Origin: Spongiibacter marinus
GTDB taxonomy: Bacteria; Pseudomonadota; Gammaproteobacteria; Pseudomonadales; Spongiibacteraceae
Direction: 5' to 3'
DNA length: 64,000 bases
Assembly: GCF_016906995.1 (NCBI RefSeq)
Contig: NZ_JAFBBD010000002.1
Span: forward strand, 147,667 to 211,666
This document shows, piece by piece, positions 1-64,000 of this stretch. How positions within the stretch are numbered: position 1 is the first letter of the stretch; every line of letters starts with the position of its first letter. Under the pieces are notes generated by a model. It was not told the DNA's origin. It did not search any database and was given only the letters and a program-made list of their open reading frames with translations. The position numbers were made by a program, and so were the translations under genes.

Positions 1-855
1 CCGCTGGGTGACGCGTTGGCTCCGCTGCTAACTGCTGCAGGCGGTAGTGGGTTTGGTAATGGTGAAAATCTGGATCTGACGGCGCTGCAAGCACTGACTA
101 ATCAACTGTCTTCAGCATTTAACGAAGGTCTGGCCAATCTGCCCGCAGAAGTGGCTGACGCGCCAGTTCTTGGTGGTCTGCTGACTACCCTGCAAACGAC
201 CTTTAACGATTTGGACACGACTATTGGTGCCCTCGACGATGCCTCTGGCGACGAGACGGCTGGCGCTATCGCGACGACGCTGGATAACTTGCTAAGTAAC
301 CTGCTGACTCAAGTTGTTCCTGTCGAGTTCATCGAAGAGCAAGCTGGTCAACCGGGTGCGGTTAGCAGCCAGATTAAAGATGGTATCGGTCAGGTAACAG
401 CGCAGTTGGACAACGGTCTTGGCGCGGTGCTGGACCCTGCATTCGGTGCATTGTTCGGTGGCGCTCTGGATCCACTGTTTAGCGGTTTGAACATGCTGCT
501 GACACCGATTGGTGAGGCGATCACTGGCGGTCTGGCTTCAGGCGGCTCTGGCGCTGGCCCAACTGGCACACCTCTCGACGCCTTGCTGGCACCCCTGGAA
601 GGTGTATTTGCTGCCCTGACTGGTGGCGGTAGTGGCGACGGCCTGACTGGCACACCGCTTGACCTGTTGCTCGACCCGCTGGCTTCAGCATTGGGCGGCG
701 GTGGTTCTTGCCCCTTGGCAGAAACGCCTCTGAACCCGCTTTGCACCGTGGTTGATGGCCTGTTATCCGGTCTTGGTGGTGGCGGTAACCCACTGGATCT
801 GTTGACAGATTTGCTCGACACCATTCTGGGCCCCCTGTTGGGCGGTCTGGGCTAA
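1..855 (+). CDS. Low-complexity surface lipoprotein paralog, 5' truncated by window edge
   Basis: The frame is open from base 1 (Pro-Leu-Gly-Asp-Ala in phase before the first possible TTG at 16), so this is the C-terminal part of a longer gene. It aligns along its whole visible length with the C-terminal half of the next gene: both share a Phe-Ile-Glu-Glu-Gln-Ala-Gly segment and repeated Gly-Thr-Pro-Leu-Asp-x-Leu-Leu blocks separated by Gly-rich linkers, and both have paired Cys near the end. By analogy the missing N-terminus probably carries a lipobox. Such proteins are sometimes labelled 'collagen-like' automatically, but no regular Gly-X-Y triplets are visible. Function is unknown; an outer-membrane or secreted location is inferred from the paralog. 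Confidence 0.75.
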   Translation, partial: PLGDALAPLLTAAGGSGFGNGENLDLTALQALTNQLSSAFNEGLANLPAEVADAPVLGGLLTTLQTTFNDLDTTIGALDDASGDETAGAIATTLDNLLSNLLTQVVPVEFIEEQAGQPGAVSSQIKDGIGQVTAQLDNGLGAVLDPAFGALFGGALDPLFSGLNMLLTPIGEAITGGLASGGSGAGPTGTPLDALLAPLEGVFAALTGGGSGDGLTGTPLDLLLDPLASALGGGGSCPLAETPLNPLCTVVDGLLSGLGGGGNPLDLLTDLLDTILGPLLGGLG

Positions 856-874
856 GCGCTTCGCGTCAGTGATG

Positions 875-904
875 AAAAGGCGGCCAACAGGTCGCCTTTT
901 TTTT
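875..904 (+). terminator. Rho-independent terminator
   Basis: An 8-bp perfect stem (AAAAGGCG / CGCCTTTT) with a 10-nt loop is followed by more T residues, 20 bp after the stop codon of the truncated lipoprotein gene. It separates the two tandem paralogs into independent transcripts. Confidence 0.85.
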
Positions 905-1027
905 GCCCGCGACTATGAATAACTCGGTTTTTCCGTACATCAAAAAAAGTGCCGTATTGGTTGAATAAAGCGTAGCGCCGTATGCAGTGTCTTTCTGCAC
1001 CCATGGCGACTTAACGGAGTAAAGCCT

Positions 1028-2461
1028 ATGTTGAAATTATCCTCTTTAAATCGCGCCTTTATACTGGCATTCAGTGTCAGTTTGGCACTTAGTGCCTGCG
1101 GAGGCTCGAGCAGCAGTAGCAGTAATAACCCCAGTAGTATTCCCGATGGCGGTAATGGCGCCGATGACGGCGGCTCCGGTGATGGGGGTAACGATGGCGG
1201 CGGGTCTGGGTCGGGTTCCGACAACGGCGGCTCAAATGATGGCGGAGATGAGACAACCCGTTATCAGGGAGTAGAAGGACCGCTGGATGTGATTCAGCAG
1301 CCCCTGTCTGAGCAGGTGTTTGGTGGCTTGGCGTCGGCAGCTGAAGGCACACCGTTAGAAGCCAGCATCAGTTGTCTGGATCAAGTCGTCGCGCAAGATA
1401 CTGTAGATATTCTGGACGCAGTGCTCGCCGCCGTAAACCCCGAGTCGGCGGCGGATCCGCAGCAAGCCTTTGCGGCAGCGGCGGAGAATGTGCAGCTGGC
1501 GAGCAGCGAGCTACTGGCTGATCTGCCGGGGTTGTTAATGTCGCTTGCAGGGCAGGGCGATTGCGACGGTAGCGCTAGCCCTGGCGGTGACAATCCACTT
1601 GCCGGAACGCCTCTGGCTCCCTTGGGTGAAGCCCTTGCACCGCTGCTGAATGCCGGTGGTGGTGGCAGTGCTGATGGCGATCTCGACCTGACCGCACTGA
1701 CCGTACTCACCGGCCAGTTAAGCGATGCATTCGAAGAAGGTTTGAGCAATTTGCCGGCCGAGGTGATGTCGGCGCCGGTCTTGGGTGGCGCACTGACAAC
1801 CCTGAGTGTGACCTTCGCCGACCTTGATAATACCGTGGTGGCCCTGGACAGTGGCAACGGCGTATTGACGGCATTTCGCGTGTCGCAGACCGTTGAGCAC
1901 CTGCTAAAAAATGTACTGACCGGCATTGTTCCAGTCACGTTTATCGAAGAGCAGGCCGGGCAGCAGGGTGTTGTGTCCGACCAGATCAATAGCGGTGTCG
2001 AGGCGTTAAGTTCACAGCTTCTCGGTGGTTTGGCGGTTGTGCTGGCACCCACCTTTGATCAGTTGTTTGGTGGTGCCGCAGCACAATTATTCGCTGGCGT
2101 GAATACTATTCTGACCCCACTGGGTGAGGTGCTGAGCGACGGTGTGAATGGCGGCGGTTCTGGCGCTGGTCCCACGGGTACGCCTCTCGATGCTCTGCTT
2201 GCTCCACTCGAGTCACTGGCGGCGGCGTTGCAGGGCGGCGGTAGTGATGGTGGGTTGACTGGCACGCCCCTGGACTTGCTGCTGGATCCCATTGCGTCGG
2301 CGTTAAGTGGTGGCGGGTGCCCGCTAGAGGGGACGCCGCTAGCGGTACTCTGTTCGGCAGTGGATCAGCTTCAGTCGGCAGTCTCCCAGCAGCCGGGGGC
2401 AGACCCGCTGGCACTGCTGACAGATACCCTGAAAGGTCTACTGGGTGGTTTGATCCCCTAA
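1028..2461 (+). CDS. Gly/Leu-rich repeat lipoprotein, paralog of upstream gene
   Basis: 477 residues. The N-terminus is a lipoprotein signal: a basic start, a hydrophobic stretch, then Leu-Ser-Ala-Cys with Cys at about residue 24. A Ser/Gly/Asn/Asp-rich low-complexity linker follows to about residue 77. The rest (about 80-477) is rich in Leu, Ala and Gly, with the repeated Gly-Thr-Pro-Leu motif and a Phe-Ile-Glu-Glu-Gln segment shared with the truncated upstream gene. The ATG is preceded by an ACGGAG ribosome site at good spacing. No enzyme motif is visible. I infer an outer-membrane-anchored, possibly secreted or adhesive protein; the local duplication suggests divergence after tandem copying. 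The role is not known. Confidence 0.85.
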   Translation: MLKLSSLNRAFILAFSVSLALSACGGSSSSSSNNPSSIPDGGNGADDGGSGDGGNDGGGSGSGSDNGGSNDGGDETTRYQGVEGPLDVIQQPLSEQVFGGLASAAEGTPLEASISCLDQVVAQDTVDILDAVLAAVNPESAADPQQAFAAAAENVQLASSELLADLPGLLMSLAGQGDCDGSASPGGDNPLAGTPLAPLGEALAPLLNAGGGGSADGDLDLTALTVLTGQLSDAFEEGLSNLPAEVMSAPVLGGALTTLSVTFADLDNTVVALDSGNGVLTAFRVSQTVEHLLKNVLTGIVPVTFIEEQAGQQGVVSDQINSGVEALSSQLLGGLAVVLAPTFDQLFGGAAAQLFAGVNTILTPLGEVLSDGVNGGGSGAGPTGTPLDALLAPLESLAAALQGGGSDGGLTGTPLDLLLDPIASALSGGGCPLEGTPLAVLCSAVDQLQSAVSQQPGADPLALLTDTLKGLLGGLIP

Positions 2462-2481
2462 GCGTTTCGGCGACCCCCTGC

Positions 2482-2508
2482 AGGGCGGCTTGTTAGCCGC
2501 CCTTTTTA
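2482..2508 (+). terminator. Rho-independent terminator, shared by convergent genes
   Basis: A 9-bp perfect stem (AGGGCGGCT / AGCCGCCCT) with a TGTT loop is followed by a short T run. It lies between the lipoprotein stop and the convergent HDAC-like gene, whose stop codon overlaps its T tract. Confidence 0.85.
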
Positions 2509-3423
2509 TTGCTCTTGCAAAAAGCGGCGCTGGGCTTCTTCAACAACGATGGCGTGTCGTCTGGCCAGTGCCTTGCGATCATCGTCGTAGCCACCGCCAA
2601 TGACCGTTGCCACCGGGATGCCCGCTGAGCGACAGCGCTCGATGACCATGCGGTCGCGCTGGCGAATGCCGTTTTCACTGACCTTTAGCAGGCCCAATGG
2701 GTCGCCGGCATAGATATCCACGCCAGCATCGTAAATCACCAGCTCCGGGCGGGCGCTGGCCAATGCCGTTTCCAGGGTGTCGCTGACGATGCTCAGGTAT
2801 TGGTCGTCCTCACAGTTGCTGGCCACCTCAACATCCAGGTCGCTGCAGGCTTTGCGCGCGGGGAAATTTTTCGCACCGTGTACGGAGCAGGTAAAGGCGG
2901 CGGGCTCGTCGGCGAGAATGGTGGCCGTGCCATCGCCCTGATGAACGTCGCAATCAAAGATCAACAAGCGCTTCACCCGGCCCTGAGCAAGCAGGGCTTT
3001 AGCGGCGACAGCCAAGTCGTTGAATACGCAAAAGCCAGAGCCGAAGTCGCGATGGGCGTGGTGAGTGCCGCCGGCAAGGTGACAGGCGATGCCGTGGCGC
3101 AGGGCCAACTGCGCGGTCAAAAAGCTGCCATTTGGTGAGATCCAGCTGCGCGTAACCAAGCCCTGGCTCCAGGGCAGTCCCAGGCGCCGTGAGGCCTGTT
3201 TGTCCAGGGTATTGCTGGTGAAGCGCTTGATGTAGTCACTGCAGTGAGCGAGTTGCAACAGCTCGGGTCGGGCTTTTCCCGGCCGATGGACGTTGCTTGC
3301 AGAGAGAATATGTTGACCGGCTAAATACTGATTTAGCAGGCCAAATTTTTCCATCGGAAAGCGGTGCTTTTGATCAAAGGAATAGCTGTAAACAGGGTTG
3401 GTGACCAATGGCAGTTGCTTCAT
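2506..3423 (-). CDS. Histone deacetylase-family (class II-like) metal-dependent deacetylase
   Basis: About 305 residues from the ATG at 3423; upstream GTG (3456) and ATG (3447) starts are possible, but family members normally begin just before the His-Arg-Phe-Pro-Met segment seen here at residues 20-24. Core HDAC/arginase-fold motifs are all present: Gly-Gly-Thr-His-His-Ala-His, Phe-Asp-Cys-Asp-Val-His-Gln-Gly-Asp-Gly (zinc ligands and charge relay), Tyr-Asp-Ala-Gly-Val-Asp and Ile-Gly-Gly-Gly-Tyr. Bacterial members deacetylate acetyl-lysine, acetylpolyamines or related acyl-amides in the cytoplasm; the substrate here cannot be told. It stands alone on the minus strand, convergent with the lipoprotein gene and divergent from the M23 peptidase gene. 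No strong ribosome site is visible before any of the candidate starts. Confidence 0.85.
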   Translation of the reverse strand: MKQLPLVTNPVYSYSFDQKHRFPMEKFGLLNQYLAGQHILSASNVHRPGKARPELLQLAHCSDYIKRFTSNTLDKQASRRLGLPWSQGLVTRSWISPNGSFLTAQLALRHGIACHLAGGTHHAHRDFGSGFCVFNDLAVAAKALLAQGRVKRLLIFDCDVHQGDGTATILADEPAAFTCSVHGAKNFPARKACSDLDVEVASNCEDDQYLSIVSDTLETALASARPELVIYDAGVDIYAGDPLGLLKVSENGIRQRDRMVIERCRSAGIPVATVIGGGYDDDRKALARRHAIVVEEAQRRFLQEQ

Positions 3424-3659
3424 AGATGAGAGTAATCGTTCTGTCATTATTGGCACATATCGTGCGTTGCTGTTGGGCGAAAGCGCACCGCAACGGCCGT
3501 GGATCTGTCGGGTGGTGGTCGCGAAGATTGTCCCGTTGGTCAGTCTTTGTGTAGTATTGCCTCATTTTGCGCATCTCGCTCACCGTTTTGAGCGGGCGCA
3601 CACTCCGGGGCGTCCCTACTAATTGCGCCCTAAATCGGTGCAGCGATGGCAGGTTGGCT

Positions 3660-4610
3660 ATGCGGGATCACTACCAAATAACCGTTACGAGTTTTGAGCG
3701 AACGCGGCATTATCGCGTACCGCAATTTATTAAGCACTTTGCCACGGGCTTTGTCGCTGTGCTTGGACTGTTATTTGCCGGCGGTGTGCTGGCTATTTAC
3801 GTACTCAGCAATAAGCTCGATGCAATGGACCAGGAGCTTTCTCGCCTTCATGTCCAGCAATCTGAAATTCGCGCAGAGAATACGGCTTTACTGCAAGAGC
3901 AGCAACGACTGCAAAATTCCGTTGAAGAAAAAGTGGCAGCCCTGTCGATGATGGGCGAGGAATTAGGCAGCATTGAGGCGATGATGGGCCTGTCTCCTAA
4001 TCCGGATGCCGAGATTGAATTTCGCTTGGATACCGCAAGCCAAACAGCGCAGGAAAAGCGCTATATGCTCACCGCCATTCCCAGTGGCTACCCGCTGGAA
4101 GAGGCCAAGGTCACGAGCTTCTACGGTATGAGAAAGCACCCGGTATTGGGGAAAATGAAATTGCATGGCGGGGCCGATCTGCGCGCCCGCATTGGTACCC
4201 CGGTGTATGCAACGGCCAATGGTGTTGTGGAGTGGGCAGGGTACAACGATGGCGGTTTTGGAAAGATGGTGAAGTTGAGTCATAACTTTGGCTTTACCAC
4301 GGTATACGGGCATTTAAGTAAGTCGACAGTGGCTGTTGGCGACTATGTAAAGCAGGGAGAGCTGATTGGTTACAGCGGGAATACAGGCTTGTCCAGCGCT
4401 CCCCATTTGCACTACGAAGTTCGCCACTTGCATCGGCGTCTCGCTCCGAGAAGTTTTATGGAGTGGTCGCTGGAAAATTATGACGGGCTTTTCACGCGCG
4501 AGGAGAGGATAAAGTGGGACTCATTAGCAAAAACAGTAAGAGATCAGATAGCCCTACCCGAACGACGATTATCGCTGCGGGGACCCATTTCGTCGGGGAC
4601 TTCGAGTTAA
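3660..4610 (+). CDS. Membrane-anchored M23 family peptidoglycan endopeptidase
   Basis: 316 residues from the ATG at 3660; the open frame continues upstream, but that part has no homologous look. Order: short cytoplasmic N-terminus, one transmembrane helix (about 28-50), a periplasmic coiled coil (about 53-108), then an M23/LytM domain (about 145-265). Zinc ligands His169, Asp173 and His251 (HxxxD and HLH motifs) and the accessory His218 and His249 are present, so the enzyme should be active. It cleaves peptide cross-links in peptidoglycan. The bactofilin gene starts inside its 3' end; M23 peptidase-bactofilin pairs are known cell-shape modules in which the bactofilin scaffold positions the hydrolase. 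The last 32 codons are shared with the bactofilin reading frame. Confidence 0.9.
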   Translation: MRDHYQITVTSFERTRHYRVPQFIKHFATGFVAVLGLLFAGGVLAIYVLSNKLDAMDQELSRLHVQQSEIRAENTALLQEQQRLQNSVEEKVAALSMMGEELGSIEAMMGLSPNPDAEIEFRLDTASQTAQEKRYMLTAIPSGYPLEEAKVTSFYGMRKHPVLGKMKLHGGADLRARIGTPVYATANGVVEWAGYNDGGFGKMVKLSHNFGFTTVYGHLSKSTVAVGDYVKQGELIGYSGNTGLSSAPHLHYEVRHLHRRLAPRSFMEWSLENYDGLFTREERIKWDSLAKTVRDQIALPERRLSLRGPISSGTSS

Positions 4611-4936
4611 AAGACAGCTTTCACTTAGATGGCTCGGTAGACGGCAATATCACCTCGCAGGCTGATGTGACCATCGGTGTGAGCGGGCATTTTAAGGGCG
4701 ATATAAAAGCCAAGCGCGTGCTGGTGAGCGGGAGGCTCGATGGCAAGGTTGATGCCGACTACATTGAAATTGTGGCGTCAGGGCAGGTGAATGGCGATAT
4801 CCGAGTGCGTGAGCTGGCCATTGAATCGGGGGGCCAGTTTATCGGTGCGAGCCATGTTAAAAAACACGATGCGCCGGTGCTGACTCCTGTCGACGCAAGT
4901 GCTGACGCAGACAGTAGCGACCGCGCGGCCGGCTGA
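4514..4936 (+). CDS. Bactofilin family cytoskeletal protein
   Basis: 140 residues. A bactofilin domain (PF04519) spans about residues 18-115: successive short Gly-containing beta strands (Gly-Ser-Val-Asp-Gly, Gly-His-Phe-Lys-Gly-Asp-Ile, Gly-Gln-Val-Asn-Gly-Asp-Ile) typical of the right-handed beta-helix. A disordered N-terminal tail (1-17) and an Asp/Ala-rich C-terminal tail flank it, as is usual. The GTG start at 4514 has a strong AGGAG ribosome site (about 4499-4504) inside the M23 gene, so translation starts independently despite the 97-bp overlap. Bactofilins polymerise without nucleotide on the inner membrane and recruit cell-wall enzymes; the partner is most likely the adjacent peptidase. 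Confidence 0.92.
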   Translation: MGLISKNSKRSDSPTRTTIIAAGTHFVGDFELKDSFHLDGSVDGNITSQADVTIGVSGHFKGDIKAKRVLVSGRLDGKVDADYIEIVASGQVNGDIRVRELAIESGGQFIGASHVKKHDAPVLTPVDASADADSSDRAAG

Positions 4937-4945
4937 TAGTCACTA

Positions 4946-4984
4946 CCTTCACCGCAGCGGTTGCAGATCGTTTATAATGCGCGG
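4946..4984 (+). promoter_or_regulatory. Possible sigma-70 promoter for phnA-like gene
   Basis: A perfect TATAAT lies at 4973-4978, 26 bp before the phnA-like ATG. The matching -35 is poor (TTCACC-like at about 4948, spacing 19), so the call rests mainly on the -10 element. Confidence 0.35.
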
Positions 4985-5003
4985 CTTTTGCTTGGAGGCA
5001 ATC

Positions 5004-5564
5004 ATGGCAATTGATCAGGCGTTGATGCAGCGCAGCCAGGGACAGTGCGAGCTGTGTGGCAGTAGTGATGGGCTCAGCGAGTATGAGGTTAGCGGTTCGG
5101 AGCAGCCAGCGTCGGTGGTGGTTTGTGGTGAATGCCTTGCGCAGATTGCCGGTGACGATGCCCTGCAGGCGGCGCGTTGGCACTGCCTGAATCAGAGTGT
5201 ATGGAGCACTGAACCCGCCGTTCAGGTGCTTTCCTATCGAATGTTACATCGCCTGAGTAGCGAGCCCTGGGCGCAAGACCTGCTGGATATGGTGTTTCTT
5301 GATGAGCCCCTGCAGAAATGGGCCGATGCAGGGCTAGCCTATAGCGACCAGGTGACAACTGTTGACGCCAATGGTGCGGTACTTCAGGCCGGCGATAGCG
5401 TTACCCTGATCAAAGACCTTAACGTCAAAGGCACCAGTTTCACCGCCAAACGCGGCACTGCCGTTCGCAATATCTCCCTTAGCGATAACCCCGAGCATAT
5501 TGAAGGGCGTGTCAATGGCACGCGCATTGTGATTATTAGTAAGTTTGTTAAGAAGTCCAGCTGA
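5004..5564 (+). CDS. PhnA domain protein (YjdM-like, zinc ribbon)
   Basis: 186 residues from the ATG at 5004, which has a good TTGGAGG ribosome site 6 bp upstream. The N-terminus has a zinc-ribbon pattern, Cys-Glu-Leu-Cys at about 15-18 and Cys-Gly-Glu-Cys at about 40-43. The C-terminal 70 residues match the PhnA/YjdM domain (Gly-Asp-Ser-Val-Thr-Leu-Ile-Lys-Asp-Leu...Lys-Arg-Gly-Thr). Despite the historical name, PhnA proteins are not part of the C-P lyase and their role is unsettled; no phosphonate genes are nearby. It is longer than the E. coli protein because of a middle segment (about 50-115) between the two domains. Confidence 0.85.
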   Translation: MAIDQALMQRSQGQCELCGSSDGLSEYEVSGSEQPASVVVCGECLAQIAGDDALQAARWHCLNQSVWSTEPAVQVLSYRMLHRLSSEPWAQDLLDMVFLDEPLQKWADAGLAYSDQVTTVDANGAVLQAGDSVTLIKDLNVKGTSFTAKRGTAVRNISLSDNPEHIEGRVNGTRIVIISKFVKKSS

Positions 5565-5616
5565 GTCTCGCCCGTGCTCCGGGTTAGAAGCCAAGAGCAC
5601 GGGGTTGGTTGCGGCG

Positions 5617-6648
5617 CTAAACAGGGTTTGATTCTGCTTCCTGAGAAGGTTGCTCTTCAACGGCGACTTCGGGCTCCACGGTGAAGCTAACCGTGCTTTC
5701 TTCACCAGCAGTGACGGTGGTCGATTGCACTTCCGTGAAATCTATATCGTCATCAGTACCTGGCTCGTCATTTGCGGGTTCGCAGGTGTAGGCGACGCTG
5801 TAAGCCGCTTCGCGTGCTTCGACAAAGCCGATGGTGAAGGTAAATTCGCCGCTTTCGTTCTGCCCCACTTCGGCACTGGCAATAGGTCGCACCCCGGTTG
5901 CCAATTCGCTATCGAAGTAGTCCTCCGGCATAGCATCACCCGTTGTCAGGTCCTCATCGTAGAGATAAACCGCACCATTGCCCTCGTTTAAAAGGCATTC
6001 GGGGTGATTGACCACGGTCGAGCTGACAGAGCCGCTGATGCTGCCCACTTCGAGGTTATTTACCAGTCGTAATGCAGGCCGTAGCAGATAGTAGTCTTGG
6101 TTTGCCGGTTTGGTCAGGCCCTTGCGTAAGACAAAGTCGATAGTGAAATCTGACTTGCTTCCCGCGGCGATCGTGAAACCTGACACAAGTCGCAGAAACT
6201 GTGGGTTGCCGTTGGGGTTGCCATTTTGTTGGCCCGGAATATACAGGTCGGTTTCATTGCCGCCCTCTGGGGTGACGGTTGAGTTCGGGAAGCCGCCATC
6301 AACAAAAATACGCAGTTGGTTGTAGTCGCCGGGAGGGATGCTTGCCTCTGAGAGGATAGGTGTTGAAGCGTTACCGGTAAGGTCGAGCAGGTTTTCAATG
6401 GTAACGGGCTCATCGAAGGTGATGGAGACATCATTTTCGGAGCCAGACGCGGCTTTCAGGTCAATGCGTGTGAACGTGACTTTTACTGCCTCGACATCAT
6501 CGACCGGGGCATCGGTCACAGAGAATGTCGTGGTGCTTGAGCCGCCAGAACCGCTAGAGCCTCCACCGCAGGCGCTCAACAGAATGGCGCTGGTAATGGC
6601 GATTGCCAGAGGTTTATAAAAAGGGGCTTTATCTTGTTGGGTCATCAT
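5617..6648 (-). CDS. DUF4382 domain lipoprotein
   Basis: 343 residues from the ATG at 6648; a GGAGAG ribosome site favours this over the first in-frame ATG at 6663. A lipobox (Leu-Ser-Ala-Cys) follows a hydrophobic helix, then a Gly/Ser linker. Residues about 40-195 match DUF4382: Val-Thr-Asp-Ala-Pro-Val-Asp-Asp-Val near the start, the 'Leu-Leu-Asp-Leu-Thr-Gly' middle and the Gly-Asp-Tyr-Asn-Gln-Leu-Arg segment. The C-terminal 150 residues are acidic and unassigned, possibly beta-sandwich-like. Proteins of this type are outer-membrane or secreted lipoproteins of unknown function. The gene is monocistronic on the minus strand. Confidence 0.85.
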   Translation of the reverse strand: MMTQQDKAPFYKPLAIAITSAILLSACGGGSSGSGGSSTTTFSVTDAPVDDVEAVKVTFTRIDLKAASGSENDVSITFDEPVTIENLLDLTGNASTPILSEASIPPGDYNQLRIFVDGGFPNSTVTPEGGNETDLYIPGQQNGNPNGNPQFLRLVSGFTIAAGSKSDFTIDFVLRKGLTKPANQDYYLLRPALRLVNNLEVGSISGSVSSTVVNHPECLLNEGNGAVYLYDEDLTTGDAMPEDYFDSELATGVRPIASAEVGQNESGEFTFTIGFVEAREAAYSVAYTCEPANDEPGTDDDIDFTEVQSTTVTAGEESTVSFTVEPEVAVEEQPSQEAESNPV

Positions 6649-6809
6649 TGCTCTCTCCAGCATTGCGTAGGTTTTATTGTCGCCTCCCTGCTGTTGGTGA
6701 CAGCTTAATTTTGCGTCACACCCTGTTAGGTAAACCCTAGCCCAGAAAGTTCAGCGCTGCTCATGCTTTACAGAAGTTGTGTGGGTGCCTCCTCAAAAAT
6801 TGATCGGTT

Positions 6810-6833
6810 ATCGCCATTTATGGCGGTATTTTT
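6810..6833 (+). terminator. Hairpin with T run upstream of flavoprotein gene (possible attenuator)
   Basis: A 7-bp stem (ATCGCCA / TGGCGGT, one G-T pair) with a TTTA loop is followed by ATTTTT. No gene on the plus strand ends here, because the neighbour to the left is transcribed away. It lies 95 bp before the TTG start of the oxidoreductase operon and could be a leader element or chance. Confidence 0.35.
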
Positions 6834-6927
6834 CTGGTGAATTTTTAATGCCGCTATGCTGTAATCGCCACTAACAAGACGTTTTTGCTTCCTCAAACCC
6901 AAATAAGAATAGTATTTAGGGGGAACA

Positions 6928-8715
6928 TTGAAACCGACCGATGTAAAAGACCCGGAGTATTTCCACAGGGTGGTGGATTGCCAATATGCCTGTCCTGCCC
7001 ATACCCCCGTTCCCGAATATATTCGCCTGATCGCGGCTCAGCGCTATACCGATGCGTATATGGTTAACTGGGAGTCGAATGTCTTTCCCGGTGTGCTTGG
7101 GCGCACCTGTGACCGCCCCTGTGAACCCGCGTGCAGGCGTGGCAGGGTGGAAGAAGAGCCCGTTGCCATTTGCCGGTTAAAGCGCTTGGCTGCCGATAAT
7201 AAGGCGGATATACAGGACCGCTTGCCGATCATCCCGAAAAAGAAAAACGGTAAGCGAATAGCCTTGGTGGGTGCCGGGCCAGCGTCGCTGACAGTTGCCC
7301 GCGACCTCATGCCCCTTGGTTACAACATCGACTTATTTGACGAGCAGCCAGCGGGCGGCGGATTCATGCGCAGCCAGATACCGGCGTTCCGGCTCCCTGA
7401 GTCGGTGCTGAATGAAGAGGTCGATACCATTTTACATATGGGGGTGGTCAGCCACTTTAGGCACTATGTCGACAGTTTGAAAGCGCTGCTTGAACAGGGC
7501 GATTACGATGCGGTGTTTGTTGGCAGCGGCGCGCCCATGGGACGCGATTTAGATATTTCTGGTCGCGAAGCCGCCGACGCGAATATCCACATTGGTATCA
7601 ATTGGCTGGCCAGTGTGGCGTTTGGTCATGTGCAGACAGTTGGGCGCAGAGTGCTGGTACTCGGCGGCGGGAATACCGCCATGGACTGCTGCCGAACCGC
7701 CCGGCGTTTGGGAGGCGAAGACGTGCGCGTGGTGGTGCGCAGCCCCTTTGAAGAGATGAAGGCCTCACCCTGGGAAAAGGAAGACGCCCAGCAGGAAGGC
7801 ATTCCGATCTACGATAACCATGTCCCCAAGGCGTTCCTTGTTGAAGACGGCAAGCTGGTTGGCATGCGCTTTGAGAAAGTGAAGGCCGTGTACGAAGACG
7901 GCAAGCGGCAACTGATACCCACCGGCGAGCCGCCTGTCGATATGGCCTGCGACGATGTGCTGGTCGCCATCGGTCAGCAGAATGCGTTTCCCTGGATTGA
8001 GCGCGATATTGGTATTGAGTTCGATCAGTGGCAATTGCCCGTTGTCGATAAGGACACCTTCCAGTCGACGCTGCCCAATGTGTTTTTTGGTGGCGATGCT
8101 GCCTTTGGGCCGGAAAATGTGATTACCGCTGTTGCCCACGGCCACCAAGCGGCGATTTCTATTGATCTGTTTTGCCGCGGCGAGTCGGTGACACAGCGCC
8201 CGCCGCCGGGGGTGACCTTGGTCAGCCAGAAGATGGGTATTCACGAATGGAGCTACGACAATCAAATTGAAGATGACGCCCGTTATCGTGTTCCCCATGC
8301 CAACCTGGATCAGGCATTGTCCGACCGCAGCTTGGAGGTTGAGTTAGGCTTTGATGCCGAAACAGCCTTTCACGAAGCGCAGCGCTGCCTGAATTGCGAT
8401 GCGCAAACTGTCTTCACCGAGAAACTGTGCATTGAATGTGATGCCTGCTTGGATATATGTCCAACCAGTTGCCTGAGTTTTGTTGTTAACGACGACGAAG
8501 AAAGCACACTGCGTCAGAAACTGCGGATGCCTGCGAACAACCCTGATCAGGCCATTTATGTATCCGAGGACCTCGCAACTGGCAGGGCCATGGTTAAAGA
8601 CGAAAATGTCTGCCTGCACTGCGGTTTGTGTGCCGAGCGCTGTCCTACTGCGGCTTGGGATATGCAGCAGTTTTATTACAGCGTCAGCAAAGCCGGCGAG
8701 GAAGTACAGCCATGA
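6928..8715 (+). CDS. GltD-like NAD(P)H flavoprotein fused to 2x[4Fe-4S] ferredoxin domain
   Basis: 595 residues with a TTG start backed by a strong AGGGGGA ribosome site. The N-terminal Fer4_20-type domain has Cys18, Cys22, Cys61, Cys65, Cys69 and Cys82; an FAD-binding Rossmann motif Gly-Ala-Gly-Pro-Ala-Ser sits at 114-119; an NAD(P)-binding motif Gly-Gly-Gly-Asn-Thr-Ala-Met-Asp lies mid-protein. This is the layout of glutamate synthase small subunits. The C-terminus (about 490-590) adds two [4Fe-4S] motifs, CxxCxxCxxxC at about 497 and about 570. It overlaps the next gene by 4 bp (ATGA). With the alpha and beta oxidoreductase subunits downstream, I infer it takes electrons from 2-oxoacid oxidation through the ferredoxin domain and passes them to NAD(P). 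Confidence 0.85.
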   Translation: MKPTDVKDPEYFHRVVDCQYACPAHTPVPEYIRLIAAQRYTDAYMVNWESNVFPGVLGRTCDRPCEPACRRGRVEEEPVAICRLKRLAADNKADIQDRLPIIPKKKNGKRIALVGAGPASLTVARDLMPLGYNIDLFDEQPAGGGFMRSQIPAFRLPESVLNEEVDTILHMGVVSHFRHYVDSLKALLEQGDYDAVFVGSGAPMGRDLDISGREAADANIHIGINWLASVAFGHVQTVGRRVLVLGGGNTAMDCCRTARRLGGEDVRVVVRSPFEEMKASPWEKEDAQQEGIPIYDNHVPKAFLVEDGKLVGMRFEKVKAVYEDGKRQLIPTGEPPVDMACDDVLVAIGQQNAFPWIERDIGIEFDQWQLPVVDKDTFQSTLPNVFFGGDAAFGPENVITAVAHGHQAAISIDLFCRGESVTQRPPPGVTLVSQKMGIHEWSYDNQIEDDARYRVPHANLDQALSDRSLEVELGFDAETAFHEAQRCLNCDAQTVFTEKLCIECDACLDICPTSCLSFVVNDDEESTLRQKLRMPANNPDQAIYVSEDLATGRAMVKDENVCLHCGLCAERCPTAAWDMQQFYYSVSKAGEEVQP

Positions 8716-10559
8716 AGCGTATTGAAGCGGTCAATGATTTTGTCATCAAATTCGCCAATGTTAACGGCACCGGCTCGGCGAGTGCCAACAATATGTTTGC
8801 CAAGGCGCTGTTTCGTATGGGTCTGCCGGTAAGCCCCAAAAACATCTTTCCTTCTAATATTCAGGGGCTACCGACCTGGTTCGAGGTGCGGGTGAACGAG
8901 AAGGGCTTTCTCGGTCGCCGTGGTGGCATCGATATGATGGTCTGCATGAATCCGCAGAGCATGGCGAAAGACATCAAAGAATTAGAGTCCGGAGGTTACT
9001 TCCTCTATGACTCCAGCAAGCCTCTCGACCTGCGTTTACTGCGCAGTGATGTTACCTTCATTGGTATTCCGCTTCGCGACTTGTGCCGTCGGGAATTTAG
9101 CGATCCGCGTCAGCAGCAGCTGTTTCGTAATGTGGTCTATGTGGGGGCGCTCGCCGCGTTGCTGGATATCGAGTTTGATGTGCTTACCGGCCTGGTGGCC
9201 GACCAGTTTCAGGGCAAGGAAAAGCTGATTACTTCCAATGTGCGGGCCCTGGAGCTGGGTTACCACTACGCTGCGGAGAACATCGACTGCCCGCTGGGTA
9301 TTCGCGTGGAGCGTCGCGACGCCGTCGGTGACGCGATCCTTATCGACGGCAACACGGCGTCGGCGTTGGGGGCCATCTATGGTGGCGCAAGCGTTGCGGC
9401 CTGGTACCCCATTACGCCCTCGACCTCGGTCGTCGATGGTTTTGATAAATACTGCAAGCGCTTGCGCATTGATCCTGCCAGCGGCAATAAGAACTACGCC
9501 ATTGTGCAGGCTGAAGATGAGCTGGCGGCAATTGGCATGGTGATTGGTGCCAGTTGGAACGGTGCCCGCGCATTTACGGCAACCAGTGGCCCGGGAATTT
9601 CGCTAATGAGTGAGTTTTTGGGGCTGGCGTATTTTGCCGAAATTCCCTGTGTGCTTATTAATGTTCAGCGAGCCGGGCCATCTACCGGTATGCCGACGCG
9701 AACACAGCAATCGGATGTGATGGCTTGCGCCTATGCCTCCCACGGCGATACCAAACACGTGCTGTTGTTTCCGGCCACGGCGCAGGAGTGCTTTTCCATG
9801 ACGGCGGAGGCTTTCGATTTAGCCGAAGAGTTGCAGACCCCAGTGATTGTGATGAGCGATTTGGATCTGGGCATGAATGACAGTATGTCGCCGCCGTTGA
9901 GCTGGGATGACCAGCGCGAATACCGGCGTGGCAAGGTGTACAGCGGCGAGCAACTAGAGGCGATGTCGGAACGCTTTGGTCGGTATCTCGATACCGATGG
10001 CGACGGTATTCCCTATCGCACCTATCCCGGTGCCCACCCCGAGAAGGGCGCATTCTTCACTCGCGGCACCTCCCGAGACGAGTACGCCGTGTACACCGAA
10101 GACAGTGCGCAATACGAATTGAATATGCAGCGCCTGCTGAAGAAATGGCAAACGGCATCCACCAAGGTGCCCAAAGCGGAGGCGTGCAATGCGAGCGGCG
10201 CTGCAGATGTAGGGGTGATTTACTACGGAACCAGCCACGAGGCAGCGCGAGAGGCGGTAGACAGTTTGTCGCGAGCGGGGATCGCCGTCGACACGCTGCG
10301 GTTAAAGGCCTTTCCCTTCGACGATGGTGTGGCCGCGTTTATTGATAGCCACAAGCAACTTTTTATTATTGAGCAAAATCGTGACGCGCAAATGCGCAGC
10401 TTAATCGTCAACGAATGCCTGGTATCGCCGCGTCGTTTAGTGCCTATTTTAAACTACGGCGGTATGCCGATTACTGCTCGGCAGATTGAGAGCGATATTT
10501 GCCGCCACCTTGACGAGAACAAAGTACAGCCGCTGCGCGCCGCCAAGGAGACCGTGTAA
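8712..10559 (+). CDS. 2-oxoacid:acceptor oxidoreductase, gamma-alpha fused subunit (KorA-like)
   Basis: 615 residues from the ATG at 8712, which overlaps the upstream stop as ATGA. The N-terminal 190 residues match the gamma domain (Gly-Thr-Gly-Ser-Ala-Ser-Ala-Asn-Asn near residue 20), followed by the pyruvate:ferredoxin oxidoreductase alpha fold with Trp-Tyr-Pro-Ile-Thr-Pro-Ser-Thr at about 230 and the Ala-Thr-Ser-Gly-Pro-Gly-Ile-Ser loop. This gamma-alpha fusion is typical of 2-oxoglutarate and other two-subunit 2-oxoacid oxidoreductases. It works with the TPP-binding beta subunit encoded next, oxidatively decarboxylating a 2-oxoacid to acyl-CoA. Substrate (2-oxoglutarate, pyruvate or branched oxoacids) cannot be decided from sequence alone. 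Confidence 0.88.
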   Translation: MKRIEAVNDFVIKFANVNGTGSASANNMFAKALFRMGLPVSPKNIFPSNIQGLPTWFEVRVNEKGFLGRRGGIDMMVCMNPQSMAKDIKELESGGYFLYDSSKPLDLRLLRSDVTFIGIPLRDLCRREFSDPRQQQLFRNVVYVGALAALLDIEFDVLTGLVADQFQGKEKLITSNVRALELGYHYAAENIDCPLGIRVERRDAVGDAILIDGNTASALGAIYGGASVAAWYPITPSTSVVDGFDKYCKRLRIDPASGNKNYAIVQAEDELAAIGMVIGASWNGARAFTATSGPGISLMSEFLGLAYFAEIPCVLINVQRAGPSTGMPTRTQQSDVMACAYASHGDTKHVLLFPATAQECFSMTAEAFDLAEELQTPVIVMSDLDLGMNDSMSPPLSWDDQREYRRGKVYSGEQLEAMSERFGRYLDTDGDGIPYRTYPGAHPEKGAFFTRGTSRDEYAVYTEDSAQYELNMQRLLKKWQTASTKVPKAEACNASGAADVGVIYYGTSHEAAREAVDSLSRAGIAVDTLRLKAFPFDDGVAAFIDSHKQLFIIEQNRDAQMRSLIVNECLVSPRRLVPILNYGGMPITARQIESDICRHLDENKVQPLRAAKETV

Positions 10560-11611
10560 TGACCTATTTACGCCCGAGTTTCCGCCATCCGGAGCAGCCG
10601 ATTAACGAGTTGGGTTTTACCCGCAAGGATTATGAGGGCGCGCTGTCGACCCTCTGTGCGGGTTGTGGCCACGACTCGATTAGCGCGGCGATTGTGCAGG
10701 CCTGTTTCGAGTTATCCATCGCCCCACACAAGGTGGCCAAACTTTCCGGTATTGGCTGCAGCTCGAAGACACCCACCTACTTTCTCGGCAATTCTCACGG
10801 CTTCAACTCGGTTCACGGCCGCATGCCATCGGTCGCGACAGGTGCGAACCTGGCGAACCGCGACTTAATCTACGTTGGCGTCTCAGGTGACGGCGATTCA
10901 GCATCCATTGGTATGGGGCAGTTCACTCACGCCGTGCGTCGCAACGTGAATATGATGTACGTGGTCGAGAACAACGGCTGCTACGGTTTAACAAAGGGGC
11001 AGGACTCCGCGACCGCCGATGTTGGCTCGGCCAGTAAAAAGGGGGAGCCCAATCCCTTTGAGGCCATCGACCTGGCCAGCATCGCCCTGCAGCTCGGTGC
11101 CAGCTTTGTTGCGCGGAGCTTCTCGGGGGATCGCGAGCAACTCGTGCCGTTGATCAAGGCAGCGATCAGTCACCGCGGTTTTGCCTTTATCGATGTGATC
11201 TCACCCTGTGTCACCTTTAATAATAATCCGGCTTCGACCAAGGGTTATGAGTATGTGCGGGATCACTTGGCGGCGACGGGGACGGTGGATTATGTTCCGT
11301 TTAAGCAGGAAATTTCGGCCAGTTATGCCGAAGGTGAAAGCAAGGCGGTAACGCTGCACGACGGCTCAGTGGTGCAGCTTCGCAAGGCGGATCCAGAGCT
11401 GGACCTAAACAGCCGGCGCTCGGCGTTGCGCTTGATAAAGGATTACCGAGCCAAAGAGCAAATTCTCACCGGGCTGTTGTATATGGATGAGGATTCTCAG
11501 GACCTGCATGAAATTATCGGTACCAGCAAGACACCGTTGCAGGCCTTGACCGAGGCAGAGCTTTGCCCCGGTCAGAAGGTATTAGACAAGCTCAACGACA
11601 GTTTGCGTTGA
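10559..11611 (+). CDS. 2-oxoacid:acceptor oxidoreductase, TPP-binding beta subunit (KorB-like)
   Basis: 350 residues; the ATG shares its A with the upstream TAA (TAATG), indicating translational coupling. The TPP/Mg site is Gly-Asp-Gly-Asp at 110-113 with Glu-Asn-Asn-Gly around 137-140. Four cysteines expected to hold the catalytic-chain [4Fe-4S] cluster are present at Cys33, Cys36, Cys67 and Cys217. It forms the enzyme with the KorA-like subunit. There is no separate ferredoxin-type delta subunit in the operon; the two-cluster domain at the end of the first gene would fill that place. The gene ends at a long hairpin shared with the convergent receptor gene. Confidence 0.9.
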   Translation: MTYLRPSFRHPEQPINELGFTRKDYEGALSTLCAGCGHDSISAAIVQACFELSIAPHKVAKLSGIGCSSKTPTYFLGNSHGFNSVHGRMPSVATGANLANRDLIYVGVSGDGDSASIGMGQFTHAVRRNVNMMYVVENNGCYGLTKGQDSATADVGSASKKGEPNPFEAIDLASIALQLGASFVARSFSGDREQLVPLIKAAISHRGFAFIDVISPCVTFNNNPASTKGYEYVRDHLAATGTVDYVPFKQEISASYAEGESKAVTLHDGSVVQLRKADPELDLNSRRSALRLIKDYRAKEQILTGLLYMDEDSQDLHEIIGTSKTPLQALTEAELCPGQKVLDKLNDSLR

Positions 11612-11618
11612 GCTTGTC
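11585..11618. terminator. 13-bp perfect hairpin between convergent genes (no U tract)
   Basis: Arms 11585-11597 and 11606-11618 are perfectly complementary (13 bp, 8-nt loop). The left arm and loop lie within the last codons of the korB-like gene and the right arm ends 6 bp before the convergent receptor stop. Neither side has a T run, so it may act as a transcript 3' end stabiliser or a rho-linked end rather than a classical intrinsic terminator. Confidence 0.55.
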
Positions 11619-11624
11619 TGCGGC

Positions 11625-14174
11625 TTACCAGCGATAGGAGGCTTGCAGGGCGAGCGTCCGTGGTGGGTTGGTAAAGCCGTGGTGGCTGGTGGTGCCTGCG
11701 ATGACTTTCTTGGCCACAGGGGTGTCAACTGCGTACAGCACTATCAGCTCGTCGGTGAGGTTTTTACCCAGCAGCGCCAGCTCCCAGGTGCCGTCTGCCG
11801 CAGACAGTGATACCCGGCCGTTGTACTGAATAAAGGCGTCTTGTTTTACGCGCTCATCCAGGTTTGGCGATGGGTGGTACTCGTCGCTGAAGATGGCATC
11901 CAGGTTTGCCCGCAGCATTAAGCTGTCACCCAGTGCGCTTTCGTATGCGAGCAATAAGTTGCCCGAGAAGTCGGCGGCATACTGGTTGGTTTTCCCGGAG
12001 TAATCGCAGTTGATGCCATTGGGGTTGTCGGGAATCTGGTCCTGAATACAGGTGCCGAATTCGTGGTTTTGAAACTCAAAGTCCAAAAACGCCAAGCCAC
12101 CGGCAAGCATCAGGTTTTCACTCAGTGCGATACGGCCGTCGAATTCAATACCCTGGGTCACAGCGCTGGCGGCATTGCCGACATTGAAGCCCAGGGTGCC
12201 ATCAAACACACTGACCTGAAGATCGTCGAACTGGGTGTAAAACAGTGCGGTATTCAGCTCGGCAACACCGTCGAACAAGGTGGTTTTCAAACCTAACTCG
12301 TAGGACGTGGCGCGCTCTTCCTCATACTCGAAGCTACCGATTAACACCTGCGGGTTAGGCCCAACGGCATTGGGGTTGCTCGGTGTGGGGTCGGCACTGG
12401 GCGAGGAGTTGGAGCGGGCATCGTAGCCGCCCGATTTAAAGCCTCGGCGAGCGGAGAAGTAGCTCATTGCCGCGTCGTTGATGTCCCACTGAATATTTAC
12501 CAGCGGTGCAAACTGTGACTCGGTGCGCTTACCTTTTAAGTCGTGGCGTTCGGCGGCAAAGGTCACGGCGGCGGCGGTATCGGTTTCACCAATCGGCAGG
12601 CGAGAGCCATCCGGCAGCCCGAACTCTAGCTTTCTGCTGCCGCTTTTCTTCTCGTAGGTATAGCGGCCGCCCAGAGTCAGGCGCCAACTCGGGTTGATAA
12701 TCCAGGTGCCTTGCATAAAGGCCGAGGCAATAATCGAGTCGCTTTTGAAATCGCGCGGTGAGCGAATATCGATCAGCGAGTTACCGGCATCGCCTATACC
12801 CAGTAGTTCAAAGCCGCTGCTGCCATTGGCGCCGGGGTCGATGTCGCCGCGTGCGCCGCCTTCAAGCAGGTCGGCAGCATTGATCAGCTGGGGAACCAGC
12901 GTGGAGGGCAGAACAATGGAGTCGAAAAAGTAGACATCGTTGTACTGGAAGTACGTGCCAGCGATCATGTCGAAGTTCTCGCCTGCCGGGGATATCCAGC
13001 GAAACTCCTGGCTGAACTGCTCGTATTCCTCTTCCATAACCACCTGGAAAAGGGGTGAGCCGGTAAAGTCGCAGTCACACTCCTCATCGTACTGGTAAGC
13101 CATGTAGGCGGTAATCGACGAGAAGGTGTGCCCATCTTTATACCAGTCCATATTCAGGGTGACGTTTTGCGTATCGTTATAGCTGAAGTCGCCGTTGGCG
13201 TGGCGCTTGCGATCGGCCTTGGTGTCGAGCACCGAGTCATCGGCCTGCATATTCAGAATAGAGCCGTTGTCCTGTAGTTGCAGCAGGTTGCGCACCGGCG
13301 CTGGCAGGGCAGCGAAAACGCCGCTGGCGGCGCCGAAGTCCGGGAATACGGTGTTGTTGAGAATCTCACCATAAGTGCGCCCGGTGAAGATAAAGATGTC
13401 TGAGTCAGAGGGCGTATCGTTAATAATCTCCGACTGACGACCCACCACATCGAAGCTGCCGATTTCCAGTTTCAGCATGGCCTTGAAGTCATCGCCTGGG
13501 TCCCAGCCGACTTTCAGTCGATAGGTTGCCTCGTCGCGCTCGGCCTCATCGCGGTCGAGAACCTGGTTTTCCACAAAGCCGTCGATCTGGCGCTGGCGCA
13601 TTGCAAAGCGCATGCTCAGTGCGTCGGTCAGTGGGCCAGAGGCTACAAAGTCTATCACTCGCTCACCGAGGTCGGGCTCGTAGGTGCCCTGGATAAACAG
13701 CTCGGGTTCCTGGCTGGGCGAGGCGGTGCCGACATTAATGGCGCCGGCAATACTGTTTTTACCCAGCAGGATATTTTGTGGGCCACGCAATACTTCGACA
13801 CGCTCGAGGTCGAGGAAGGGCGCGCGCGCCAGCTGGGCGCGGCCGTAGTACACGCCATCTACGTACATGCCAACCGATTGCTCAAAGCCTTGGTTTTCAC
13901 CAGAGCCGATACCGCGAATATAAATGTCGGTACCGATGCTGGATTCGGTCATCGTAAAGTTGGGGACGTAGGCCTGCAGGTCTTCAATTTTTGCCAGCCC
14001 GGCTTCCATTAATTTCTCACCACCGATAGCGCTGACCGAAACCGGTACGTCTTGCAGGCTTTGCTCGCGCAGCTGCGCGGTAACGATAACTTCTTCCAGC
14101 TGTGCGGCAAAAAGCTGCGGGCTGTGGCAGAGTCCGATAGATAGCGCGCTGTATAGTGCAGTCTTTCTTATCAT
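11625..14174 (-). CDS. TonB-dependent outer-membrane receptor
   Basis: 849 residues. A signal peptide (about 1-23) is followed by a TonB-box/plug start (Glu-Glu-Val-Ile-Val-Thr-Ala) and the usual plug landmarks: Asp-Val-Pro-Val-Ser-Val, Ile-Arg-Gly-Ile-Gly, Val-Asp-Gly-Val-Tyr and Val-Glu-Val-Leu-Arg-Gly-Pro-Gln. The remainder is a 22-strand beta-barrel ending in an aromatic residue (Tyr-Arg-Trp). The ribosome site GGAGAA is well placed. It lies 63 bp downstream of alkB on the same strand, so the two are probably co-transcribed, with a GC-rich hairpin between them. Context suggests uptake of a hydrophobic substrate such as an alkane or a derivative, by TonB-energised transport; a siderophore or vitamin cannot be excluded. 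Confidence 0.9.
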   Translation of the reverse strand: MIRKTALYSALSIGLCHSPQLFAAQLEEVIVTAQLREQSLQDVPVSVSAIGGEKLMEAGLAKIEDLQAYVPNFTMTESSIGTDIYIRGIGSGENQGFEQSVGMYVDGVYYGRAQLARAPFLDLERVEVLRGPQNILLGKNSIAGAINVGTASPSQEPELFIQGTYEPDLGERVIDFVASGPLTDALSMRFAMRQRQIDGFVENQVLDRDEAERDEATYRLKVGWDPGDDFKAMLKLEIGSFDVVGRQSEIINDTPSDSDIFIFTGRTYGEILNNTVFPDFGAASGVFAALPAPVRNLLQLQDNGSILNMQADDSVLDTKADRKRHANGDFSYNDTQNVTLNMDWYKDGHTFSSITAYMAYQYDEECDCDFTGSPLFQVVMEEEYEQFSQEFRWISPAGENFDMIAGTYFQYNDVYFFDSIVLPSTLVPQLINAADLLEGGARGDIDPGANGSSGFELLGIGDAGNSLIDIRSPRDFKSDSIIASAFMQGTWIINPSWRLTLGGRYTYEKKSGSRKLEFGLPDGSRLPIGETDTAAAVTFAAERHDLKGKRTESQFAPLVNIQWDINDAAMSYFSARRGFKSGGYDARSNSSPSADPTPSNPNAVGPNPQVLIGSFEYEEERATSYELGLKTTLFDGVAELNTALFYTQFDDLQVSVFDGTLGFNVGNAASAVTQGIEFDGRIALSENLMLAGGLAFLDFEFQNHEFGTCIQDQIPDNPNGINCDYSGKTNQYAADFSGNLLLAYESALGDSLMLRANLDAIFSDEYHPSPNLDERVKQDAFIQYNGRVSLSAADGTWELALLGKNLTDELIVLYAVDTPVAKKVIAGTTSHHGFTNPPRTLALQASYRW

Positions 14175-14199
14175 TATGGTTCTCCATTACAAACTGAGG

Positions 14200-14218
14200 C
14201 GCCGCCTAAGCGGCGGCG
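14200..14218 (-). promoter_or_regulatory. GC-rich intercistronic hairpin between alkB and receptor gene
   Basis: Arms CGCCGC (14200-14205) and GCGGCG (14210-14215) with a CTAA loop lie in the 63-bp gap of the alkB-receptor pair. No T run follows. It could tune expression of the two cistrons by stabilising or processing the messenger. Confidence 0.3.
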
Positions 14219-14237
14219 ACAGGTGTGTTCGTGTTGA

Positions 14238-15404
14238 TTAGGCCGCTAGGCCCTGATTGCTTGACGTTGGGTAACGGCGTTTCAGCTTCTGCGCCTTACT
14301 GGGGTGCAAATGCGCCTGACTGAGATTGCCCTGATGGTGAGCGACAACTTTCGGGTCCATCACTCGGAACCACAGTGGCGGAAAGTAGGCGAGGATCATC
14401 ATCGACGCATAGCCAGAGGGTAGCTGTGGGCTGTCGCTAAAGTGCCGCAGGGCCTGAAACGCTCGGTTGGGATGGGCGTGGTGGTCGGAGTGGCGCTGCA
14501 GCTGATAGAGCAACAGGTTGGTAACGATGTGGTTGCTGTTCCACGAGTGCTTGGGCAGGCAGCGCTCATAGCGCCCCTTTTCATCTTGCTGGCGCAGCAG
14601 GCCGTAATGTTCAACATAGTTGATGACTTCCAGCAATGACGCGCCGAGGGCTGCTTGAACCACCAGAAACGCCAGAGCAGGCCAGCCCAGCCAGAGCGTG
14701 CATGCCGCGAACAGTACAATCGTCATTGACCATGCCTGAAGCACGTCATTGCGCCAGTGCCAAAAGCTGAGGCCTTTGCGCTCGAGGCGCTGTTTTTCAA
14801 TTTCGCATGCTGAGCGCAAGCTGCCAATGACGGTGCGGGGCAGAAAGCGCCAAAAGCTCTCTCCCATCCTTGAGCTGGCGGGGTCTTTGGGAGTCGCGAC
14901 GTTGCGGTGATGACCGAAGTTGTGCTCGACATAAAAGTGGCCATAGGCGACGGGGGCCAGTGCCAGCTTCGCCAAAAACTGGCTGAGAGCGTCGCGTTTA
15001 TGGCCAAGCTCATGACCGGTATTGATGCCGATGCCGTTTACGTAAGCACAGCTTAACAGGGCGCCAGCGATACCCCAGGGGCCAAGTTCGGTGCAGGCAA
15101 ACCACACGGCGATTAACGTGCCCACGTATTGCAGCGGGATATACGCGTAAACAATGTAGCGGTAATAAGGGTCGGCCTCGAGTTGCGCAACAGCGCTCTC
15201 TGGTGGGTTTGAGCGGTCAGTGCCAATGACGAAATCCATCATCGGGATCACCAGATACACCATGAAAGGAGCAAACCACCAGCCCCAAATTTGTCCCGTT
15301 GTCATGTAGATGGCGGCGCCAACAATGGGGAACAGGGGAACCAATAGGCCCAAGGCCCACATATAGCGCTTGGGGTCGCGCCAGTGTGTAGTGCTTGCAG
15401 ACAT
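14238..15404 (-). CDS. alkB: Alkane 1-monooxygenase (integral-membrane di-iron hydroxylase)
   Basis: 388 residues with about six membrane helices. All histidine boxes of AlkB-type hydroxylases are present: HELGHK at 131-136, EHNFGHH at 160-166 followed by the Asp-Pro-Ala-Ser segment, LQRHSDHHA at 302-310, plus the AlkB signature Asn-Tyr-Val-Glu-His-Tyr-Gly-Leu at 262-269, which separates it from fatty-acid desaturases. It hydroxylates the terminal carbon of alkanes using O2 and electrons from rubredoxin; no rubredoxin or rubredoxin reductase gene is in this window. It is divergent from a TetR-type regulator with operator-like dyads between them, and probably co-transcribed with the TonB receptor. 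Confidence 0.93.
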   Translation of the reverse strand: MSASTTHWRDPKRYMWALGLLVPLFPIVGAAIYMTTGQIWGWWFAPFMVYLVIPMMDFVIGTDRSNPPESAVAQLEADPYYRYIVYAYIPLQYVGTLIAVWFACTELGPWGIAGALLSCAYVNGIGINTGHELGHKRDALSQFLAKLALAPVAYGHFYVEHNFGHHRNVATPKDPASSRMGESFWRFLPRTVIGSLRSACEIEKQRLERKGLSFWHWRNDVLQAWSMTIVLFAACTLWLGWPALAFLVVQAALGASLLEVINYVEHYGLLRQQDEKGRYERCLPKHSWNSNHIVTNLLLYQLQRHSDHHAHPNRAFQALRHFSDSPQLPSGYASMMILAYFPPLWFRVMDPKVVAHHQGNLSQAHLHPSKAQKLKRRYPTSSNQGLAA

Positions 15405-15426
15405 CCGAAATCGCCTCGCATTAAAG

Positions 15427-15440
15427 TTAACATGTGTTAA
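15427..15440. promoter_or_regulatory. Operator-like inverted repeat at alkB promoter
   Basis: TTAACA and TGTTAA half-sites separated by 2 bp. It sits directly over the expected start point of the alkB promoter, where a bound repressor would block initiation. A near copy (15576-15589) lies before the divergent tetR-type gene, which is the obvious candidate for the binding protein. Confidence 0.55.
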
Positions 15441-15445
15441 GATGG

Positions 15446-15475
15446 ACTTTAGTTCATTAACTTAACGGGTGTCAA
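15446..15475 (-). promoter_or_regulatory. Sigma-70 promoter of alkB
   Basis: Read on the minus strand: a perfect -35 TTGACA (15475-15470), an 18-bp spacer and a -10 TAAAGT (15451-15446, 4 of 6). The start point would fall near 15439, inside the operator-like repeat, and about 35 bp before the alkB ATG. Confidence 0.55.
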
Positions 15476-15575
15476 GATTTTATGCGAGGCACTGGTGGCT
15501 TCGTGAAATGGGCTATTTTTGTTGTGTTATCAACGGTTTGTGTGAATGTTGTTGGGCGCTAGTCGTGTGATGGTG

Positions 15576-15589
15576 TTAACATTTGTAAA
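15576..15589. promoter_or_regulatory. Second operator-like repeat, upstream of tetR-type gene
   Basis: TTAACA and TGTAAA half-sites with 2-bp spacing, one mismatch from the site at the alkB promoter and 24 bp before the regulator's ATG. This is the arrangement expected for autorepression. Confidence 0.5.
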
Positions 15590-15613
15590 AATGCGTTCAC
15601 AGTTGAGGAGAAA

Positions 15614-16216
15614 ATGAGCGAGAGCAAGCCCAAACAGAGCCGCAAGGGGAACAAGGAAAAGTTGATGAATGCGGCCCTGAACCTTTTGGCGGAAGATCAG
15701 AGTGGTTTGTCTGGTATCAGCCTGAGACAAATCACCAAGGCCTGTGGTTTGAGTCCCCCGGCGTTTTACAGCCACTTTTCCTCGGTGGAGGAACTGGGAT
15801 TAGCGCTCGTTAATGAAGTGGGCAGCACCCTGCGCGAGGTGTTGAGTAGCGTCAGGGACGCGGAGTCAGAGGAAGCGGTTATCGAGGCGTCAGTGCAGGC
15901 GGCGTTTGGGTATATTCGCGGCAATGAACCGCTGTTTATTTTGATCGCCAGAGAACGGGCGGGGAGTTCTTCGCTATTGCGAGGTGCGATTCGCAATGAG
16001 GTGCGGGAAATTGTTGAGGACATGGCGACCGACTTCCATCGGCGTGGGCTCTTTGAACGCTTTGACCTCGAAAGTAAGTATGCCGCTGTGGCCGCCATTA
16101 TTTCACTGGGCCTCAGTTTGATCCCCGACATTCTCGATGTATCGCGGGACTCACCCAGCGAGGGCGATCGCCTGCTCGCTGAATTTGAAAATCAAGTAAA
16201 GCTCATCTTGTTTTAG
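15614..16216 (+). CDS. TetR family transcriptional regulator (FabR/DesT-like type)
   Basis: 200 residues. The N-terminal DNA-binding domain (about 14-60) contains a TetR helix-turn-helix: Ile-Ser-Leu-Arg-Gln-Ile-Thr-Lys-Ala-Cys-Gly-Leu, then Ser-Pro-Pro-Ala-Phe-Tyr-Ser-His-Phe. The C-terminal part is all-helical and ligand-binding by family rule. The ribosome site GAGGAG precedes the ATG. It is transcribed away from alkB across a 209-bp gap with two matching dyads, so it most likely represses alkB and itself, with release by an acyl or alkyl ligand (inference). It ends at a hairpin shared with the convergent mmsA gene. Confidence 0.88.
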   Translation: MSESKPKQSRKGNKEKLMNAALNLLAEDQSGLSGISLRQITKACGLSPPAFYSHFSSVEELGLALVNEVGSTLREVLSSVRDAESEEAVIEASVQAAFGYIRGNEPLFILIARERAGSSSLLRGAIRNEVREIVEDMATDFHRRGLFERFDLESKYAAVAAIISLGLSLIPDILDVSRDSPSEGDRLLAEFENQVKLILF

Positions 16217-16217
16217 C

Positions 16218-16240
16218 GGGGTCGCCTTTTTGGCGACCCC
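16218..16240. terminator. Hairpin terminator between convergent tetR-type and mmsA genes
   Basis: A 9-bp perfect stem (GGGGTCGCC / GGCGACCCC) with a TTTTT loop starts at the tetR-type stop and ends 5 bp before the mmsA stop. T runs outside the stem are weak on both sides. Confidence 0.6.
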
Positions 16241-16245
16241 TCTAA

Positions 16246-17742
16246 TTATTTCAGAGAAATGGTCATATTCGGCGCGCTTGAGCTGGCGTCGTCTTCAGGC
16301 CAGCGCGCGGTGATGGTTTTCGTCTCAGTGTAAAAGCGCACCGCCTGTTTGCCGTAGGCATGCAGGTCGCCCATGAATGACTTCTTCCAACCAGTGAATG
16401 AAAAGAACGGCAGCGGGACGGGAATGGGAATATTAATACCCACCTGGCCCACTTCAACCTCGCTTTGGTAGCGGCGAGCCGCGGCGCCAGAGGCGGTGAA
16501 GATCGACGTGCCGTTGCCAAAGGGGCTGCTGTTGACCAGTGCCAGCGCTTCGTCGAGGTTGGCGACCTGCATGGCGCACAGTACCGGGCCAAAAATTTCT
16601 TCCCGATAGATGCGCATGTCGGTGGTGACATCGGCAAATACCGTGGGGCCAAGCCAGTTGCCGTCGGGGAAGTCCGCAACCTGGCATTGGCGGCCGTCGA
16701 GTTTCAGGTTTGCCCCCTCATCCACGCCAGCGGCAATTAAGGCCTCCACGCGCTGTTTGGCTGCCGGGCTGATCAAGGGGCCGTAGCCGGCCTCGGGATC
16801 TTTCCAATGTCCGGGGCGAATTGCCCGGAGTTTCTCAGTAAGTTCGTCCAGCCACTGAATCGCATCGCCCACGAATACCGCCACGCTTATTGCCATGCAG
16901 CGCTGACCCGCGGCGCCGACAGCTGCGCCCAGCAAATTATTGATCACGGTGTTTTTGTCGGCATCGGGCATGATCACCATGTGGTTTTTCGCACCGGCCA
17001 TGCACTGCACGCGTTTGAGCTGGTGGCAACCGCGGCGATAAATATGCTCACCGACGGGAACCGATCCCACAAACGAAATCGCTCGGGTCAGTGGCGCATC
17101 AAGTAATGCATCGACCTGCTGTTTGCCGCCGTGCACCATTTGCAAGACGCCTGCAGGGCAGCCCGCCTCTTCAAAGAGTTCAACAAGTCGCAGTGCGGTC
17201 ATTGGCACTTGTTCAGAGGGCTTGAGGATGAAGGTGTTTCCGCAGGCGATTGCCAGCGGGAACATCCACAGTGGAATCATCGCTGGGAAATTAAACGGCG
17301 TAATGCCTACGCACACTCCCAGTGGCTGGGTGATGCTGTAGGTGTCGACATCGCGGGCGACATTCTCAACGGTTTCGCCCATCAGTAAGCTGGGGATATT
17401 GCAGGCCTGCTCGACAACTTCAATGCCGCGCCAGACATCGCCCTTGGCATCCTCAAAGGTCTTGCCGTTGTCTTGGGCCAGAATTTCCGCCAGTTCATCG
17501 TGGTGGGCTTTTAGCAGGTGCTGATAGCGCAACATCAGCCGTGCGCGTTCGGGTACTGGCACTTTCCGCCACGATGCAAAGGCTTTCTCGGCGCCTTCAA
17601 TAGCGCGTTCAATATCGGCCTCGCTGCTGTAGGGAAGGTTGGCAAGGTGCTGCTGTGTGGCGGGGTCGACAATGCTTTGCGACTCAGTGGATTGTCCCGG
17701 CAGGTACTCGCCGTTGATGAACTGCGGAATGATGGTCGTCAT
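16246..17742 (-). CDS. mmsA: Methylmalonate-semialdehyde dehydrogenase (CoA-acylating)
   Basis: 498 residues, the usual length. The aldehyde dehydrogenase fold is marked by Pro-Phe-Asn-Phe-Pro at 149-153, the NAD loop Gly-Ser-Val-Pro-Val-Gly at 226-231, and catalytic Cys282 in Gly-Gln-Arg-Cys-Met-Ala-Ile. The segment Gly-Ala-Lys-Asn-His at 250-254 replaces the general-base Glu-Leu-Gly-Gly of hydrolytic ALDHs, the hallmark of CoA-dependent MMSDH. It converts methylmalonate or malonate semialdehyde to propionyl-CoA or acetyl-CoA in valine, thymine or inositol catabolism. No valine genes (mmsB, acyl-CoA dehydrogenase) are adjacent; here it is the last gene of a receptor-SDR-hydrolase array, so it may serve another aldehyde. 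The ribosome site GAGGTGA is good. Confidence 0.88.
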
Positions 17743-17822
17743 GGCTCACCTCGCTGTGGAAAGTGGCTCAGTGTAGCAAGGCTGGCGCCATAAAAAGAAT
17801 GCCAAGTGCGGACAGCGTTGAT

Positions 17823-18689
17823 CTACAGCAATTGTTGCTCGCTCAACCAGCGCCGGGTTATGGCGGCAACCTGTTCGTCATCCTCTTGCAGGGCCATATG
17901 GCCGACGCCGGCGATCACAGAGTGGTCGACGCAGGGCGAGCACCGCCGCGCGTGAAACTCAAATACGCTGGGTGGGTAGAGGTAGCTGTGTTCGGCGCGC
18001 AGCAACAGCGTTGGCACCTTAATGGTTTTCAACGCCTGCCAGGGGGAGTCAACATGGCTGAAGTTGTGTGCTTCCCACGCCGGTAAGTAATTCAGTTGGT
18101 AACCATCGTCGACGGGGCTAAGTACAGCGTTGGCGTAATCGACAAAAGCCTGTTCAGAGAAGCGCTTATATATAGGTTTTTGCGCGTGATAGTCGATGAA
18201 CTCGCGGTGGTCAGTCCACTGTTGCCGCCGCCCGCGTGTGCGTTTGACGAGGCCGATATGGCGTGTGACCCACGGGGAAATCAGCTTTGGAAACTTAGGC
18301 AGTAGGCGGCCGGGCAATGTGGCGGGGTCGTACATCACCAGTGCCTTGAATAAATCAGGCCGACGCGCGGCGGCGAGGGCGCTTACCGATGCGCCAATGG
18401 AATGTCCCAGTGCCACGACCGGGGCTGTTTGTTGGTGCTCGAGAAAGGCAATCAGGTCGTCGGCGTGATCTTGCCAGTTAAAACCTCGCGGTGGCTGCGC
18501 ATGCGGCCAGGCTCCGCGGTTTTCCATGCCAAGCAGAGAAAAGTCGTCGGCAAAGTGGCGTAGAAAGAACTGGTAGCTGGCAACGGGAAAGCCGTTAGCG
18601 GCAGCGAAATGCAGCGGCTGCTCGCCCTTTCCGCCGTGGAGCCAGGCCGCGGGGCCGCGGCCAAAATCGTGTTCTACGCGCGTTAACAT
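17823..18689 (-). CDS. Alpha/beta hydrolase
   Basis: 288 residues from the ATG at 18689, chosen because of a strong GGGAGGG ribosome site; the open frame continues 19 codons upstream without one. Fold landmarks: Ala-Ala-Asn-Gly-Phe-Pro oxyanion region near 30, nucleophile elbow Gly-His-Ser-Ile-Gly-Ala, acidic residue near Leu-Arg-Ala-Glu-His, and a C-terminal His in Gly-Val-Gly-His-Met. Cytoplasmic, with no signal peptide. Lies between SDR and mmsA genes on the same strand with gaps under 100 bp. Probably hydrolyses an ester or thioester intermediate of the same pathway; the substrate is unknown. Confidence 0.8.
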   Translation of the reverse strand: MLTRVEHDFGRGPAAWLHGGKGEQPLHFAAANGFPVASYQFFLRHFADDFSLLGMENRGAWPHAQPPRGFNWQDHADDLIAFLEHQQTAPVVALGHSIGASVSALAAARRPDLFKALVMYDPATLPGRLLPKFPKLISPWVTRHIGLVKRTRGRRQQWTDHREFIDYHAQKPIYKRFSEQAFVDYANAVLSPVDDGYQLNYLPAWEAHNFSHVDSPWQALKTIKVPTLLLRAEHSYLYPPSVFEFHARRCSPCVDHSVIAGVGHMALQEDDEQVAAITRRWLSEQQLL

Positions 18690-18785
18690 GGCGCCCTCCC
18701 GGTTGCTGTGGTTACCCATGTGGGCGCACCGGCGGCGCATCCACATGGGGCATTCTTACACCTGGGGTGGGCGTGGTTTCAGTAA

Positions 18786-19664
18786 CTATGCGTGCAGGCC
18801 GTGCTCAATCGGGCATTCCCCACGAGCGAGTTTGCGCGCGCGCTCCACCAGTGTGTCTTCCATCGACTCGCGGCCAATCATAATCACAAAGTCGCCCTGA
18901 TGCAGCCCATCCAGAGCAAACCGTGCCAATTCGTCCAGGTCTTGTACTGGCAGGTCTACGCCGATTTGCTTCATGCCCTCCATAAACTCGTCGAAGGTCA
19001 TTTCTGCGCCTTCGGGGGCAGGCTTTTCTCGCGCTAGCTCAGCGGGGCGGTTGCGGCGCGTGGTCCAGATGCCCGTTGGCAAGATACCCCCGGACGGATA
19101 GAAGATGCAGGCGCGCAATTTACTTTCCTGGCCGACAAGCTGTGCGTTTAGACACTCCGTCATGATCGACACCCCGGCTTTGCTCGAGGCGTAGACAGAT
19201 TGGTCTGCCAGCGGTGAAATGCCGCCGTCCCCAGAGCTGGTGTTCATAATAATGCCTTCTTCACCGGACTCCAGCATGCGTGGCACAAAGGCCTGAACGC
19301 CGTGGGCGATGCCGCGCAGATTCACGCCTAATACCCACTGCCAGTCGTTGGGCGTGGTGTCCCACACATTATTGTTGGGCACGCTAACCCCGGCGTTGTT
19401 GCACAGCACGTGGCAGGCACCAAATTCGCTGAACACCGCATCGGCCAGAGCATTGACCGACTCGGGTTTGGATACGTCGGTGACAACAGCGCGCACCACA
19501 CCCCCTTTGGCGGCTAACTCGGTTGCCGTTTTATCCAGTGCGGTTTTCTCCACGTCGGAGATCACCACTTTGGCGCCTTCCTCTAAAAATGCATTGGCGA
19601 GTGCGCGGCCAATGCCGCTGGCGCCGCCGGTAACGACAACGACTTTTTCTTTGAAGCTTTGCAT
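18786..19664 (-). CDS. Short-chain dehydrogenase/reductase (SDR)
   Basis: 292 residues. Classical SDR motifs: cofactor loop Thr-Gly-Gly-Ala-Ser-Gly-Ile-Gly at 12-19, Asp-Val at about 37 suggesting NAD preference, Asn-Asn-Ala-Gly at about 89, the catalytic Tyr-Ala-Ser-Ser-Lys pair near 160 preceded by Ser. The C-terminal extension is about 40 residues longer than minimal SDRs. The ribosome site AAGGAG is strong. It follows the TonB receptor gene by 36 bp, so the two are probably co-transcribed. Likely oxidises an alcohol intermediate of the imported substrate (inference). Confidence 0.88.
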   Translation of the reverse strand: MQSFKEKVVVVTGGASGIGRALANAFLEEGAKVVISDVEKTALDKTATELAAKGGVVRAVVTDVSKPESVNALADAVFSEFGACHVLCNNAGVSVPNNNVWDTTPNDWQWVLGVNLRGIAHGVQAFVPRMLESGEEGIIMNTSSGDGGISPLADQSVYASSKAGVSIMTECLNAQLVGQESKLRACIFYPSGGILPTGIWTTRRNRPAELAREKPAPEGAEMTFDEFMEGMKQIGVDLPVQDLDELARFALDGLHQGDFVIMIGRESMEDTLVERARKLARGECPIEHGLHA

Positions 19665-19700
19665 GGTTTTCTCCTTGTTATAAGTAGTGTGTTGCCAGTG

Positions 19701-22310
19701 TTAGAACAATTGTCGAAGATCCAGGCCGAACATTCGGGGTTCGCCCCAGGCCTGGTTATAGGTGCCGGATGAGTCGGCAACGGCGACGACGCCGATGCGG
19801 TATCGCTCGTCGGTGATGTTCTTGGCCCAGGCCGATACGCTTAAGTCACCGGCCGGGTTTTGCCAGGTCAGGCGGCCATCTAGCAGTGCATAGGCGGGCT
19901 GGCCGGCCTTTTCCGGTGAGTCTTTGAAGGCGGCATAGGATGCCGGGTCAAAACCGTAGAAAACGTCGCTTTTGTAGCTGAGGTCGAGGCGAGAGGTCAC
20001 TATGCCGATGTCGCCGGACCAGGTGTATTGCACGCCAAGCGAGGCTGACTTGTCCGGGGAGACAGGAAAGGTCTCATTGCTGCGATCGACGAACTTTTCC
20101 TGGCCAACGATGGCCGACTGCAGGTCCAGCTCGGTGAATTCTATGTATCGATAGTTATTGATGCTGAGGCTGGCGTTAATTTGCAGTGCCGAGCTGGGAA
20201 GCCATAACAGTTCCAGCTCCGCGCCGCGTATTTCAGACTGGCCGGCATTGCCGAATACCACAACAACGTTTTGTGCCGAGTCTGAGCCGACGGCAATGAG
20301 TTGTTGGTCGTCAAAGTCCATGTGGTAGAACGCGCCGTTAATACGAACACTGCGCTCAAAGGCATCGATCTTAAAGCCGATCTCGTTATTGGTGACGACC
20401 TCCGGGTTGATCCGCTGCAGGCCGTCGACGCCCCGCGGCTCGAAAAAGCCCGACTTAAAGCCGCGGCTCCATGTGGCGTAAAACAATGCGCTGTTGAGCA
20501 ACTCTCCGTCTAGCCAGTGGTCCGGCAGTGTGTAGGCCAATGACACCATTGGCGTGGCCTGGCGAAAGGTTTCGTCGCCGATATCCTTGCGGCGGGTATT
20601 CGGGTCTAAGGGATAGTCGTGAAGGGCATCGCCGTCGGCGTCTGGGAACAGGGCCGCGGCAATGCTCACTGGATCGTCTCGCCAGCCCAGGGGGCCGAGG
20701 TAGGGGAAAAAGCCGCCGGCACCGGGGCCAAACACGCCGATATTAGTGCCGTTACCAAACAGGCCGCTGCCGAGCAGGCGCTGCTCAATTGCCGCCATGT
20801 CGGCCTCGGTGGTGCTGAGTTCGGATTGTCGCTGCTCTTCGGTAATGCGGTAGCCCAATGTGAGCTCTAGCTGTTGGTTGATATCAAAGGAGGCTTGCGT
20901 AAAGGCGGCGAGGGTGGTGTTTTCCAATTCGAAGTCCGAAACCACCAGCGGGGCACCGATAAAACCGACCAAGGGCACGGTGCCGCCCGGCACGGGGCGT
21001 GTGGGCGACTGGCTCAGGGCAAGCTCTGCCAGGGTCTGCGAGTCGATGCCACGAATACTGTTAGAGACGGTGAAGTTCTCGCTGTTGGTTTCCTGCATGG
21101 CAAATAGGCCGGCGGTATAGCGCAGGCGTTGTTCAAAGGCTGAACCATTGAGCTGCAGTTCAAAGCTGTAGGAACGCCGGTCGCTGTCCTCGGTATTAAT
21201 GTAGCTACTCCACAGCGCGGGGCCGCCATCGGGATCGCTGGCCTGTATTGGGCCTTCCTTCTCACCGCGCAGGCCGATAACGGACTTCAGGCTCAGGGTG
21301 TCGCTGATCTGCCAGTCAGCGGTCGCCGCGAGCAGCGCGGTATCAAGATCCTTCTGCAAGCGCGGGTTGGGACCCTGGTTCGATTTTAAATCGCCCAGGC
21401 GCTCCCGGGAGTTGGCGTCACAGTTTTCCTGAAAGGCCCGCAAATTTGCAGGATCCGTGTCGCCGGGGTGGGCAACCCAAAGGCCCTGTATATACAGGGC
21501 CTCCTGGCTGGGCACAGAACAGTTGATACCACTGAGGTTTTCGCGGATTTTCCCCAGAAATGCCTGGGTATCCAGACTGAAATGCTCACTGGCTTCCCAG
21601 CGGGTTTGCAGCAACAGCGACTGGCGGTCATTGGTGGGGTTGTTCTGGCCGGTGGCGACATTCTCGAAGTAGCCATCGTCTTTGGTGATGTTAATCGCTG
21701 CGCGGGTGAAAAAGTGATCACCGATTGGCCAGTTTACACCGGCTTTCAAGCGTCGCTGGGCGTAGTTGCCGACGCCTGCTTCCACATACGCTGCGGGCTC
21801 GGCGTCGGGCTTTTGCAGGCTGACCACCATGGCGCCACCGGTGGTGTTTTTCCCGAAGAGAGTTCCCTGTGGGCCACGCAATACCTGAATGCTGGCGATG
21901 TCGACGGTATCGAGTAGCTGGCCGTCTGAGCGGGGTAGGAATAAATCGTCTAAATACACGCCTACCGTGGGATCAACGCGGGCAAAACCGGTGCGTTCAC
22001 CAATGCCGCGAATGTAAATTTGGTTGGCCTGGCCCTTGCGAATCTCGAGGCTGGGAACCGACTTGGTTAACTCGCTGGTGTTGCTAATGCCGCGCTCGCG
22101 GAGACTGTCGGCGCTAATTGCCGTAACGGCAATAGGGATGTCCTGCATACTCTCGCTGCGCTTTCGCGCTGTCACCAGCACTTCCTCCAGCACACCTTTT
22201 TGTAAGGTGTTGTCAGCGGCTGACTCGGCGTTGGCAAACGGGCTAATACTTAGGCCGAGGGCGATGCCCCCGGCGATAGCACTGAGGCTAGGGCGTGCAA
22301 AATAATCCAC
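19701..22310 (-). CDS. TonB-dependent outer-membrane receptor
   Basis: 869 residues with a GTG start and a GGAGAG ribosome site. Signal peptide (about 1-28) ending Ala-Asn-Ala, then plug motifs Glu-Glu-Val-Leu-Val-Thr-Ala-Arg-Lys-Arg, Ile-Pro-Ile-Ala-Val-Thr-Ala, Tyr-Ile-Arg-Gly-Ile-Gly, Gly-Val-Tyr-Leu-Asp-Asp and Leu-Arg-Gly-Pro-Gln-Gly-Thr-Leu-Phe-Gly-Lys-Asn, and a long beta-barrel ending in Phe. It resembles the receptor at 11.6-14.2 kb in type but is clearly divergent. First gene of an apparent operon with SDR, hydrolase and mmsA, which points to uptake of an organic carbon source rather than iron. A 17-bp inverted repeat lies just upstream of its putative promoter. Confidence 0.9.
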   Translation of the reverse strand: MDYFARPSLSAIAGGIALGLSISPFANAESAADNTLQKGVLEEVLVTARKRSESMQDIPIAVTAISADSLRERGISNTSELTKSVPSLEIRKGQANQIYIRGIGERTGFARVDPTVGVYLDDLFLPRSDGQLLDTVDIASIQVLRGPQGTLFGKNTTGGAMVVSLQKPDAEPAAYVEAGVGNYAQRRLKAGVNWPIGDHFFTRAAINITKDDGYFENVATGQNNPTNDRQSLLLQTRWEASEHFSLDTQAFLGKIRENLSGINCSVPSQEALYIQGLWVAHPGDTDPANLRAFQENCDANSRERLGDLKSNQGPNPRLQKDLDTALLAATADWQISDTLSLKSVIGLRGEKEGPIQASDPDGGPALWSSYINTEDSDRRSYSFELQLNGSAFEQRLRYTAGLFAMQETNSENFTVSNSIRGIDSQTLAELALSQSPTRPVPGGTVPLVGFIGAPLVVSDFELENTTLAAFTQASFDINQQLELTLGYRITEEQRQSELSTTEADMAAIEQRLLGSGLFGNGTNIGVFGPGAGGFFPYLGPLGWRDDPVSIAAALFPDADGDALHDYPLDPNTRRKDIGDETFRQATPMVSLAYTLPDHWLDGELLNSALFYATWSRGFKSGFFEPRGVDGLQRINPEVVTNNEIGFKIDAFERSVRINGAFYHMDFDDQQLIAVGSDSAQNVVVVFGNAGQSEIRGAELELLWLPSSALQINASLSINNYRYIEFTELDLQSAIVGQEKFVDRSNETFPVSPDKSASLGVQYTWSGDIGIVTSRLDLSYKSDVFYGFDPASYAAFKDSPEKAGQPAYALLDGRLTWQNPAGDLSVSAWAKNITDERYRIGVVAVADSSGTYNQAWGEPRMFGLDLRQLF

Positions 22311-22361
22311 GATGACTCTCCGGCGAATTGGCGGGCGGTAATACGCCGCCGTTTAATTATT

Positions 22362-22367
22362 GTTATA
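22362..22367 (-). promoter_or_regulatory. Possible -10 element of TonB receptor operon
   Basis: TATAAC on the minus strand, 52 bp before the GTG start. There is no good -35 at the right distance; instead the large inverted repeat (22383-22420) covers that region, as in promoters needing an activator. A small GTAG-TTTTT-CTAC dyad lies between them. Confidence 0.35.
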
Positions 22368-22382
22368 AGTAGTTTTTCTACC

Positions 22383-22420
22383 TTGAAGTATTTTTACACC
22401 ATAGTGTAAAAATACTTCAA
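22383..22420. promoter_or_regulatory. 17-bp perfect inverted repeat, candidate operator
   Basis: Arms TTGAAGTATTTTTACAC (22383-22399) and its exact complement (22404-22420) are separated by CATA. It lies between the lipoprotein gene stop (22463) and the TonB receptor start (22310), both on the minus strand. The sequence after the repeat in that direction has no T run, which argues against an intrinsic terminator and for a dimeric-regulator binding site. Confidence 0.6.
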
Positions 22421-22462
22421 GTGCCGGTGCTATAACTTTTTGTCATGTAGGGGGGACTGGCC

Positions 22463-22972
22463 TTAGCGAATTTCAATAAATTCCTCATCGCGGTACTGCC
22501 GCTGCCAGACGCGATGCTGGGTCTGATCCGGGGTATCGAGTTTCCAGATGCTCACCAGCAAGGTGTCGTCAGTATTGCGAGCTTGCACGGTGTAATCGCT
22601 GTTTCCTGCGACGTAGGTTTTCAATAGGCAGCTTTTTAAGTCGACGTCGAAGCCGTCGGCATTTTCGCTGTAGTTGCGGCAAATAGTCAGGAATTCATTG
22701 CCGCCGCTGTCGCCAATGTAACTGGTGACGGTCAGCGTGTAGTCTTGGCGAAGATCAAAGCCCTCGGGCACTTGTAAATCGGCGGTGGTTTCCGCGGGCG
22801 GCTGCGGTTCGTCGACAACGACGGGTTGCTGAACGGGCGCTGGGGTGATGTTTGCGCTGTCGCTGTCGGCAGTACTTGCCGTATTGTTTCCACCGCCGCC
22901 ACCACCTCCACCACCACAGGCGGTAATGGCAAGGCTAAGGCAGAGTGGTGCGATAAGTGAGTGGCTGCTCAT
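22463..22972 (-). CDS. Small lipoprotein of unknown function
   Basis: 169 residues. A lipoprotein signal with Ile-Thr-Ala-Cys (Cys at about 19) is followed by nine glycines in a row and a Pro-rich spacer to about residue 65. The remaining 100 residues look like a small beta domain with two cysteines (about 118 and 135) that could form a disulphide; many Thr/Val alternations suggest beta strands. The ribosome site GAGGTC is acceptable. It follows the LruC-domain gene by 27 bp on the same strand, so the two surface proteins are probably co-expressed and may work together. I do not recognise the family. Confidence 0.75.
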   Translation of the reverse strand: MSSHSLIAPLCLSLAITACGGGGGGGGGNNTASTADSDSANITPAPVQQPVVVDEPQPPAETTADLQVPEGFDLRQDYTLTVTSYIGDSGGNEFLTICRNYSENADGFDVDLKSCLLKTYVAGNSDYTVQARNTDDTLLVSIWKLDTPDQTQHRVWQRQYRDEEFIEIR

Positions 22973-22999
22973 AATAGTGACCTCGGTGTGTCGCCGTGT

Positions 23000-25093
23000 T
23001 TAGCGGTTGAAAATGTTTTTGGTGTTGGCGTTTTCACGGTTGTACCAGTCCAGGTGTTCTTTTCCCGACGAGCGTATGTGGTCGTGGAATTTGGGGTAGG
23101 CGTAGTGAATGTCCATGTACTCTGAGGGGTAATCCCATTTTGCCGGTATGTTCATTGCCCAGGGCATGTTGTTTTGGTTGACGTAGTACACGTTGGTATT
23201 GCTGGCGTCGTCACCTCTGCCAAGAAAATTCTGTTGAAAGGCGCTTGTTGGGGCCATACCCCTGAGATGAATTTCGAAGCGGCGTCCCGGTGCTTCTCCA
23301 AACAGATAGTTTCTTGCGTAGCCTGGCGTGGCGAAAAGAAATGGGTCGAAGGGGAAGTCGCCAAGGCGCTCTGATGGCACGCCTGTTTGCAGCGTGATCG
23401 TGGCACTAAAACGCATTTGTATGTTCGAGCCGCAGCCGGGCTCGGTGCGGTAGTAGCGGCAGTTTTCCCCCGGGGTGGTGTATTGGTGAAGGTCCTCTGC
23501 GATGATCACGATGGCGTCATCTTGATCTGGCTCCATGACGCTGGCTTGTGGAAGGCCGTTGATCGATAGGTGGCTCAGTGCTTCGATAACATCGTCGCGG
23601 TTAAGTCCGGGAAGGCGAAAAGCAAAGCCATTGTGGTAACTCGCGCCATGGGCGACGACTTCCCCTTCTATCTCGATATGGGTCAGCGAGTTGCCGAGTT
23701 GGCGTTTGGCTAAGCGATATTGAATGACTACATCATTCATATCGTAGTCGCCCATCAGCGGCCAATTATCCTCAAAGGCCAGTGTCGCGCGGTCATTTTC
23801 ACCGGGGTAAAAAATGGTGGTGGCGGGCTGTTCAGCAATCTCAATGGCGTAATCTTCCACCTCGCCGTCGGGTGCACCACCCTGACTGGTCAGCCGGGGT
23901 GTGGTACTCAAGCGAAAGCGCATCCAGCTTTCACCGATCGCTGCATCGGTGGGGGCGGTATAGGAGAGCATTGCCGTTCCGGCCGCGACTGGATGGTCCA
24001 CCAACCACTGTTCGTCGTCGCTGAAATTGCCGTCGCCATTCCAATCCGCCCAGGCACTGAGCAAACCTGCGCCGCTGCTTTCAACTGACACTAATGCGCT
24101 TTTCCCACGCAGAGGCGTATTAAGAAAGGCAACGCCATCATTCTCGGTTGTCGCGTTGCCTAGCTCGGACAGCTTGGCGTCGGCTTCGTAGCTGATGCTC
24201 GCGCCCAGATAGAGCTCACCGTTGCCCTTGGCATGGCGGGCACCGTTGTTTTGCAGCGAGCTAGCGTAGCTGTCCGGAGCGCTGCCGAAATCCGCGATGG
24301 CGATGCCGCTGGTAACGATAGGGGCCAGCGCACACCGGGCGCCATCGTTGTTGCTGGAGGCCGGGCCAGAGGCAAAGCGAACGGCTTTCGGCGTGCTTTG
24401 TGAAACGTCAATTTGGAAGATGAGGCCATCGTTGTTGCGGGAAATATAGAGGTTGCCATCAACGTCGAAATAGGCGGCGCCAAACGTTCCTGATTCGCCG
24501 GTATTGCCGAGCTTTTCAGCGGTGTTGTTCGAAATATCTATCTTCCAAAGTGCGCCTTGGTTATCCACGGCATAGACCATGCCGTTGCTGGGGTGGAAGG
24601 CCATATCGTAAATCTTGAGATTCAGTGCCGCGCCGGAAATAACTTTCTGCAGCGATAGATAGTCATCGCTGAGACTGTCCAACGAGAGCCGATACAGACC
24701 GTAATCGCTACCGCTTCGGTAGAAGTAGTAGGCGTTTTCCGTGGGCGATATATCACCGACAAAGAAACTTAAGCCCTGCATATTGGCATTGAGTTCCACC
24801 ACGCTGTTGTCAGCGCCAAGGCGGCTGATAGAGCCCGTTTCGTAGTTGTAGGCGTAGAGATAGCTGTCACTTAAATTGAAGGCGAGGGCATTCATTTTGG
24901 CACTCGTCCAACCCGGCGTGCTCAGCGGCTTACTGAAGCCGGTGGCGAGATCGACGCTGTACAGCTGCGCCACCCTGTCTTGAATAAGAAAGGCCTCTCC
25001 GGGGCAGCGCTCAAAGGGCAGGGCATACGTCAGCGAGGTGGTGCATGAAAGCAGGCTTACAAGGCCCAGAATTTTGCGTTTCATATTGGTCAT
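23000..25093 (-). CDS. LruC domain-containing secreted/surface protein
   Basis: About 697 residues; ATG codons at 25093 and 25084 and a GTG at 25096 are all possible and none has a clear ribosome site. A signal peptide is followed by a beta-propeller-like region (about 25-260) with repeated Tyr-Ala-Tyr/Tyr-Ala-Val-Asp strands; a GEVT-type domain (about 265-430, Gly-Asp-Gly-Asn-Phe...Gly-Glu-Val-Glu-Asp-Tyr-Ala-Ile); and an LruC domain (about 435-690) beginning with Phe-Glu-Asp-Asn-Trp-Pro and Gly-Asp-Tyr-Asp-Met-Asn-Asp. LruC domains occur in outer-membrane lipoproteins and surface proteins of unknown function; Asp-rich loops may bind calcium. It heads a two-gene unit with the small lipoprotein. 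Confidence 0.82.
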   Translation of the reverse strand: MTNMKRKILGLVSLLSCTTSLTYALPFERCPGEAFLIQDRVAQLYSVDLATGFSKPLSTPGWTSAKMNALAFNLSDSYLYAYNYETGSISRLGADNSVVELNANMQGLSFFVGDISPTENAYYFYRSGSDYGLYRLSLDSLSDDYLSLQKVISGAALNLKIYDMAFHPSNGMVYAVDNQGALWKIDISNNTAEKLGNTGESGTFGAAYFDVDGNLYISRNNDGLIFQIDVSQSTPKAVRFASGPASSNNDGARCALAPIVTSGIAIADFGSAPDSYASSLQNNGARHAKGNGELYLGASISYEADAKLSELGNATTENDGVAFLNTPLRGKSALVSVESSGAGLLSAWADWNGDGNFSDDEQWLVDHPVAAGTAMLSYTAPTDAAIGESWMRFRLSTTPRLTSQGGAPDGEVEDYAIEIAEQPATTIFYPGENDRATLAFEDNWPLMGDYDMNDVVIQYRLAKRQLGNSLTHIEIEGEVVAHGASYHNGFAFRLPGLNRDDVIEALSHLSINGLPQASVMEPDQDDAIVIIAEDLHQYTTPGENCRYYRTEPGCGSNIQMRFSATITLQTGVPSERLGDFPFDPFLFATPGYARNYLFGEAPGRRFEIHLRGMAPTSAFQQNFLGRGDDASNTNVYYVNQNNMPWAMNIPAKWDYPSEYMDIHYAYPKFHDHIRSSGKEHLDWYNRENANTKNIFNR

Positions 25094-25372
25094 CACTTAT
25101 TCGTTGGCAGATGTCCTACTAATCGCAAAATTGATACCAATTAAAAAATCCTTTTATTTCATGGTTTTGGGGTTTTTGGCGGGAAGCTCTATCGGTTTTT
25201 CGCAAATTGCGACGCTAAATGCGTAGTCCCTCGCTCAAGTGGGCGGTGTTGTGAACCGAGTGGCGCTGAGGGCGGGCCTGGTCCGGCAGGCACAAAAGTG
25301 TGGAGGTCAGGTGCTTCAGTTGGGGTTAAGGCAAACCTGATTAGGCTAAAAACTCTAATGGAGGATATAGCG

Positions 25373-25840
25373 ATGAACAAGACAGGTAGAGTGTCGTCAG
25401 AAAACCATCTATTGGCGGCGGTGGTCGTATTGTTGGTCGGCACAATGGCATTGCCAAGCCAGGCGCGTGCCGACAATGCTGAGGTTGCTGCTGCGGTGTT
25501 GCTGGGTGCCGCAGTGGTTTACGCCGCGCACGATAGCGACGCCAGATATGTGCACCGTCACCATGCACATTGTGGTCACCGGGTGGCGAAGCACCCTAAT
25601 TACCGGCGCGGTTATCAGCATGCCTATCGATCCGGCTATCGAGATGGCTACGATGATGGCGCTTACGATTACAGCCGCCCCCACTATGGCAAACACCATC
25701 ACAAACGCGACTATTGGCGTCACCACAGCAGCCGCTACGACCGGCACTATCACAAGGGCGGCCACCGTCCCCACAAAAACCACCGGGTTCATGGTAAGGG
25801 CAATGACTGGAACACGCGGGTGATTATTCGCGAATACTAA
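25373..25840 (+). CDS. Small exported His/Tyr-rich protein
   Basis: 155 residues from the ATG at 25373, which has a perfect GGAGGA ribosome site; the frame upstream of it lacks coding character. A signal peptide ends near Ala-Arg-Ala-Asp (about residue 33), then an Ala/Val-rich helix and a strongly basic, His- and Tyr-rich C-terminal half with repeated Tyr-Arg-x-Gly-Tyr and His-His pairs. The composition could bind metal ions or polyanions, but no family is recognised. It is probably monocistronic, ending before a strong hairpin at 25884. Confidence 0.7.
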   Translation: MNKTGRVSSENHLLAAVVVLLVGTMALPSQARADNAEVAAAVLLGAAVVYAAHDSDARYVHRHHAHCGHRVAKHPNYRRGYQHAYRSGYRDGYDDGAYDYSRPHYGKHHHKRDYWRHHSSRYDRHYHKGGHRPHKNHRVHGKGNDWNTRVIIREY

Positions 25841-25883
25841 TGCGCCTTTGCTGCCATGTGTGACGGCGCTTGCGGCTTGGCGG

Positions 25884-25949
25884 GCGGCCTGCCAGACAGC
25901 TGCTAGACTCAGGTTGAGCGGCGTGTCTGGCAGGCCGCTTTGCTTTTTT
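25884..25949 (+). terminator. 15-bp hairpin with T run upstream of NAD-GDH gene
   Basis: Arms 25884-25898 and 25924-25938 are perfectly complementary over 15 bp with a 25-nt loop, followed by TTTGCTTTTTT. It ends the His-rich gene 44 bp after its stop, but it also lies only 19 bp before the glutamate dehydrogenase ATG, so that gene's promoter must lie upstream of or inside it. An attenuator role is possible. Confidence 0.75.
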
Positions 25950-25968
25950 GCAGAGTGAGACCGTTGAT

Positions 25969-28900
25969 ATGACTAACCTGAACATTAGGCAGCAATTACT
26001 CAAGCGTATCGCAACGGTTGCGGATAAACAGCTGGATGGGAGTGACGCGAAGGTTTTTCGTCAGTTTCTCGATCAGGTGGTACATGTTCACCCTGACGAG
26101 AGCCAGCTGAGTTGGGAAGCTGATGCTAACTTCGGTTTGTTATATGGCTTGTATGACTTTGTCTCCCAGCGCGCTGAATCGGAGTCATTGGTCAAAGTCT
26201 TTAATCCGGACCTGGAAAGCGACGGTTGGTTAAGTAAGCACACCGTAATCTACTACTGCCAGCCCGATCGCCCATTTCTCGTTGATTCTCTGCGTATCGC
26301 GTTGAATAACTCCAACCTAAATGTGCACGTGTTTGAGAGCAACTTAATGTGGGTTGAACGCAGCCCTGAGGGAATATTGGAGTCGCTCTCGACGAGTCGC
26401 AATAGTGACGCCTGTTGCGAAAGTGTCGGCTATGTATTGATAGACACCTGCAGTGATCAGAGCGTGCTTCATGCATTGACTTCCGATCTGCGCACCGCCA
26501 GTGACGACGTTGAGCGAGTTGTCGAGCACTTCCCGGCGATGCTTGAGCGTTTGCAGGCCTGTATCGACGAAAGTGAGCGAACCTTTGGGGAGGATAACGA
26601 AGAGGCCGTGTTTCTGCGTTGGCTGCGCGATGGCAATTTCACGTTTTTGGGGATGTCGGACTTTCTTCTCTCCAGCCAAAATGATCAACCCTACATTGCC
26701 GAGGTACCGGATAATCAGTTGGGCCTAATGGGTAAGCGCGCGCCACTGCCCGCTGTTGCCTTGACTGAATTGTGCCAGGGCTTTGCCGACTTCTACGCCC
26801 AGCGATCGGCATTGGCGTTTACGAAAACCTCGCAAAAATCGACGGTACACCGCCACGTTTACGCCGACTATATCGTGATAAAACGTTTCAATGAGCAGGG
26901 CCAGGCGGTTGGTGAGACAAGGGTGCTCGGCCTGTATACCGCTGGTATGTACTACCACAGTGTCGAGCGAATACCGCTACTGCGCAGCAAGGCGCAATGG
27001 TTGCGACACCACTCCCAGCTTGATGGCGCCAGCCACAATGGCAAAACCTTCGCGCTGATCATTGAGCGCCACCCCAGAGACGAGCTCATTCAGGCTGAGC
27101 AAAGCGACCTGCTCGACGCGCTCCTGGCAATTTGGAAAATTTACGAGCGGCGCGCAGTGAAATTGGTGCTGCGCGTTGATCGCTTTGAAAAATTCGTGAG
27201 CTGCATCGTTTACTTGCCGCGCGAAGCGGTGAAGATGGAAAAGGACATCGAACGACTGCTTGGGCAAGCCATTGGCAGTAGCGATTGTGAGTTGTCCACG
27301 CAGTTTCTTTCGGAATCGGTGCTGGCGCGCATGCAGTTGGTTTTCCGCATTCACGATCAGCAATTTCGTCAGCTTGATCGCGGAGCCCTGGAAACTGAGA
27401 TTATTGAATTGTGCCGGGACTGGCGGCAGCGCTTTACCGAGCTGTGTATTGAGCGCCATGGCGAGGAAACCGGTCGCTCGTTAGCCCTGCAATACCAGCA
27501 GGCATTTTCTGCGGCTTATCGGGATCGTTTTTCGCCGCTGCTGGCGGTGAATGATATTGAGCTCTGTCGGCGCCTTACAGACAGCAGTGATATCAGCATC
27601 AGCCTTTTTCATCAGGCCGGCAGTGACGATAATCGCTTGCGCTTAAAGCTGTTTCATCGCGAAGAATCGCTGCAGCTATCAGATATATTGCCGATGTTGG
27701 AAAAAATGGGCTCGCGGGTATTGGTGGAGCACCCGTATCAAATTTGCCCCGACGGTGAAAGCGATATCTGGATGCACGACTTCGTGTTGGAGCACGACCT
27801 GGGCGGCGGTAGGAAACTTAATCTGGAGTCAGTGCGCGACAGCTACGAAGACGCTTTGCGCGCGATCTGGCAGGGCAAGGCCGAGAATGACAGCTTCAAT
27901 CGTCTAGTCATTGGCGCCAGATTGGACTGGCGTTCTGTGGCGCTGATTCGCGCCTATGCGCGCTACATCAAGCAGCTCGGCTCACTGTTGAGCTTGGACT
28001 TTATCGCCTCGGTATTGAGCAGTAATGTCGATATTACTCGGGATTTAATGGCCTTGTTTCGCTGCCTGTTTGACCCGAGGCGCGGCGCGCAAAAAAGCAG
28101 TGAAGAGCGCGAAAATAAGCTACGAGACGGCATTCTTCATGCGCTGGATGAAGTGCAAAACCTCAATGAGGACCAGGTGCTGCGGCAATACCTTGAGTGT
28201 ATCGACGCCACGCTGCGGTGTAACTTCTTTCAACAGGATGACGCGCTGCAATACCGCGATTGTATTGCGTTGAAGATCAGCACCCGCGATCTTAGTTTTG
28301 CGCCAGCACCTCGCCCTGAGTACGAGATATTTGTGTTTTCGCCGCGTGTGGAAGGCGTTCATCTGCGGGGCGGCAAAGTTGCGCGCGGTGGCATACGCTG
28401 GTCTGACCGTCTGGAGGACTACCGCACCGAAATCCTGGGGCTGGTAAAAGCGCAGCAGGTGAAAAATGCCGTCATAGTTCCCACCGGTGCTAAAGGGGGC
28501 TTTGTCGCCCGACGCTCGGCGCAGCTTGAGTCGCGAGAGGAGCTGTTTTCCGAGGGCGTGGCCTGCTACAAATTGTTTATTGGCAGCCTGTTGGATATTA
28601 CCGATAACCGCGAGGGTGATCGTGTGGTGCCGCCCGAGTCTGTCGTTTGCCGCGATGACGACGACCCCTACTTGGTGGTTGCGGCGGATAAGGGCACGGC
28701 GAGTTTTTCCGATATTGCCAATGATATTGCCCTCAGTCGCGGCTTTTGGCTGGGCGATGCTTTTGCCTCCGGGGGCAGTAACGGCTACGACCACAAAGCG
28801 ATGGGAATTACCGCCAAGGGTGCTTGGGTCGCGGTGCAGCGGCACTTCCGTGAGCTCGGCATCGATGTGCAGCGCGATCCCGTGACGGTGATCGGTATCG

Positions 28901-30834
28901 GCGATATGGGCGGGGATGTATTTGGTAACGGCATGTTGTTGTCCAAGTCGCTGAAGGTGGTTGCCGCCTTCAACCACCTGCATATTTTTATTGACCCAGC
29001 GCCCGATGCAGAAGCTTCATGGCAGGAGCGCAAACGCCTATTTGAGCGGCCTCGGTCGAGTTGGGCCGACTACAGTACCGAATTGATCTCGACGGGCGGT
29101 GGCGTCTTCTCGCGCAGCGCCAAGCAGGTGCCATTGTCGCCGGAAATGCAGCAGCTGCTAGCCTGTGACGACGCCGCACTCACTCCCACGCAACTGATTC
29201 GCCGCCTGCTGCAGGCCAAGGTAGACCTGATTTGGAACGGCGGCATTGGCACCTATGTTAAAGCCGCGGAAGAAAGTCATGCCGATGTTGGTGATCGCGC
29301 CAATGACCCGTTGCGGATAAATGGCAGCGAGCTGCGTTGCCGGGTATTTGGTGAGGGCGGAAATCTCGGCGTTACCCAGCTCGGGCGTTTGGAGTTTTGC
29401 CGCAATGGCGGTATTTGTAATACCGACTTTATCGATAACGCTGCTGGTGTGGATTGTTCCGATCACGAAGTAAATATAAAGATTCTGCTCAATGCACAGC
29501 TCGAGTCTGAGGACTTAACATCCAAGCAGCGCAATCAGCTGCTTGCCGATATGACGGATGATGTGGCGTCCTTGGTGTTGCATAACAACTACCGTCAGAC
29601 CCTGGCAATCAGCCTGGCAAGCTATAGCCGAGACAAGCACCACCACGACTACCTTCGCTTTGTTGAGCACCTGGAAGAGACGGGGGCGCTGAATCGAGAG
29701 TTGGAGTTTTTGCCTGATAACGAGCGTATTAACGAGCTGCACAGCGAGGGGAAAAGCTGGACGCGACCGGAACTAGCGCTGCTGGTTTCCTACGCCAAAG
29801 TTGAGCTTAAGGAACAGTTGATGGCGCTGGCGGATACCGACGACCCCTGGTTGCTTGAGCGTGTATACAGGGCCTTCCCTCAGCGTCTTCGTCGCGACTA
29901 TGCCTCACAGATTCGCGACCACCGTCTGGCCAGGGAAATCATTGCCACGCAGTTGGCCAATGAGCTGGTGAACATCATGGGCTTTCGCTACATCCATCGT
30001 CAGGAAATCTCCCTGGGGGCAACAGCAGTAGAGACAGCCTGTGCGTTTGTCACCGTCGTCGAGTTATTTGGTATTGAAGGGCTGTGGCGCCGCGTAGAAG
30101 CGTTGGATCAAGGTGTCGATAGCACCGTGCAGTACGCCTTGTTTCACCAGATTATGCGTCTTGGGCGACGCAGCACGCGCTGGTTTTTGCGAAATATCCA
30201 CCATATACAGCCGTCGCGATTGATTGAAAAAATGCAGCCGGGCTTCGCCGCGCTCATGCCGTGCGTGGTGGAGAATCTGCGCGGTGTATGGGCAGAGGAA
30301 TACCGCAGCAGAAGCGCGCGCTGGATAGATGCCGGGGTGCCGGAAGAATTGGCGACCACGATTGCGGCATTTGATGCCTATTTTATGCTGCCAGGCTGCG
30401 TGGATGCCGCCTTGGAAGTTAATTGCCCGGCGGAGCGTTTCAGCAAGTTGCAGTTCGCTCTGCTAGAAACCTTGCAAATGGATTGGGCGCTGCAGGTGCT
30501 AATTTCCTGGCAGCCGGGTGGGCGTTGGCAGGACCTGGCGCGGGAGTCCTATGTGGATAGCCTGGAGTCATTGTTGCGCCAGCTAAGCATTGGCCTGTTG
30601 AGCGACGCGCAACGGAGTTTGTCTGACATACTCGATAGCTGGCAAACTGACAATCAGTCGCGCTTGAGCCGTTACAATACCATCATCGACAGTGTCAGAA
30701 TTGCCGCGGCCGAGGATTTGTCGGTGTTCACTGTGGTGTTGCGAGAGCTTCAGGATCTGGTTGACGCGTCGTTGGCTCAACTGCCCGATTCGTCGCTGCC
30801 ACACGCCACTGGTGAAGTCGGTGAGACGTCATAA
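25969..30834 (+). CDS. NAD-specific glutamate dehydrogenase, large (GDH-180) type
   Basis: 1621 residues from the ATG at 25969; the frame opens 7 codons earlier at a TTG inside the terminator-like T run. Family-wide layout: N-terminal ACT-like regulatory regions, then the catalytic core with Gly-Gly-Lys-Val-Ala-Arg-Gly-Gly-Ile-Arg-Trp-Ser-Asp-Arg (about 805), the substrate lysine loop Pro-Thr-Gly-Ala-Lys-Gly-Gly-Phe at about 843, and the NAD-binding Gly-Ile-Gly-Asp-Met-Gly-Gly-Asp-Val-Phe-Gly-Asn-Gly at about 980. These very large enzymes deaminate glutamate to 2-oxoglutarate and ammonia in catabolism and are allosterically controlled, often by aspartate or arginine. The dehydrogenase gene 42 bp downstream may be co-transcribed. 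Confidence 0.93.
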   Translation: MTNLNIRQQLLKRIATVADKQLDGSDAKVFRQFLDQVVHVHPDESQLSWEADANFGLLYGLYDFVSQRAESESLVKVFNPDLESDGWLSKHTVIYYCQPDRPFLVDSLRIALNNSNLNVHVFESNLMWVERSPEGILESLSTSRNSDACCESVGYVLIDTCSDQSVLHALTSDLRTASDDVERVVEHFPAMLERLQACIDESERTFGEDNEEAVFLRWLRDGNFTFLGMSDFLLSSQNDQPYIAEVPDNQLGLMGKRAPLPAVALTELCQGFADFYAQRSALAFTKTSQKSTVHRHVYADYIVIKRFNEQGQAVGETRVLGLYTAGMYYHSVERIPLLRSKAQWLRHHSQLDGASHNGKTFALIIERHPRDELIQAEQSDLLDALLAIWKIYERRAVKLVLRVDRFEKFVSCIVYLPREAVKMEKDIERLLGQAIGSSDCELSTQFLSESVLARMQLVFRIHDQQFRQLDRGALETEIIELCRDWRQRFTELCIERHGEETGRSLALQYQQAFSAAYRDRFSPLLAVNDIELCRRLTDSSDISISLFHQAGSDDNRLRLKLFHREESLQLSDILPMLEKMGSRVLVEHPYQICPDGESDIWMHDFVLEHDLGGGRKLNLESVRDSYEDALRAIWQGKAENDSFNRLVIGARLDWRSVALIRAYARYIKQLGSLLSLDFIASVLSSNVDITRDLMALFRCLFDPRRGAQKSSEERENKLRDGILHALDEVQNLNEDQVLRQYLECIDATLRCNFFQQDDALQYRDCIALKISTRDLSFAPAPRPEYEIFVFSPRVEGVHLRGGKVARGGIRWSDRLEDYRTEILGLVKAQQVKNAVIVPTGAKGGFVARRSAQLESREELFSEGVACYKLFIGSLLDITDNREGDRVVPPESVVCRDDDDPYLVVAADKGTASFSDIANDIALSRGFWLGDAFASGGSNGYDHKAMGITAKGAWVAVQRHFRELGIDVQRDPVTVIGIGDMGGDVFGNGMLLSKSLKVVAAFNHLHIFIDPAPDAEASWQERKRLFERPRSSWADYSTELISTGGGVFSRSAKQVPLSPEMQQLLACDDAALTPTQLIRRLLQAKVDLIWNGGIGTYVKAAEESHADVGDRANDPLRINGSELRCRVFGEGGNLGVTQLGRLEFCRNGGICNTDFIDNAAGVDCSDHEVNIKILLNAQLESEDLTSKQRNQLLADMTDDVASLVLHNNYRQTLAISLASYSRDKHHHDYLRFVEHLEETGALNRELEFLPDNERINELHSEGKSWTRPELALLVSYAKVELKEQLMALADTDDPWLLERVYRAFPQRLRRDYASQIRDHRLAREIIATQLANELVNIMGFRYIHRQEISLGATAVETACAFVTVVELFGIEGLWRRVEALDQGVDSTVQYALFHQIMRLGRRSTRWFLRNIHHIQPSRLIEKMQPGFAALMPCVVENLRGVWAEEYRSRSARWIDAGVPEELATTIAAFDAYFMLPGCVDAALEVNCPAERFSKLQFALLETLQMDWALQVLISWQPGGRWQDLARESYVDSLESLLRQLSIGLLSDAQRSLSDILDSWQTDNQSRLSRYNTIIDSVRIAAAEDLSVFTVVLRELQDLVDASLAQLPDSSLPHATGEVGETS

Positions 30835-30876
30835 GGCGCTGTTGAGCCGAAATATACACTAAGGGGAAATACACTT

Positions 30877-32364
30877 TTGAAACGCACGTTGGTCTTTGTT
30901 TTTTCTGCGCTGTTACTCTGTCTGATCCTGATTGTCGCCAGCCCGTTTGTCTTGATTCAATTTGGCTCGCCGGGTATGGCGACGGCCTCCCGGGCGCTGT
31001 TGCATGCGGCCGTTGGCTACAGCGATGCCGCGCCGATGGATGGCGGTACTGATCTGACAGTCGCGGAGGGGTATCGCGTTGATGTGTATGCCAGTGGTCT
31101 TGGAAATATTCGTTTTCTTGCCATCACCTCAGGTGGCGATCTTTTTGTCAGTCGCCCGCGCACCGGTGAAGTGCTGCGTCTTGCTGCAGACCACAATGGT
31201 GATGGCTTGCCCGACGCTCAAGAGGTCGTGCTGGCGGGGCTGACGCGTCCCCATGGTCTGGCATTGCGAGAAAATCACTTATATGTTGCCGAGTCGAATG
31301 CAATTGGTCGCGTGGCGCTGGACAGTGATGGCCGCATTCAAGGCGATTACCAACGGTTGGTGAGCGGATTTGGCGATGGCGGCAACCATTGGACAAAAAC
31401 CATAGCGTTTGGCCCAGATGGCTGGCTGTATCTTAGCTCCGGGTCCACCTGTAATGTGTGTGAAGAAAGTGACCCGCAACGCGCGACGATCATGCGCATG
31501 CAAGCGGATGGCAGTGGTCTGGAAATCTATGCGCGCGGTTTACGCAACAGTGTTGGCTTTGACTGGACGCCCTGGGATCAGCGGCTTTTTGCCACTGATA
31601 ATGGCCGCGATTTATTGGGTGACAACTTCCCGCCCTGCGAGCTGAATGAGGTGGTGCAGGGCGGCTTCTATGGTTGGCCCTACTACAATGCGGATCAGCT
31701 GGACCCGGACTTCGGTGAGAAAATTCCGCAAGGTTTGCCGCAAAACAGACCGCCTGCCCATAATTTCCCCGCGCATAATGCCCCCCTCGGTATTCGTTTT
31801 TTGCGGCACCAGGACGGGCCTTACGCGCGCTCGGCCCTTGTGGCCTTGCACGGCTCCTGGAATCGCAGTGAGCCAGATGGCTACAAAGTGGTGTCACTTC
31901 ACTGGCAGCAAGACGGCAGTATTGTCCAGCGCGACTTTTTAAGTAACTTCCTGCAGGCCGACAGCTTGCTGGGTCGCCCAGTGGATGTTGTGGAGGCGGC
32001 AAGCGGAGAGATATTTATCTCCGATGATTACAGTGGCCGGGTCTATCGTGTGCACCGCGGTGAAGCCAGTCGCGCAGCGGTTAATACCCGTGCTGAGCAC
32101 GACCAAACCGATCCACTGCGCGACTACAGTCAGCGCGATCGCGAGCGGCTTGTGGCAATGGGTGGTAGCTTATATGAACGCTATGCCTGCGCCGAGTGTC
32201 ATGAGGGTAAAGGATTGCGCCCCCTGCAAGGGTTGGCGGAGCGTTATTCTGCGCAGAGCTTGATGAGCTTTTTTATAACGCCGACACCACCGATGCCTCA
32301 GTTAAATTTAAATGAAGCGCAGCGCGAGGCGTTAATGGTGTATTTATTCGCCGCAGAGAAGTAG
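30877..32364 (+). CDS. PQQ-type (sorbosone/glucose dehydrogenase-like) beta-propeller fused to c-type cytochrome
   Basis: 495 residues with a TTG start and an AAGGGGA ribosome site. An N-terminal hydrophobic helix (about 5-28) acts as a signal or anchor. A beta-propeller spans about 55-395 with sGDH/sorbosone dehydrogenase landmarks (Pro-His-Gly-Leu-Ala, Gly-Gly-Asn-His-Trp-Thr-Lys-Thr-Ile-Ala-Phe-Gly-Pro-Asp-Gly, Ala-Arg-Gly-Leu-Arg-Asn-Ser-Val-Gly, His-Gly-Ser-Trp-Asn-Arg). The last 75 residues carry a heme c motif Cys-Ala-Glu-Cys-His and a distal Met in Pro-Pro-Met-Pro. I infer a periplasmic membrane-bound sugar or alcohol dehydrogenase passing electrons directly to its own heme. Its 3' end overlaps the convergent response regulator by 21 bp. 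Confidence 0.85.
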   Translation: MKRTLVFVFSALLLCLILIVASPFVLIQFGSPGMATASRALLHAAVGYSDAAPMDGGTDLTVAEGYRVDVYASGLGNIRFLAITSGGDLFVSRPRTGEVLRLAADHNGDGLPDAQEVVLAGLTRPHGLALRENHLYVAESNAIGRVALDSDGRIQGDYQRLVSGFGDGGNHWTKTIAFGPDGWLYLSSGSTCNVCEESDPQRATIMRMQADGSGLEIYARGLRNSVGFDWTPWDQRLFATDNGRDLLGDNFPPCELNEVVQGGFYGWPYYNADQLDPDFGEKIPQGLPQNRPPAHNFPAHNAPLGIRFLRHQDGPYARSALVALHGSWNRSEPDGYKVVSLHWQQDGSIVQRDFLSNFLQADSLLGRPVDVVEAASGEIFISDDYSGRVYRVHRGEASRAAVNTRAEHDQTDPLRDYSQRDRERLVAMGGSLYERYACAECHEGKGLRPLQGLAERYSAQSLMSFFITPTPPMPQLNLNEAQREALMVYLFAAEK

Positions 32365-32802
32365 CGGTTGCTGGCGCATCATCATGGAACGCTCCTTGTC
32401 CAAGCGTCTCAAGCCTGCCTGAATGCGAGCGCGAAGTTCTTCGCTGGCGGCAGGCTTGCAGATAAAGTCGTCGGCGCCCGCGTCCATGGCTGCGATCATG
32501 TCTGCCCGGTCTTTCCGCCCCGTCAGCATAATGAAGTAGGGTGCGCCCATTGCAGGGCTCTGACTAATGGTTTGGCAGAGCGCTAATCCAGTGATCTTGG
32601 GCATTTGCCAGTCGCAAAGCACAATGTCGATATGCTCAGTCAGTAAAATTTGCAGTGCTTTGCTGGGGTCGTTACAACACAGGGCTTCAAAGTGATGCCT
32701 CCTTAGTAAGGCCTCCATTCGGAACAGCTCTACGGGAGAGTCATCGATAATGAGTATGCGTGACGACTCAATCGGGCTGGGGTGATTCGCAATGTTACGC
32801 AT
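32344..32802 (-). CDS. Single-domain response regulator (CheY-like)
   Basis: 152 residues from the ATG at 32802, preceded by GGAG at acceptable spacing; an upstream ATG at 32877 would add 25 residues that do not resemble the family. The receiver domain has its full active site: Asp20-Asp21, phospho-acceptor Asp64 in Val-Leu-Cys-Asp-Trp-Gln-Met-Pro, Thr94 and Lys116 in Cys-Lys-Pro. No output domain follows, only about 20 residues. It probably works by protein contact. No histidine kinase is nearby, so the partner is unknown. Confidence 0.82.
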   Translation of the reverse strand: MRNIANHPSPIESSRILIIDDSPVELFRMEALLRRHHFEALCCNDPSKALQILLTEHIDIVLCDWQMPKITGLALCQTISQSPAMGAPYFIMLTGRKDRADMIAAMDAGADDFICKPAASEELRARIQAGLRRLDKERSMMMRQQPLLLCGE

Positions 32803-33021
32803 CCAAAACGCTCCGGCGCGCATATCTACTGCGCAGTGTGAATTTCCTGAGGTAATTGGTTGCAAGTTTTGCTCCATGTTTAAGTCATTGAAAATAAAGA
32901 GTATTTATTTTATTCCGTTGCCGGTTTTGTGCTTGCGTCGCAGCTTGCATAGCAGTTTGCATGGGGCGTGTTACCCTGTGCGAGCTTGGCAATCGTCGCA
33001 TAGACTTTAGTGGTATTTATT

Positions 33022-33050
33022 TTGTGATTGGCGTTATTCATGTGTAGAAT
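33022..33050 (+). promoter_or_regulatory. Sigma-70 promoter of malic enzyme gene
   Basis: TTGTGA (33022-33027) and TAGAAT (33045-33050) with the optimal 17-bp spacer; the start would be about 38 bp before the malic enzyme ATG. Confidence 0.6.
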
Positions 33051-33094
33051 GGCGCGCCGAGAAGCTGTTTATACCCCTCCGATACGAGTCCATT

Positions 33095-34789
33095 ATGAAT
33101 TCTGAGAAACCGCTGTATATCTCTTACGCAGGCCCCATGTTGTTGGAAACCCCGCTGCTAAATAAAGGCTCGGCATTTACTGAAAAGGAGCGTCGCAGCT
33201 TTAACTTGATGGGGCTGTTGCCGCCGCGCTACGAAAATATCGACGAGCAAGTCGAACGTGCCTATATGCAGTACTGCAGCTTCGATGAGCCGATCAATAA
33301 ACATATCTACCTGCGGGCGGTGCAAGACAACAATGAAACCCTGTTTTATCGCCTGCTGAATGATCACCTTGAAGAGATGTTGCCCATTATCTACACCCCG
33401 ACGGTAGGCGAGGCTTGCGAGCATTTTTCCGACATTTATCGCAGTGCCCGCGGCATCTTTGTCTCCTATGAAGACCGTGACTACTTGGATGACATTTTGC
33501 ACAGTGTCAGTAAGGACCGAGTAAAAGTGCTGGTGGTCACCGACGGTGAGCGCGTGTTGGGTCTGGGCGACCAGGGCATTGGGGGAATGGGTATTCCCAT
33601 AGGCAAACTATCTTTGTATACCGCCTGCGGTGGAATTAGCCCCGCGTACACATTGCCGGTTGTGTTGGATGTGGGCACGAATAATCAAACATTGCTCGAC
33701 GACCCCATGTATATGGGTATGCGTCACCCGCGTATTGAAAAGGATGAGTACAACGCCTTTGTCGACCAGTTTATCGACGCGGCGCAACAGCGCTGGCCAG
33801 GTGTGCTGATTCAGTTTGAAGATTTTGCTCAGCCCAATGCCATGCCGATTTTACAGCGGCATAAAGAGCGTGTTTGTTGCTTTAACGATGATATTCAGGG
33901 AACTGCTGCAGTGACCCTGGGGACGGTACTTTCCGCGTGTAAGCGCAAGGGCGAACGGCTGCGGGATCAGAATATCGTGTTCGTCGGTGCGGGGTCGGCG
34001 GGTTGTGGCATTGCCGAGCAATTGATTCGTGCAATGGTGGAGGAGGGCTTGAGCGACGCCGAAGCTCGCGCCCAACTCTACATGATCGACCGCTTTGGCT
34101 TACTTATGCAGCGCATGGACGGGCTGTTGGATTTTCAGGCGGCGCTGGCTCAGCCCGAATCGGCGGTATCGGCCTGGCAGTATGATGGCGACTATCCCAG
34201 CCTGTTGGATGTCGTGAGTAATATCGATGTAGGTGTGCTGATAGGTGTTTCCGGCAAGCCTGGTCTGTTTACCGAAGAGGCAATTCGCCGTCTGCACCAG
34301 CGTTGTGAGCGGCCCATCATCCTGCCATTAAGTAACCCATCAAAGCATGTTGAGGCGCGGCCGCAGCAGATTCTTGAATGGACCGATGGGCAGGCTATCG
34401 TCGCCACCGGCAGCCCGTTCTCAGCGGTGGAATACGCGCAGCAGCGCTACGAGATTTCGCAGTGCAATAACAGTTATATCTTCCCTGGAATTGGCTTGGG
34501 AGTGGTGGCCAGTCGCGCCAGCCGCGTCAGCGACGAAATGTTAATGGCCGCCAGTCGTTGCCTCGCCGAGGCCGCTAGCCAGTATCACGATAAACGTAAT
34601 AGGGTGCTGCCGCCGCTAACCGAGCTCGCTGAGTTGAGTCGTGCCATCGCCTTTGCCGTTGCCAAAGTGGCTCAGGCGCAGGGCCTGGCCCGCGAGCGCA
34701 GTGACGAAGAGTTACGCGCAGATATAGAGCGCAACTTCTGGACACCGAGTTACCGAGAATACCGGCGCATCGCAGCGAGAGCGCGTTGA
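33095..34789 (+). CDS. maeA: NAD-dependent malic enzyme
   Basis: 564 residues, the normal size of the large bacterial/eukaryotic-type malic enzymes. Landmarks: Tyr-Thr-Pro-Thr-Val-Gly-Glu-Ala-Cys at about 106-114, [17 protein letters not shown] at about 152-168 with the catalytic Lys, the metal-binding Glu-Asp-Phe at about 242-244, Phe-Asn-Asp-Asp-Ile-Gln-Gly-Thr at about 263-270, and the NAD site Gly-Ala-Gly-Ser-Ala-Gly-Cys-Gly. It oxidatively decarboxylates malate to pyruvate, linking the TCA cycle to gluconeogenesis during growth on acids or hydrocarbons. Monocistronic, with a good promoter upstream. Confidence 0.93.
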
Positions 34790-34805
34790 CGCCGGTGCAG
34801 GTTGG

Positions 34806-35705
34806 TTATTGAGTGCCGTTTAAGTGCTTTTGGAAAAAGGCGATCTGATCACTCACCGCCTGTTCAAACGCCTCGCCAACATAAATATCGAAATGGCCGA
34901 TATCGTATTGTTTGAGCGTGGCTTTCGCGCCGAGCTTATGCGCCAGCTTGATCGCTGCCGAAGCCGGTGCCACGGTGTCGCGCAAACAGGCTTGAATCAG
35001 CGCAGGGCAATGGACTTGCTTTGCCTTGAGTGTGGGGCGATAGGTGCCTAGCGCCAGGGCCAGGCGGCCAGCCATGGCATTTTGCCAGTTATCGGGTTGA
35101 ATAGCGCGGTAGCCACTCCAGGCGTCGTGGCTGCTCATGGCGGCAAAGCCACCGGGCTTAGCGATAATGGGCACCATCACCGGTGAGCCGCCAAGGGCGG
35201 ATTTGGCCAGGTCGGCCACGCCGTAGGCGCTGAGTTTGAGTAGCCGGCCGACGCCTGCATAGCCGAGCATGGCCGCTACCGAGGCCAGACCGTCCATCAT
35301 CGGCCCCTGAGCGGCCACGGCGGCCACACGCTTATCGGCGGCCGCCGTACTGATCACATGCCCACCCGAGAACGAACTGCCCCACAGCGCAATGCGCTTG
35401 GCGTCAACATTGGGCAGGGTTTCAGCAAAACTGATGGCGGCGCGCCAATCCTGCAGCTGTTTGGAAACAGACAGCAATTGCCGGGGTTCACCGTCAGAGG
35501 CGCCAAAGTGGCGGTAGTCAAATAGCAGCACTGCAAAGCCCGCGTCGGCAAACCGCTGGGCGTAGGGCTCCAGGCCCGCATCCCGTGTACCGCCCAAACC
35601 GTGCGCCATCACAATGCAGGCTTGTGGTGTGGCCGTGGGGTAATGCCATGCGAGGCAGCGAGTGCCCTGGCTTAAAAATTCGACATCCTTGCGTGGTAGG
35701 CTCAT
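34806..35705 (-). CDS. Alpha/beta hydrolase (serine hydrolase, dienelactone-hydrolase-like)
   Basis: 299 residues, no signal peptide. Oxyanion segment Ala-His-Gly-Leu-Gly-Gly-Thr-Arg at about 34-41, nucleophile elbow Gly-Ser-Ser-Phe-Ser-Gly-Gly at about 109-115, and a C-terminal catalytic His in Ile-Gly-His-Phe-Asp. The Tyr-Arg-His-Phe-Gly-Ala-Ser-Asp-Gly segment is common in this peptidase S15/DLH-like group. Substrate unknown; probably an intracellular esterase. It is convergent with the malic enzyme gene (16 bp apart) and divergent from the lipase gene. Confidence 0.82.
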   Translation of the reverse strand: MSLPRKDVEFLSQGTRCLAWHYPTATPQACIVMAHGLGGTRDAGLEPYAQRFADAGFAVLLFDYRHFGASDGEPRQLLSVSKQLQDWRAAISFAETLPNVDAKRIALWGSSFSGGHVISTAAADKRVAAVAAQGPMMDGLASVAAMLGYAGVGRLLKLSAYGVADLAKSALGGSPVMVPIIAKPGGFAAMSSHDAWSGYRAIQPDNWQNAMAGRLALALGTYRPTLKAKQVHCPALIQACLRDTVAPASAAIKLAHKLGAKATLKQYDIGHFDIYVGEAFEQAVSDQIAFFQKHLNGTQ

Positions 35706-35811
35706 AGCGTCTCTCTATAATTATGTAAAACGGACGATTGATCAGCTGCGCGCCTTGCCAAACAATGAGCGATCTCGCAGCGCCAAGCGCTAAACCTACC
35801 GAGGGTAAGCC

Positions 35812-36846
35812 ATGTTTGACCATGTGAAAAAAGGACGTCTCACAACACTGGGGTTGTTATTCATCGCGGTATTAACCGCCTGTGGAGGCTCCTCGTCGGG
35901 CTCCGGTTCCTCCGGTGAGCGTTTTTCTGAGCCGACCTTTGAAACAGAAATGTCGGTGCTCAACGAGGGGCTGGTCTGTAACCCCTTCACCGAGAGCGGG
36001 CCTGTTGTGCTGCTGGTGCACGGCACGTTTACCCACGGCGAAGAGCAGTGGACGTGGAATTACGAGCCCCTGCTGTTGGGCGAGGGTTACGATGTTTGTA
36101 TTGTGACCTACCCCAACCGCGGGTTAAGTGATGCGCAGATTGCCGCCGAATATGTGGTGAATGCGATTGATCAAATTGCCGACTCCGGGCGCAAGGTATC
36201 CATTGTTGGTCATAGTCAGGGCGGTATGGGGCCGCGCTGGGCAGTGCGTTGGTGGCCGAGCCTGCGCGACAAGATTGAGGACATGATTCTTCTGGCAACG
36301 CCTAACCACGGCCTGGAATTTGCGCAATTAACGGCACTCGGCCTGCCCATGCCGGCAGTGTTTTTTCAGTTCGGACAAGAGTCGAACTATATGCAGGCGC
36401 TGAATAGCGACGATGAAACGCCGGGTGATATTGATTACACCAATATCTACACCCAGTTTGACGAGCTGGTGCAGCCGGTGTCACCAGTGCCAACGGCGGC
36501 GTTGGATTGGCAGCAGGACAACCCCAGGGTTGCCAATATCCTGATTCAAGATGTTTGCCCGGGACGCATTGTCGAGCATGCGACGATCGGTTTGACCGAT
36601 CGTGCGACCTACGAGCTGGTGCTAGACGCCCTGGCCAACGGTGGGCCAGCCAGTCCAGAGCGGGCCGGCGGCGAGATATGTGGTTTACTGCCATTTTTAC
36701 CCGAGCCGGCGCTATCGCCAAGCCTGCTTACCGATTTTATCGATGTGTTTACCAGCGAAGGCGGTCAGGGCTTCCCCGACCTATCACTGGTGACCGAAGA
36801 GCCGCCCTTAAAACCCTATGCGCAGTCGGCGGTGCAGCCTGAGTAG
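35812..36846 (+). CDS. Lipase/esterase lipoprotein (CalB-like alpha/beta hydrolase)
   Basis: 344 residues. Lipobox Leu-Thr-Ala-Cys with Cys24, then a Gly/Ser linker to about 36. The hydrolase domain has Leu-Val-His-Gly-Thr-Phe at 68-73, the Tyr-Pro-Asn-Arg-Gly-Leu-Ser-Asp segment at 100-107, and nucleophile Ser135 in Gly-His-Ser-Gln-Gly-Gly. This pattern fits secreted triacylglycerol lipases related to Candida antarctica lipase B. A pair of Cys (about 56/96) and others near the C-terminus may form disulphides. Expected to be anchored in the outer membrane and to act on external esters or lipids, consistent with a hydrocarbon/lipid-degrading life style. Confidence 0.85.
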   Translation: MFDHVKKGRLTTLGLLFIAVLTACGGSSSGSGSSGERFSEPTFETEMSVLNEGLVCNPFTESGPVVLLVHGTFTHGEEQWTWNYEPLLLGEGYDVCIVTYPNRGLSDAQIAAEYVVNAIDQIADSGRKVSIVGHSQGGMGPRWAVRWWPSLRDKIEDMILLATPNHGLEFAQLTALGLPMPAVFFQFGQESNYMQALNSDDETPGDIDYTNIYTQFDELVQPVSPVPTAALDWQQDNPRVANILIQDVCPGRIVEHATIGLTDRATYELVLDALANGGPASPERAGGEICGLLPFLPEPALSPSLLTDFIDVFTSEGGQGFPDLSLVTEEPPLKPYAQSAVQPE

Positions 36847-36861
36847 ATGGCTGCAATCGCC

Positions 36862-38142
36862 CTAGCTGTTCCGCGCCACTCGGCGCTTCGCCAATTTGCG
36901 TTCACCAATCATGTGCTTGGCGGCGCGGCGCAGCAGGCCGGTGTCTTCGACTGGCGGCTTGCCCTCGGCGAGGTTGATGATTTGTTGGTAGTACCACTGG
37001 GTCGCCAGACCAAAATTCAGGGTGCGAAGGGTGCGAAGGGTGCGAAGGGTGCGGTTGGGGCTGTTGGGGCCGAGCCAACCGGGGCCGATGCGCAGCTCTT
37101 TTTCCCAGGCGCGAAAACCGAGTTTTTCGCCACGCAACAGGGGTTTTACATCGGGCTCCATGCACAGAGGCCGCGCAATGCCCACCACATCCATCGCGCC
37201 ACTATCCAGTGCAGCTTGCATGGCGTTGTAACTGCGGAAGCCGCCGGTCACTGCCAAGGGTATTGAGGTGACGTCGCGAATGCCGTTGGCGTAGTCCAAA
37301 AAGTAGGCCTCACGCGCTTGGCTGGCGGCGGCGCCTTCTTCCTGGTCGCCCATCAGTGCCAGTTTTTCGTAGGTGCCTCCGGAAATCTCCAGCAAGTCGA
37401 TGCCGGCTGCCGACACCCAGGCCGCGACTTGCAGACTTTCGTCGTGGCTAAAGCCACCCTTGGAAAAATCGGCGGAGTTGAGTTTCAGGGCTATCGGGAA
37501 TTCGGGGCCGACCGCCTCGCGACTGCGGCGAATGACCTCCAGCAGGAAGCGAGCGCGATTCTCGAGACTACCGCCCCACTGATCCTGGCGGCGGTTTGCC
37601 AGCGGCGACAGAAATTGGCTGATCAAGTAGCCGTGGGCAGCGTGAATCTGCACGCCGCTAAAGCCGGTTTCCTTGGCGATGCCGGCAACGCGCGCATAGC
37701 CACTGATTGCACGCTCGATGTCGTCTTCGGTCATGGGGCGGGGTTTGCCGAACATGCCGGCCAGATCAATGCCCACATCCGAGGGGGCCAGTGGCTGGTG
37801 CGATACGACCTTTTGGCACTGTCGCCCCGGATGGTTGATTTGCATCCACAACTGGTTACCGGCGACCTGTCCGGCTTTTGCCCAGTGTTTCAGCTGCTCT
37901 TCGCCGCCGTTGTGGTCGATTACCACGTTGCCCGGGCGCTCTAAAAAACGGTGGTCGACCATCACGTTACCGGTTACCAGGGTGCCTGTGCCGCCCTCCG
38001 ACCATGCTTGGTAAAGTCTGGCGAGCCGCGGGGTGGCGTGATCGTGCTCGTCGGCGAGGCCCTCTGTCATCGCAGATTTCAGCAAGCGGTTGGGCAGTGT
38101 TGCGCCGCAGGGAAGCGTAAGGGGGTCGCTGAGTTTTGGCAT
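36862..38142 (-). CDS. NADH:flavin oxidoreductase (Old Yellow Enzyme family)
   Basis: 426 residues. TIM-barrel OYE features: Asn-Arg-Leu-Leu-Lys-Ser-Ala-Met-Thr-Glu at 18-27, Met-Gln-Ile-Asn-His-Pro-Gly-Arg-Gln at about 100, the FMN/substrate motif Val-Gln-Ile-His-Ala-Ala-His-Gly-Tyr-Leu followed by Phe-Leu-Ser-Pro-Leu-Ala-Asn-Arg-Arg, and Arg-Pro-Leu-Cys near the end of the barrel. Probably FMN-dependent reduction of an activated C=C bond. The C-terminal 55 residues follow a 9-bp minisatellite in the gene that encodes Arg-Thr-Leu three times. An operator-like dyad resembling those at alkB lies 76 bp upstream. Confidence 0.87.
   Translation of the reverse strand: MPKLSDPLTLPCGATLPNRLLKSAMTEGLADEHDHATPRLARLYQAWSEGGTGTLVTGNVMVDHRFLERPGNVVIDHNGGEEQLKHWAKAGQVAGNQLWMQINHPGRQCQKVVSHQPLAPSDVGIDLAGMFGKPRPMTEDDIERAISGYARVAGIAKETGFSGVQIHAAHGYLISQFLSPLANRRQDQWGGSLENRARFLLEVIRRSREAVGPEFPIALKLNSADFSKGGFSHDESLQVAAWVSAAGIDLLEISGGTYEKLALMGDQEEGAAASQAREAYFLDYANGIRDVTSIPLAVTGGFRSYNAMQAALDSGAMDVVGIARPLCMEPDVKPLLRGEKLGFRAWEKELRIGPGWLGPNSPNRTLRTLRTLRTLNFGLATQWYYQQIINLAEGKPPVEDTGLLRRAAKHMIGERKLAKRRVARNS
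37020..37054. repeat. 9-bp tandem repeat within OYE gene
   Basis: Plus-strand unit GGGTGCGAA in three perfect copies plus a degenerate fourth. It is in frame, encoding (Arg-Thr-Leu)n in the C-terminal extension of the oxidoreductase, so copy-number slippage would change length without a frameshift. Confidence 0.9.
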
Positions 38143-38217
38143 AGCCGGGGTCCTGTGTTTATTGTTGTGACGATCGATGGCGAGGCCCAGTGTAGTCGGC
38201 TGGCGGATAAAAATAAA

Positions 38218-38231
38218 TTAACAAGTGTTCA
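38218..38231. promoter_or_regulatory. Operator-like dyad upstream of OYE gene
   Basis: TTAACA and TGTTCA half-sites with a 2-bp spacer, one mismatch from the dyad at the alkB promoter (15427-15440). It is 76 bp before the OYE ATG. It may belong to the same TetR regulon, or be a chance match of a short AT-rich motif. Confidence 0.35.
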
Positions 38232-38300
38232 TTAGTGACGATCCAAAGGACAGGCGCCATTTGCCCTTAGCAGGTGCAGTGCGATGAGGGTGAGCCAGCC

Positions 38301-39104
38301 CTAGTATTGCCACAAAAATGCGCTGCTGAGTTCGCCCATGACCTCGTCAAAAAATACTCGTTGAGCGGGGCCATGGGCCATGCCTGCGCAGACCTGCAGT
38401 GGCATTAAATGCTCCGCGCGAGGGTGGCAGTGCAGTGCCCCCGGTGCGCGCTGCCAGTGGGCAAGTGCAGTTTGTCGGGTATCGTCGGAGAGCGTTTCGT
38501 CGCAGCACTGTTGCGCCAGCCAGTTTTCAAACTGGTGGTGGGCGTCGCGGTCCATCGTGCCGGCAAAATAGGCTTGCAGGTTGTGATAGGTGGCGCCGCT
38601 GCCTAACACCAATAGTCGGCGGTCACGCAATACCCGTAAGGCGCGTCCCATGGCGATATGCTCTGCGCCATCGAGGCTGCTCAACAGCGAAAGCTGCACA
38701 ACGGGAATATCGGCATTGGGGTACATCAGCGTTAGCGGCACAAACATACCGTGGTCGAAGCCGCGCGTTGCATCAAGATGAGCGATTAGTCCTTCGTTGC
38801 TGAGGGCGCGCTGCAGCTCGCAAGCCAGCGTCGCATGGCCTGAGGCGGGATACATCAGTTGATAAGATTCCGGCGGAAAGCCGCTGTAGTCGTAAATCAG
38901 CTCGGGGCGAGCGGCGCTGGTAATCCGGGCTTGCTCGGCCTCCCAGTGCGCGCTGATCAGTACAATCGCTTGTGGCCTTGGCAGGCTTTGCCCCATTTGC
39001 GTTAGAAAGGCACACAGCCGGGCATGGCCGGGGTCGCCCAGCAGGGGCAGCGGGCCGCCGCCGTGGGGAATAAACAGAATGCTCGCGCCAGCTGTGGTAC
39101 TCAT
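38301..39104 (-). CDS. Class III extradiol ring-cleavage dioxygenase-like protein (LigB/DODA type)
   Basis: 267 residues from the ATG at 39104, chosen for its ACGGAG ribosome site; the frame runs 80 codons further upstream without coding look. Metal-ligand region Ile-Pro-His-Gly-Gly-Gly-Pro at 12-18, Ile-Ser-Ala-His-Trp-Glu at about 46-51, and the Phe-Asp-His-Gly-Met-Phe-Val-Pro-Leu segment at about 119-127, all typical of the YgiD/4,5-DOPA dioxygenase branch. These use non-haem iron or zinc to open catechol rings. The natural substrate is not predictable; no aromatic pathway genes flank it. Confidence 0.83.
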   Translation of the reverse strand: MSTTAGASILFIPHGGGPLPLLGDPGHARLCAFLTQMGQSLPRPQAIVLISAHWEAEQARITSAARPELIYDYSGFPPESYQLMYPASGHATLACELQRALSNEGLIAHLDATRGFDHGMFVPLTLMYPNADIPVVQLSLLSSLDGAEHIAMGRALRVLRDRRLLVLGSGATYHNLQAYFAGTMDRDAHHQFENWLAQQCCDETLSDDTRQTALAHWQRAPGALHCHPRAEHLMPLQVCAGMAHGPAQRVFFDEVMGELSSAFLWQY

Positions 39105-39412
39105 TGACTGCTCCGTTACGGGTAATTCCGCCATAGTACGGAATTCCCGTGGGGCTGTCTGGCGCAAAAAATCGTCTAAAAGGGGCAGAAAAGCCAATAC
39201 ATCGCCTGTGCAGTTGTATTGAATCGGGCGGTAAAATGGCGATAATGGGGCGCAAAAATGCAAAAGCATAGCCAAAAAAGTAGAAGCAACGCCGTTCCGC
39301 TGTGGCCTGTAACAGGCGTCAGTGACCACTCTAAATTTTGTCACGCTGGCAGAATGGCCTGTCCCGAATAAACTCGCTCATCGTGTTCGATGAGAACTCG
39401 CACTAGGATTCT
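39105..39412. other. Intergenic region before the stator-like operon
   Basis: 308 bp with divergent genes on both sides. The left part is open in frame with the dioxygenase gene but has no homology look. A 7-bp hairpin (CTCATCG, TGTT loop, CGATGAG at 39377-39394) lies just before the operon start. I see no convincing -35/-10 pair for the operon; a TTGTCA at 39338-39343 lacks a partner. Confidence 0.5.
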
Positions 39413-40186
39413 ATGCCCAAGGCCGCCGCGCACGCCCCGCCGACACCTTCGCGACTGGCCCATACCCTCAATGCCTTGGGTGTGGCGGCGAGTGCTGCGC
39501 CGCGCGCGGGTTTTGCCGACAAACTGGCCGAATTGATTGACCTCTCCGGAGCGATTGCCCTGTCGGAGTCACTGCGCGGCTTGCGACGCGTGAAGGCGAC
39601 CGGCGAAGCCGCTGGCGATGATGCCCAAGCCCTTTTTATGGCGCGTCGCGCCGACATGATTGAGGCGATCTCCGCGAGTTTCACCCTCGACCCGGAGGCC
39701 ATGGCCAACAGCCCGGCGGGATTTATTCTACCCTCGCCAAACGCCGACACTTTTGGCAGCGATGCCGCCGGGTACGCGCCTTATCAACGCTTTTATGCCC
39801 TGCATCAAAGTGAAATTGACCATCGGGTCATCAGCTTGCGCGGCGAGTTACGCAAGCTGTTGGCGGGTCGCTCCGAGGCGCTGGCCCAGCTGGCCGCGCT
39901 GGATACCATGATGGAGGGCACGCTGGCGGTATACAGCCGTCGTGCACTTTCTGCCTTACCTAAATTACTGGCGCAGCATTTTTTCGCGCTGCGCAGTGAG
40001 CAACAAAACATCGATGCCGATACCGAGCAGCCAACTACCAGTGAGCAGTGGCTCGCGGACGGGGGCTGGCTCTGGCAATTTCATACCGACATGCAGAGTT
40101 TGCTACTTGCTGAACTCGCGCTGCGCCTGCAGCCGCTACAGGGCCTATTGGAAGCCCTGAACTCCGAACACGAGGACACTCCATGA
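39413..40186 (+). CDS. DUF3348 family protein, first gene of stator-like operon
   Basis: 257 residues, soluble, without signal or membrane segment. It matches the DUF3348 family from memory: an N-terminal block with Leu-Ala-His-Thr-Leu...Phe-Ala-Asp-Lys-Leu-Ala-Glu-Leu-Ile-Asp...Ala-Ile-Ala-Leu-Ser-Glu-Ser-Leu, a central block Tyr-Ala-Pro-Tyr-Gln-Arg-Phe-Tyr...His-Gln, and Leu-Ala-Ala-Leu-Asp-Thr-Met-Met-Glu. Mostly helical, Ala/Leu rich, ending in a short acidic tail. An AGGA ribosome site precedes the ATG. Overlaps the DUF802 gene by 4 bp (ATGA). Function unknown; as the cytoplasmic partner of a membrane complex it may bind the long coiled tail of the next protein (inference). Confidence 0.8.
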   Translation: MPKAAAHAPPTPSRLAHTLNALGVAASAAPRAGFADKLAELIDLSGAIALSESLRGLRRVKATGEAAGDDAQALFMARRADMIEAISASFTLDPEAMANSPAGFILPSPNADTFGSDAAGYAPYQRFYALHQSEIDHRVISLRGELRKLLAGRSEALAQLAALDTMMEGTLAVYSRRALSALPKLLAQHFFALRSEQQNIDADTEQPTTSEQWLADGGWLWQFHTDMQSLLLAELALRLQPLQGLLEALNSEHEDTP

Positions 40187-42471
40187 CACGATTGCTTTCC
40201 CTGGCTGCCTTTATTCTTGGCGCGCTGGTTATTCTGTGGATGGGGGTGGCTGTTGCCGCCGGCCACTTGCTGGCATCGGTAGTGATGTTACTCATCGCGC
40301 TGGCCTACTTTACCGGCGGGGCAGAATTGCTGCGCTATCAGCAGGCCACCGGCGCGCTGCACGCGGCCCTGGCGCAGGGCGGCGATGTGGAGCTGAATCG
40401 CTGGCTGGATGCCTTGCCCGCGTCGCTGCGCAACCCGGTGCGTCAGCGTATCGAAGGGGAATATGTAGGGCTGCCGGTACCCGTGCTCACGCCCTATCTG
40501 GTTGGCCTGCTGGTCATGCTGGGTTTGATGGGCACCTTCGTCGGCATGGTCGAAACCCTGGGCGGTGCGGTACAGGCGCTGGAGGGTAGCACCGAGCTAA
40601 GCGCTATTCGCGACGGCTTGACCACACCGATCAAGGGTCTGGGCATGGCCTTTGGTACCTCTGTGGCCGGTGTGGCGGCATCGGCGATGTTGGGTTTTAT
40701 CGCTACGCTCAGCCGGCGCGAGCGTATTGACGTATCCCGCGAGTTGGATCAACAGCGCGACAGCCGCTTCCGTAATTACTCTCTCAGTCATCAGCGCCAA
40801 CAAACCTATTCGGCCCTGCAACAACAAGCCGATGCGCTGCCCACCGTTGCCAGCCAGCTCACGGCACTGAGTGAGCGCCTCGGTGTGATGGGCGAGCAGC
40901 TCAGCAAGCAATTGCTCGACAACCAGCAGCAGTTTCAGCAGAGCGTGCAACAGGATTTTCAATCACTGGCCAATGCGGTGGCCGAGTCACTCAATCGCAG
41001 TTTGGCGGACAGCGGTCGTCAGGCTGGCGAAACTATCAAGCCGGTTGTAGAGGGGCTGCTGGCAGGGTTGGAGCGCGACCTACAGCAGCGCCACCAACAG
41101 TTTGACGAGGCGGCCAATGCGCGCCTTGAAGCGATGTCTAGCCAGCTTGAACAAAGCGCGGCCACCATTGATAGCACCTGGCAAAAAGGCCTGGAAAATC
41201 AGCAGCGCGCCAATCGTGAATTGGCCGATGCGGTGGGTCAAAGCCTCAGCAGTAGCGCCGAGCAGATGGCCCGCGACAGCCGCCAGTTGCTGGACGATGC
41301 CGCCCAGCGCAGTGCCGAGGCGCTACAGGCTCAGCGCGATGCCGAAGCCGAGCGGTTACAGCAGTGGCAGGCGGCCTTTGCCAATGCCGAAACCATGTTG
41401 TCGGCAGTGGCCCGCTCCCTGGGCGAGGATGCCGAAACCCGCAATGCGGCGTTGAACAGCGTCAACCAACAGTTACTGGAGCAGCAGCGCCAGCAACTTG
41501 AAGAACAGCAAGCGGCTGAGCAGCGCTGGCAGGAAAGTGTGGCGGCGCGAAGTACGCAGCTGATCGATGCCCTGCAGGGCCAGTTGCAACAGCTGCGTGA
41601 TGAAGAAGGGCAGCGCGGCGACGCCGCGGTAAGCCGTCTGGAAACGCTGCAGGCAGCCATTGCCGAGCAACTGAGCCAGCAACAGGCCGCCGAGCAGCGC
41701 TGGCAAGCAAATGTGGCAGAGCGCAGCAGTGCACTGATTGATGCCCTGCAAGGTCAATTGCAACAGCTGCGCGACGAGGAAGCGCAGCGCGGCGATGCCG
41801 CCGTGAGCCGACTGGAAACCTTGCAAGCCGCGGTGGCGACGCAATTGGCCGAACTGGGCAATTCATTAGAGGCGCCGCTGGCCAATCTGATCGAATCCGC
41901 GTCGGAGGCGCCCCGCGTAGCGGCAGAGCTGATGGAGCAATTACGCGGCGAAATTACCAAGAACATTGAACGCGATAATAGCCTGCTCGATGAGCGCCGT
42001 GAGTTAATGTCGGAGCTGGCCAATTTGACCGATGGCCTGCGCGACAACAGTCATGCGCAGCGCGAAGCGGTTGAGCAGTTGCTCGCTAACAGCGGCGATA
42101 CTCTCAAGCAGCTGGGTGAGCGTTTGGGTGACAGCATTGAGCAGCGCGCCGGTCAGCTGGCCGAGCTTGGCGACCAACTGGCGGGTAGCGCGCTGGAGCT
42201 GTCCGGCGTGGGCGACACCTTTGCCGCCGCGGTGCAGCAGTTTGGTGACAGTAACGGCGAACTGCTGGCGGCGCTGGCCAGTGTCGAACAAACCCTCAAG
42301 GAAAGCGGCGAGCGCAGCGATGAGCAAATGAGTTACTACGTTGCCCAGGCGCGGGAAATTATCGACCACAACCTGCTCACCCATCAGGATATTTTGGCGC
42401 GCCTGCAAGCCCTTACCGACAGTGCCGAGCAACTTGAGCTGAATATGAATGCCGAAGGGGCCGAGGCGTGA
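40183..42471 (+). CDS. DUF802 protein: MotA/TolQ-like membrane subunit with long coiled-coil tail
   Basis: 762 residues. Two N-terminal helices (about 4-25 and 27-46), then two more at about 103-125 and 152-176. The second pair resembles proton-channel proteins of the MotA/TolQ/ExbB group: Gly-Leu-Met-Gly-Thr-Phe-Val-Gly-Met at 114-122, a glycine-rich turn, then Gly-Leu-Gly-Met-Ala-Phe-Gly-Thr-Ser-Val-Ala-Gly-Val-Ala at 152-165. Residues about 185-755 form a cytoplasmic, Gln/Ala/Glu-rich coiled coil including a 58-residue tandem duplication. It overlaps both neighbours by 4 bp. With the MotB-like protein encoded next, I infer an ion-conducting stator unit whose long tail reaches into the cytoplasm. 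Experimental function of DUF802 proteins is not known to me. Confidence 0.85.
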   Translation: MTRLLSLAAFILGALVILWMGVAVAAGHLLASVVMLLIALAYFTGGAELLRYQQATGALHAALAQGGDVELNRWLDALPASLRNPVRQRIEGEYVGLPVPVLTPYLVGLLVMLGLMGTFVGMVETLGGAVQALEGSTELSAIRDGLTTPIKGLGMAFGTSVAGVAASAMLGFIATLSRRERIDVSRELDQQRDSRFRNYSLSHQRQQTYSALQQQADALPTVASQLTALSERLGVMGEQLSKQLLDNQQQFQQSVQQDFQSLANAVAESLNRSLADSGRQAGETIKPVVEGLLAGLERDLQQRHQQFDEAANARLEAMSSQLEQSAATIDSTWQKGLENQQRANRELADAVGQSLSSSAEQMARDSRQLLDDAAQRSAEALQAQRDAEAERLQQWQAAFANAETMLSAVARSLGEDAETRNAALNSVNQQLLEQQRQQLEEQQAAEQRWQESVAARSTQLIDALQGQLQQLRDEEGQRGDAAVSRLETLQAAIAEQLSQQQAAEQRWQANVAERSSALIDALQGQLQQLRDEEAQRGDAAVSRLETLQAAVATQLAELGNSLEAPLANLIESASEAPRVAAELMEQLRGEITKNIERDNSLLDERRELMSELANLTDGLRDNSHAQREAVEQLLANSGDTLKQLGERLGDSIEQRAGQLAELGDQLAGSALELSGVGDTFAAAVQQFGDSNGELLAALASVEQTLKESGERSDEQMSYYVAQAREIIDHNLLTHQDILARLQALTDSAEQLELNMNAEGAEA
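41506..41853 (+). repeat. Tandem 174-bp (58-residue) duplication in coiled-coil tail
   Basis: Two adjacent units, 41506-41679 and 41680-41853. Both encode Gln-Gln-Ala-Ala-Glu-Gln-Arg-Trp near the start and Leu-Ile-Asp-Ala-Leu-Gln-Gly-Gln-Leu in the middle, ending Arg-Leu-Glu-Thr-Leu-Gln-Ala-Ala. Protein identity is high while many third codon positions differ, so the duplication is old and its sequence maintained. Confidence 0.85.
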
Positions 42472-43103
42472 GTCGCGAACTTGACGACGGCTTGAGCCAA
42501 GAACCGCCAATCTGGGCGATCTTTGGCGACCTGATGACCGGCATGGTGGGCGTGTTCGTGCTGCTGCTCATTTGGGCGCTGGGCTTTCAGCTGGAGCTGG
42601 CGAAAAGCCTGGAAAAAGAAGTCGCCCAGCGGGAGGTGGAGCAACAGCGCCGCGCCGTGTTGGAAGAAGCGCTTGCCGCGCCCTTGGCCAGTGGCCGAGT
42701 GACCCTGCGCGATGGCCGCATTGGCATAAGCGGCAGTGTGTTGTTTTCGCTGAACTCGGCGGAACTCCAGCAAGAAGGCCGAGAACTGCTGCGCAGCCTG
42801 ATCCCGCCGCTCAAATTGTTTGTGCAGGAAAATGATCAGCTGCTGATGGTGAGCGGCTTCACCGACGACCTGCCCATTCAACAGGGCAACTTGCAGTTCT
42901 CTGACAACTGGGAGCTGTCTGCGCAGCGAGCGCTAACGGTTACCCGCGCGTTGATCGACGAAGGCATGCCCGCCGACAGCGTGTTTGCCGCCGCCTTTGG
43001 CGACCAGCAACCGGTGGCTGCCAATAATAGCGAAGATGGTCGCGCCCAAAACCGCCGCGTGGAAATGGCGCCCGTCCCCCGCGTGAAGCAGGAGGCGAAG
43101 TGA
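42468..43103 (+). CDS. MotB/ZorB-like OmpA-family protein
   Basis: 211 residues. A short cytoplasmic N-terminus precedes one transmembrane helix (about 20-41) that starts Trp-Ala-Ile-Phe-Gly-Asp-Leu-Met-Thr-Gly-Met; Asp21 and the following Met-Thr align with the proton-binding Asp32 and Phe-Met-Thr of E. coli MotB. A helical linker (about 42-75) leads to an OmpA-like peptidoglycan-binding domain (about 76-205) with Phe-Thr-Asp-Asp, Asn-Trp-Glu-Leu-Ser-Ala-Gln-Arg-Ala and the C-terminal Asn-Arg-Arg-Val-Glu, the residues that hold diaminopimelate. The protein should anchor the DUF802 channel to the cell wall. 4-bp overlaps on both sides indicate coupled, stoichiometric translation. Confidence 0.88.
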   Translation: MSRELDDGLSQEPPIWAIFGDLMTGMVGVFVLLLIWALGFQLELAKSLEKEVAQREVEQQRRAVLEEALAAPLASGRVTLRDGRIGISGSVLFSLNSAELQQEGRELLRSLIPPLKLFVQENDQLLMVSGFTDDLPIQQGNLQFSDNWELSAQRALTVTRALIDEGMPADSVFAAAFGDQQPVAANNSEDGRAQNRRVEMAPVPRVKQEAK

Positions 43104-43828
43104 CTCCCGCTCTCGGTATTCCACTGGCTGAATTGCAGGCAACGCTGGCGACGCTGCAAGGGCAGTGCCCCCAGTTCGACCCACCGCGCCTGCGCGGCGT
43201 GGAAAGTCTGTTGGAGAAGGCGCAGCCGCAGCGACCGTCAGTGCAGGCGCCACTATTGCGCCGCGCGGCATCAATGCTTGCTGATTACCGGCGCGACTGT
43301 GAGCAATTCAGCGAGCAGCCGAGCCGCCTGGCTGGTGTGCTGGCGACTCACCGCCAGCAATTGGCGACTCGTCGCAGTGGGGCGGCTTCAGCCCTGCGAG
43401 CTCTGCAAGCCCAGCTAAACCGAGACACCCCGGATGACGCCGCCAGCGACGAAGCAAGTTCGCCGATCAGTGCCTTGCTCCGCCAGCAGGAATTTTCGCT
43501 GTTGGGCGCTTCCCAGAGCCATCCACCCGATAAGGCGACCAGCGAGCCGCCAAAAGAGCTGCGCGCATTGCGCCAATTGCGCAGCCGCCAGCGCCATCAG
43601 GATATCGAGCAGCGCATTGATCAGGCCATTCAAAACGCTCCTCAAGATCCCGGCCCTCTCAACCCGCAAATGCTGGCTATTCGCTCGCTGACCAATATGC
43701 GCGAACGCTCGCCGGCCTACCTGAAACAGTTTGTTGGCTACCTCGATACCTTATTGTGGTTAGAGGCGCAGCTGCCGGGTGAAGAAAGCGGTAAAGCCGG
43801 TAAGGGCAAGCGTCGCAAAGCGCGATAG
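43100..43828 (+). CDS. DUF2894 family protein, last gene of stator-like operon
   Basis: 242 residues, soluble, without signal peptide. It matches DUF2894 from memory: a C-terminal block with Gly-Pro-Leu-Asn-Pro-Gln-Met-Leu-Ala-Ile-Arg-Ser-Leu, then Met-Arg...Ser-Pro-Ala-Tyr-Leu-Lys-Gln-Phe-Val and Tyr-Leu-Asp-Thr-Leu-Leu-Trp-Leu-Glu. The N-terminal 70 residues are helical; the middle (about 110-160) is low-complexity. It ends in a very basic tail (Gly-Lys-Ala-Gly-Lys-Gly-Lys-Arg-Arg-Lys) suggesting contact with nucleic acid or acidic partners. The 4-bp overlap with the OmpA-like gene makes it part of the same transcript. Role unknown. Confidence 0.8.
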   Translation: MTPALGIPLAELQATLATLQGQCPQFDPPRLRGVESLLEKAQPQRPSVQAPLLRRAASMLADYRRDCEQFSEQPSRLAGVLATHRQQLATRRSGAASALRALQAQLNRDTPDDAASDEASSPISALLRQQEFSLLGASQSHPPDKATSEPPKELRALRQLRSRQRHQDIEQRIDQAIQNAPQDPGPLNPQMLAIRSLTNMRERSPAYLKQFVGYLDTLLWLEAQLPGEESGKAGKGKRRKAR

Positions 43829-43892
43829 TGGTGTCGCCTTCCTGTAGGCATTCTGTGCTAGGGTAGCGGGCAAATTTTATGAGGAAGCCGTC

Positions 43893-44663
43893 ATGAAAGC
43901 GCTCGATATCGCGACATCTGTTTTTGCCAGTTCCAGTCGTGCCTGGCGCGGCACCGCCGCCTTTGCATCGACCCCGAGCAAGCCGGAAAAATTACTTGAG
44001 CTCTACGAGTATGAGGGCTGTCCATTCTGTCGGCTCGTTCGGGAAGTACTGTGTGAGCTGGACCTGGATGCGATGATCTACCCTTGCCCGAAAGGCGGCA
44101 TGCGCTTTCGTGGCACCGCGATCGACTTGAGCGGTGCCAGCCAGTTCCCGCTGCTGGTCGACCCCAACAATGATGTGGTGCTACTGGAGTCTGCAGAGAT
44201 CATCGACTATCTCTACCACCAGTATGGTGGTGGTCGCCGCCGCGCCTCGCGGGGAGTATTGCGTCAGGTGGATATGTTGTCGTCGCTGGCGGCAACGGCA
44301 TTGCGATCGTCGCCAAAACCACGCGGTATGTATGCGGCGGAGTCCACAGCGCCCGCTGAGCCTTTGGAATTGTATAGCTTTGAGTCCAGCCCCTACGCGC
44401 GTTTGGTTAGAGAGCGTTTAAGCGAGTTGGAGATCCCTTACCGCCTGCGCAATTTCGCCAAGTCTCGTTGGCAGGAAATGGGGCCGCCGATCGTGCGCGA
44501 AAAATTCTTCCCCGATGCGCCAATAACCAGTGATAACCGGCTGCGTTTGCGGGAGCTAACCGGTCGCAGTCAGGTGCCGTACCTGGTCGACCCCAACACG
44601 GGGGTAGCGATGTTTGAGTCGACAGACATTATCGACTATCTCAATGAGACCTACGCCGAGTAA
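43893..44663 (+). CDS. Protein with two tandem glutaredoxin/GST-N-like thioredoxin-fold domains
   Basis: 256 residues. Domain 1 (about 30-110) begins Leu-Tyr-Glu-Tyr-Glu-Gly-Cys-Pro-Phe-Cys and ends with Phe-Pro-Leu-Leu-Val-Asp-Pro-Asn and Glu-Ile-Ile-Asp-Tyr-Leu. Domain 2 (about 160-256) repeats the plan: Leu-Tyr-Ser-Phe-Glu-Ser-Ser-Pro-Tyr-Ala, Val-Pro-Tyr-Leu-Val-Asp-Pro-Asn, Asp-Ile-Ile-Asp-Tyr-Leu. Only the first has the CPFC redox pair; in the second both cysteines are Ser and Ala, so it is probably a glutathione-binding or structural copy. Likely a cytoplasmic thiol-disulphide or glutathione-linked protein. It follows the stator-like operon by 64 bp on the same strand. Confidence 0.83.
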   Translation: MKALDIATSVFASSSRAWRGTAAFASTPSKPEKLLELYEYEGCPFCRLVREVLCELDLDAMIYPCPKGGMRFRGTAIDLSGASQFPLLVDPNNDVVLLESAEIIDYLYHQYGGGRRRASRGVLRQVDMLSSLAATALRSSPKPRGMYAAESTAPAEPLELYSFESSPYARLVRERLSELEIPYRLRNFAKSRWQEMGPPIVREKFFPDAPITSDNRLRLRELTGRSQVPYLVDPNTGVAMFESTDIIDYLNETYAE

Positions 44664-44681
44664 CCAGTTGGCTGGAAGTTG

Positions 44682-44707
44682 AAAAAAGGCGGCTGCATCG
44701 CAGCCGC
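44682..44707 (-). terminator. Rho-independent terminator of porin gene (minus strand)
   Basis: A 7-bp stem (GCGGCTG / CAGCCGC at 44689-44707) is followed on the minus strand by six T (44687-44682). It is 66 bp beyond the porin stop codon and 19 bp beyond the plus-strand gene's stop. Confidence 0.75.
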
Positions 44708-44772
44708 AAAGACCACAGCGGAGAGATCCGCGTGCATCGGGTGGGACTAAGACATTGGCCAGGGCTGTGTCT

Positions 44773-45939
44773 TTAAAATGACAGCGCCAAGCCCACGCTT
44801 ACGGCTTGGTTTTCCATCTCTTCAGAGCGGTGGTTGTCCGCCGTCAGCTCAGAGTATTCACCAGCAAGCACCAGCCCTGGCAGCAGGGTGTGGTAAACGC
44901 CGAGAGTGAGTTTTGCCTGCGTGTCGAGCTGGGTGTCCGTGTCGGCGGGTGCCAGCTCTACACTGGATTCACCGTAGTTAATGCCGAGTTTGGTGTCGCC
45001 GATCTGGTGGCTGAGCTGCACAAACCAGCCCTGGGTATCTCGCGCTTCACCATTGATGTCCGCGGCGTCGATAAACAGCCCGTAGTAGCCCACGCCGGTC
45101 GCGTCGAATGCCGATGCCATGAGACGGGTATTCCCCAGGCTGATGGCGGCGGTGAGGTCGACGGCCAGTGCTTCGTAGTTGTTGCCATTGGCAACATCCA
45201 CGCTTTGACGAAGGAAGGTGGTTGAGACAAAACCCCACTGGTGGTCAAAGCGCAGTTTGCCGTGCAGGCCCGGTTCCTGGCTGCCGGTATCGCCAACATA
45301 GCCATTGCCGCCAAAAGAAACTAAATCCAGTGGCTGGTATAAACCGATGGCGGTACTCACGCCGTTGCTGGCTTTGTAGTCATAGGTGATTTGCGAGAGG
45401 CGGTCGGCAAAAATATAGCCGTAACCGGCGCCGCCCAGACTGGTGTTAAGTGGGCTTTTTACGGCGAGCGGTGCCCCCACCGAGGCGAGAGACATGTCTT
45501 CTACCAGCACGTCTATGCCGTAGACGCCATAGGCGCGGCCTACCGTTAATGTGCCCACTTCATCGTTACCAACGGTGAAAAAAGCGCGCCAGGCTTCACC
45601 GTCGCCATTGCCATTGAAAGCAGCGTTGTCAGTGGTTCCCGGTTCAATGGCCACCGTCGCGCGAATGTCGAAGCCGTTGCGTTGGGTACTGGCACTGAGT
45701 TGAAAGCTTGCCGGGCTGTAACCGTTGGAAACGGCGCTGGCATCTTCGCCAGTGCACAGCAAGGCGTTACCCGCCACCGTTGGGGCGTTGTCGTCGCATT
45801 TGGCATACACCAGGTGGGTGTTGATATAGCCGCCGAAGCTAAGGGTCCAGTCGTCGGCGTTAATTTCCAGGGCCTGCGAGGCTGGCGCCGCTATCAGGAG
45901 GCTGCTGCCTAAGCAGCTGAGTAGGGTATGTTTGTTCAT
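44773..45939 (-). CDS. Outer-membrane porin (general/substrate porin type)
   Basis: 388 residues. A signal peptide (about 1-23) ends before Leu-Glu-Ile-Asn-Ala-Asp. The rest alternates polar and hydrophobic residues in amphipathic strands, with the Val-Gly-Arg-Ala-Tyr-Gly-Val-Tyr-Gly segment near 125 and a terminal Phe (Leu-Ala-Leu-Ser-Phe) for BAM recognition. This is a trimeric 16-strand-type porin by length. Two Cys at about 49 and 62 may pair in a loop. It is co-directional with the cyclase, GabD, sigma-54 regulator, permease and alcohol dehydrogenase genes and could bring their substrate through the outer membrane, although the 176-bp gap before it suggests its own promoter. Confidence 0.82.
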   Translation of the reverse strand: MNKHTLLSCLGSSLLIAAPASQALEINADDWTLSFGGYINTHLVYAKCDDNAPTVAGNALLCTGEDASAVSNGYSPASFQLSASTQRNGFDIRATVAIEPGTTDNAAFNGNGDGEAWRAFFTVGNDEVGTLTVGRAYGVYGIDVLVEDMSLASVGAPLAVKSPLNTSLGGAGYGYIFADRLSQITYDYKASNGVSTAIGLYQPLDLVSFGGNGYVGDTGSQEPGLHGKLRFDHQWGFVSTTFLRQSVDVANGNNYEALAVDLTAAISLGNTRLMASAFDATGVGYYGLFIDAADINGEARDTQGWFVQLSHQIGDTKLGINYGESSVELAPADTDTQLDTQAKLTLGVYHTLLPGLVLAGEYSELTADNHRSEEMENQAVSVGLALSF

Positions 45940-46115
45940 GTGAGTGTCCTTGTTATTTTGCCGTTATTCGGCAGTTATCTCGATATCGTGCTGACCTTTC
46001 CCGCAGGCATTTTTCGGCCAAAAGCAAAATTCCGGCGCAGCCGTTCCCCAGGGCAGTGACCGAGGCCATTGCCCGAAGGGGAGCCCGCACAGGCGGGCAC
46101 TAGGGAAGGGTGGTG

Positions 46116-47165
46116 TTACTTAATAACGATGGGATTAACGGGAGAGCCGGAGCCGCCTTTCATTTTCAGTGGCGCAGCATTGAAGAAGAAGCTGTAGCGA
46201 CCGTCTTTCGCGCTGGACTCTGCCAGGTCGTCCAGCCAGTAGATTTCTGACAGCACAATACCCAGGTCGCGGATCAGCGCGCCGTGCAGGGGAATGACAT
46301 AGTTGTCGCCATCGATGACTTGGTTGGCGCGTTCAATGGCCAGGTTGTCGGCAGCGATCACGGGGATCTCCATCTTGTCTAACCATTTGATCAAGGCGGT
46401 GCTGTAGCACAGGCCGGGTTCGGTTTGCGCATTCCAGTTTTGCTTGTCGTTTTCGTCGTAGAAGCGGCCCATAGAGCCGGTGCGGATCAACAGAATGTCA
46501 CGCTTCTCAATATCGACCTTCTGGCGCTTGGCGGTTGCCTTGATATCGTCGAGGTTAATGCAGGCATTTGGTGCCAGGCGGTGGTTCTTATCACCCATTG
46601 CGCGGCCAACATCGAGCAGTACACCGCGCCCGGCAATACCGGCTTCACCCAGCGTGCCAATATCCACAAAGCTGTGGCCGTGAGTGGTGGTGTCGGCAGA
46701 CTTACCGTTGTACACCTTGTCGCCATACCACGCGTGGCCGAGGGCATCGACGTGAGTAGTGCCTTGCAGGTACATAAATACAGCGTCGTCAGAATACTTC
46801 ACGCCGCCGGGCAGTTCGTTAATTTTATTGGATGAGTAGATGCTTTCATCCTGAGACATAAAGTGCATAACCGGTACGCGGCCGGGGAAGACCGGGCCAA
46901 CACCGTGGGTCATGGGCAGCTGCAAGGTGAAGCGTTCGCCGGTTTTTATCTCGGCAACCCCGCGTAATACTTGTTTGCCATCGAGGTAGTTGAGGCCGCC
47001 GATCTGGTCTTCCTTGCCCCATTTGCCCCAGTTGTTGGGGGACTTTTTCTGCAGCGCTTCGATGTCGCCGGCCGCATGACTAGCGGCGGCGCCGAACAAA
47101 CCGATACAACTCGCCAGTGCCATACCAGCGAAACGTTTGCGTGTGTTGTGCAGAGAGCTGATCAT
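46116..47165 (-). CDS. Exported cyclase-family metal-dependent hydrolase (PF04199)
   Basis: 349 residues from the ATG at 47165, selected for its AAAGGAAG ribosome site. A signal peptide ends Ser-His-Ala-Ala (about residue 32), so the enzyme is periplasmic. Cyclase-family landmarks: Leu-Pro-Met-Thr-His-Gly-Val, then Gly-Thr-Thr-His-Val-Asp-Ala-Leu-Gly-His near the middle (the metal-binding HxDxxxH pattern) and Ile-Pro-Leu-His-Gly-Ala-Leu-Ile. Relatives include kynurenine formamidase and isatin hydrolase, which open amides or lactams. It follows gabD by 87 bp. In this cluster it could open a lactone, ester or amide outside the inner membrane before uptake (inference). Confidence 0.85.
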   Translation of the reverse strand: MISSLHNTRKRFAGMALASCIGLFGAAASHAAGDIEALQKKSPNNWGKWGKEDQIGGLNYLDGKQVLRGVAEIKTGERFTLQLPMTHGVGPVFPGRVPVMHFMSQDESIYSSNKINELPGGVKYSDDAVFMYLQGTTHVDALGHAWYGDKVYNGKSADTTTHGHSFVDIGTLGEAGIAGRGVLLDVGRAMGDKNHRLAPNACINLDDIKATAKRQKVDIEKRDILLIRTGSMGRFYDENDKQNWNAQTEPGLCYSTALIKWLDKMEIPVIAADNLAIERANQVIDGDNYVIPLHGALIRDLGIVLSEIYWLDDLAESSAKDGRYSFFFNAAPLKMKGGSGSPVNPIVIK

Positions 47166-47252
47166 ACTATGCTTCCTTTTGCTGTTTATTGTCGTCATTC
47201 AATGACCTATCTATGCGGTGCGGTGTGCACCGCCTTCCTCGTTGCAGGCGGC

Positions 47253-48710
47253 TTACCGCGCAGCAATGTGGTAACACCGGTATTTCAGTTCGGTGTAATC
47301 CTCGATACCAAAGTGCGAACCCTCGCGGCCGAAACCGCTGGACTTAATGCCGCCGAAGGGGGCTACAGCGGTGGAGATCATGCCGGTGTTGATGCCGACC
47401 ATGCCGTACTCCAGCTCTTCTGTGGTGCGCTCAATGGTGTGTATGTTGTTTGAAAATAGGTAGGCGGCCAGACCAAACTCGGTAGCGTTTGCCGCCGCGA
47501 TCACCTCGGCCTCGTCGCTAAAGGGGAACAGGGGGATGAGTGGCCCGAAAGTTTCTTCGCGGGCGCAGAGCATGTCGCGATTGGCATTGCCGATAACGCT
47601 CGGTTGAAACCAGTTGTCTCCCCGCTCGTGACGTTCGCCGCCACACAGCAGCTCTGCGCCTTTGCCAAGGGCATCGTCGATCTGCGCCTTCACTTTGTCG
47701 GCGGCGTCGCGGCTGATTAATGGGCCGATATCGGTGTCGGGCTCCGAGCCCGGGCCAACACGCAGGTTGGCGACTTTTGCCTGCAGGCGTTCGCTGAATT
47801 TGGCGTAGACGCCGCGCTGCACATATACCCGGTTGGGGCAGACGCAGGTTTGCCCGGCGTTGCGGAATTTACCCTTAATCAACTCGTCGGTGGCATGCTC
47901 GATGTCGGCGTCGTCAAATACGATGAACGGTGCATTGCCGCCAAGTTCGAGTGACAGTTTTTTCAGGTTGGCGGCGCTGTCGGCCATCAGTTTTGCGCCG
48001 ACCGCCGTCGAGCCGGTAAAGCTGAGCTTGCGTACAACAGGGCTGGCGGTAAGGACATTACCGATATCGGGCGCGTGGCCGCTAATCACGTTAAACACCC
48101 CCGCGGGCAGGCCGGCATGCTCGGCCAGGGCCGCGAGAGCAAACGCCGACAACGGGGTTTCCAGAGCGGGCTTTACGATAATTGAACAACCCGCTGCCAA
48201 TGCCGGAGCCACTTTGCGGGCGATCATTGCTGCGGGAAAATTCCACGGTGTGATGGCCGCGCAAACGCCGACGGCTTCGCGGGTGACCACAATGCGTTTG
48301 TCAGCCTGATGGCCGGGGATGGTTTCGCCATACAGGCGCCGGGCTTCCTCGGCGAACCATTCGATGTAGCTGGCGGCGTACAGGACTTCACCTTCGGCTT
48401 CCGCGACGGGTTTGCCCTGCTCCAGTGACATCAGTTCGCCAAGGCCACGGCTGTTTTCCACCACAAGCTGGTGCCAGCGCTTTAGCAAGGTTGCTCGCTC
48501 GTCTGCACTGCGCTGACGCCATTCGCGCTGCGCGCGCTCGGCTGCCTGAATGGCGCGCTCAGTGTCTGCCGCACCCATCATTGGTACGTGAGTAATGACC
48601 TCGCCGTTTGCCGGGTTGTGAACAGCGGCGGTATCGCTGCTGGACAGCCATTGACCGTCGATAAAACACTGATTTTTGAAAAAGGGCGTATTGGCTAAAT
48701 TCACGTTCAC
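47253..48710 (-). CDS. gabD: NAD(P)-dependent succinate-semialdehyde dehydrogenase
   Basis: 485 residues; GTG at 48710, or a second GTG two codons in, better spaced from an AGGA site. Aldehyde dehydrogenase motifs: Thr-Pro-Trp-Asn-Phe-Pro at 154-159, NAD loop Phe-Thr-Gly-Ser-Thr-Ala-Val-Gly at 231-238, general base Glu255 in Leu-Glu-Leu-Gly-Gly-Asn-Ala-Pro, catalytic Cys289 in Gly-Gln-Thr-Cys-Val-Cys. The second Cys of that CVCPNR stretch is characteristic of GabD. It oxidises succinic or a related semialdehyde to the acid. It lies 8 bp after the sigma-54 regulator gene and belongs to the same transcript as the permease, making it the second oxidation step after the alcohol dehydrogenase. Confidence 0.88.
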   Translation of the reverse strand: MNVNLANTPFFKNQCFIDGQWLSSSDTAAVHNPANGEVITHVPMMGAADTERAIQAAERAQREWRQRSADERATLLKRWHQLVVENSRGLGELMSLEQGKPVAEAEGEVLYAASYIEWFAEEARRLYGETIPGHQADKRIVVTREAVGVCAAITPWNFPAAMIARKVAPALAAGCSIIVKPALETPLSAFALAALAEHAGLPAGVFNVISGHAPDIGNVLTASPVVRKLSFTGSTAVGAKLMADSAANLKKLSLELGGNAPFIVFDDADIEHATDELIKGKFRNAGQTCVCPNRVYVQRGVYAKFSERLQAKVANLRVGPGSEPDTDIGPLISRDAADKVKAQIDDALGKGAELLCGGERHERGDNWFQPSVIGNANRDMLCAREETFGPLIPLFPFSDEAEVIAAANATEFGLAAYLFSNNIHTIERTTEELEYGMVGINTGMISTAVAPFGGIKSSGFGREGSHFGIEDYTELKYRCYHIAAR

Positions 48711-48718
48711 ATCCTGAG

Positions 48719-50089
48719 TTATTGGTTCACGTCGGTCTTCCAGCGCTGGGATTTCTTCACCAGCGTGGATTGGTCTATACCCAAAGAGGCCGCTGCTGCA
48801 CGGGTGGTGCGATGCTGTTGCAGTGCGGTGGTGATCAGGCGTTTTTCCAGTGCGGCAACTTGTTCTTTCAGAGTGCCGGCAATGCCTGGCTCGCCAGGTT
48901 GAAGCGTGGGTTGCACCTCAGCGGGCAGGTCGTTGGGGCCGATGGTCTCGCCCGTGGCACTGAGCAATAGTCGCTCGGTAAGGTTCATCAATTCGCGAAC
49001 ATTGCCGGGCCAGGAGTAATTGATCAGTCGCTCAACGGCTTCCGGGTCCAGTTGTTTGGTGACCTGGTATTGCTCGGCAAAAAATTGCAGGTAGTGGTTG
49101 AGCAGCGGAATGATCTCGTCTTTGCGCTGGCGCAGCGGCGGCAGGGTAATGGGCACAACACACAGGCGGTAATAGAGGTCCTCGCGGAATCGACCGCGGG
49201 CAACGGCCTCTTTCAAGTCGTGATGCGTCGCGGTGATCAACCGAATATTGGTATCTTTAAAGCGGGTGGCGCCCAGCGGCAGGAAGCGATTTTCCTCAAC
49301 AACTTTCAGCAGTTTTGCCTGCAGCGCCAGCGGCAGGTCGCCAATCTCGTCGAGGAACAGCGTGCCGCCATGGGCAATATCCAGCAGCCCGTCCTTGCCG
49401 CGATTACTGGCACCGGTAAAGGCACCGGCCACATAGCCAAACAGCTCGGCTTCAATCAAACCTTCTGGCATGGCGGCGCAGTTCAGTGAGATGAACGGCC
49501 CGTCGCTGCGTTCGCTGTGTTGATGGATAAACTGTGCCAGCAGTGTTTTGCCGGTACCGGTCTCACCTTGTATCAGCACTTTTACCAGTGTTGGTGCAAT
49601 GCGTTCCGCAAGCTCATAGCACGCCTGGGAACGGTTGCTGAGAATAATGCTGCTATCCAAGGCCGTATCCGGCGCTTTTAGGCTGTATTCCTGACGGGTG
49701 TTAATAATTTGCTCAAGCTGCTCCTGGGCATGCTTGGCATTCAGTAGCTCGGTTATATCGCGAACATTGGTAATCACATATTGCAGCTCGCCCTGTTCAT
49801 TGAACATAGGGTTGCCACTCACCACAATTTTGCGGCTGTCGTGAATGGTTTGCACCAGCGTTACCGGCTCCTGCTCGCGGATCACTTCCAGCGAAACGGA
49901 CTTGGAGATATACCCCGCTTTGACGAGCTCGGTCATATGTTTACCAACGACTTTGTGCCGCTGGATGCCGGTAATTCGTTCGTAGGCGCGGTTTATGGTG
50001 AGCGTCAGGCCATTTTCGTCGGTGATGTACACGCCGTCTTGCAGGGTGTCGAGCACTGGCTGCAGCAGCGCTAACTCAAGCTTATCCAT
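48719..50089 (-). CDS. Sigma-54 dependent transcriptional activator with PAS sensor
   Basis: 456 residues. PAS domain at about 10-115 (Asp-Gly-Val-Tyr-Ile-Thr-Asp, Ile-Thr-Gly), a short coiled linker, AAA+ domain at about 145-380 with Walker A Gly-Glu-Thr-Gly-Thr-Gly-Lys-Thr (175-182), the sigma-54 contact loop Gly-Ala-Phe-Thr-Gly-Ala (222-227), Walker B (241-248) and the arginine finger region, then a C-terminal Fis-type helix-turn-helix (about 415-450). The PAS domain rather than a receiver suggests direct ligand or redox sensing. It overlaps the permease gene by 8 bp. The obvious target is the -24/-12 promoter at 52703-52718 upstream of the alcohol dehydrogenase gene. Confidence 0.92.
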   Translation of the reverse strand: MDKLELALLQPVLDTLQDGVYITDENGLTLTINRAYERITGIQRHKVVGKHMTELVKAGYISKSVSLEVIREQEPVTLVQTIHDSRKIVVSGNPMFNEQGELQYVITNVRDITELLNAKHAQEQLEQIINTRQEYSLKAPDTALDSSIILSNRSQACYELAERIAPTLVKVLIQGETGTGKTLLAQFIHQHSERSDGPFISLNCAAMPEGLIEAELFGYVAGAFTGASNRGKDGLLDIAHGGTLFLDEIGDLPLALQAKLLKVVEENRFLPLGATRFKDTNIRLITATHHDLKEAVARGRFREDLYYRLCVVPITLPPLRQRKDEIIPLLNHYLQFFAEQYQVTKQLDPEAVERLINYSWPGNVRELMNLTERLLLSATGETIGPNDLPAEVQPTLQPGEPGIAGTLKEQVAALEKRLITTALQQHRTTRAAAASLGIDQSTLVKKSQRWKTDVNQ

Positions 50090-51467
50090 TGTTCACCTCG
50101 TTTTGGTCTTTGGTGAACGTGGTGTCGACGTCGCCTTTGAAAAAGTTGCGGCCGTAGATCAGCGCGGTGAGTAAGATGCCAGCGGCAAACGCCCAGGTGG
50201 CGCCTTTAATGGTTAAGATGGCGGCGATGACGCCGGCAATGCCGAGGTCGCGCTGGCTGCGCGCTTCCATCACACCAATGCGTACGCTGACAAAGCCCTG
50301 TATCAATAAGGTAAGCGCCAGTGCGATACCGAGAATGGGTTGCACAAGGCTGACAATTGGCAGCAGCAAAAGGCCGGTGTTGGTTCCCCAGCGGAAGGAG
50401 CCCGAACCGCCGAAGATGGAGTTCATTGACGCTTTGCCCTGTTTGTAGCGCTCAACAATAACCACGTGCATTGCCGCCCACAGCGGGCCGCACATCACCA
50501 CATCGGGGCCGAGTATGCTCATAAGAAAATTGCGCCCGCCAAAAATCATGTGCGCCCGGTTGGGGTCGTAGTCGATTTTTTCGTCTTGGCGAACCGCATC
50601 GGCCTCGGCGAGAATTGCCTTGCTTTGCAGTACATCGCCGAACAACACGATATAGGCAGCGAGAACGGTGGGCAGGGCAGTGACGAACATGGCTAGCGGT
50701 GGCAGGCCAAGGCCAAACACGGTGTAGTCACTGAACATCAGTGCGAAGTTGGGTTGGGTAAAGCCCCAGGTAATATCGGGCCACGGCGCTTCGCCGGCCA
50801 GCGGCGCAACGATTACGGCCAGGGCAATGATGGGGAAAATCCCCAGCTTGGCGAGGTTGGCCCAGCCGTGGCTGCGTTGGCGAAGCGTGGCAAAGTGCTT
50901 GGAAAAAATCAGGTAAAACGCAATGCCCACCGCGATGCTGATGGTGATGGGGTATTGGTCAAAGCGGCCGCCTTCTTTAAAGACAATGGCGATGGCGGCA
51001 ATGCCCGCCCCCATGATAATGCCCGACTTGATTGCCGCGGGGATCATGTGAACAACCTTTGCCGCTAGCCGGGTTCTTCCCAGCGTTAGTGCGAATATCC
51101 CCAGCATCATCTGAAAGGCGATCAAGGCGTGAACGCGGTCGCTGCCCGGCGCAAAGGTTTCCACATAGGCGATCAGCAAGGGAATGGCAGGCGTGATCCA
51201 GCCGGGGATTACCGGGTCGCCAAGCAGGTGGTGAAGCAGATAGAACAGACCGTTGAGCATCACGATGGCGATTGCTGCTTCAAAGGGCATGCCCAGCAGC
51301 TCGACCATCAGCGGGATGGCCGCGAGATCTACCGCGCACATCAGCAGGCCCTGCAGGTAGTCGGGCAGCTCAAAGCGATAGTGGATAAATGGCAGCCTTA
51401 GCTTGAAAGGGCCAAGGGGAATGTACGGCGATTCATCGCCGTCGCGTCGTTGTTGCCATGCAGTCAT
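50082..51467 (-). CDS. Multi-pass permease, possibly NCS2/SLC23-like
   Basis: 461 residues with about 12-13 predicted membrane helices starting near residue 35. The Gly-Trp-Ile-Thr-Pro-Ala-Ile-Pro segment at about 89-96, and a second half-repeat with Gly-Leu-Gly-Leu-Pro-Pro, suggest the inverted-repeat fold of the nucleobase/ascorbate (NCS2) or SulP group, but I cannot assign a family with certainty. The N-terminal 30 residues are cytoplasmic and charged. Its start lies 41 bp after the alcohol dehydrogenase stop and its end overlaps the activator gene, so it is the inner-membrane transporter of this catabolic unit. The substrate is unknown; an organic acid or alcohol is plausible. Confidence 0.7.
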   Translation of the reverse strand: MTAWQQRRDGDESPYIPLGPFKLRLPFIHYRFELPDYLQGLLMCAVDLAAIPLMVELLGMPFEAAIAIVMLNGLFYLLHHLLGDPVIPGWITPAIPLLIAYVETFAPGSDRVHALIAFQMMLGIFALTLGRTRLAAKVVHMIPAAIKSGIIMGAGIAAIAIVFKEGGRFDQYPITISIAVGIAFYLIFSKHFATLRQRSHGWANLAKLGIFPIIALAVIVAPLAGEAPWPDITWGFTQPNFALMFSDYTVFGLGLPPLAMFVTALPTVLAAYIVLFGDVLQSKAILAEADAVRQDEKIDYDPNRAHMIFGGRNFLMSILGPDVVMCGPLWAAMHVVIVERYKQGKASMNSIFGGSGSFRWGTNTGLLLLPIVSLVQPILGIALALTLLIQGFVSVRIGVMEARSQRDLGIAGVIAAILTIKGATWAFAAGILLTALIYGRNFFKGDVDTTFTKDQNEVNNG

Positions 51468-51508
51468 GGTGAGTCCCTTTATTGTTTTATTGGATCGCGG
51501 TGAGGCGC

Positions 51509-52657
51509 TTAGTACGCGGCTTGGTAAATGCCGAGGATCTCACTGACGCTCAGGTCTCGGGGGTTGTTGCGCAGCAGGCGCTTTACGCCGAAGGCCTCCT
51601 CTGCCAGCTGGGGTAAGTCGGCTTCAGGAATGCTCAGGTCGCGAAGGCGGGCGGGAATGTTCACATCGCTGCACAGCGTGTAAAGACGCTCTAGCACATA
51701 GTCGGCGGCTTGCTGGTGGCTGAGTTGATGAACCGGCGCGCCGAAGGCCGCGGCGATATCGCTAAAGCGTTCAATGCAGGCCATTTTGTTCACCTCCATC
51801 ACGTGGGGTAGCAGCAGGGCGTTACTGACACCGTGGGAGATGTGGTAGCGGCCGCCCAGGGGATAGGCGAGGGCGTGCACCGCGCCCACACCCGCATTAC
51901 CAAAGGCCAGGCCTGCCAGCAGACTGCCGGTGGCCATTGCTTCGCGGGCGCTGAGGTTGTCGGCCTGGGCATAGGCCTTGGGCAGGGCGTTAATGATCAG
52001 CGTCATCGCTTTAATGGCGAGGGCGTCGGTGATATCGCTGGCAAAGTTCGACAGGTAGGCTTCCAGGGCATGCACCAGCGCATCAACGCCGCTGGCGGCC
52101 GTTACTGTGGGCGGGCAGCTCAGGGTCATTTCCGGGGAGACTATCGCCAAGTCGGGCAGTAGGTGGTCGCTGACAATGCCTTTTTTAAGTTGGGCTTCGG
52201 GGTCCGACAAAATAGCGATGTTGGTCACTTCTGACCCCGTACCTGCGGTGGTGGGAATCGCGATCAAGGGAACACGGCGCTGGCGTACCTGGTCTTCGCC
52301 GAATAAGTCTTCCAGCTCACCGTCGTGGTCTACATACACCGCGGTGCACTTGGCAATGTCCATCGCGCTGCCGCCGCCCACTGCCAGGATGCCGTCGTGC
52401 TGGCCGTGTTTAAAAGCGGCTGCACAGGCCTTCACAATGTCCACCTCTGGTTCTGGCGGCACTTGGTCAAAAATACTGAAGCTACCCTCGGTCAGGTGTT
52501 GGCTGATTAGTGTCAGGCTGCCGGAGTCGCGCACACCTTTGTCAGTCACTAGCAAGGGGGAGTGGATATTCAGCGCGCTGAGGTGTTGGGGTAATTGTTC
52601 GGTTGCGCCTTCGCCAGTGAGTAGTTGGCGGGCAGAGCGGAAGCGAGAAACCTTCAT
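51509..52657 (-). CDS. Iron-containing (group III) alcohol dehydrogenase
   Basis: 382 residues. NAD(P)-binding motif Gly-Gly-Gly-Ser-Ala-Met-Asp at 94-100, Pro-Thr-Thr-Ala-Gly-Thr-Gly-Ser-Glu at 135-143, and the metal-ligand segment Ser-Gly-Val-Asp-Ala-Leu-Val-His (Asp192, His196) with further His in His-Ala-Leu-Ala-Tyr-Pro-Leu-Gly and His-Gly-Val-Ser-Asn-Ala. Family members include 4-hydroxybutyrate and 1,3-propanediol dehydrogenases. Being first in an operon that also encodes a GabD-type enzyme, it may oxidise 4-hydroxybutyrate or a related hydroxy compound to the semialdehyde (inference). A sigma-54 promoter lies 46 bp upstream. Confidence 0.9.
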   Translation of the reverse strand: MKVSRFRSARQLLTGEGATEQLPQHLSALNIHSPLLVTDKGVRDSGSLTLISQHLTEGSFSIFDQVPPEPEVDIVKACAAAFKHGQHDGILAVGGGSAMDIAKCTAVYVDHDGELEDLFGEDQVRQRRVPLIAIPTTAGTGSEVTNIAILSDPEAQLKKGIVSDHLLPDLAIVSPEMTLSCPPTVTAASGVDALVHALEAYLSNFASDITDALAIKAMTLIINALPKAYAQADNLSAREAMATGSLLAGLAFGNAGVGAVHALAYPLGGRYHISHGVSNALLLPHVMEVNKMACIERFSDIAAAFGAPVHQLSHQQAADYVLERLYTLCSDVNIPARLRDLSIPEADLPQLAEEAFGVKRLLRNNPRDLSVSEILGIYQAAY

Positions 52658-52702
52658 GGTACAAACCTTAGACTGAATTAATCTTATCGTTAGAGCGGTA
52701 AT

Positions 52703-52718
52703 AGCAATAGCTATGCCA
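52703..52718 (-). promoter_or_regulatory. Sigma-54 (-24/-12) promoter
   Basis: On the minus strand TGGCAT (52718-52713), 5 bp, then TTGCT (52707-52703). The GG and GC pairs are exactly 12 bp apart as required for RpoN. It would start transcription near 52692, about 35 bp before the alcohol dehydrogenase ATG. The activator gene lies in the same cluster. Confidence 0.78.
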
Positions 52719-52803
52719 AACTCGTTATTTTCTTAACCTATTGATTTTTATGTTTATTTTTAATCCATGCTATCTGTCCTTTTGTTGTGTTGATTCTTTA
52801 TTT

Positions 52804-52817
52804 CATCAATATTGATG
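52804..52817. promoter_or_regulatory. Perfect 14-bp palindrome, candidate activator site
   Basis: CATCAATATTGATG, centred about 95 bp upstream of the -24 element, the usual distance for an enhancer-binding protein. Flanking TTCATC (52802-52807) and GATGAA (52823-52828) add a second, offset dyad. Confidence 0.5.
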
Positions 52818-52990
52818 TTAATGATGAAAAAAGTCATCGGTTTCTCGGTGTGGCCTGTTCGTTTCTTGCGTTAAGAATGGCGTGTCAGATGATGGAAGCG
52901 GGGGCGGGTGGATAGGGGCTGGGGGCTGCCGTTGGCGATGGGCGTAAGCGGCATGCCATCATCGTTAGTTGTCTTTGTGCTTCAGAGGTC

Positions 52991-53197
52991 TTGCGCCGAC
53001 GGAAGCCGCTGGCATATAGTAATGGCGTTGCTAACGAATATAGTATGTAAATTATGTATCAGTGGTGTTTCGCCAAATTTCTCGCTGCCATGCGCCGTAT
53101 TGTGCGTGTGGCGCGATGGTGTGCGGCGGAGAATTGATACAAGGTTAGAAAATACCCAATTCCAAAAGGCCGCAGACATTTCATCTGCGGCCTTTTT
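52991..53197 (+). ncRNA. Candidate small RNA or 5' leader before EamA gene
   Basis: Promoter-like TTGCGC (52991-52996), 18-bp spacer, TATAGT (53015-53020); a predicted start near 53027 and a terminator ending at 53197 give a transcript of about 170 nt. Inside, CCATGCGCC (53088-53096) can pair with GGCGCGATGG (53110-53119) with a one-base bulge. No known riboswitch class is recognised. Confidence 0.4.
53164..53197 (+). terminator. Strong rho-independent terminator, orphan on plus strand
   Basis: A 13-bp perfect stem (arms 53164-53176 and 53184-53196), 7-nt loop and T run. The A-rich left flank makes it potentially bidirectional. It stands 50 bp upstream of the EamA ATG, while the gene to its left is transcribed the other way, so no annotated gene ends here. 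Confidence 0.85.
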
Positions 53198-53246
53198 CGT
53201 TGTGGGCCTCGGGGAAATGTCTCGGCAAATACGTGAGTAAAGCGCC

Positions 53247-54152
53247 ATGCTTGTACGGTTTGTCTATCTACTGGTTATTCTTATCTGGGCGACAACGCCA
53301 CTGTCGATAAAACTCGGTGGCGATTCGTTGGCCCCCATCGCAGCGTTGAGCCTGCGTATTCTTATTGCGTTTTTTGTCGGCAGTGCACTGTGCACACTGT
53401 TTGGTGTGGCGGGTTTAAATATTCGCCGCCACTGGAAGCTTTACTTCGCCGCATCCATCAGCTTGTTTCCCAATATGGCGTTGGTGTACTTGGCTGCGCA
53501 ATATATTCCCTCGGGACTGATCGCACTGATGTTTGGCTTGTCGCCGTTTTTCACGGCGGCGCTGGCGTGGCCGGTGTTGGGTGAGCGTATGTTGGTGCCG
53601 CGCAAACTGTTTGCCATTGCGCTGGCAGCGCTGGGCTTACTGTGTATTCTGGCCGACGATGTGGTAATCACCGGCGACAGCTACACCGGTATCGCGCTAA
53701 TGCTGCTGTTGAATTTACTGTTCTCCGGCAGCGCGGTGTGGGTGAAAAAACTCAATGCCACCATCGTTGTGTCGCCTGTGGAGCAGGCGCTGGGTGCAAT
53801 GGCCTTCGCGTTGCCGGGTATGTTGTTGAGCTGGTGGCTGTGGGTTGGCTTTGAGCCACTGGTGTTCAGTGCTGTGTCGCTGGCATCCCTGCTGTACCTG
53901 GCTCTGTTTGCGTCGCTGGTCGGCTTTGTTGCCTATTACTACATTCTGAAAGTCATGCCAGTGGAAACCGTGTCGTTGATCCCGCTGGTGTCGCCGGTGC
54001 TGGCGCTGGCCATTGGCAGTGTGGTTGTCGACGAGCCGATCACGCCAGCGATGCTACTGGGCGCGGGCATGATTATTACCGCCTTGGCCGTTCACCAGGG
54101 TTTGTGGCGTCAGCGCTCGCCGATGAACACGGTCATGGACACGCGGTCATAG
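53247..54152 (+). CDS. DMT superfamily transporter (EamA family)
   Basis: 301 residues with ten predicted membrane helices in two five-helix EamA repeats (about 1-135 and 148-290). Typical landmarks: an early Ile-Trp-Ala-Thr-Thr-Pro-Leu-Ser segment, Leu-Phe-Pro-Asn-Met-Ala-Leu-Val-Tyr, Leu-Gly-Glu near the end of each half, and Ser-Leu-Ile-Pro-Leu-Val-Ser-Pro-Val. Such permeases export amino acids or other metabolites; the substrate is not predictable. The ribosome site is weak. A terminator 50 bp upstream suggests expression may depend on readthrough. Confidence 0.88.
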   Translation: MLVRFVYLLVILIWATTPLSIKLGGDSLAPIAALSLRILIAFFVGSALCTLFGVAGLNIRRHWKLYFAASISLFPNMALVYLAAQYIPSGLIALMFGLSPFFTAALAWPVLGERMLVPRKLFAIALAALGLLCILADDVVITGDSYTGIALMLLLNLLFSGSAVWVKKLNATIVVSPVEQALGAMAFALPGMLLSWWLWVGFEPLVFSAVSLASLLYLALFASLVGFVAYYYILKVMPVETVSLIPLVSPVLALAIGSVVVDEPITPAMLLGAGMIITALAVHQGLWRQRSPMNTVMDTRS

Positions 54153-54272
54153 CAGAAAGCCGGAGTACAAGAGATGTAACAAGCTATGTACTCTTGCATC
54201 TATTGTGGCAAGGTAGGCTCAACGCGAGGTGCTGCGGTGAGCCATTACTACAACAACGTGGAGAATGTGTGT

Positions 54273-55115
54273 ATGTCGGAATCCAAGCCCTATGTCCCCC
54301 CCAAAGTCTGGACATGGAACAGTGAAAGTGGCGGCAAGTTTGCCAATATTAACCGGCCGATCTCCGGTGCGACGCACGAAAAAGCCCTGCCCAGCGGCAA
54401 CCACGATTTGCAGCTTTACTCGCTGGCAACCCCCAATGGCGTGAAAGTGACGGTGATGCTCGAAGAGCTACTTGAGCTGGGTATCAGTAAGGCTGAATAC
54501 AACGCCTATCTGGTGAATATTATGGAGGGCGACCAGTTCTCCAGTGGCTTTGTCGACATCAACCCCAACTCAAAAATACCGGCCTTATTGGACCGCGGCA
54601 CAACGCCGCCAACGCGGGTGTTTGAATCCGGCGCGATCCTGCTTTACCTCGCTGAAAAGTTTGACGCTTTCTACCCGAAAGATGTGGCGACGCGCGCCGA
54701 GTGTCAGTCCTGGTTGATGTGGCAAATGGGCAGTGCGCCTTTCCTGGGTGGTGGCTTTGGTCACTTCTACGCCTATGCTCCGGAGAAACTGGAATACCCC
54801 ATTGAACGCTACACCATGGAGGTGAAGCGCCAGTTGGATGTGCTGGATAAGCGTCTGGCTGAGAATACCTACCTGTGCGGCGACGAGTACACGATTGCTG
54901 ATATTGCCACCTTCCCGTGGTACGGCGCCCTGGTGCTGGGCCACCTCTACGATGCGGCAGAGTTTCTCGATGTCACCTCATATACCCATGTTGTGCGTTG
55001 GGCCGAGCAAATTTCTGAGCGCCCGGCGGTGCAGCGCGGTCGCCGCGTAAACCGCGTGTGGGGGCCGGAGGAGGAGCAAATGGCAGAACGTCACAGCGCC
55101 GTGGATTTCGACTAG
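54273..55115 (+). CDS. yghU: Glutathione-dependent disulfide-bond oxidoreductase, YghU-like GST
   Basis: 280 residues from the ATG at 54273, which has a GGAG site; the frame upstream is open but not homologous. It shows the YghU pattern: an N-terminal extension (Pro-Pro-Lys-Val-Trp-Thr-Trp...Phe-Ala-Asn-Ile-Asn-Arg-Pro-Ile-Ser-Gly-Ala-Thr) before the thioredoxin-like domain, Tyr-Ser-Leu-Ala-Thr-Pro-Asn-Gly-Val-Lys-Val, Asn-Pro-Asn-Ser-Lys-Ile-Pro-Ala-Leu, and the all-helical GST C-domain. Relatives bind two glutathiones without a catalytic cysteine and reduce disulphides. Its stop overlaps the convergent esterase by 4 bp. Confidence 0.9.
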   Translation: MSESKPYVPPKVWTWNSESGGKFANINRPISGATHEKALPSGNHDLQLYSLATPNGVKVTVMLEELLELGISKAEYNAYLVNIMEGDQFSSGFVDINPNSKIPALLDRGTTPPTRVFESGAILLYLAEKFDAFYPKDVATRAECQSWLMWQMGSAPFLGGGFGHFYAYAPEKLEYPIERYTMEVKRQLDVLDKRLAENTYLCGDEYTIADIATFPWYGALVLGHLYDAAEFLDVTSYTHVVRWAEQISERPAVQRGRRVNRVWGPEEEQMAERHSAVDFD

Positions 55116-55990
55116 CGCTTATCGCTCCCCGACAACTGCCTTTGAATGAAGGCATCTACCGCGCTTGTGTAGTCGTTTGCCTGGCCCAGGCGCGCATTGA
55201 TTCCCGTGTGTGTATATGGCTGAGGGCTGACCTCAGCGTGGCTGCCGGCCGCCTCTGCTGCGGTAGCGAAACGCTGCGCGGCGGGGCAGGCATTGTCGCG
55301 ACGCTGGGAGCAGATCAGCAAAAAGTCGCTGGCGTTAGGCTGTAATTGGCGAAGCGGTGACAGGCGCTGCCAATGCTTGGGCTCATCGCCAAAAGCGGCG
55401 TCGTAGAGTTTGGCATGCGGTGCGCCCATTAGCGTTTCCAGGTCGACGGCGGCGCTGTCGAGGACGATGGTCGCTCGCCACGGCGTGGCGCCAGCGGCAT
55501 AGGCAATATCGGGGCGTGCGGCGAGTAAAGCGGCAAGATGGCCGCCGGCAGAATGCCCTATCAATATCAGGCGTTCGGCGTCGCCGCCCAATTGACCAAC
55601 GGTGGTTTGCAAGTGAGCGAGGGCGCGGGCGATATCGTCGCGCTGAACGCCTGGGTCGGCATCCGGCAAAAGCCGGTAGTTGATCGACGCAAAAATAAAG
55701 CCCTTTGATGACCAGTGAGCCAGCTTGTGCTTAACCACGGCGCGGTGACGTTTGTCGCCGAAACGCCACGCGCCGCCGTGCACCATTGCGATCACTGGTG
55801 CGCCCTGAGTCACACTGGGCAAATAGATATCCATGCGCTGACGAGGGTGGTCGCCGTAGGGTAGGTCTGGCAGCCAATGTAAACCATCGCGGTAGGCTTG
55901 CGGGCTTGGTGTTGGCGGTTCAGCAAGCGCGCTGAGTGCGGCCATCAGGGCGATCATGAAAGCGGCAAGGCCGCGCGATACATAGCGCAT
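55112..55990 (-). CDS. Exported alpha/beta hydrolase (acetyl-esterase/carboxylesterase type)
   Basis: 292 residues. A signal peptide (about 1-23, ending Ala-Leu-Ala) puts it in the periplasm. Oxyanion motif His-Gly-Gly-Ala-Trp at about 71-75, Asn-Tyr-Arg-Leu strand, nucleophile Gly-His-Ser-Ala-Gly-Gly at about 145-150, and a likely catalytic His in Tyr-Thr-His-Thr-Gly-Ile-Asn. This is the hormone-sensitive-lipase-like / BD-FAE group that cleaves small acyl esters. It is preceded by the acyltransferase gene 30 bp away on the same strand, suggesting they work on related acyl-modified molecules. Confidence 0.84.
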   Translation of the reverse strand: MRYVSRGLAAFMIALMAALSALAEPPTPSPQAYRDGLHWLPDLPYGDHPRQRMDIYLPSVTQGAPVIAMVHGGAWRFGDKRHRAVVKHKLAHWSSKGFIFASINYRLLPDADPGVQRDDIARALAHLQTTVGQLGGDAERLILIGHSAGGHLAALLAARPDIAYAAGATPWRATIVLDSAAVDLETLMGAPHAKLYDAAFGDEPKHWQRLSPLRQLQPNASDFLLICSQRRDNACPAAQRFATAAEAAGSHAEVSPQPYTHTGINARLGQANDYTSAVDAFIQRQLSGSDKR

Positions 55991-56020
55991 AGCAACTCCC
56001 TTGCTTACGTTTTGGCTGCG

Positions 56021-57097
56021 TTAGCTTCCTATGATCATCCTTGAATACCTGCCGAGCAAGCGTTTTAACATTGCGCTGGCGCCCAGGGTCAATGCCGCAC
56101 TGCCCACCATGACCAAGAGCCCCCCGGCGAACATCCAGCCGCTGTGCAGATGCGCTCGCAGTGGCTCGACGAGCAGTTGTGCCAGTAAAAAGATAAATAC
56201 TAAGTGCAAGAAGTAAATCGCGAACGCGTAGTCGCCCAGCGTGTGCAGCAGCTTTGGTAACCCGCCCTCCAGGCAGAGGAAGGTATGCAGAATCAGCGCG
56301 GTGATCGCCAGTTTTTGTATGTAGAACAGGCTTTCGGTGTACGACAGCCAGCTACTGCTTTTATAGCCGTTGGCATAGAGAGCGAATAGTGCCGCCGAGC
56401 TTGCCAATACCAGTAAGAGTAGATTGAGAGTGTTGCGGGTGATGGCAGCCTGAACGGCTTCATAGTGTTGGCCCATCAACATACCGCAGAGGTAGGCACC
56501 GCTAAAATAGACAATCGTCTGCACACTGACTGAATTTGCCATGCCCGTGCGCGAGATAAACAAAGGCAGAATAACCAGCGCTACGGCCAGCCAGCGACGT
56601 TGTGGGTGTTGGATAAGTGCGTCCAATACCGGCGTCATCACAAACAGCACGGCAAGCACCGGGATATACCAAAACTGGGGCAGTGTTTGCCCGAGTAGCA
56701 AGCCGCGTAGCAGGGCGGTGGCGTAGTCGGTGGGCAAGCCGTTGTCGGCAGCGTAGCCAACATACCAATCCCACAGCGCCGTTAAAAAGAACACGCTCAA
56801 AACGGCATACGGCAGGATGACATTCTTAAGCTTGGCGCGGTAAAAGTTTGCCCAGGGTCGGCCGCGCAACACTTTGGTAAACAACAGGCCCGATATCACC
56901 GCAAAATACAGCGTGGCATCGTGGAAAACGGTCTGGATCAATGAATACAGTGGCCGCATGCTGTCGGCCATTTCGTAGCCCCCAACCCGGAACATTAGCG
57001 ATGTCCAGGCGTGGGCGCCGATCACATTCAAAATGGCGAAACCGCGAAAAGCGTGCAGATGGGCGATATGGTGCTGAGATGTTGTTTGAGAAGTCAC
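56021..57097 (-). CDS. Acyltransferase 3 family membrane protein
   Basis: About 358 residues if started at the GTG at 57097; the frame runs to 57226, but those 43 residues are not membrane-like and lack a ribosome site, so the start is uncertain. Ten predicted membrane helices. The family's key segment is present: His-Leu-His-Ala-Phe-Arg-Gly-Phe-Ala-Ile...Val-Ile-Gly-Ala-His-Ala-Trp, with the conserved Arg and His, and Gln-Phe-Trp-Tyr-Ile-Pro-Val-Leu further on. These enzymes O-acylate exported polysaccharides or other surface molecules. It pairs with the exported esterase gene downstream, which might remove or edit the same groups (inference). Confidence 0.85.
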   Translation of the reverse strand: MTSQTTSQHHIAHLHAFRGFAILNVIGAHAWTSLMFRVGGYEMADSMRPLYSLIQTVFHDATLYFAVISGLLFTKVLRGRPWANFYRAKLKNVILPYAVLSVFFLTALWDWYVGYAADNGLPTDYATALLRGLLLGQTLPQFWYIPVLAVLFVMTPVLDALIQHPQRRWLAVALVILPLFISRTGMANSVSVQTIVYFSGAYLCGMLMGQHYEAVQAAITRNTLNLLLLVLASSAALFALYANGYKSSSWLSYTESLFYIQKLAITALILHTFLCLEGGLPKLLHTLGDYAFAIYFLHLVFIFLLAQLLVEPLRAHLHSGWMFAGGLLVMVGSAALTLGASAMLKRLLGRYSRMIIGS

Positions 57098-57296
57098 TGG
57101 GCCAGCCTGGAAAATAGAGGCGGCAATACTAAGAGTTGCCTCGCGCTGTGTAAGTGACCGAGTAGACAATTTAGTGCAGTAGCGGTGGGCGCTTGTCGTC
57201 GCGCTGGGCAAGTTGTGCGTTAGCACACGTTGTTAATGGTGATCCAAAGGGGCGGATTTCGCATAAGAGTAGTTGCTTTTCATGATCCTGCTTCTT

Positions 57297-57320
57297 GCCC
57301 CTCCCCCAGGGGCTTTTTTT
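57297..57320 (+). terminator. Hairpin with seven T, upstream of HNH gene
   Basis: Stem GCCCCT / AGGGGC with a CCCCC loop followed by seven T. It lies 15 bp before the HNH ATG; nothing annotated ends here on the plus strand, and the neighbour to the left is transcribed leftward. A possible attenuator. Confidence 0.6.
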
Positions 57321-57335
57321 CGGGGTTAAATATCA

Positions 57336-57632
57336 ATGCCTCGCCGCCGCCCCGCCCAACAACCGTGTCAGCTTTGCGAAAGGCAGGTAGCGCTGACCTT
57401 TCATCATTTGATCCCTCGAAAACTCCACCGTCGGCCACGCTTTTACAAGCGCTTTAACCGCAATGAATTAAACACCGGGGTATGGCTTTGTCGCCCATGC
57501 CACAGCGGTATCCACCAGCTTTATGATGAGCTGACCCTAGGGCAACGGTTTTCAAGCATAGAGGCCTTGCGTGATGATGAAGCGATAGCCAGGCATGTGA
57601 GGTGGGTGGCCAAGCAGCGTGCCGGTTCGTGA
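57336..57632 (+). CDS. Small HNH nuclease-type zinc protein
   Basis: 98 residues. Zinc-binding Cys11-x2-Cys14 and Cys52-x2-Cys55, with His23-His24 (Thr-Phe-His-His-Leu-Ile-Pro) and Cys-His-Ser-Gly-Ile-His at 55-60 giving the HNH/beta-beta-alpha-metal core. The short length leaves no separate binding domain. Similar stand-alone small HNH proteins occur widely in gammaproteobacteria and their role is not established; DNA nicking is the family expectation. There is only a weak ribosome site, and a terminator-like hairpin lies immediately upstream. Confidence 0.82.
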   Translation: MPRRRPAQQPCQLCERQVALTFHHLIPRKLHRRPRFYKRFNRNELNTGVWLCRPCHSGIHQLYDELTLGQRFSSIEALRDDEAIARHVRWVAKQRAGS

Positions 57633-57653
57633 CACGCTGCCTGGAGAGACGCC

Positions 57654-58433
57654 TTAGAAGCGGTAGCGCAGCGCCGCCCCGACCGTTTGAAAATCGAAGT
57701 CGTCGTCGCTGCCCCGTGCGTTGGTGCCCCCGGAGGCGGCATTGCCAAAGGCGTTGAAGGCGCCGTTATTCTGCCCCAGTAAGTCCTGCTCGCCGCTGAA
57801 TTTGGTGGAGAAGTCAGCATCGCCGAGGTCGACATATTGATATTCGAAGGTGAGCGACAGCGGCCCGTTAAGCTTCACTTCAATGCCAATACCAACGTGG
57901 TAACCAATATTGCGGTCGTCCTTGCCGTTGTCACCACGAAAAGCGCCGGAGTTACCCTGCCAGCTGTAATCGACGTCGCCATAGGACGCGCCCAAGCGGA
58001 AGAAGGGCAGAATAGGCAGCTCGCTGGCATAACCGATGTTGAACGAGGCATGGGTGAGTAGGTCGATTTCCCGGCGCTCGACATAGCTGGCGGGCGTGGC
58101 CGAGAAGGCGCTTTGATCCTGCGATAAATCGGCCGAGGAAAGGCTGAATTCGGCGCCATAGACCCAGCGATCTTGCTGGAATTTATAGCCGATCGCCGCG
58201 CCCAGTAAGCTGCCTGCGTTAAATTCCCCGTTGAAGTTATCGCCAAAGGCGCCGTCTATTGCGGCGCGGTTGTCGCTGCCATCTGCGCGGCGAAATTCCA
58301 ACTCACCATTGTCGCCTGGATTAAAACCCGCGCCTGCGCGTAGGTCGGTGTAGAGTCCCTGCCAGTTTTCAACGGCAAGTACAGATCCGCTCGCCGCCAT
58401 CATCGACAGCAGCGCAAATGTGGTTCTTTTCAT
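57654..58433 (-). CDS. Outer-membrane beta-barrel protein (OmpA/Opa-like porin family)
   Basis: 259 residues. Signal peptide (about 1-20), then Gly-Leu-Tyr-Thr-Asp-Leu-Arg-Ala-Gly-Ala-Gly-Phe and alternating strands with Gly-Tyr-Lys-Phe, Tyr-Gly-Ala-Glu-Phe-Ser-Leu, Leu-Thr-Phe-Glu-Tyr-Gln-Tyr, and a C-terminal Tyr-Arg-Phe. This is an eight-strand beta-barrel of the OMP_b-brl type. The GGGGGA ribosome site is strong. Large Ala/Gly/Asn-rich loops (about 200-245) would face outward. Function unknown. Confidence 0.85.
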   Translation of the reverse strand: MKRTTFALLSMMAASGSVLAVENWQGLYTDLRAGAGFNPGDNGELEFRRADGSDNRAAIDGAFGDNFNGEFNAGSLLGAAIGYKFQQDRWVYGAEFSLSSADLSQDQSAFSATPASYVERREIDLLTHASFNIGYASELPILPFFRLGASYGDVDYSWQGNSGAFRGDNGKDDRNIGYHVGIGIEVKLNGPLSLTFEYQYVDLGDADFSTKFSGEQDLLGQNNGAFNAFGNAASGGTNARGSDDDFDFQTVGAALRYRF

Positions 58434-58934
58434 AAATCCCCCAAACTATCTTGTTATTTACAGCGCAAAATACTGTTACGTATGTCGTAGCGAGGCGGAT
58501 TTGGGGCTGTTTTCCGTGTTTTTTCTGCAAGCACTCGGGGGGAACTTTTCGCCGCCTACCGTGCCTTGGGAGGCAGTGTTGGCTGGCAAAGGCGACATGC
58601 CTGGTCCGCGTTGCCGCCACCGGATTCAACATAGCGCACGCGATGGGTGGCGTTGCCGCGGTTACTGGAAAATTGGAAACGCCGCTCACGGGGGCGTTGC
58701 CCGGTGTCTTCGCTGCATGTAGGGGCCGGTGTGTGGGGTTTCATCGCGGCTATCGCTCCGTTGGGTATGAGATGCAGTTTATCAGTCTGAAACAGGGCGG
58801 TGCAGCCCAGGCGCACGGTGGGCAATGCTGTCGTCGTTGCGGGGTAGATTCGTCGTGGATACACATTGCGGGCAATTTTATGCGCCACGTATAGTGCGCT
58901 GGCATCGTTAACAATAGCTAAAAAAGGATGAATC
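58434..58934. other. 501-bp region without supported gene
   Basis: Open frames on both strands here (for example 58451-58894 plus, 58556-58954 minus) have no recognisable motif or ribosome site. The region does contain long-range inverted arms (58624-58645 with 58742-58766, including ATTCAAC and GTTGGGT ends) and an inner GGCGTT/AACGCC pair, so it may be a folded or recombination-related element. The right end holds the promoter of the next gene. Confidence 0.6.
58866..58895 (+). promoter_or_regulatory. Sigma-70 promoter of MDR oxidoreductase gene
   Basis: TTGCGG (58866-58871) and TATAGT (58890-58895) with an 18-bp spacer; the predicted start is about 33 bp before the ATG. Confidence 0.6.
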
Positions 58935-59981
58935 ATGTCACCGGAATCCTGCAACGGCTGGCGTATTGCCCGCTATCTCGACAACACCCTGGCTGGCGAC
59001 GAGCTGCGCTGGGTGAGCGAGCCGTTACCCGAGTTGGGGGAGGGACAGCTTCTGCTGGAAACCTGCCTATTGTCGCTCGATGCATCCAATTTACTGTGGC
59101 TTAGCGAGAAGCGCGATTACCTGCCGCAGTTGCAGGTGGGCGAATTGATGCGCGGTAATGTGATCGCAAAAGTGGTCGCGTCGCGCCACCCCGACTTCGC
59201 GCTTGGTGATTATGTGATGAGTCTGCAGTCGTGGGCCGATTACAAGGTGGTAAGCGGTGATGAGCTGCTTAACGACGGCTTTACGCTGAGGTTTTCTCCC
59301 CACACTGATATTCCATTGGATGCCTACATGGGAACGCTGGGGCTCACTGCCTGGTCTGCGCATATTGGCTTGATGACGGTCGGCCGTTTGCAAGCGGGGC
59401 AGCGGGTGCTGATTAGCGGGGCGGCGGGTGCTACTGGGTTAATGGCTGCGCAATTGGCCAAGGCTGCCGGAGCTCAGGTGTTTGGTATCGCTGGTGGCAG
59501 CCGTAAATGTGAATTCCTCACCGAGCAGCTGGGCTTGGACGGCGCCGTTGATTATCGGGCAAGTCGCGATTTGACCGCCGACATTCGCGAAATGATCCCC
59601 GACGGCGTGGAGCTGTTTTTCGACAATGTCGGTGGCGAAATCCTTGATGCCGTGCTGCCCACCATGACTATCGGCGGCTGTATTGTTGCCTCGGGTAGTG
59701 TGTCGCAATACGGCAAGCAGGACAGCTACGGCGTGAAGAATTTACCGCTGGTGACGCTGCACCGCTTGCGCATGGAAGGCTTTTTAATTCTGGACCACAT
59801 GGCTGAGGTGCCTGCTATATTGCGGCAGCTTGAGCAGTGGTTTCTGGCTGGAAAACTGGTAAACCAAAATCAGCTTTTCCACGGTTTGGAAAATGCGCCC
59901 AAAGCCCTAGCGACGCTGGCAGAGGGCGGAAATACCGGCAAGCTGGCAGTCTACGTAGGCAAGTATTCACATACCCCTTAG
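58935..59981 (+). CDS. NADP-dependent oxidoreductase, zinc-independent MDR (CurA/leukotriene B4 dehydrogenase-like)
   Basis: 348 residues, with an AAGGA ribosome site. The cofactor loop Ser-Gly-Ala-Ala-Gly-Ala-Thr-Gly at about 156-163, Gly-Gly-Ser-Arg-Lys-Cys after the second strand, and Asp-Asn-Val-Gly-Gly-Glu-Ile-Leu-Asp-Ala define the PTGR/CurA group. No zinc ligands are seen. Relatives reduce the double bond of enones or curcumin-like compounds with NADPH. Monocistronic, with a clear promoter. The substrate is unknown. Confidence 0.88.
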   Translation: MSPESCNGWRIARYLDNTLAGDELRWVSEPLPELGEGQLLLETCLLSLDASNLLWLSEKRDYLPQLQVGELMRGNVIAKVVASRHPDFALGDYVMSLQSWADYKVVSGDELLNDGFTLRFSPHTDIPLDAYMGTLGLTAWSAHIGLMTVGRLQAGQRVLISGAAGATGLMAAQLAKAAGAQVFGIAGGSRKCEFLTEQLGLDGAVDYRASRDLTADIREMIPDGVELFFDNVGGEILDAVLPTMTIGGCIVASGSVSQYGKQDSYGVKNLPLVTLHRLRMEGFLILDHMAEVPAILRQLEQWFLAGKLVNQNQLFHGLENAPKALATLAEGGNTGKLAVYVGKYSHTP

Positions 59982-60004
59982 TTAACAGCAGATGGCGGTG
60001 TTAA
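59982..60004. promoter_or_regulatory. TTAACA-N11-TGTTAA dyad upstream of lipocalin gene
   Basis: Exactly complementary 6-bp arms separated by 11 bp, starting right after the oxidoreductase stop and 76 bp before the lipocalin ATG. The half-sites equal those at the alkB promoter but the spacing differs, so a shared regulator is uncertain. Confidence 0.25.
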
Positions 60005-60079
60005 TACGAGCGTATTTCTCAATGCTCTGAGTTTGGTCAAATTACGTACAGCAGGCATTCACTGGCAAAGGAGTGTGAC

Positions 60080-60637
60080 ATGTTACGTATGGCCATCCTC
60101 GGACTTTCAATGACGATTCTTTCAGCTTGCACCACGGCGCGTGACGCGCTCCCGGCACCGTCTTCGCTCGATCTTCAGCGCTTTATGGGAGACTGGTATG
60201 TGATCGGCTTTATTCCGCTGTTCCCCGAGCGCGATGCTCACAACGGGATAGAGAGCTACCAGCTTAAGGACGACGGCGGTATCGCCGTGGCTTACCATTT
60301 TCGCGATGGCAGTTTCGATGCCCCGCTCAAAACGTATCGCCCTTCGGCAACCGTGGTGGAGGGAACGGCGAACACCCAGTGGAAGATGCAATTCCTTTGG
60401 CCGTTCAAGGCAGACTATCGGGTGGCCTATATCTCTGAGGATTACTCAGAAACCATTATCGGGCGCGAGAAGCGCGACTACGTGTGGCTGATGGCGCGCT
60501 CACCACAGCTGTCGGAGACGCGTTATCAGGAGCTGCTGGTGCGCATCGCCGAGATGGGCTACGACCTCAGCGAATTTAAGCGTCAGCCGCAACGCTGGCC
60601 AGAGGCGCAGCCGCGGCCGCCTGCTTTCCCGAAATAG
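60080..60637 (+). CDS. blc: Bacterial lipocalin, outer-membrane lipoprotein
   Basis: 185 residues. Lipobox Leu-Ser-Ala-Cys with Cys17. The lipocalin signature Gly-Asp-Trp-Tyr-Val-Ile-Gly at about 36-42 is followed by the barrel, with Leu-Trp-Pro-Phe-Lys-Ala-Asp-Tyr and the third conserved region Asp-Tyr-Val-Trp-Leu-Met-Ala-Arg-Ser-Pro near 135-145. A strong AAGGAG ribosome site precedes the ATG. Blc-type proteins sit on the inner leaflet of the outer membrane and bind lysophospholipids or fatty acids in membrane maintenance. The C-terminal tail is Pro/Arg rich. Convergent with the molybdoenzyme gene 16 bp away. Confidence 0.9.
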   Translation: MLRMAILGLSMTILSACTTARDALPAPSSLDLQRFMGDWYVIGFIPLFPERDAHNGIESYQLKDDGGIAVAYHFRDGSFDAPLKTYRPSATVVEGTANTQWKMQFLWPFKADYRVAYISEDYSETIIGREKRDYVWLMARSPQLSETRYQELLVRIAEMGYDLSEFKRQPQRWPEAQPRPPAFPK

Positions 60638-60653
60638 TGCCGCACTCCACCCG

Positions 60654-62894
60654 CTATTGCGGAGAGGGCTGACGGGGGACGGGGTGACTGTGGTAGGGCT
60701 GAATGGCAACCGGCAAGGCGCTCATACGGGGAATGCCTGAGATGCGGTCGTAGTCATCATCCGTGCTGATCAATGCCGAGGTGTTGCTGCCCTCACGGAA
60801 CAAAATATCCTTCTGTTCAGGAACATTCGCCTTTTCAGAAAGCGCCCCGTCACCGTAGGCATGGGCCATCGATAGTACGCCGGGTTTCAGCGTTTTATCG
60901 GCGTTGGCAATGCCAACAATCGCCCCATGCGCCGAGCGAATCTCAATGTAATCGCCATCATCGAGGCCGAGTGCGGCGAGATCATCCGGGTGCAAGTAGG
61001 CTGGATTGTACGGGCGTTTGGTTTTCACCAAGCGTGGCAGATCCCGCAGCGATGAGTTGTAGGCGTTTTTCATTCGGCGCGACACCAACGTAAACGGAAA
61101 GCGGTCATCGCGCGGCCTGGCCGCCACTGCGGCGTCAAGTTCGTCCATCATATCGGGGTTGCCAATATCCAGTCTGGCTGTGCAGTCGGGGCGCTTGGCG
61201 GCGGCGACAATCTTCTCGGGGAACAGCGCGCCGTTCGGGTGGTTTTTCACTTCATCCAAGGGAATGCGAGAGCGGTTGCACAACAGCGCCAGCATGTCGT
61301 CGCTGGTAGGTTTGTTGTCCATATCCAGCATCACAAAGTCGCGCTCCTCTCGCACCGTCGCCGTGCGCGATTGCATTGGGAAGCTGAATAGCCCAATGCC
61401 TAAACGCTGGGCCAGGCCGTAATAAAACTCCCACTCCTCGATTAAGTCGGAGCCCTCGGGTGTGTCCATCAAAGCCGGGGCATACATGCCGAAGGGCTCA
61501 CAAAGCCCCCAGTGGTAAGAGAAGTTTTCCAGGTGCTCGACGGCGAGCGAAATGGTCGGCACTTCGTAGCTGACTTTCGGGGCGATAATGTAGTCGGCCA
61601 GTTTGGCGGTGGCTGACATTTTGATATCCACGTGAACCAGCAGCTCGAGCTTTTTCATCGCCGCCACGGTTTTCTGCTGGTCGGGCCAGGCCGCCACGGG
61701 GTTGCCGCTGTTGACGATAAGCGCCTTCACCTGGCCTTCGCCTTCCAGCAAAATCTCGTCTGCTAATGCCGCGGTGGGCATGCCTGCCGCGCTCTGCGAA
61801 AGGCCGCGCACGCGCAATGCTTCGCCAACATTGTGATAGGGGGCGGGGTCGGCCGCTTCGGCAATGGGTGTTGCCCGCGGCAGCAGTACACCGGGGTTGG
61901 CGACGGGCTCGCCCTCGCGCACGAAGCGGCCGCACAAGGTGTTCAGGCACAGCAGTAAATATTCGGTCAGCGAGCTGTGGCCGGACATATTGGCGCCGGT
62001 TAGGCCCGTGGCGACGCCGCGCTTAGCCATAGCAAATACCCGCGCAGCCTCAACAATTTGCTCAGCGGGAACGTCGGCGCGGGCAGCCGCATGCTCTGGG
62101 GTGTAGGGGGCAACGGCATTTTTCAGCTCGGTAAAGCCTTTCACGTTTTCAGTAACAAAGGCGTCGTCGTATAACTGCTCTTTGATGATGACATGCAGCA
62201 TTGCCGCCAGCACCGCGACATCTTCGCCGGGCGTTGGGCGCAGGTGAATTTGTGCGCGCGCGGCGGTTTCGGTTTTACGCGGGTCGACCACGATGAGCGT
62301 CATGCCATCTTTGATCTTGTCGGTGAGGCGTCGCGCGGGGTTTTGGCTGGGCACGCCGCCGGCAATCGTCACCATGGGGTTGCCGCCAAGCATCAGCCAA
62401 ACATCGGAGTCGGCAAAGGCCTGGGGGCCGGCTTTCCAGTGGCCGAGCATGGCGTTGGCAATATCTTTGCCTGGCTGGTCAATGGTGGCGCTGGCAAAAA
62501 TCATCGGTGATCCCAGCGAGGCCACCAGTGAGCCAAGCAATGTACCGGCGGCAGGGTAGGGGCCGGAGTAAGTGCCGAAATAAGCGGCCAGTGCGCGAGG
62601 GCCGTGTTGGTCGACGATGGCCTGCAATTTTTCGGCAATCTCATCCATTGCCTGTTCAATCGCGATGGGCTCAAAGCGGCCATCGGGCATGCGTTTCAGT
62701 GAGTGGAGCAAGCGGTCGGGGTGGCGAATATGCTCCACCGAGGCCTGGCCGCGACTGCAGCAAAACCCGTGATAGGTGGGGCTGGCCTTGTTGCCAGTCA
62801 CCTTAACGGGCAGGCCGTCTTCCATTTCCACAATGACCGGACAGGCGGCATGGCACATTCGGCAAATTGAGGCATGTTGGCTGCGCGAGGACAT
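60654..62894 (-). CDS. Molybdopterin-dependent oxidoreductase (formate dehydrogenase/nitrate reductase-like)
   Basis: 746 residues, cytoplasmic (no Tat signal). The N-terminal [4Fe-4S] motif is Cys11-x2-Cys14-x3-Cys18...Cys46-Ser-Arg48-Gly, with Arg in place of the usual Lys of Cys-x-Lys-Gly. Further molybdopterin landmarks: Gly-Gly-Asn-Pro-Met-Val-Thr, Val-Asp-Pro-Arg-Lys-Thr-Glu-Thr-Ala, Leu-Arg-Pro-Thr-Pro-Gly-Glu-Asp, and the C-terminal molydopterin-dinucleotide domain from about 610 (Asn-Pro-Ala-Tyr-Leu-His-Pro-Asp-Asp). The substrate is unclear; no electron-transfer or maturation subunit genes are beside it. A GGGAG ribosome site is present. The divergent LysR gene 98 bp away is a likely regulator. 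Confidence 0.87.
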   Translation of the reverse strand: MSSRSQHASICRMCHAACPVIVEMEDGLPVKVTGNKASPTYHGFCCSRGQASVEHIRHPDRLLHSLKRMPDGRFEPIAIEQAMDEIAEKLQAIVDQHGPRALAAYFGTYSGPYPAAGTLLGSLVASLGSPMIFASATIDQPGKDIANAMLGHWKAGPQAFADSDVWLMLGGNPMVTIAGGVPSQNPARRLTDKIKDGMTLIVVDPRKTETAARAQIHLRPTPGEDVAVLAAMLHVIIKEQLYDDAFVTENVKGFTELKNAVAPYTPEHAAARADVPAEQIVEAARVFAMAKRGVATGLTGANMSGHSSLTEYLLLCLNTLCGRFVREGEPVANPGVLLPRATPIAEAADPAPYHNVGEALRVRGLSQSAAGMPTAALADEILLEGEGQVKALIVNSGNPVAAWPDQQKTVAAMKKLELLVHVDIKMSATAKLADYIIAPKVSYEVPTISLAVEHLENFSYHWGLCEPFGMYAPALMDTPEGSDLIEEWEFYYGLAQRLGIGLFSFPMQSRTATVREERDFVMLDMDNKPTSDDMLALLCNRSRIPLDEVKNHPNGALFPEKIVAAAKRPDCTARLDIGNPDMMDELDAAVAARPRDDRFPFTLVSRRMKNAYNSSLRDLPRLVKTKRPYNPAYLHPDDLAALGLDDGDYIEIRSAHGAIVGIANADKTLKPGVLSMAHAYGDGALSEKANVPEQKDILFREGSNTSALISTDDDYDRISGIPRMSALPVAIQPYHSHPVPRQPSPQ

Positions 62895-62954
62895 CGTCGA
62901 CTCCCAAAAAGGCTAGAGGTGTGGAGCGTGGCTGGACTATAGAAATGCACATGG

Positions 62955-62980
62955 TATAAATCAAATTATTAAATTTTATA
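62955..62980. promoter_or_regulatory. AT-rich dyad in the molybdoenzyme-lysR intergenic region
   Basis: TATAAA and TTTATA arms with a 14-bp spacer sit in the 98-bp gap between the divergent genes. The position and AT-rich dyad form suit a LysR-type binding site, which would also overlap both promoters. Confidence 0.4.
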
Positions 62981-62992
62981 AAAGATATAAAA

Positions 62993-63895
62993 ATGAACGA
63001 TATCTTGAAGGCCGACTTGAATGCCCTGAAGGTACTGGATGTGCTTCTGGATGAGTGCAGTGTTTCACAGGCGGCAAAGCGATTGCATGTCACCCAGCCG
63101 AGCGTCAGCTACACACTGCAAAAACTGCGCGATTTGTTCGACGATCCCTTGTTTGTGCGCAACCCTCGGGGGTTAACGCCAACCTCCCGTGCTGAGTCAT
63201 TGCGCCCTGCCATCAAACAGTTGCTCAGCGATGCTCAGCAGTTGATTGCACCGCCGGTGTTTGTCCCCGAGGAAGCTGAATTCACATTGTCGGTCTCCGC
63301 GAATGACTACCTGCAAATCGCCCTGATAGTGCCACTGGTTCAGCGGATTCGCGCCCTCGCGCCAAAGGTAAAAGTTGCCCTGTTCGATCTGGACAGCAAG
63401 GCGGCTGCCGAGCGCGTTCGCGGCGGCGAGCTGGATCTGATGTTGAGTTTTCCGCAGGCCCTGCCGGCCGACTTTTCCAGCGAAGAGCTTTTTACCGACC
63501 CTTACATCGCAGCGGCAAGGCAGGGGCACCCGCTGGCAGACCAGCAAGCCTCCGCAGAGTCGTTTTTGGGTTATGACCATGTCATTGTTTCGCCCACGGG
63601 GTTTGCTTTTGAGGGAGGCTTGTTCCGCGACCTGCATCACTCGCCGTTACTCGACAAAGTGGCGGTTACGCTGCCCAATTTTGCGGTGTTGCCGAGTTTG
63701 CTGGCGGCTAGCGATCTCATCGCGATGATCCCGCGCCGGCTGCTGTCGGTAATGTCTGGCCCGCTGAGTGAGGTAAAGATTGCGGCAACGATGCCGTCGA
63801 TCACCGTCGCTGCAGCGTGGCATCCGCGTCTGGACCATGATCTCGCCCACCGCTGGGTGCGTAATCTGTTGCGTGCAGAGGCGCTGCTGGCCTGA
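62993..63895 (+). CDS. LysR family transcriptional regulator
   Basis: 300 residues. The N-terminal winged helix (about 5-65) has Leu-Lys-Val-Leu-Asp-Val-Leu-Leu-Asp-Glu-Cys-Ser-Val-Ser-Gln-Ala-Ala-Lys-Arg-Leu-His and Gln-Pro-Ser-Val-Ser, the usual LysR helix-turn-helix. It is followed by a linker helix and a periplasmic-binding-protein-like effector domain (about 90-295). The wing Arg-Asn-Pro-Arg-Gly-Leu-Thr-Pro-Thr is of the NodD/LinR/PcpR type. The ribosome site is weak. It is divergent from the molybdoenzyme gene, the classical position for control of that gene by an unknown co-inducer. Confidence 0.9.
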   Translation: MNDILKADLNALKVLDVLLDECSVSQAAKRLHVTQPSVSYTLQKLRDLFDDPLFVRNPRGLTPTSRAESLRPAIKQLLSDAQQLIAPPVFVPEEAEFTLSVSANDYLQIALIVPLVQRIRALAPKVKVALFDLDSKAAAERVRGGELDLMLSFPQALPADFSSEELFTDPYIAAARQGHPLADQQASAESFLGYDHVIVSPTGFAFEGGLFRDLHHSPLLDKVAVTLPNFAVLPSLLAASDLIAMIPRRLLSVMSGPLSEVKIAATMPSITVAAAWHPRLDHDLAHRWVRNLLRAEALLA

Positions 63896-63919
63896 GGGTC
63901 AGCCCGGAATGTTATTTCG

Positions 63920-63968
63920 CTGTCATATAACTATGCTAAAACCTATAGGGCTGTCATCTCGGTGTCAC
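63920..63968 (+). promoter_or_regulatory. Pho-box-like PhoB binding sites at window edge
   Basis: A strong 18-bp site at 63951-63968 (CTGTCAT, 4 bp, GTGTCAC; 13 of 14 half-site bases match CTGTCAT/CTGTCAC) and a weaker one beginning CTGTCAT at 63920, 31 bp upstream (about three helical turns). They face right, so a phosphate-regulated gene is expected just beyond base 64000. Confidence 0.6.
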
Positions 63969-64000
63969 ACGGCCGCCATTTTTCAGCGCTGGGCGCTGCG

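Follow-up and report, generated by a model that had tools for sequence, protein, structure and literature searches.

A Zorya type III operon of Spongiibacter marinus as a candidate resident envelope-disturbance response

The 64,000-nucleotide stretch of Spongiibacter marinus DNA analyzed here (the window; contig NZ_JAFBBD010000002.1 of assembly GCF_016906995.1) contains, at 39413-43828 on the + strand, a four-gene operon encoding, in order, a DUF3348 protein, DUF802/ZorA, OmpA-like/ZorB, and a DUF2894 protein. The initial annotation had the genes and their coordinates right (Table 1). Its ATGA overlaps hold for the first of the 4-bp overlaps between consecutive genes; the other two are GTGA, with GTG starts of ZorB3 and DUF2894. 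A Pfam scan returned DUF3348 (8.5e-56), DUF802 (3.2e-6), OmpA (1.9e-18), and DUF2894 (1.9e-30), where the DUF802 model spans just residues 319-370 of ZorA, within the rod. PADLOC-DB models assigned all four genes to Zorya type III (3.7e-44 to 2e-225). Judged by gene content, the operon is Zorya type III, and what had been proposed as a possible new motor-type system is an already catalogued one, not a new kind of system. The ZorA protein is 98.6% identical to that of Neomelitea salexigens DSM 19753.

All four genes occurred together in 31/31, 24/24, and 25/25 related loci in overlapping sets, which implies that their grouping is not due to chance. The 31- and 24-locus sets comprise 51 distinct loci; loci were fetched via DUF3348 or ZorA, and one contig-end locus (L029) without DUF3348 and most of ZorA was omitted from these counts. 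No widely recurring fifth gene appeared among 24 loci of nine families, where the flanking clusters listed were present in at most six loci. The non-zor clusters listed with many loci overlie the operon itself, their longest member being on the opposite strand.

Table 1. Coordinates of the Zorya type III genes and of features in their products
Feature	Coordinates	Strand	Evidence
DUF3348 protein (PADLOC ZorG3), 257 aa	39413-40186	+	PADLOC 5.8e-62; all-helical AlphaFold2 model; no transmembrane segment
ZorA3, 762 aa	40183-42471	+	PADLOC 2e-225; transmembrane helices; channel motifs of the MotA/TolQ/ExbB type; long rod in the cytoplasm
ZorA3 channel helices TM3-TM4, residues ~105-175	40495-40707	+	Thr118, Thr159, Ser160 invariant in 50/50 rows
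ZorA3 rod, variable part, residues 401-560	41383-41862	+	Conservation lowest at 401-520; two-copy 58-residue repeat
ZorA3 rod, conserved distal module, residues ~561-748	41863-42426	+	Invariant Arg711, Gln715, Tyr718, Gln722, Ala723
ZorB3, 211 aa, GTG start	42468-43103	+	PADLOC 2.3e-106; one membrane helix, presumed ion-carrying Asp21
ZorB3 OmpA/MotB-type peptidoglycan-binding domain (predicted)	ZorB residues 92-196	+	PF00691 1.9e-18
DUF2894 protein (PADLOC ZorF3), 242 aa, GTG start	43100-43828	+	PADLOC 3.7e-44; C-terminal GPLN / SP-Y / D-L-WLE segment conserved

Zorya type III, consisting of ZorA, ZorB, DUF3348, and DUF2894 proteins, was introduced by Payne et al. (2021; PMC8565338), and the operon here resembles it in all four genes by PADLOC-DB models. 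The accessible text of that paper reports that the type III operon of Stenotrophomonas nitritireducens, cloned in E. coli, gave protection against at least one phage, also in liquid culture; the earlier view that this gene set has no known experimental role was thus mistaken. Infection of Burkholderia cenocepacia changed some of the transcripts from a predicted Zorya III operon, according to the accessible part of the published account. A literature search that left most subscription journals outside its reach found no study of the type III mechanism in the text accessible to it. The names of the two partner proteins conflict between sources: in the accessible text of PMC8565338 and PMC11890865, DUF3348 is ZorF and DUF2894 is ZorG, and PADLOC-DB has the reverse. 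PMC8565338 also prints "zorBC" in its accessible text where zorAB seems intended.

Types I and II (8vvn, 8qyd) have in common with this operon the ZorAB motor plan, the invariant ZorB aspartate, the OmpA-type domain, and the long ZorA rod, and the accessible text of PMC11890865 states that their defence requires ZorB D24, peptidoglycan binding, and the rod. By the same account, ZorC and ZorD, a predicted DEAD-box helicase, belong to type I and the nickase ZorE to type II, whereas type III instead has two proteins without a recognised enzymatic domain. The window's ZorA fell below the models of both of these types, scoring 16.7 bits against NF033914 for type I (cut-off 190) and 47.5 bits against NF033915 for type II (cut-off 100), and no ZorC, ZorD, or ZorE was found among the 14 proteins scanned (four in the operon and ten flanking it). 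This operon raises the question of how a Zorya motor works when neither the type I helicase nor the type II nickase is present.

The initial annotation described a peptidoglycan-anchored ion motor of the MotA/TolQ/Zor type with a long cytoplasmic tail and kinship to ZorAB, and profile matches and invariant residues bear this out. By hydropathy (19-residue mean >1.6), ZorA has an unbroken stretch at residues 1-51, with room for two helices, and further peaks at 105-123 and 155-173. This pattern fits the four membrane helices claimed earlier, except that the first two are unseparated. ZorB has a single segment at residues 22-40. The Gly-Leu-Met-Gly-Thr-Phe-Val-Gly motif is present in ZorA as GLMGTFVGM. 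A profile built from the membrane part of ZorA matched the solved type I ZorA 8vvn_C (E=1.7e-6), and a profile of the ZorB N-terminus aligned Asp21 with position 24 of type I ZorB 8vvn_B (E=2e-4) and, in a weak match, with position 26 of 8qyd_F (E=0.022), both positions being counted by eye from the alignments. The alignment with 8vvn_B agrees with the earlier assignment of Asp21. The motor reading of the initial annotation was to be given up if this residue varied among orthologs.

Asp21 did not vary in an alignment of 50 homologues from the window's own genome, congeners, and other families, from which three loci were left out: L022, as it comes from the genome already represented by G013; the truncated L029; and L032, the extra copy in contaminated assembly G003. 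Identical in all 50 rows were G114, G117, T118, T159, and S160 of ZorA; W16, F19, D21, L22, and M23 at the ZorB N-terminus; and D133, N147, R154, R196, and R197 in the OmpA-type domain of ZorB. By analogy, the two threonines and the serine of ZorA would resemble the ring of type I. ZorB residue 131 is an invariant phenylalanine at the place of type I H186, as read by the GxTD motif; H186 is needed for peptidoglycan binding according to the accessible text of PMC11890865. The same phenylalanine is carried by a putative MotB in the PDB.

The operon resembles MotAB/PomAB stators in its OmpA-type peptidoglycan-binding domain (3khn 2.8e-16) and in the aspartate that starts the membrane helix, but differs in the long cytoplasmic rod on ZorA and in a MotB_plug Pfam match that is non-significant (E=0.15). 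The channel helices of TolQR and ExbBD contain a GxxGTxxG-type motif and a threonine, as ZorA does, whereas the OmpA-type domain on the B subunit and the absence from the operon of any gene resembling TolA or TonB set the locus apart from these systems. Among the 25 of 40 families listed, ZorB scored below the cut-off of the curated MotB, MotD, and MotS models, and its best curated model over the cut-off, among the families listed, was NF006547, a "hypothetical protein".

The ZorA tail past residue 175 has 587 residues here, in agreement with the ~570 residues claimed earlier, and 396-870 across the 50 homologues. Mean conservation in this set was 0.75 at residues 81-120, 0.16-0.18 at 401-520, 0.52 at 561-600, and 0.55 at 681-720, and R711, Q715, Y718, Q722, and A723 of the distal rod were invariant. 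The 58-residue internal repeat is present in two copies that start at residues 444 and 502, and Tandem Repeats Finder detected no DNA array in this region. Internal repeats of 58, 87, 80, 69, or 73 residues were the best self-match in six of 12 ZorA proteins examined, including all four of the longest. The strongest hydrophobic period was 3.57-3.67 residues in 11 of the 12, versus 3.5 for a heptad coil, and the peak of the remaining protein (G389) was at 3.83. The PADLOC ZorA1 model PDLC00598 (2e-4 for the whole protein) had its best stretch at residues 545-752, the rod tip. A Zorya-specific beta-sheet in the cytoplasmic part of ZorA is described in the accessible text of PMC12505986. We read the ZorA sequences as those of a rod with a conserved root, a middle that is free in length, and a conserved tip. 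The tip probably relays force or a signal to the two partners, and we infer that torque or a signal is transferred to these soluble proteins.

Neither the DUF3348 nor the DUF2894 protein has a membrane segment by hydropathy. AlphaFold2 models built from 8-row alignments were all-helical for DUF3348 (pLDDT 72, pTM 0.70) and helical but poor for DUF2894 (pLDDT 62, pTM 0.31). Searches of Pfam, curated models, and PADLOC gave no significant match for either protein outside its own DUF and PADLOC families. Foldseek comparison of the models with the PDB found no known fold (best E 0.92 for DUF3348 and 2.8 for DUF2894), and profile searches of the PDB returned no match for DUF3348 and one at E=0.7 for DUF2894. 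The apparent absence of an enzyme from the two partners, as judged from sequences and models, would signify a lack of recognised similarity and not proof. The DUF2894 protein is just 113 aa long in L023 (10843-11184) and 129 aa long in L027 (10566-10955), and both retain the conserved C-terminal segment, which may be the working core of the protein. A candidate identity of DUF2894 as PriC was dropped, as the Pfam match was sub-threshold (0.051) and was seen in only one of eight homologues; PF07445 (PriC) was found in 0/94 genomes sampled from the class, while the E. coli control was detected. Stray DUF2894 matches to FBXO47 ARM repeats (0.0076), HrpJ (0.015), and a phage tail chaperone (0.03) were each limited to one of eight homologues.

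The marker gene DUF3348 was present in all 18 species of the genus that were surveyed (18 genomes), in two of three others of the family, and in four of 36 from the rest of the order (24/57 in total). In a sample of the phylum Pseudomonadota, it was found in 24/397 genomes and 16/232 genera; 23 of the 24 matches were over the cut-off, and all 23 were within the window's class, the Gammaproteobacteria. Two further genera, picked for having several matches in this sample, contained the marker in 58/61 and 59/61 genomes (54/57 and 57/59 when the sampled hits were excluded), and a fourth genus (g10), reached via a match in the order, contained it in 4/6. Since the two genera with 61 genomes each were chosen for having hits, near-universality holds for some genera and not for all. 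These surveys used DUF3348 alone, and four-gene content was checked in the fetched loci. Apart from split matches, the marker was single-copy in every assembly but the contaminated G003, where two copies were found. As a control, Cas1 was found in 6/18 congeners (one strong and five weak matches). PF04313 (HsdR) made an unsuitable control, as it also hits other proteins; it matched 18/21 genomes, with 8/18 congeners below 1e-30, one of them with stops. In the genus with type III in 58/61 genomes, type I ZorA was over the cut-off in none of the 61 and gave 4 weaker matches. The accessible text of PMC8565338 describes these systems as patchy at the genus level and takes this as a sign of transfer. 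By contrast, the type III marker was not patchy but near-universal in three of the four genera surveyed, where it follows GyrB; type III is patchy among families (24/397 genomes of the phylum).

Distances between zor proteins correlated with GyrB distances for all four proteins in the window's own genus (Spearman 0.62-0.73; 18 genomes), where 0/2000 permutations reached these values. The correlations were 0.83-0.90 in genus g61 (13 genomes; at most 1/2000 permutations) and 0.48-0.70 in genus g119 (12 genomes; 0 to 39/2000). The zor trees shared 8/15 GyrB splits in the own genus, 3-4/10 in g61, and 4-5/9 in g119, compared to at most 3, 2, and 3, respectively, in 500 shuffled controls. None of the four zor trees recovered the own genus alone as monophyletic; together with its sister genus, it was monophyletic for ZorA, ZorB, and ZorG, but not for ZorF. 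Genus g61 was monophyletic in all four trees, whereas g119 was not for ZorG and was barely supported for ZorF (0.21). Four families (f41, f43, f50, and f51) were not monophyletic for ZorB. These trees and distances suggest that inheritance was mostly vertical within genera, and the non-monophyly of the own genus and of the four families makes older exchange between families likely. The zor genes are under purifying selection, with omega values in six pairs (simple codon count) of 0.04-0.06 for ZorA, 0.00-0.04 for ZorB, 0.05-0.13 for DUF3348, and 0.10-0.27 for DUF2894, the fastest-evolving of the four.

Synonymous divergence of the zor genes was lower than that of gyrB in all six pairs by the same count, and high similarity extended into at least one flank of the operon in all four pairs checked by windows. 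In one pair (G002-G011), similarity drops beyond about -3 kb on the upstream side, close to where the operon starts, and continues for at least 5 kb downstream. Recent exchange of the operon alone was not borne out, as similarity reaches the flanks in the four windowed pairs; local exchange is possible. In a separate observation, synonymous differences between the gyrB genes of G009 (L058) and G005 (L069) were saturated (0.77), and the zor region and near flanks of these genomes are ~97% identical. This discordance could reflect gyrB exchange, a mixed assembly, or exchange of the larger region.

A flavin oxidoreductase gene was common to 10/20 congener and family loci, and a two-domain GST gene to 13/20, upstream of the operon in 11 and downstream in two, as it is here; its placement on differing sides implies local rearrangement near the operon. 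Among genes clearly outside the operon, the best-shared one was found in 7/13 g61 loci and 3/12 g119 loci. GC content of the zor genes (0.615-0.621) was about 2 sd higher than that of 15 other window genes (0.575, sd 0.020), GC3 was 0.66-0.75 versus 0.678 (sd 0.035), and composition gave no clear sign of foreign origin. The neighbours were mostly metabolic among the ten flanking proteins scanned, nine of which had no PADLOC match. The tenth (48719-50089), a PAS/sigma-54 activator, scored as RtcR-CARF (8.3e-101), which is probably a cross-match via its AAA part, as its N-terminus is PAS and not CARF in Pfam. Compared to the close relative G013, similarity falls ~2 kb past the zorB start, and the next gene in common (EamA transporter, 53247) is ~7 kb more distant in the window. 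The region ~44500-53200, with a cyclase, the sigma-54 activator, and an iron alcohol dehydrogenase, is inserted or replaced; in G013, a gene related to the alcohol dehydrogenase (77%) is located at +2.2 kb.

On mobile elements, a tblastn search with ZorB (E up to 1e-20) matched 27/72,556 plasmid records, of which 20 were predicted to be non-mobilizable and seven mobilizable; the 20 matches listed were replicons from Burkholderiales or Azoarcus, 366 kb to 2.6 Mb in size. Phage records matched in 15/50,697 cases, with matches confined to the OmpA-type domain, and none of the 50,697 covered 80% of ZorB. Among viral contigs, 103 and 22 pattern matches to DUF3348 and ZorB, respectively, yielded none confirmed with the profiles, in scans with short exact peptides that detect only fairly close relatives.

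Taken together, we consider the operon likeliest to be a resident chromosomal Zorya type III system that acts as a fixed, innate response to envelope disturbance, including phage defence, and we hold this reading with moderate confidence. It is called resident because of the marker's presence in 18/18, 58/61, and 59/61 genomes, the GyrB-congruent distances, the shared tree splits, and the ZorA and ZorB omega values of 0.00-0.06. By analogy to types I and II, five ZorA would surround two ZorB as an ion-driven rotor; upon envelope disturbance, such as phage entry, ZorB would grip peptidoglycan, ions would pass Asp21 and the Thr118/Thr159/Ser160 ring of ZorA, and ZorA with its rod would rotate. 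The conserved rod tip is the putative docking site of ZorF and ZorG. These two proteins, which show no recognised nuclease or helicase, may convert rod motion into an outcome, most likely via recruitment of a host factor or channel-driven depolarisation of the cell. Against a resident defence system stand a core-like distribution that is unusual for such systems, the count of just 4/6 in the fourth genus, the non-monophyly of the own genus and four families, the weakness of both partner models, and the lack of a PADLOC match in nine of ten flanking proteins.

The data are compatible with fixed innate defence as well as with a housekeeping envelope motor: the E. coli assay favours the former, and the distribution leans to the latter. 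As a housekeeping motor, TolQR- or stator-like, the complex would primarily serve wall or membrane upkeep, and phage protection in E. coli would be a by-product of plasmid expression. We regard this as a tentative possibility. It is supported by the near-universal marker and GyrB congruence in three genera, the lack of a phage record with most of ZorB or of a confirmed relative in viral contigs, the few plasmid matches (27/72,556) with very large replicons as the 20 listed, the mostly metabolic neighbours, the lack of a recognised enzymatic effector, and the absence of type I ZorA over the cut-off where type III reaches 58/61. However, occurrence in only 24/397 Pseudomonadota genomes implies that such a motor is not generally needed, and the protection of E. 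coli, seen with at least one phage and also in liquid culture, and the B. cenocepacia transcript changes, as given in the accessible accounts, also argue against it. Equally tentative is the broader proposal that type III is a core envelope motor of certain Gammaproteobacteria lineages, with which types I and II share ancestry or from which they could derive.

The 2021 paper describes the family as ordinary mobile, accessory defence systems, and the PADLOC gene models, the 4/6 count in g10, the ZorB tree with its four non-monophyletic families, and the varying position of the operon in g119 and g61 (best-shared outside gene in 3/12 and 7/13 loci) agree with that description. But marker presence in 18/18, 58/61, and 59/61 genomes, compared to 6/18 (five weak) for the Cas1 control, the partly syntenic flanks in the own genus, and the lack of a phage record covering 80% of ZorB disfavour it within the three genera, and we consider it improbable for this operon. 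A non-conducting, stator-like complex that forms a static scaffold from wall to cytoplasm would accord with the lack of a type III ion-flux measurement in the accessible literature on the system; the invariance of Asp21, Thr118, Thr159, and Ser160 in 50/50 rows speaks against it and makes it very improbable.

Zorya type III is counted as an anti-phage system by PADLOC and is listed as one for a Variovorax strain, for example, in the accessible text of PMC11953036. Its core-like carriage raises the question of whether phage defence is its main job. If type III is a core envelope motor, its classification among accessory defence systems would have to be revised. If it is a resident, vertically kept motor, counts of defence systems in such genera would need to be read again, and a motor with two partner proteins would become open to study.
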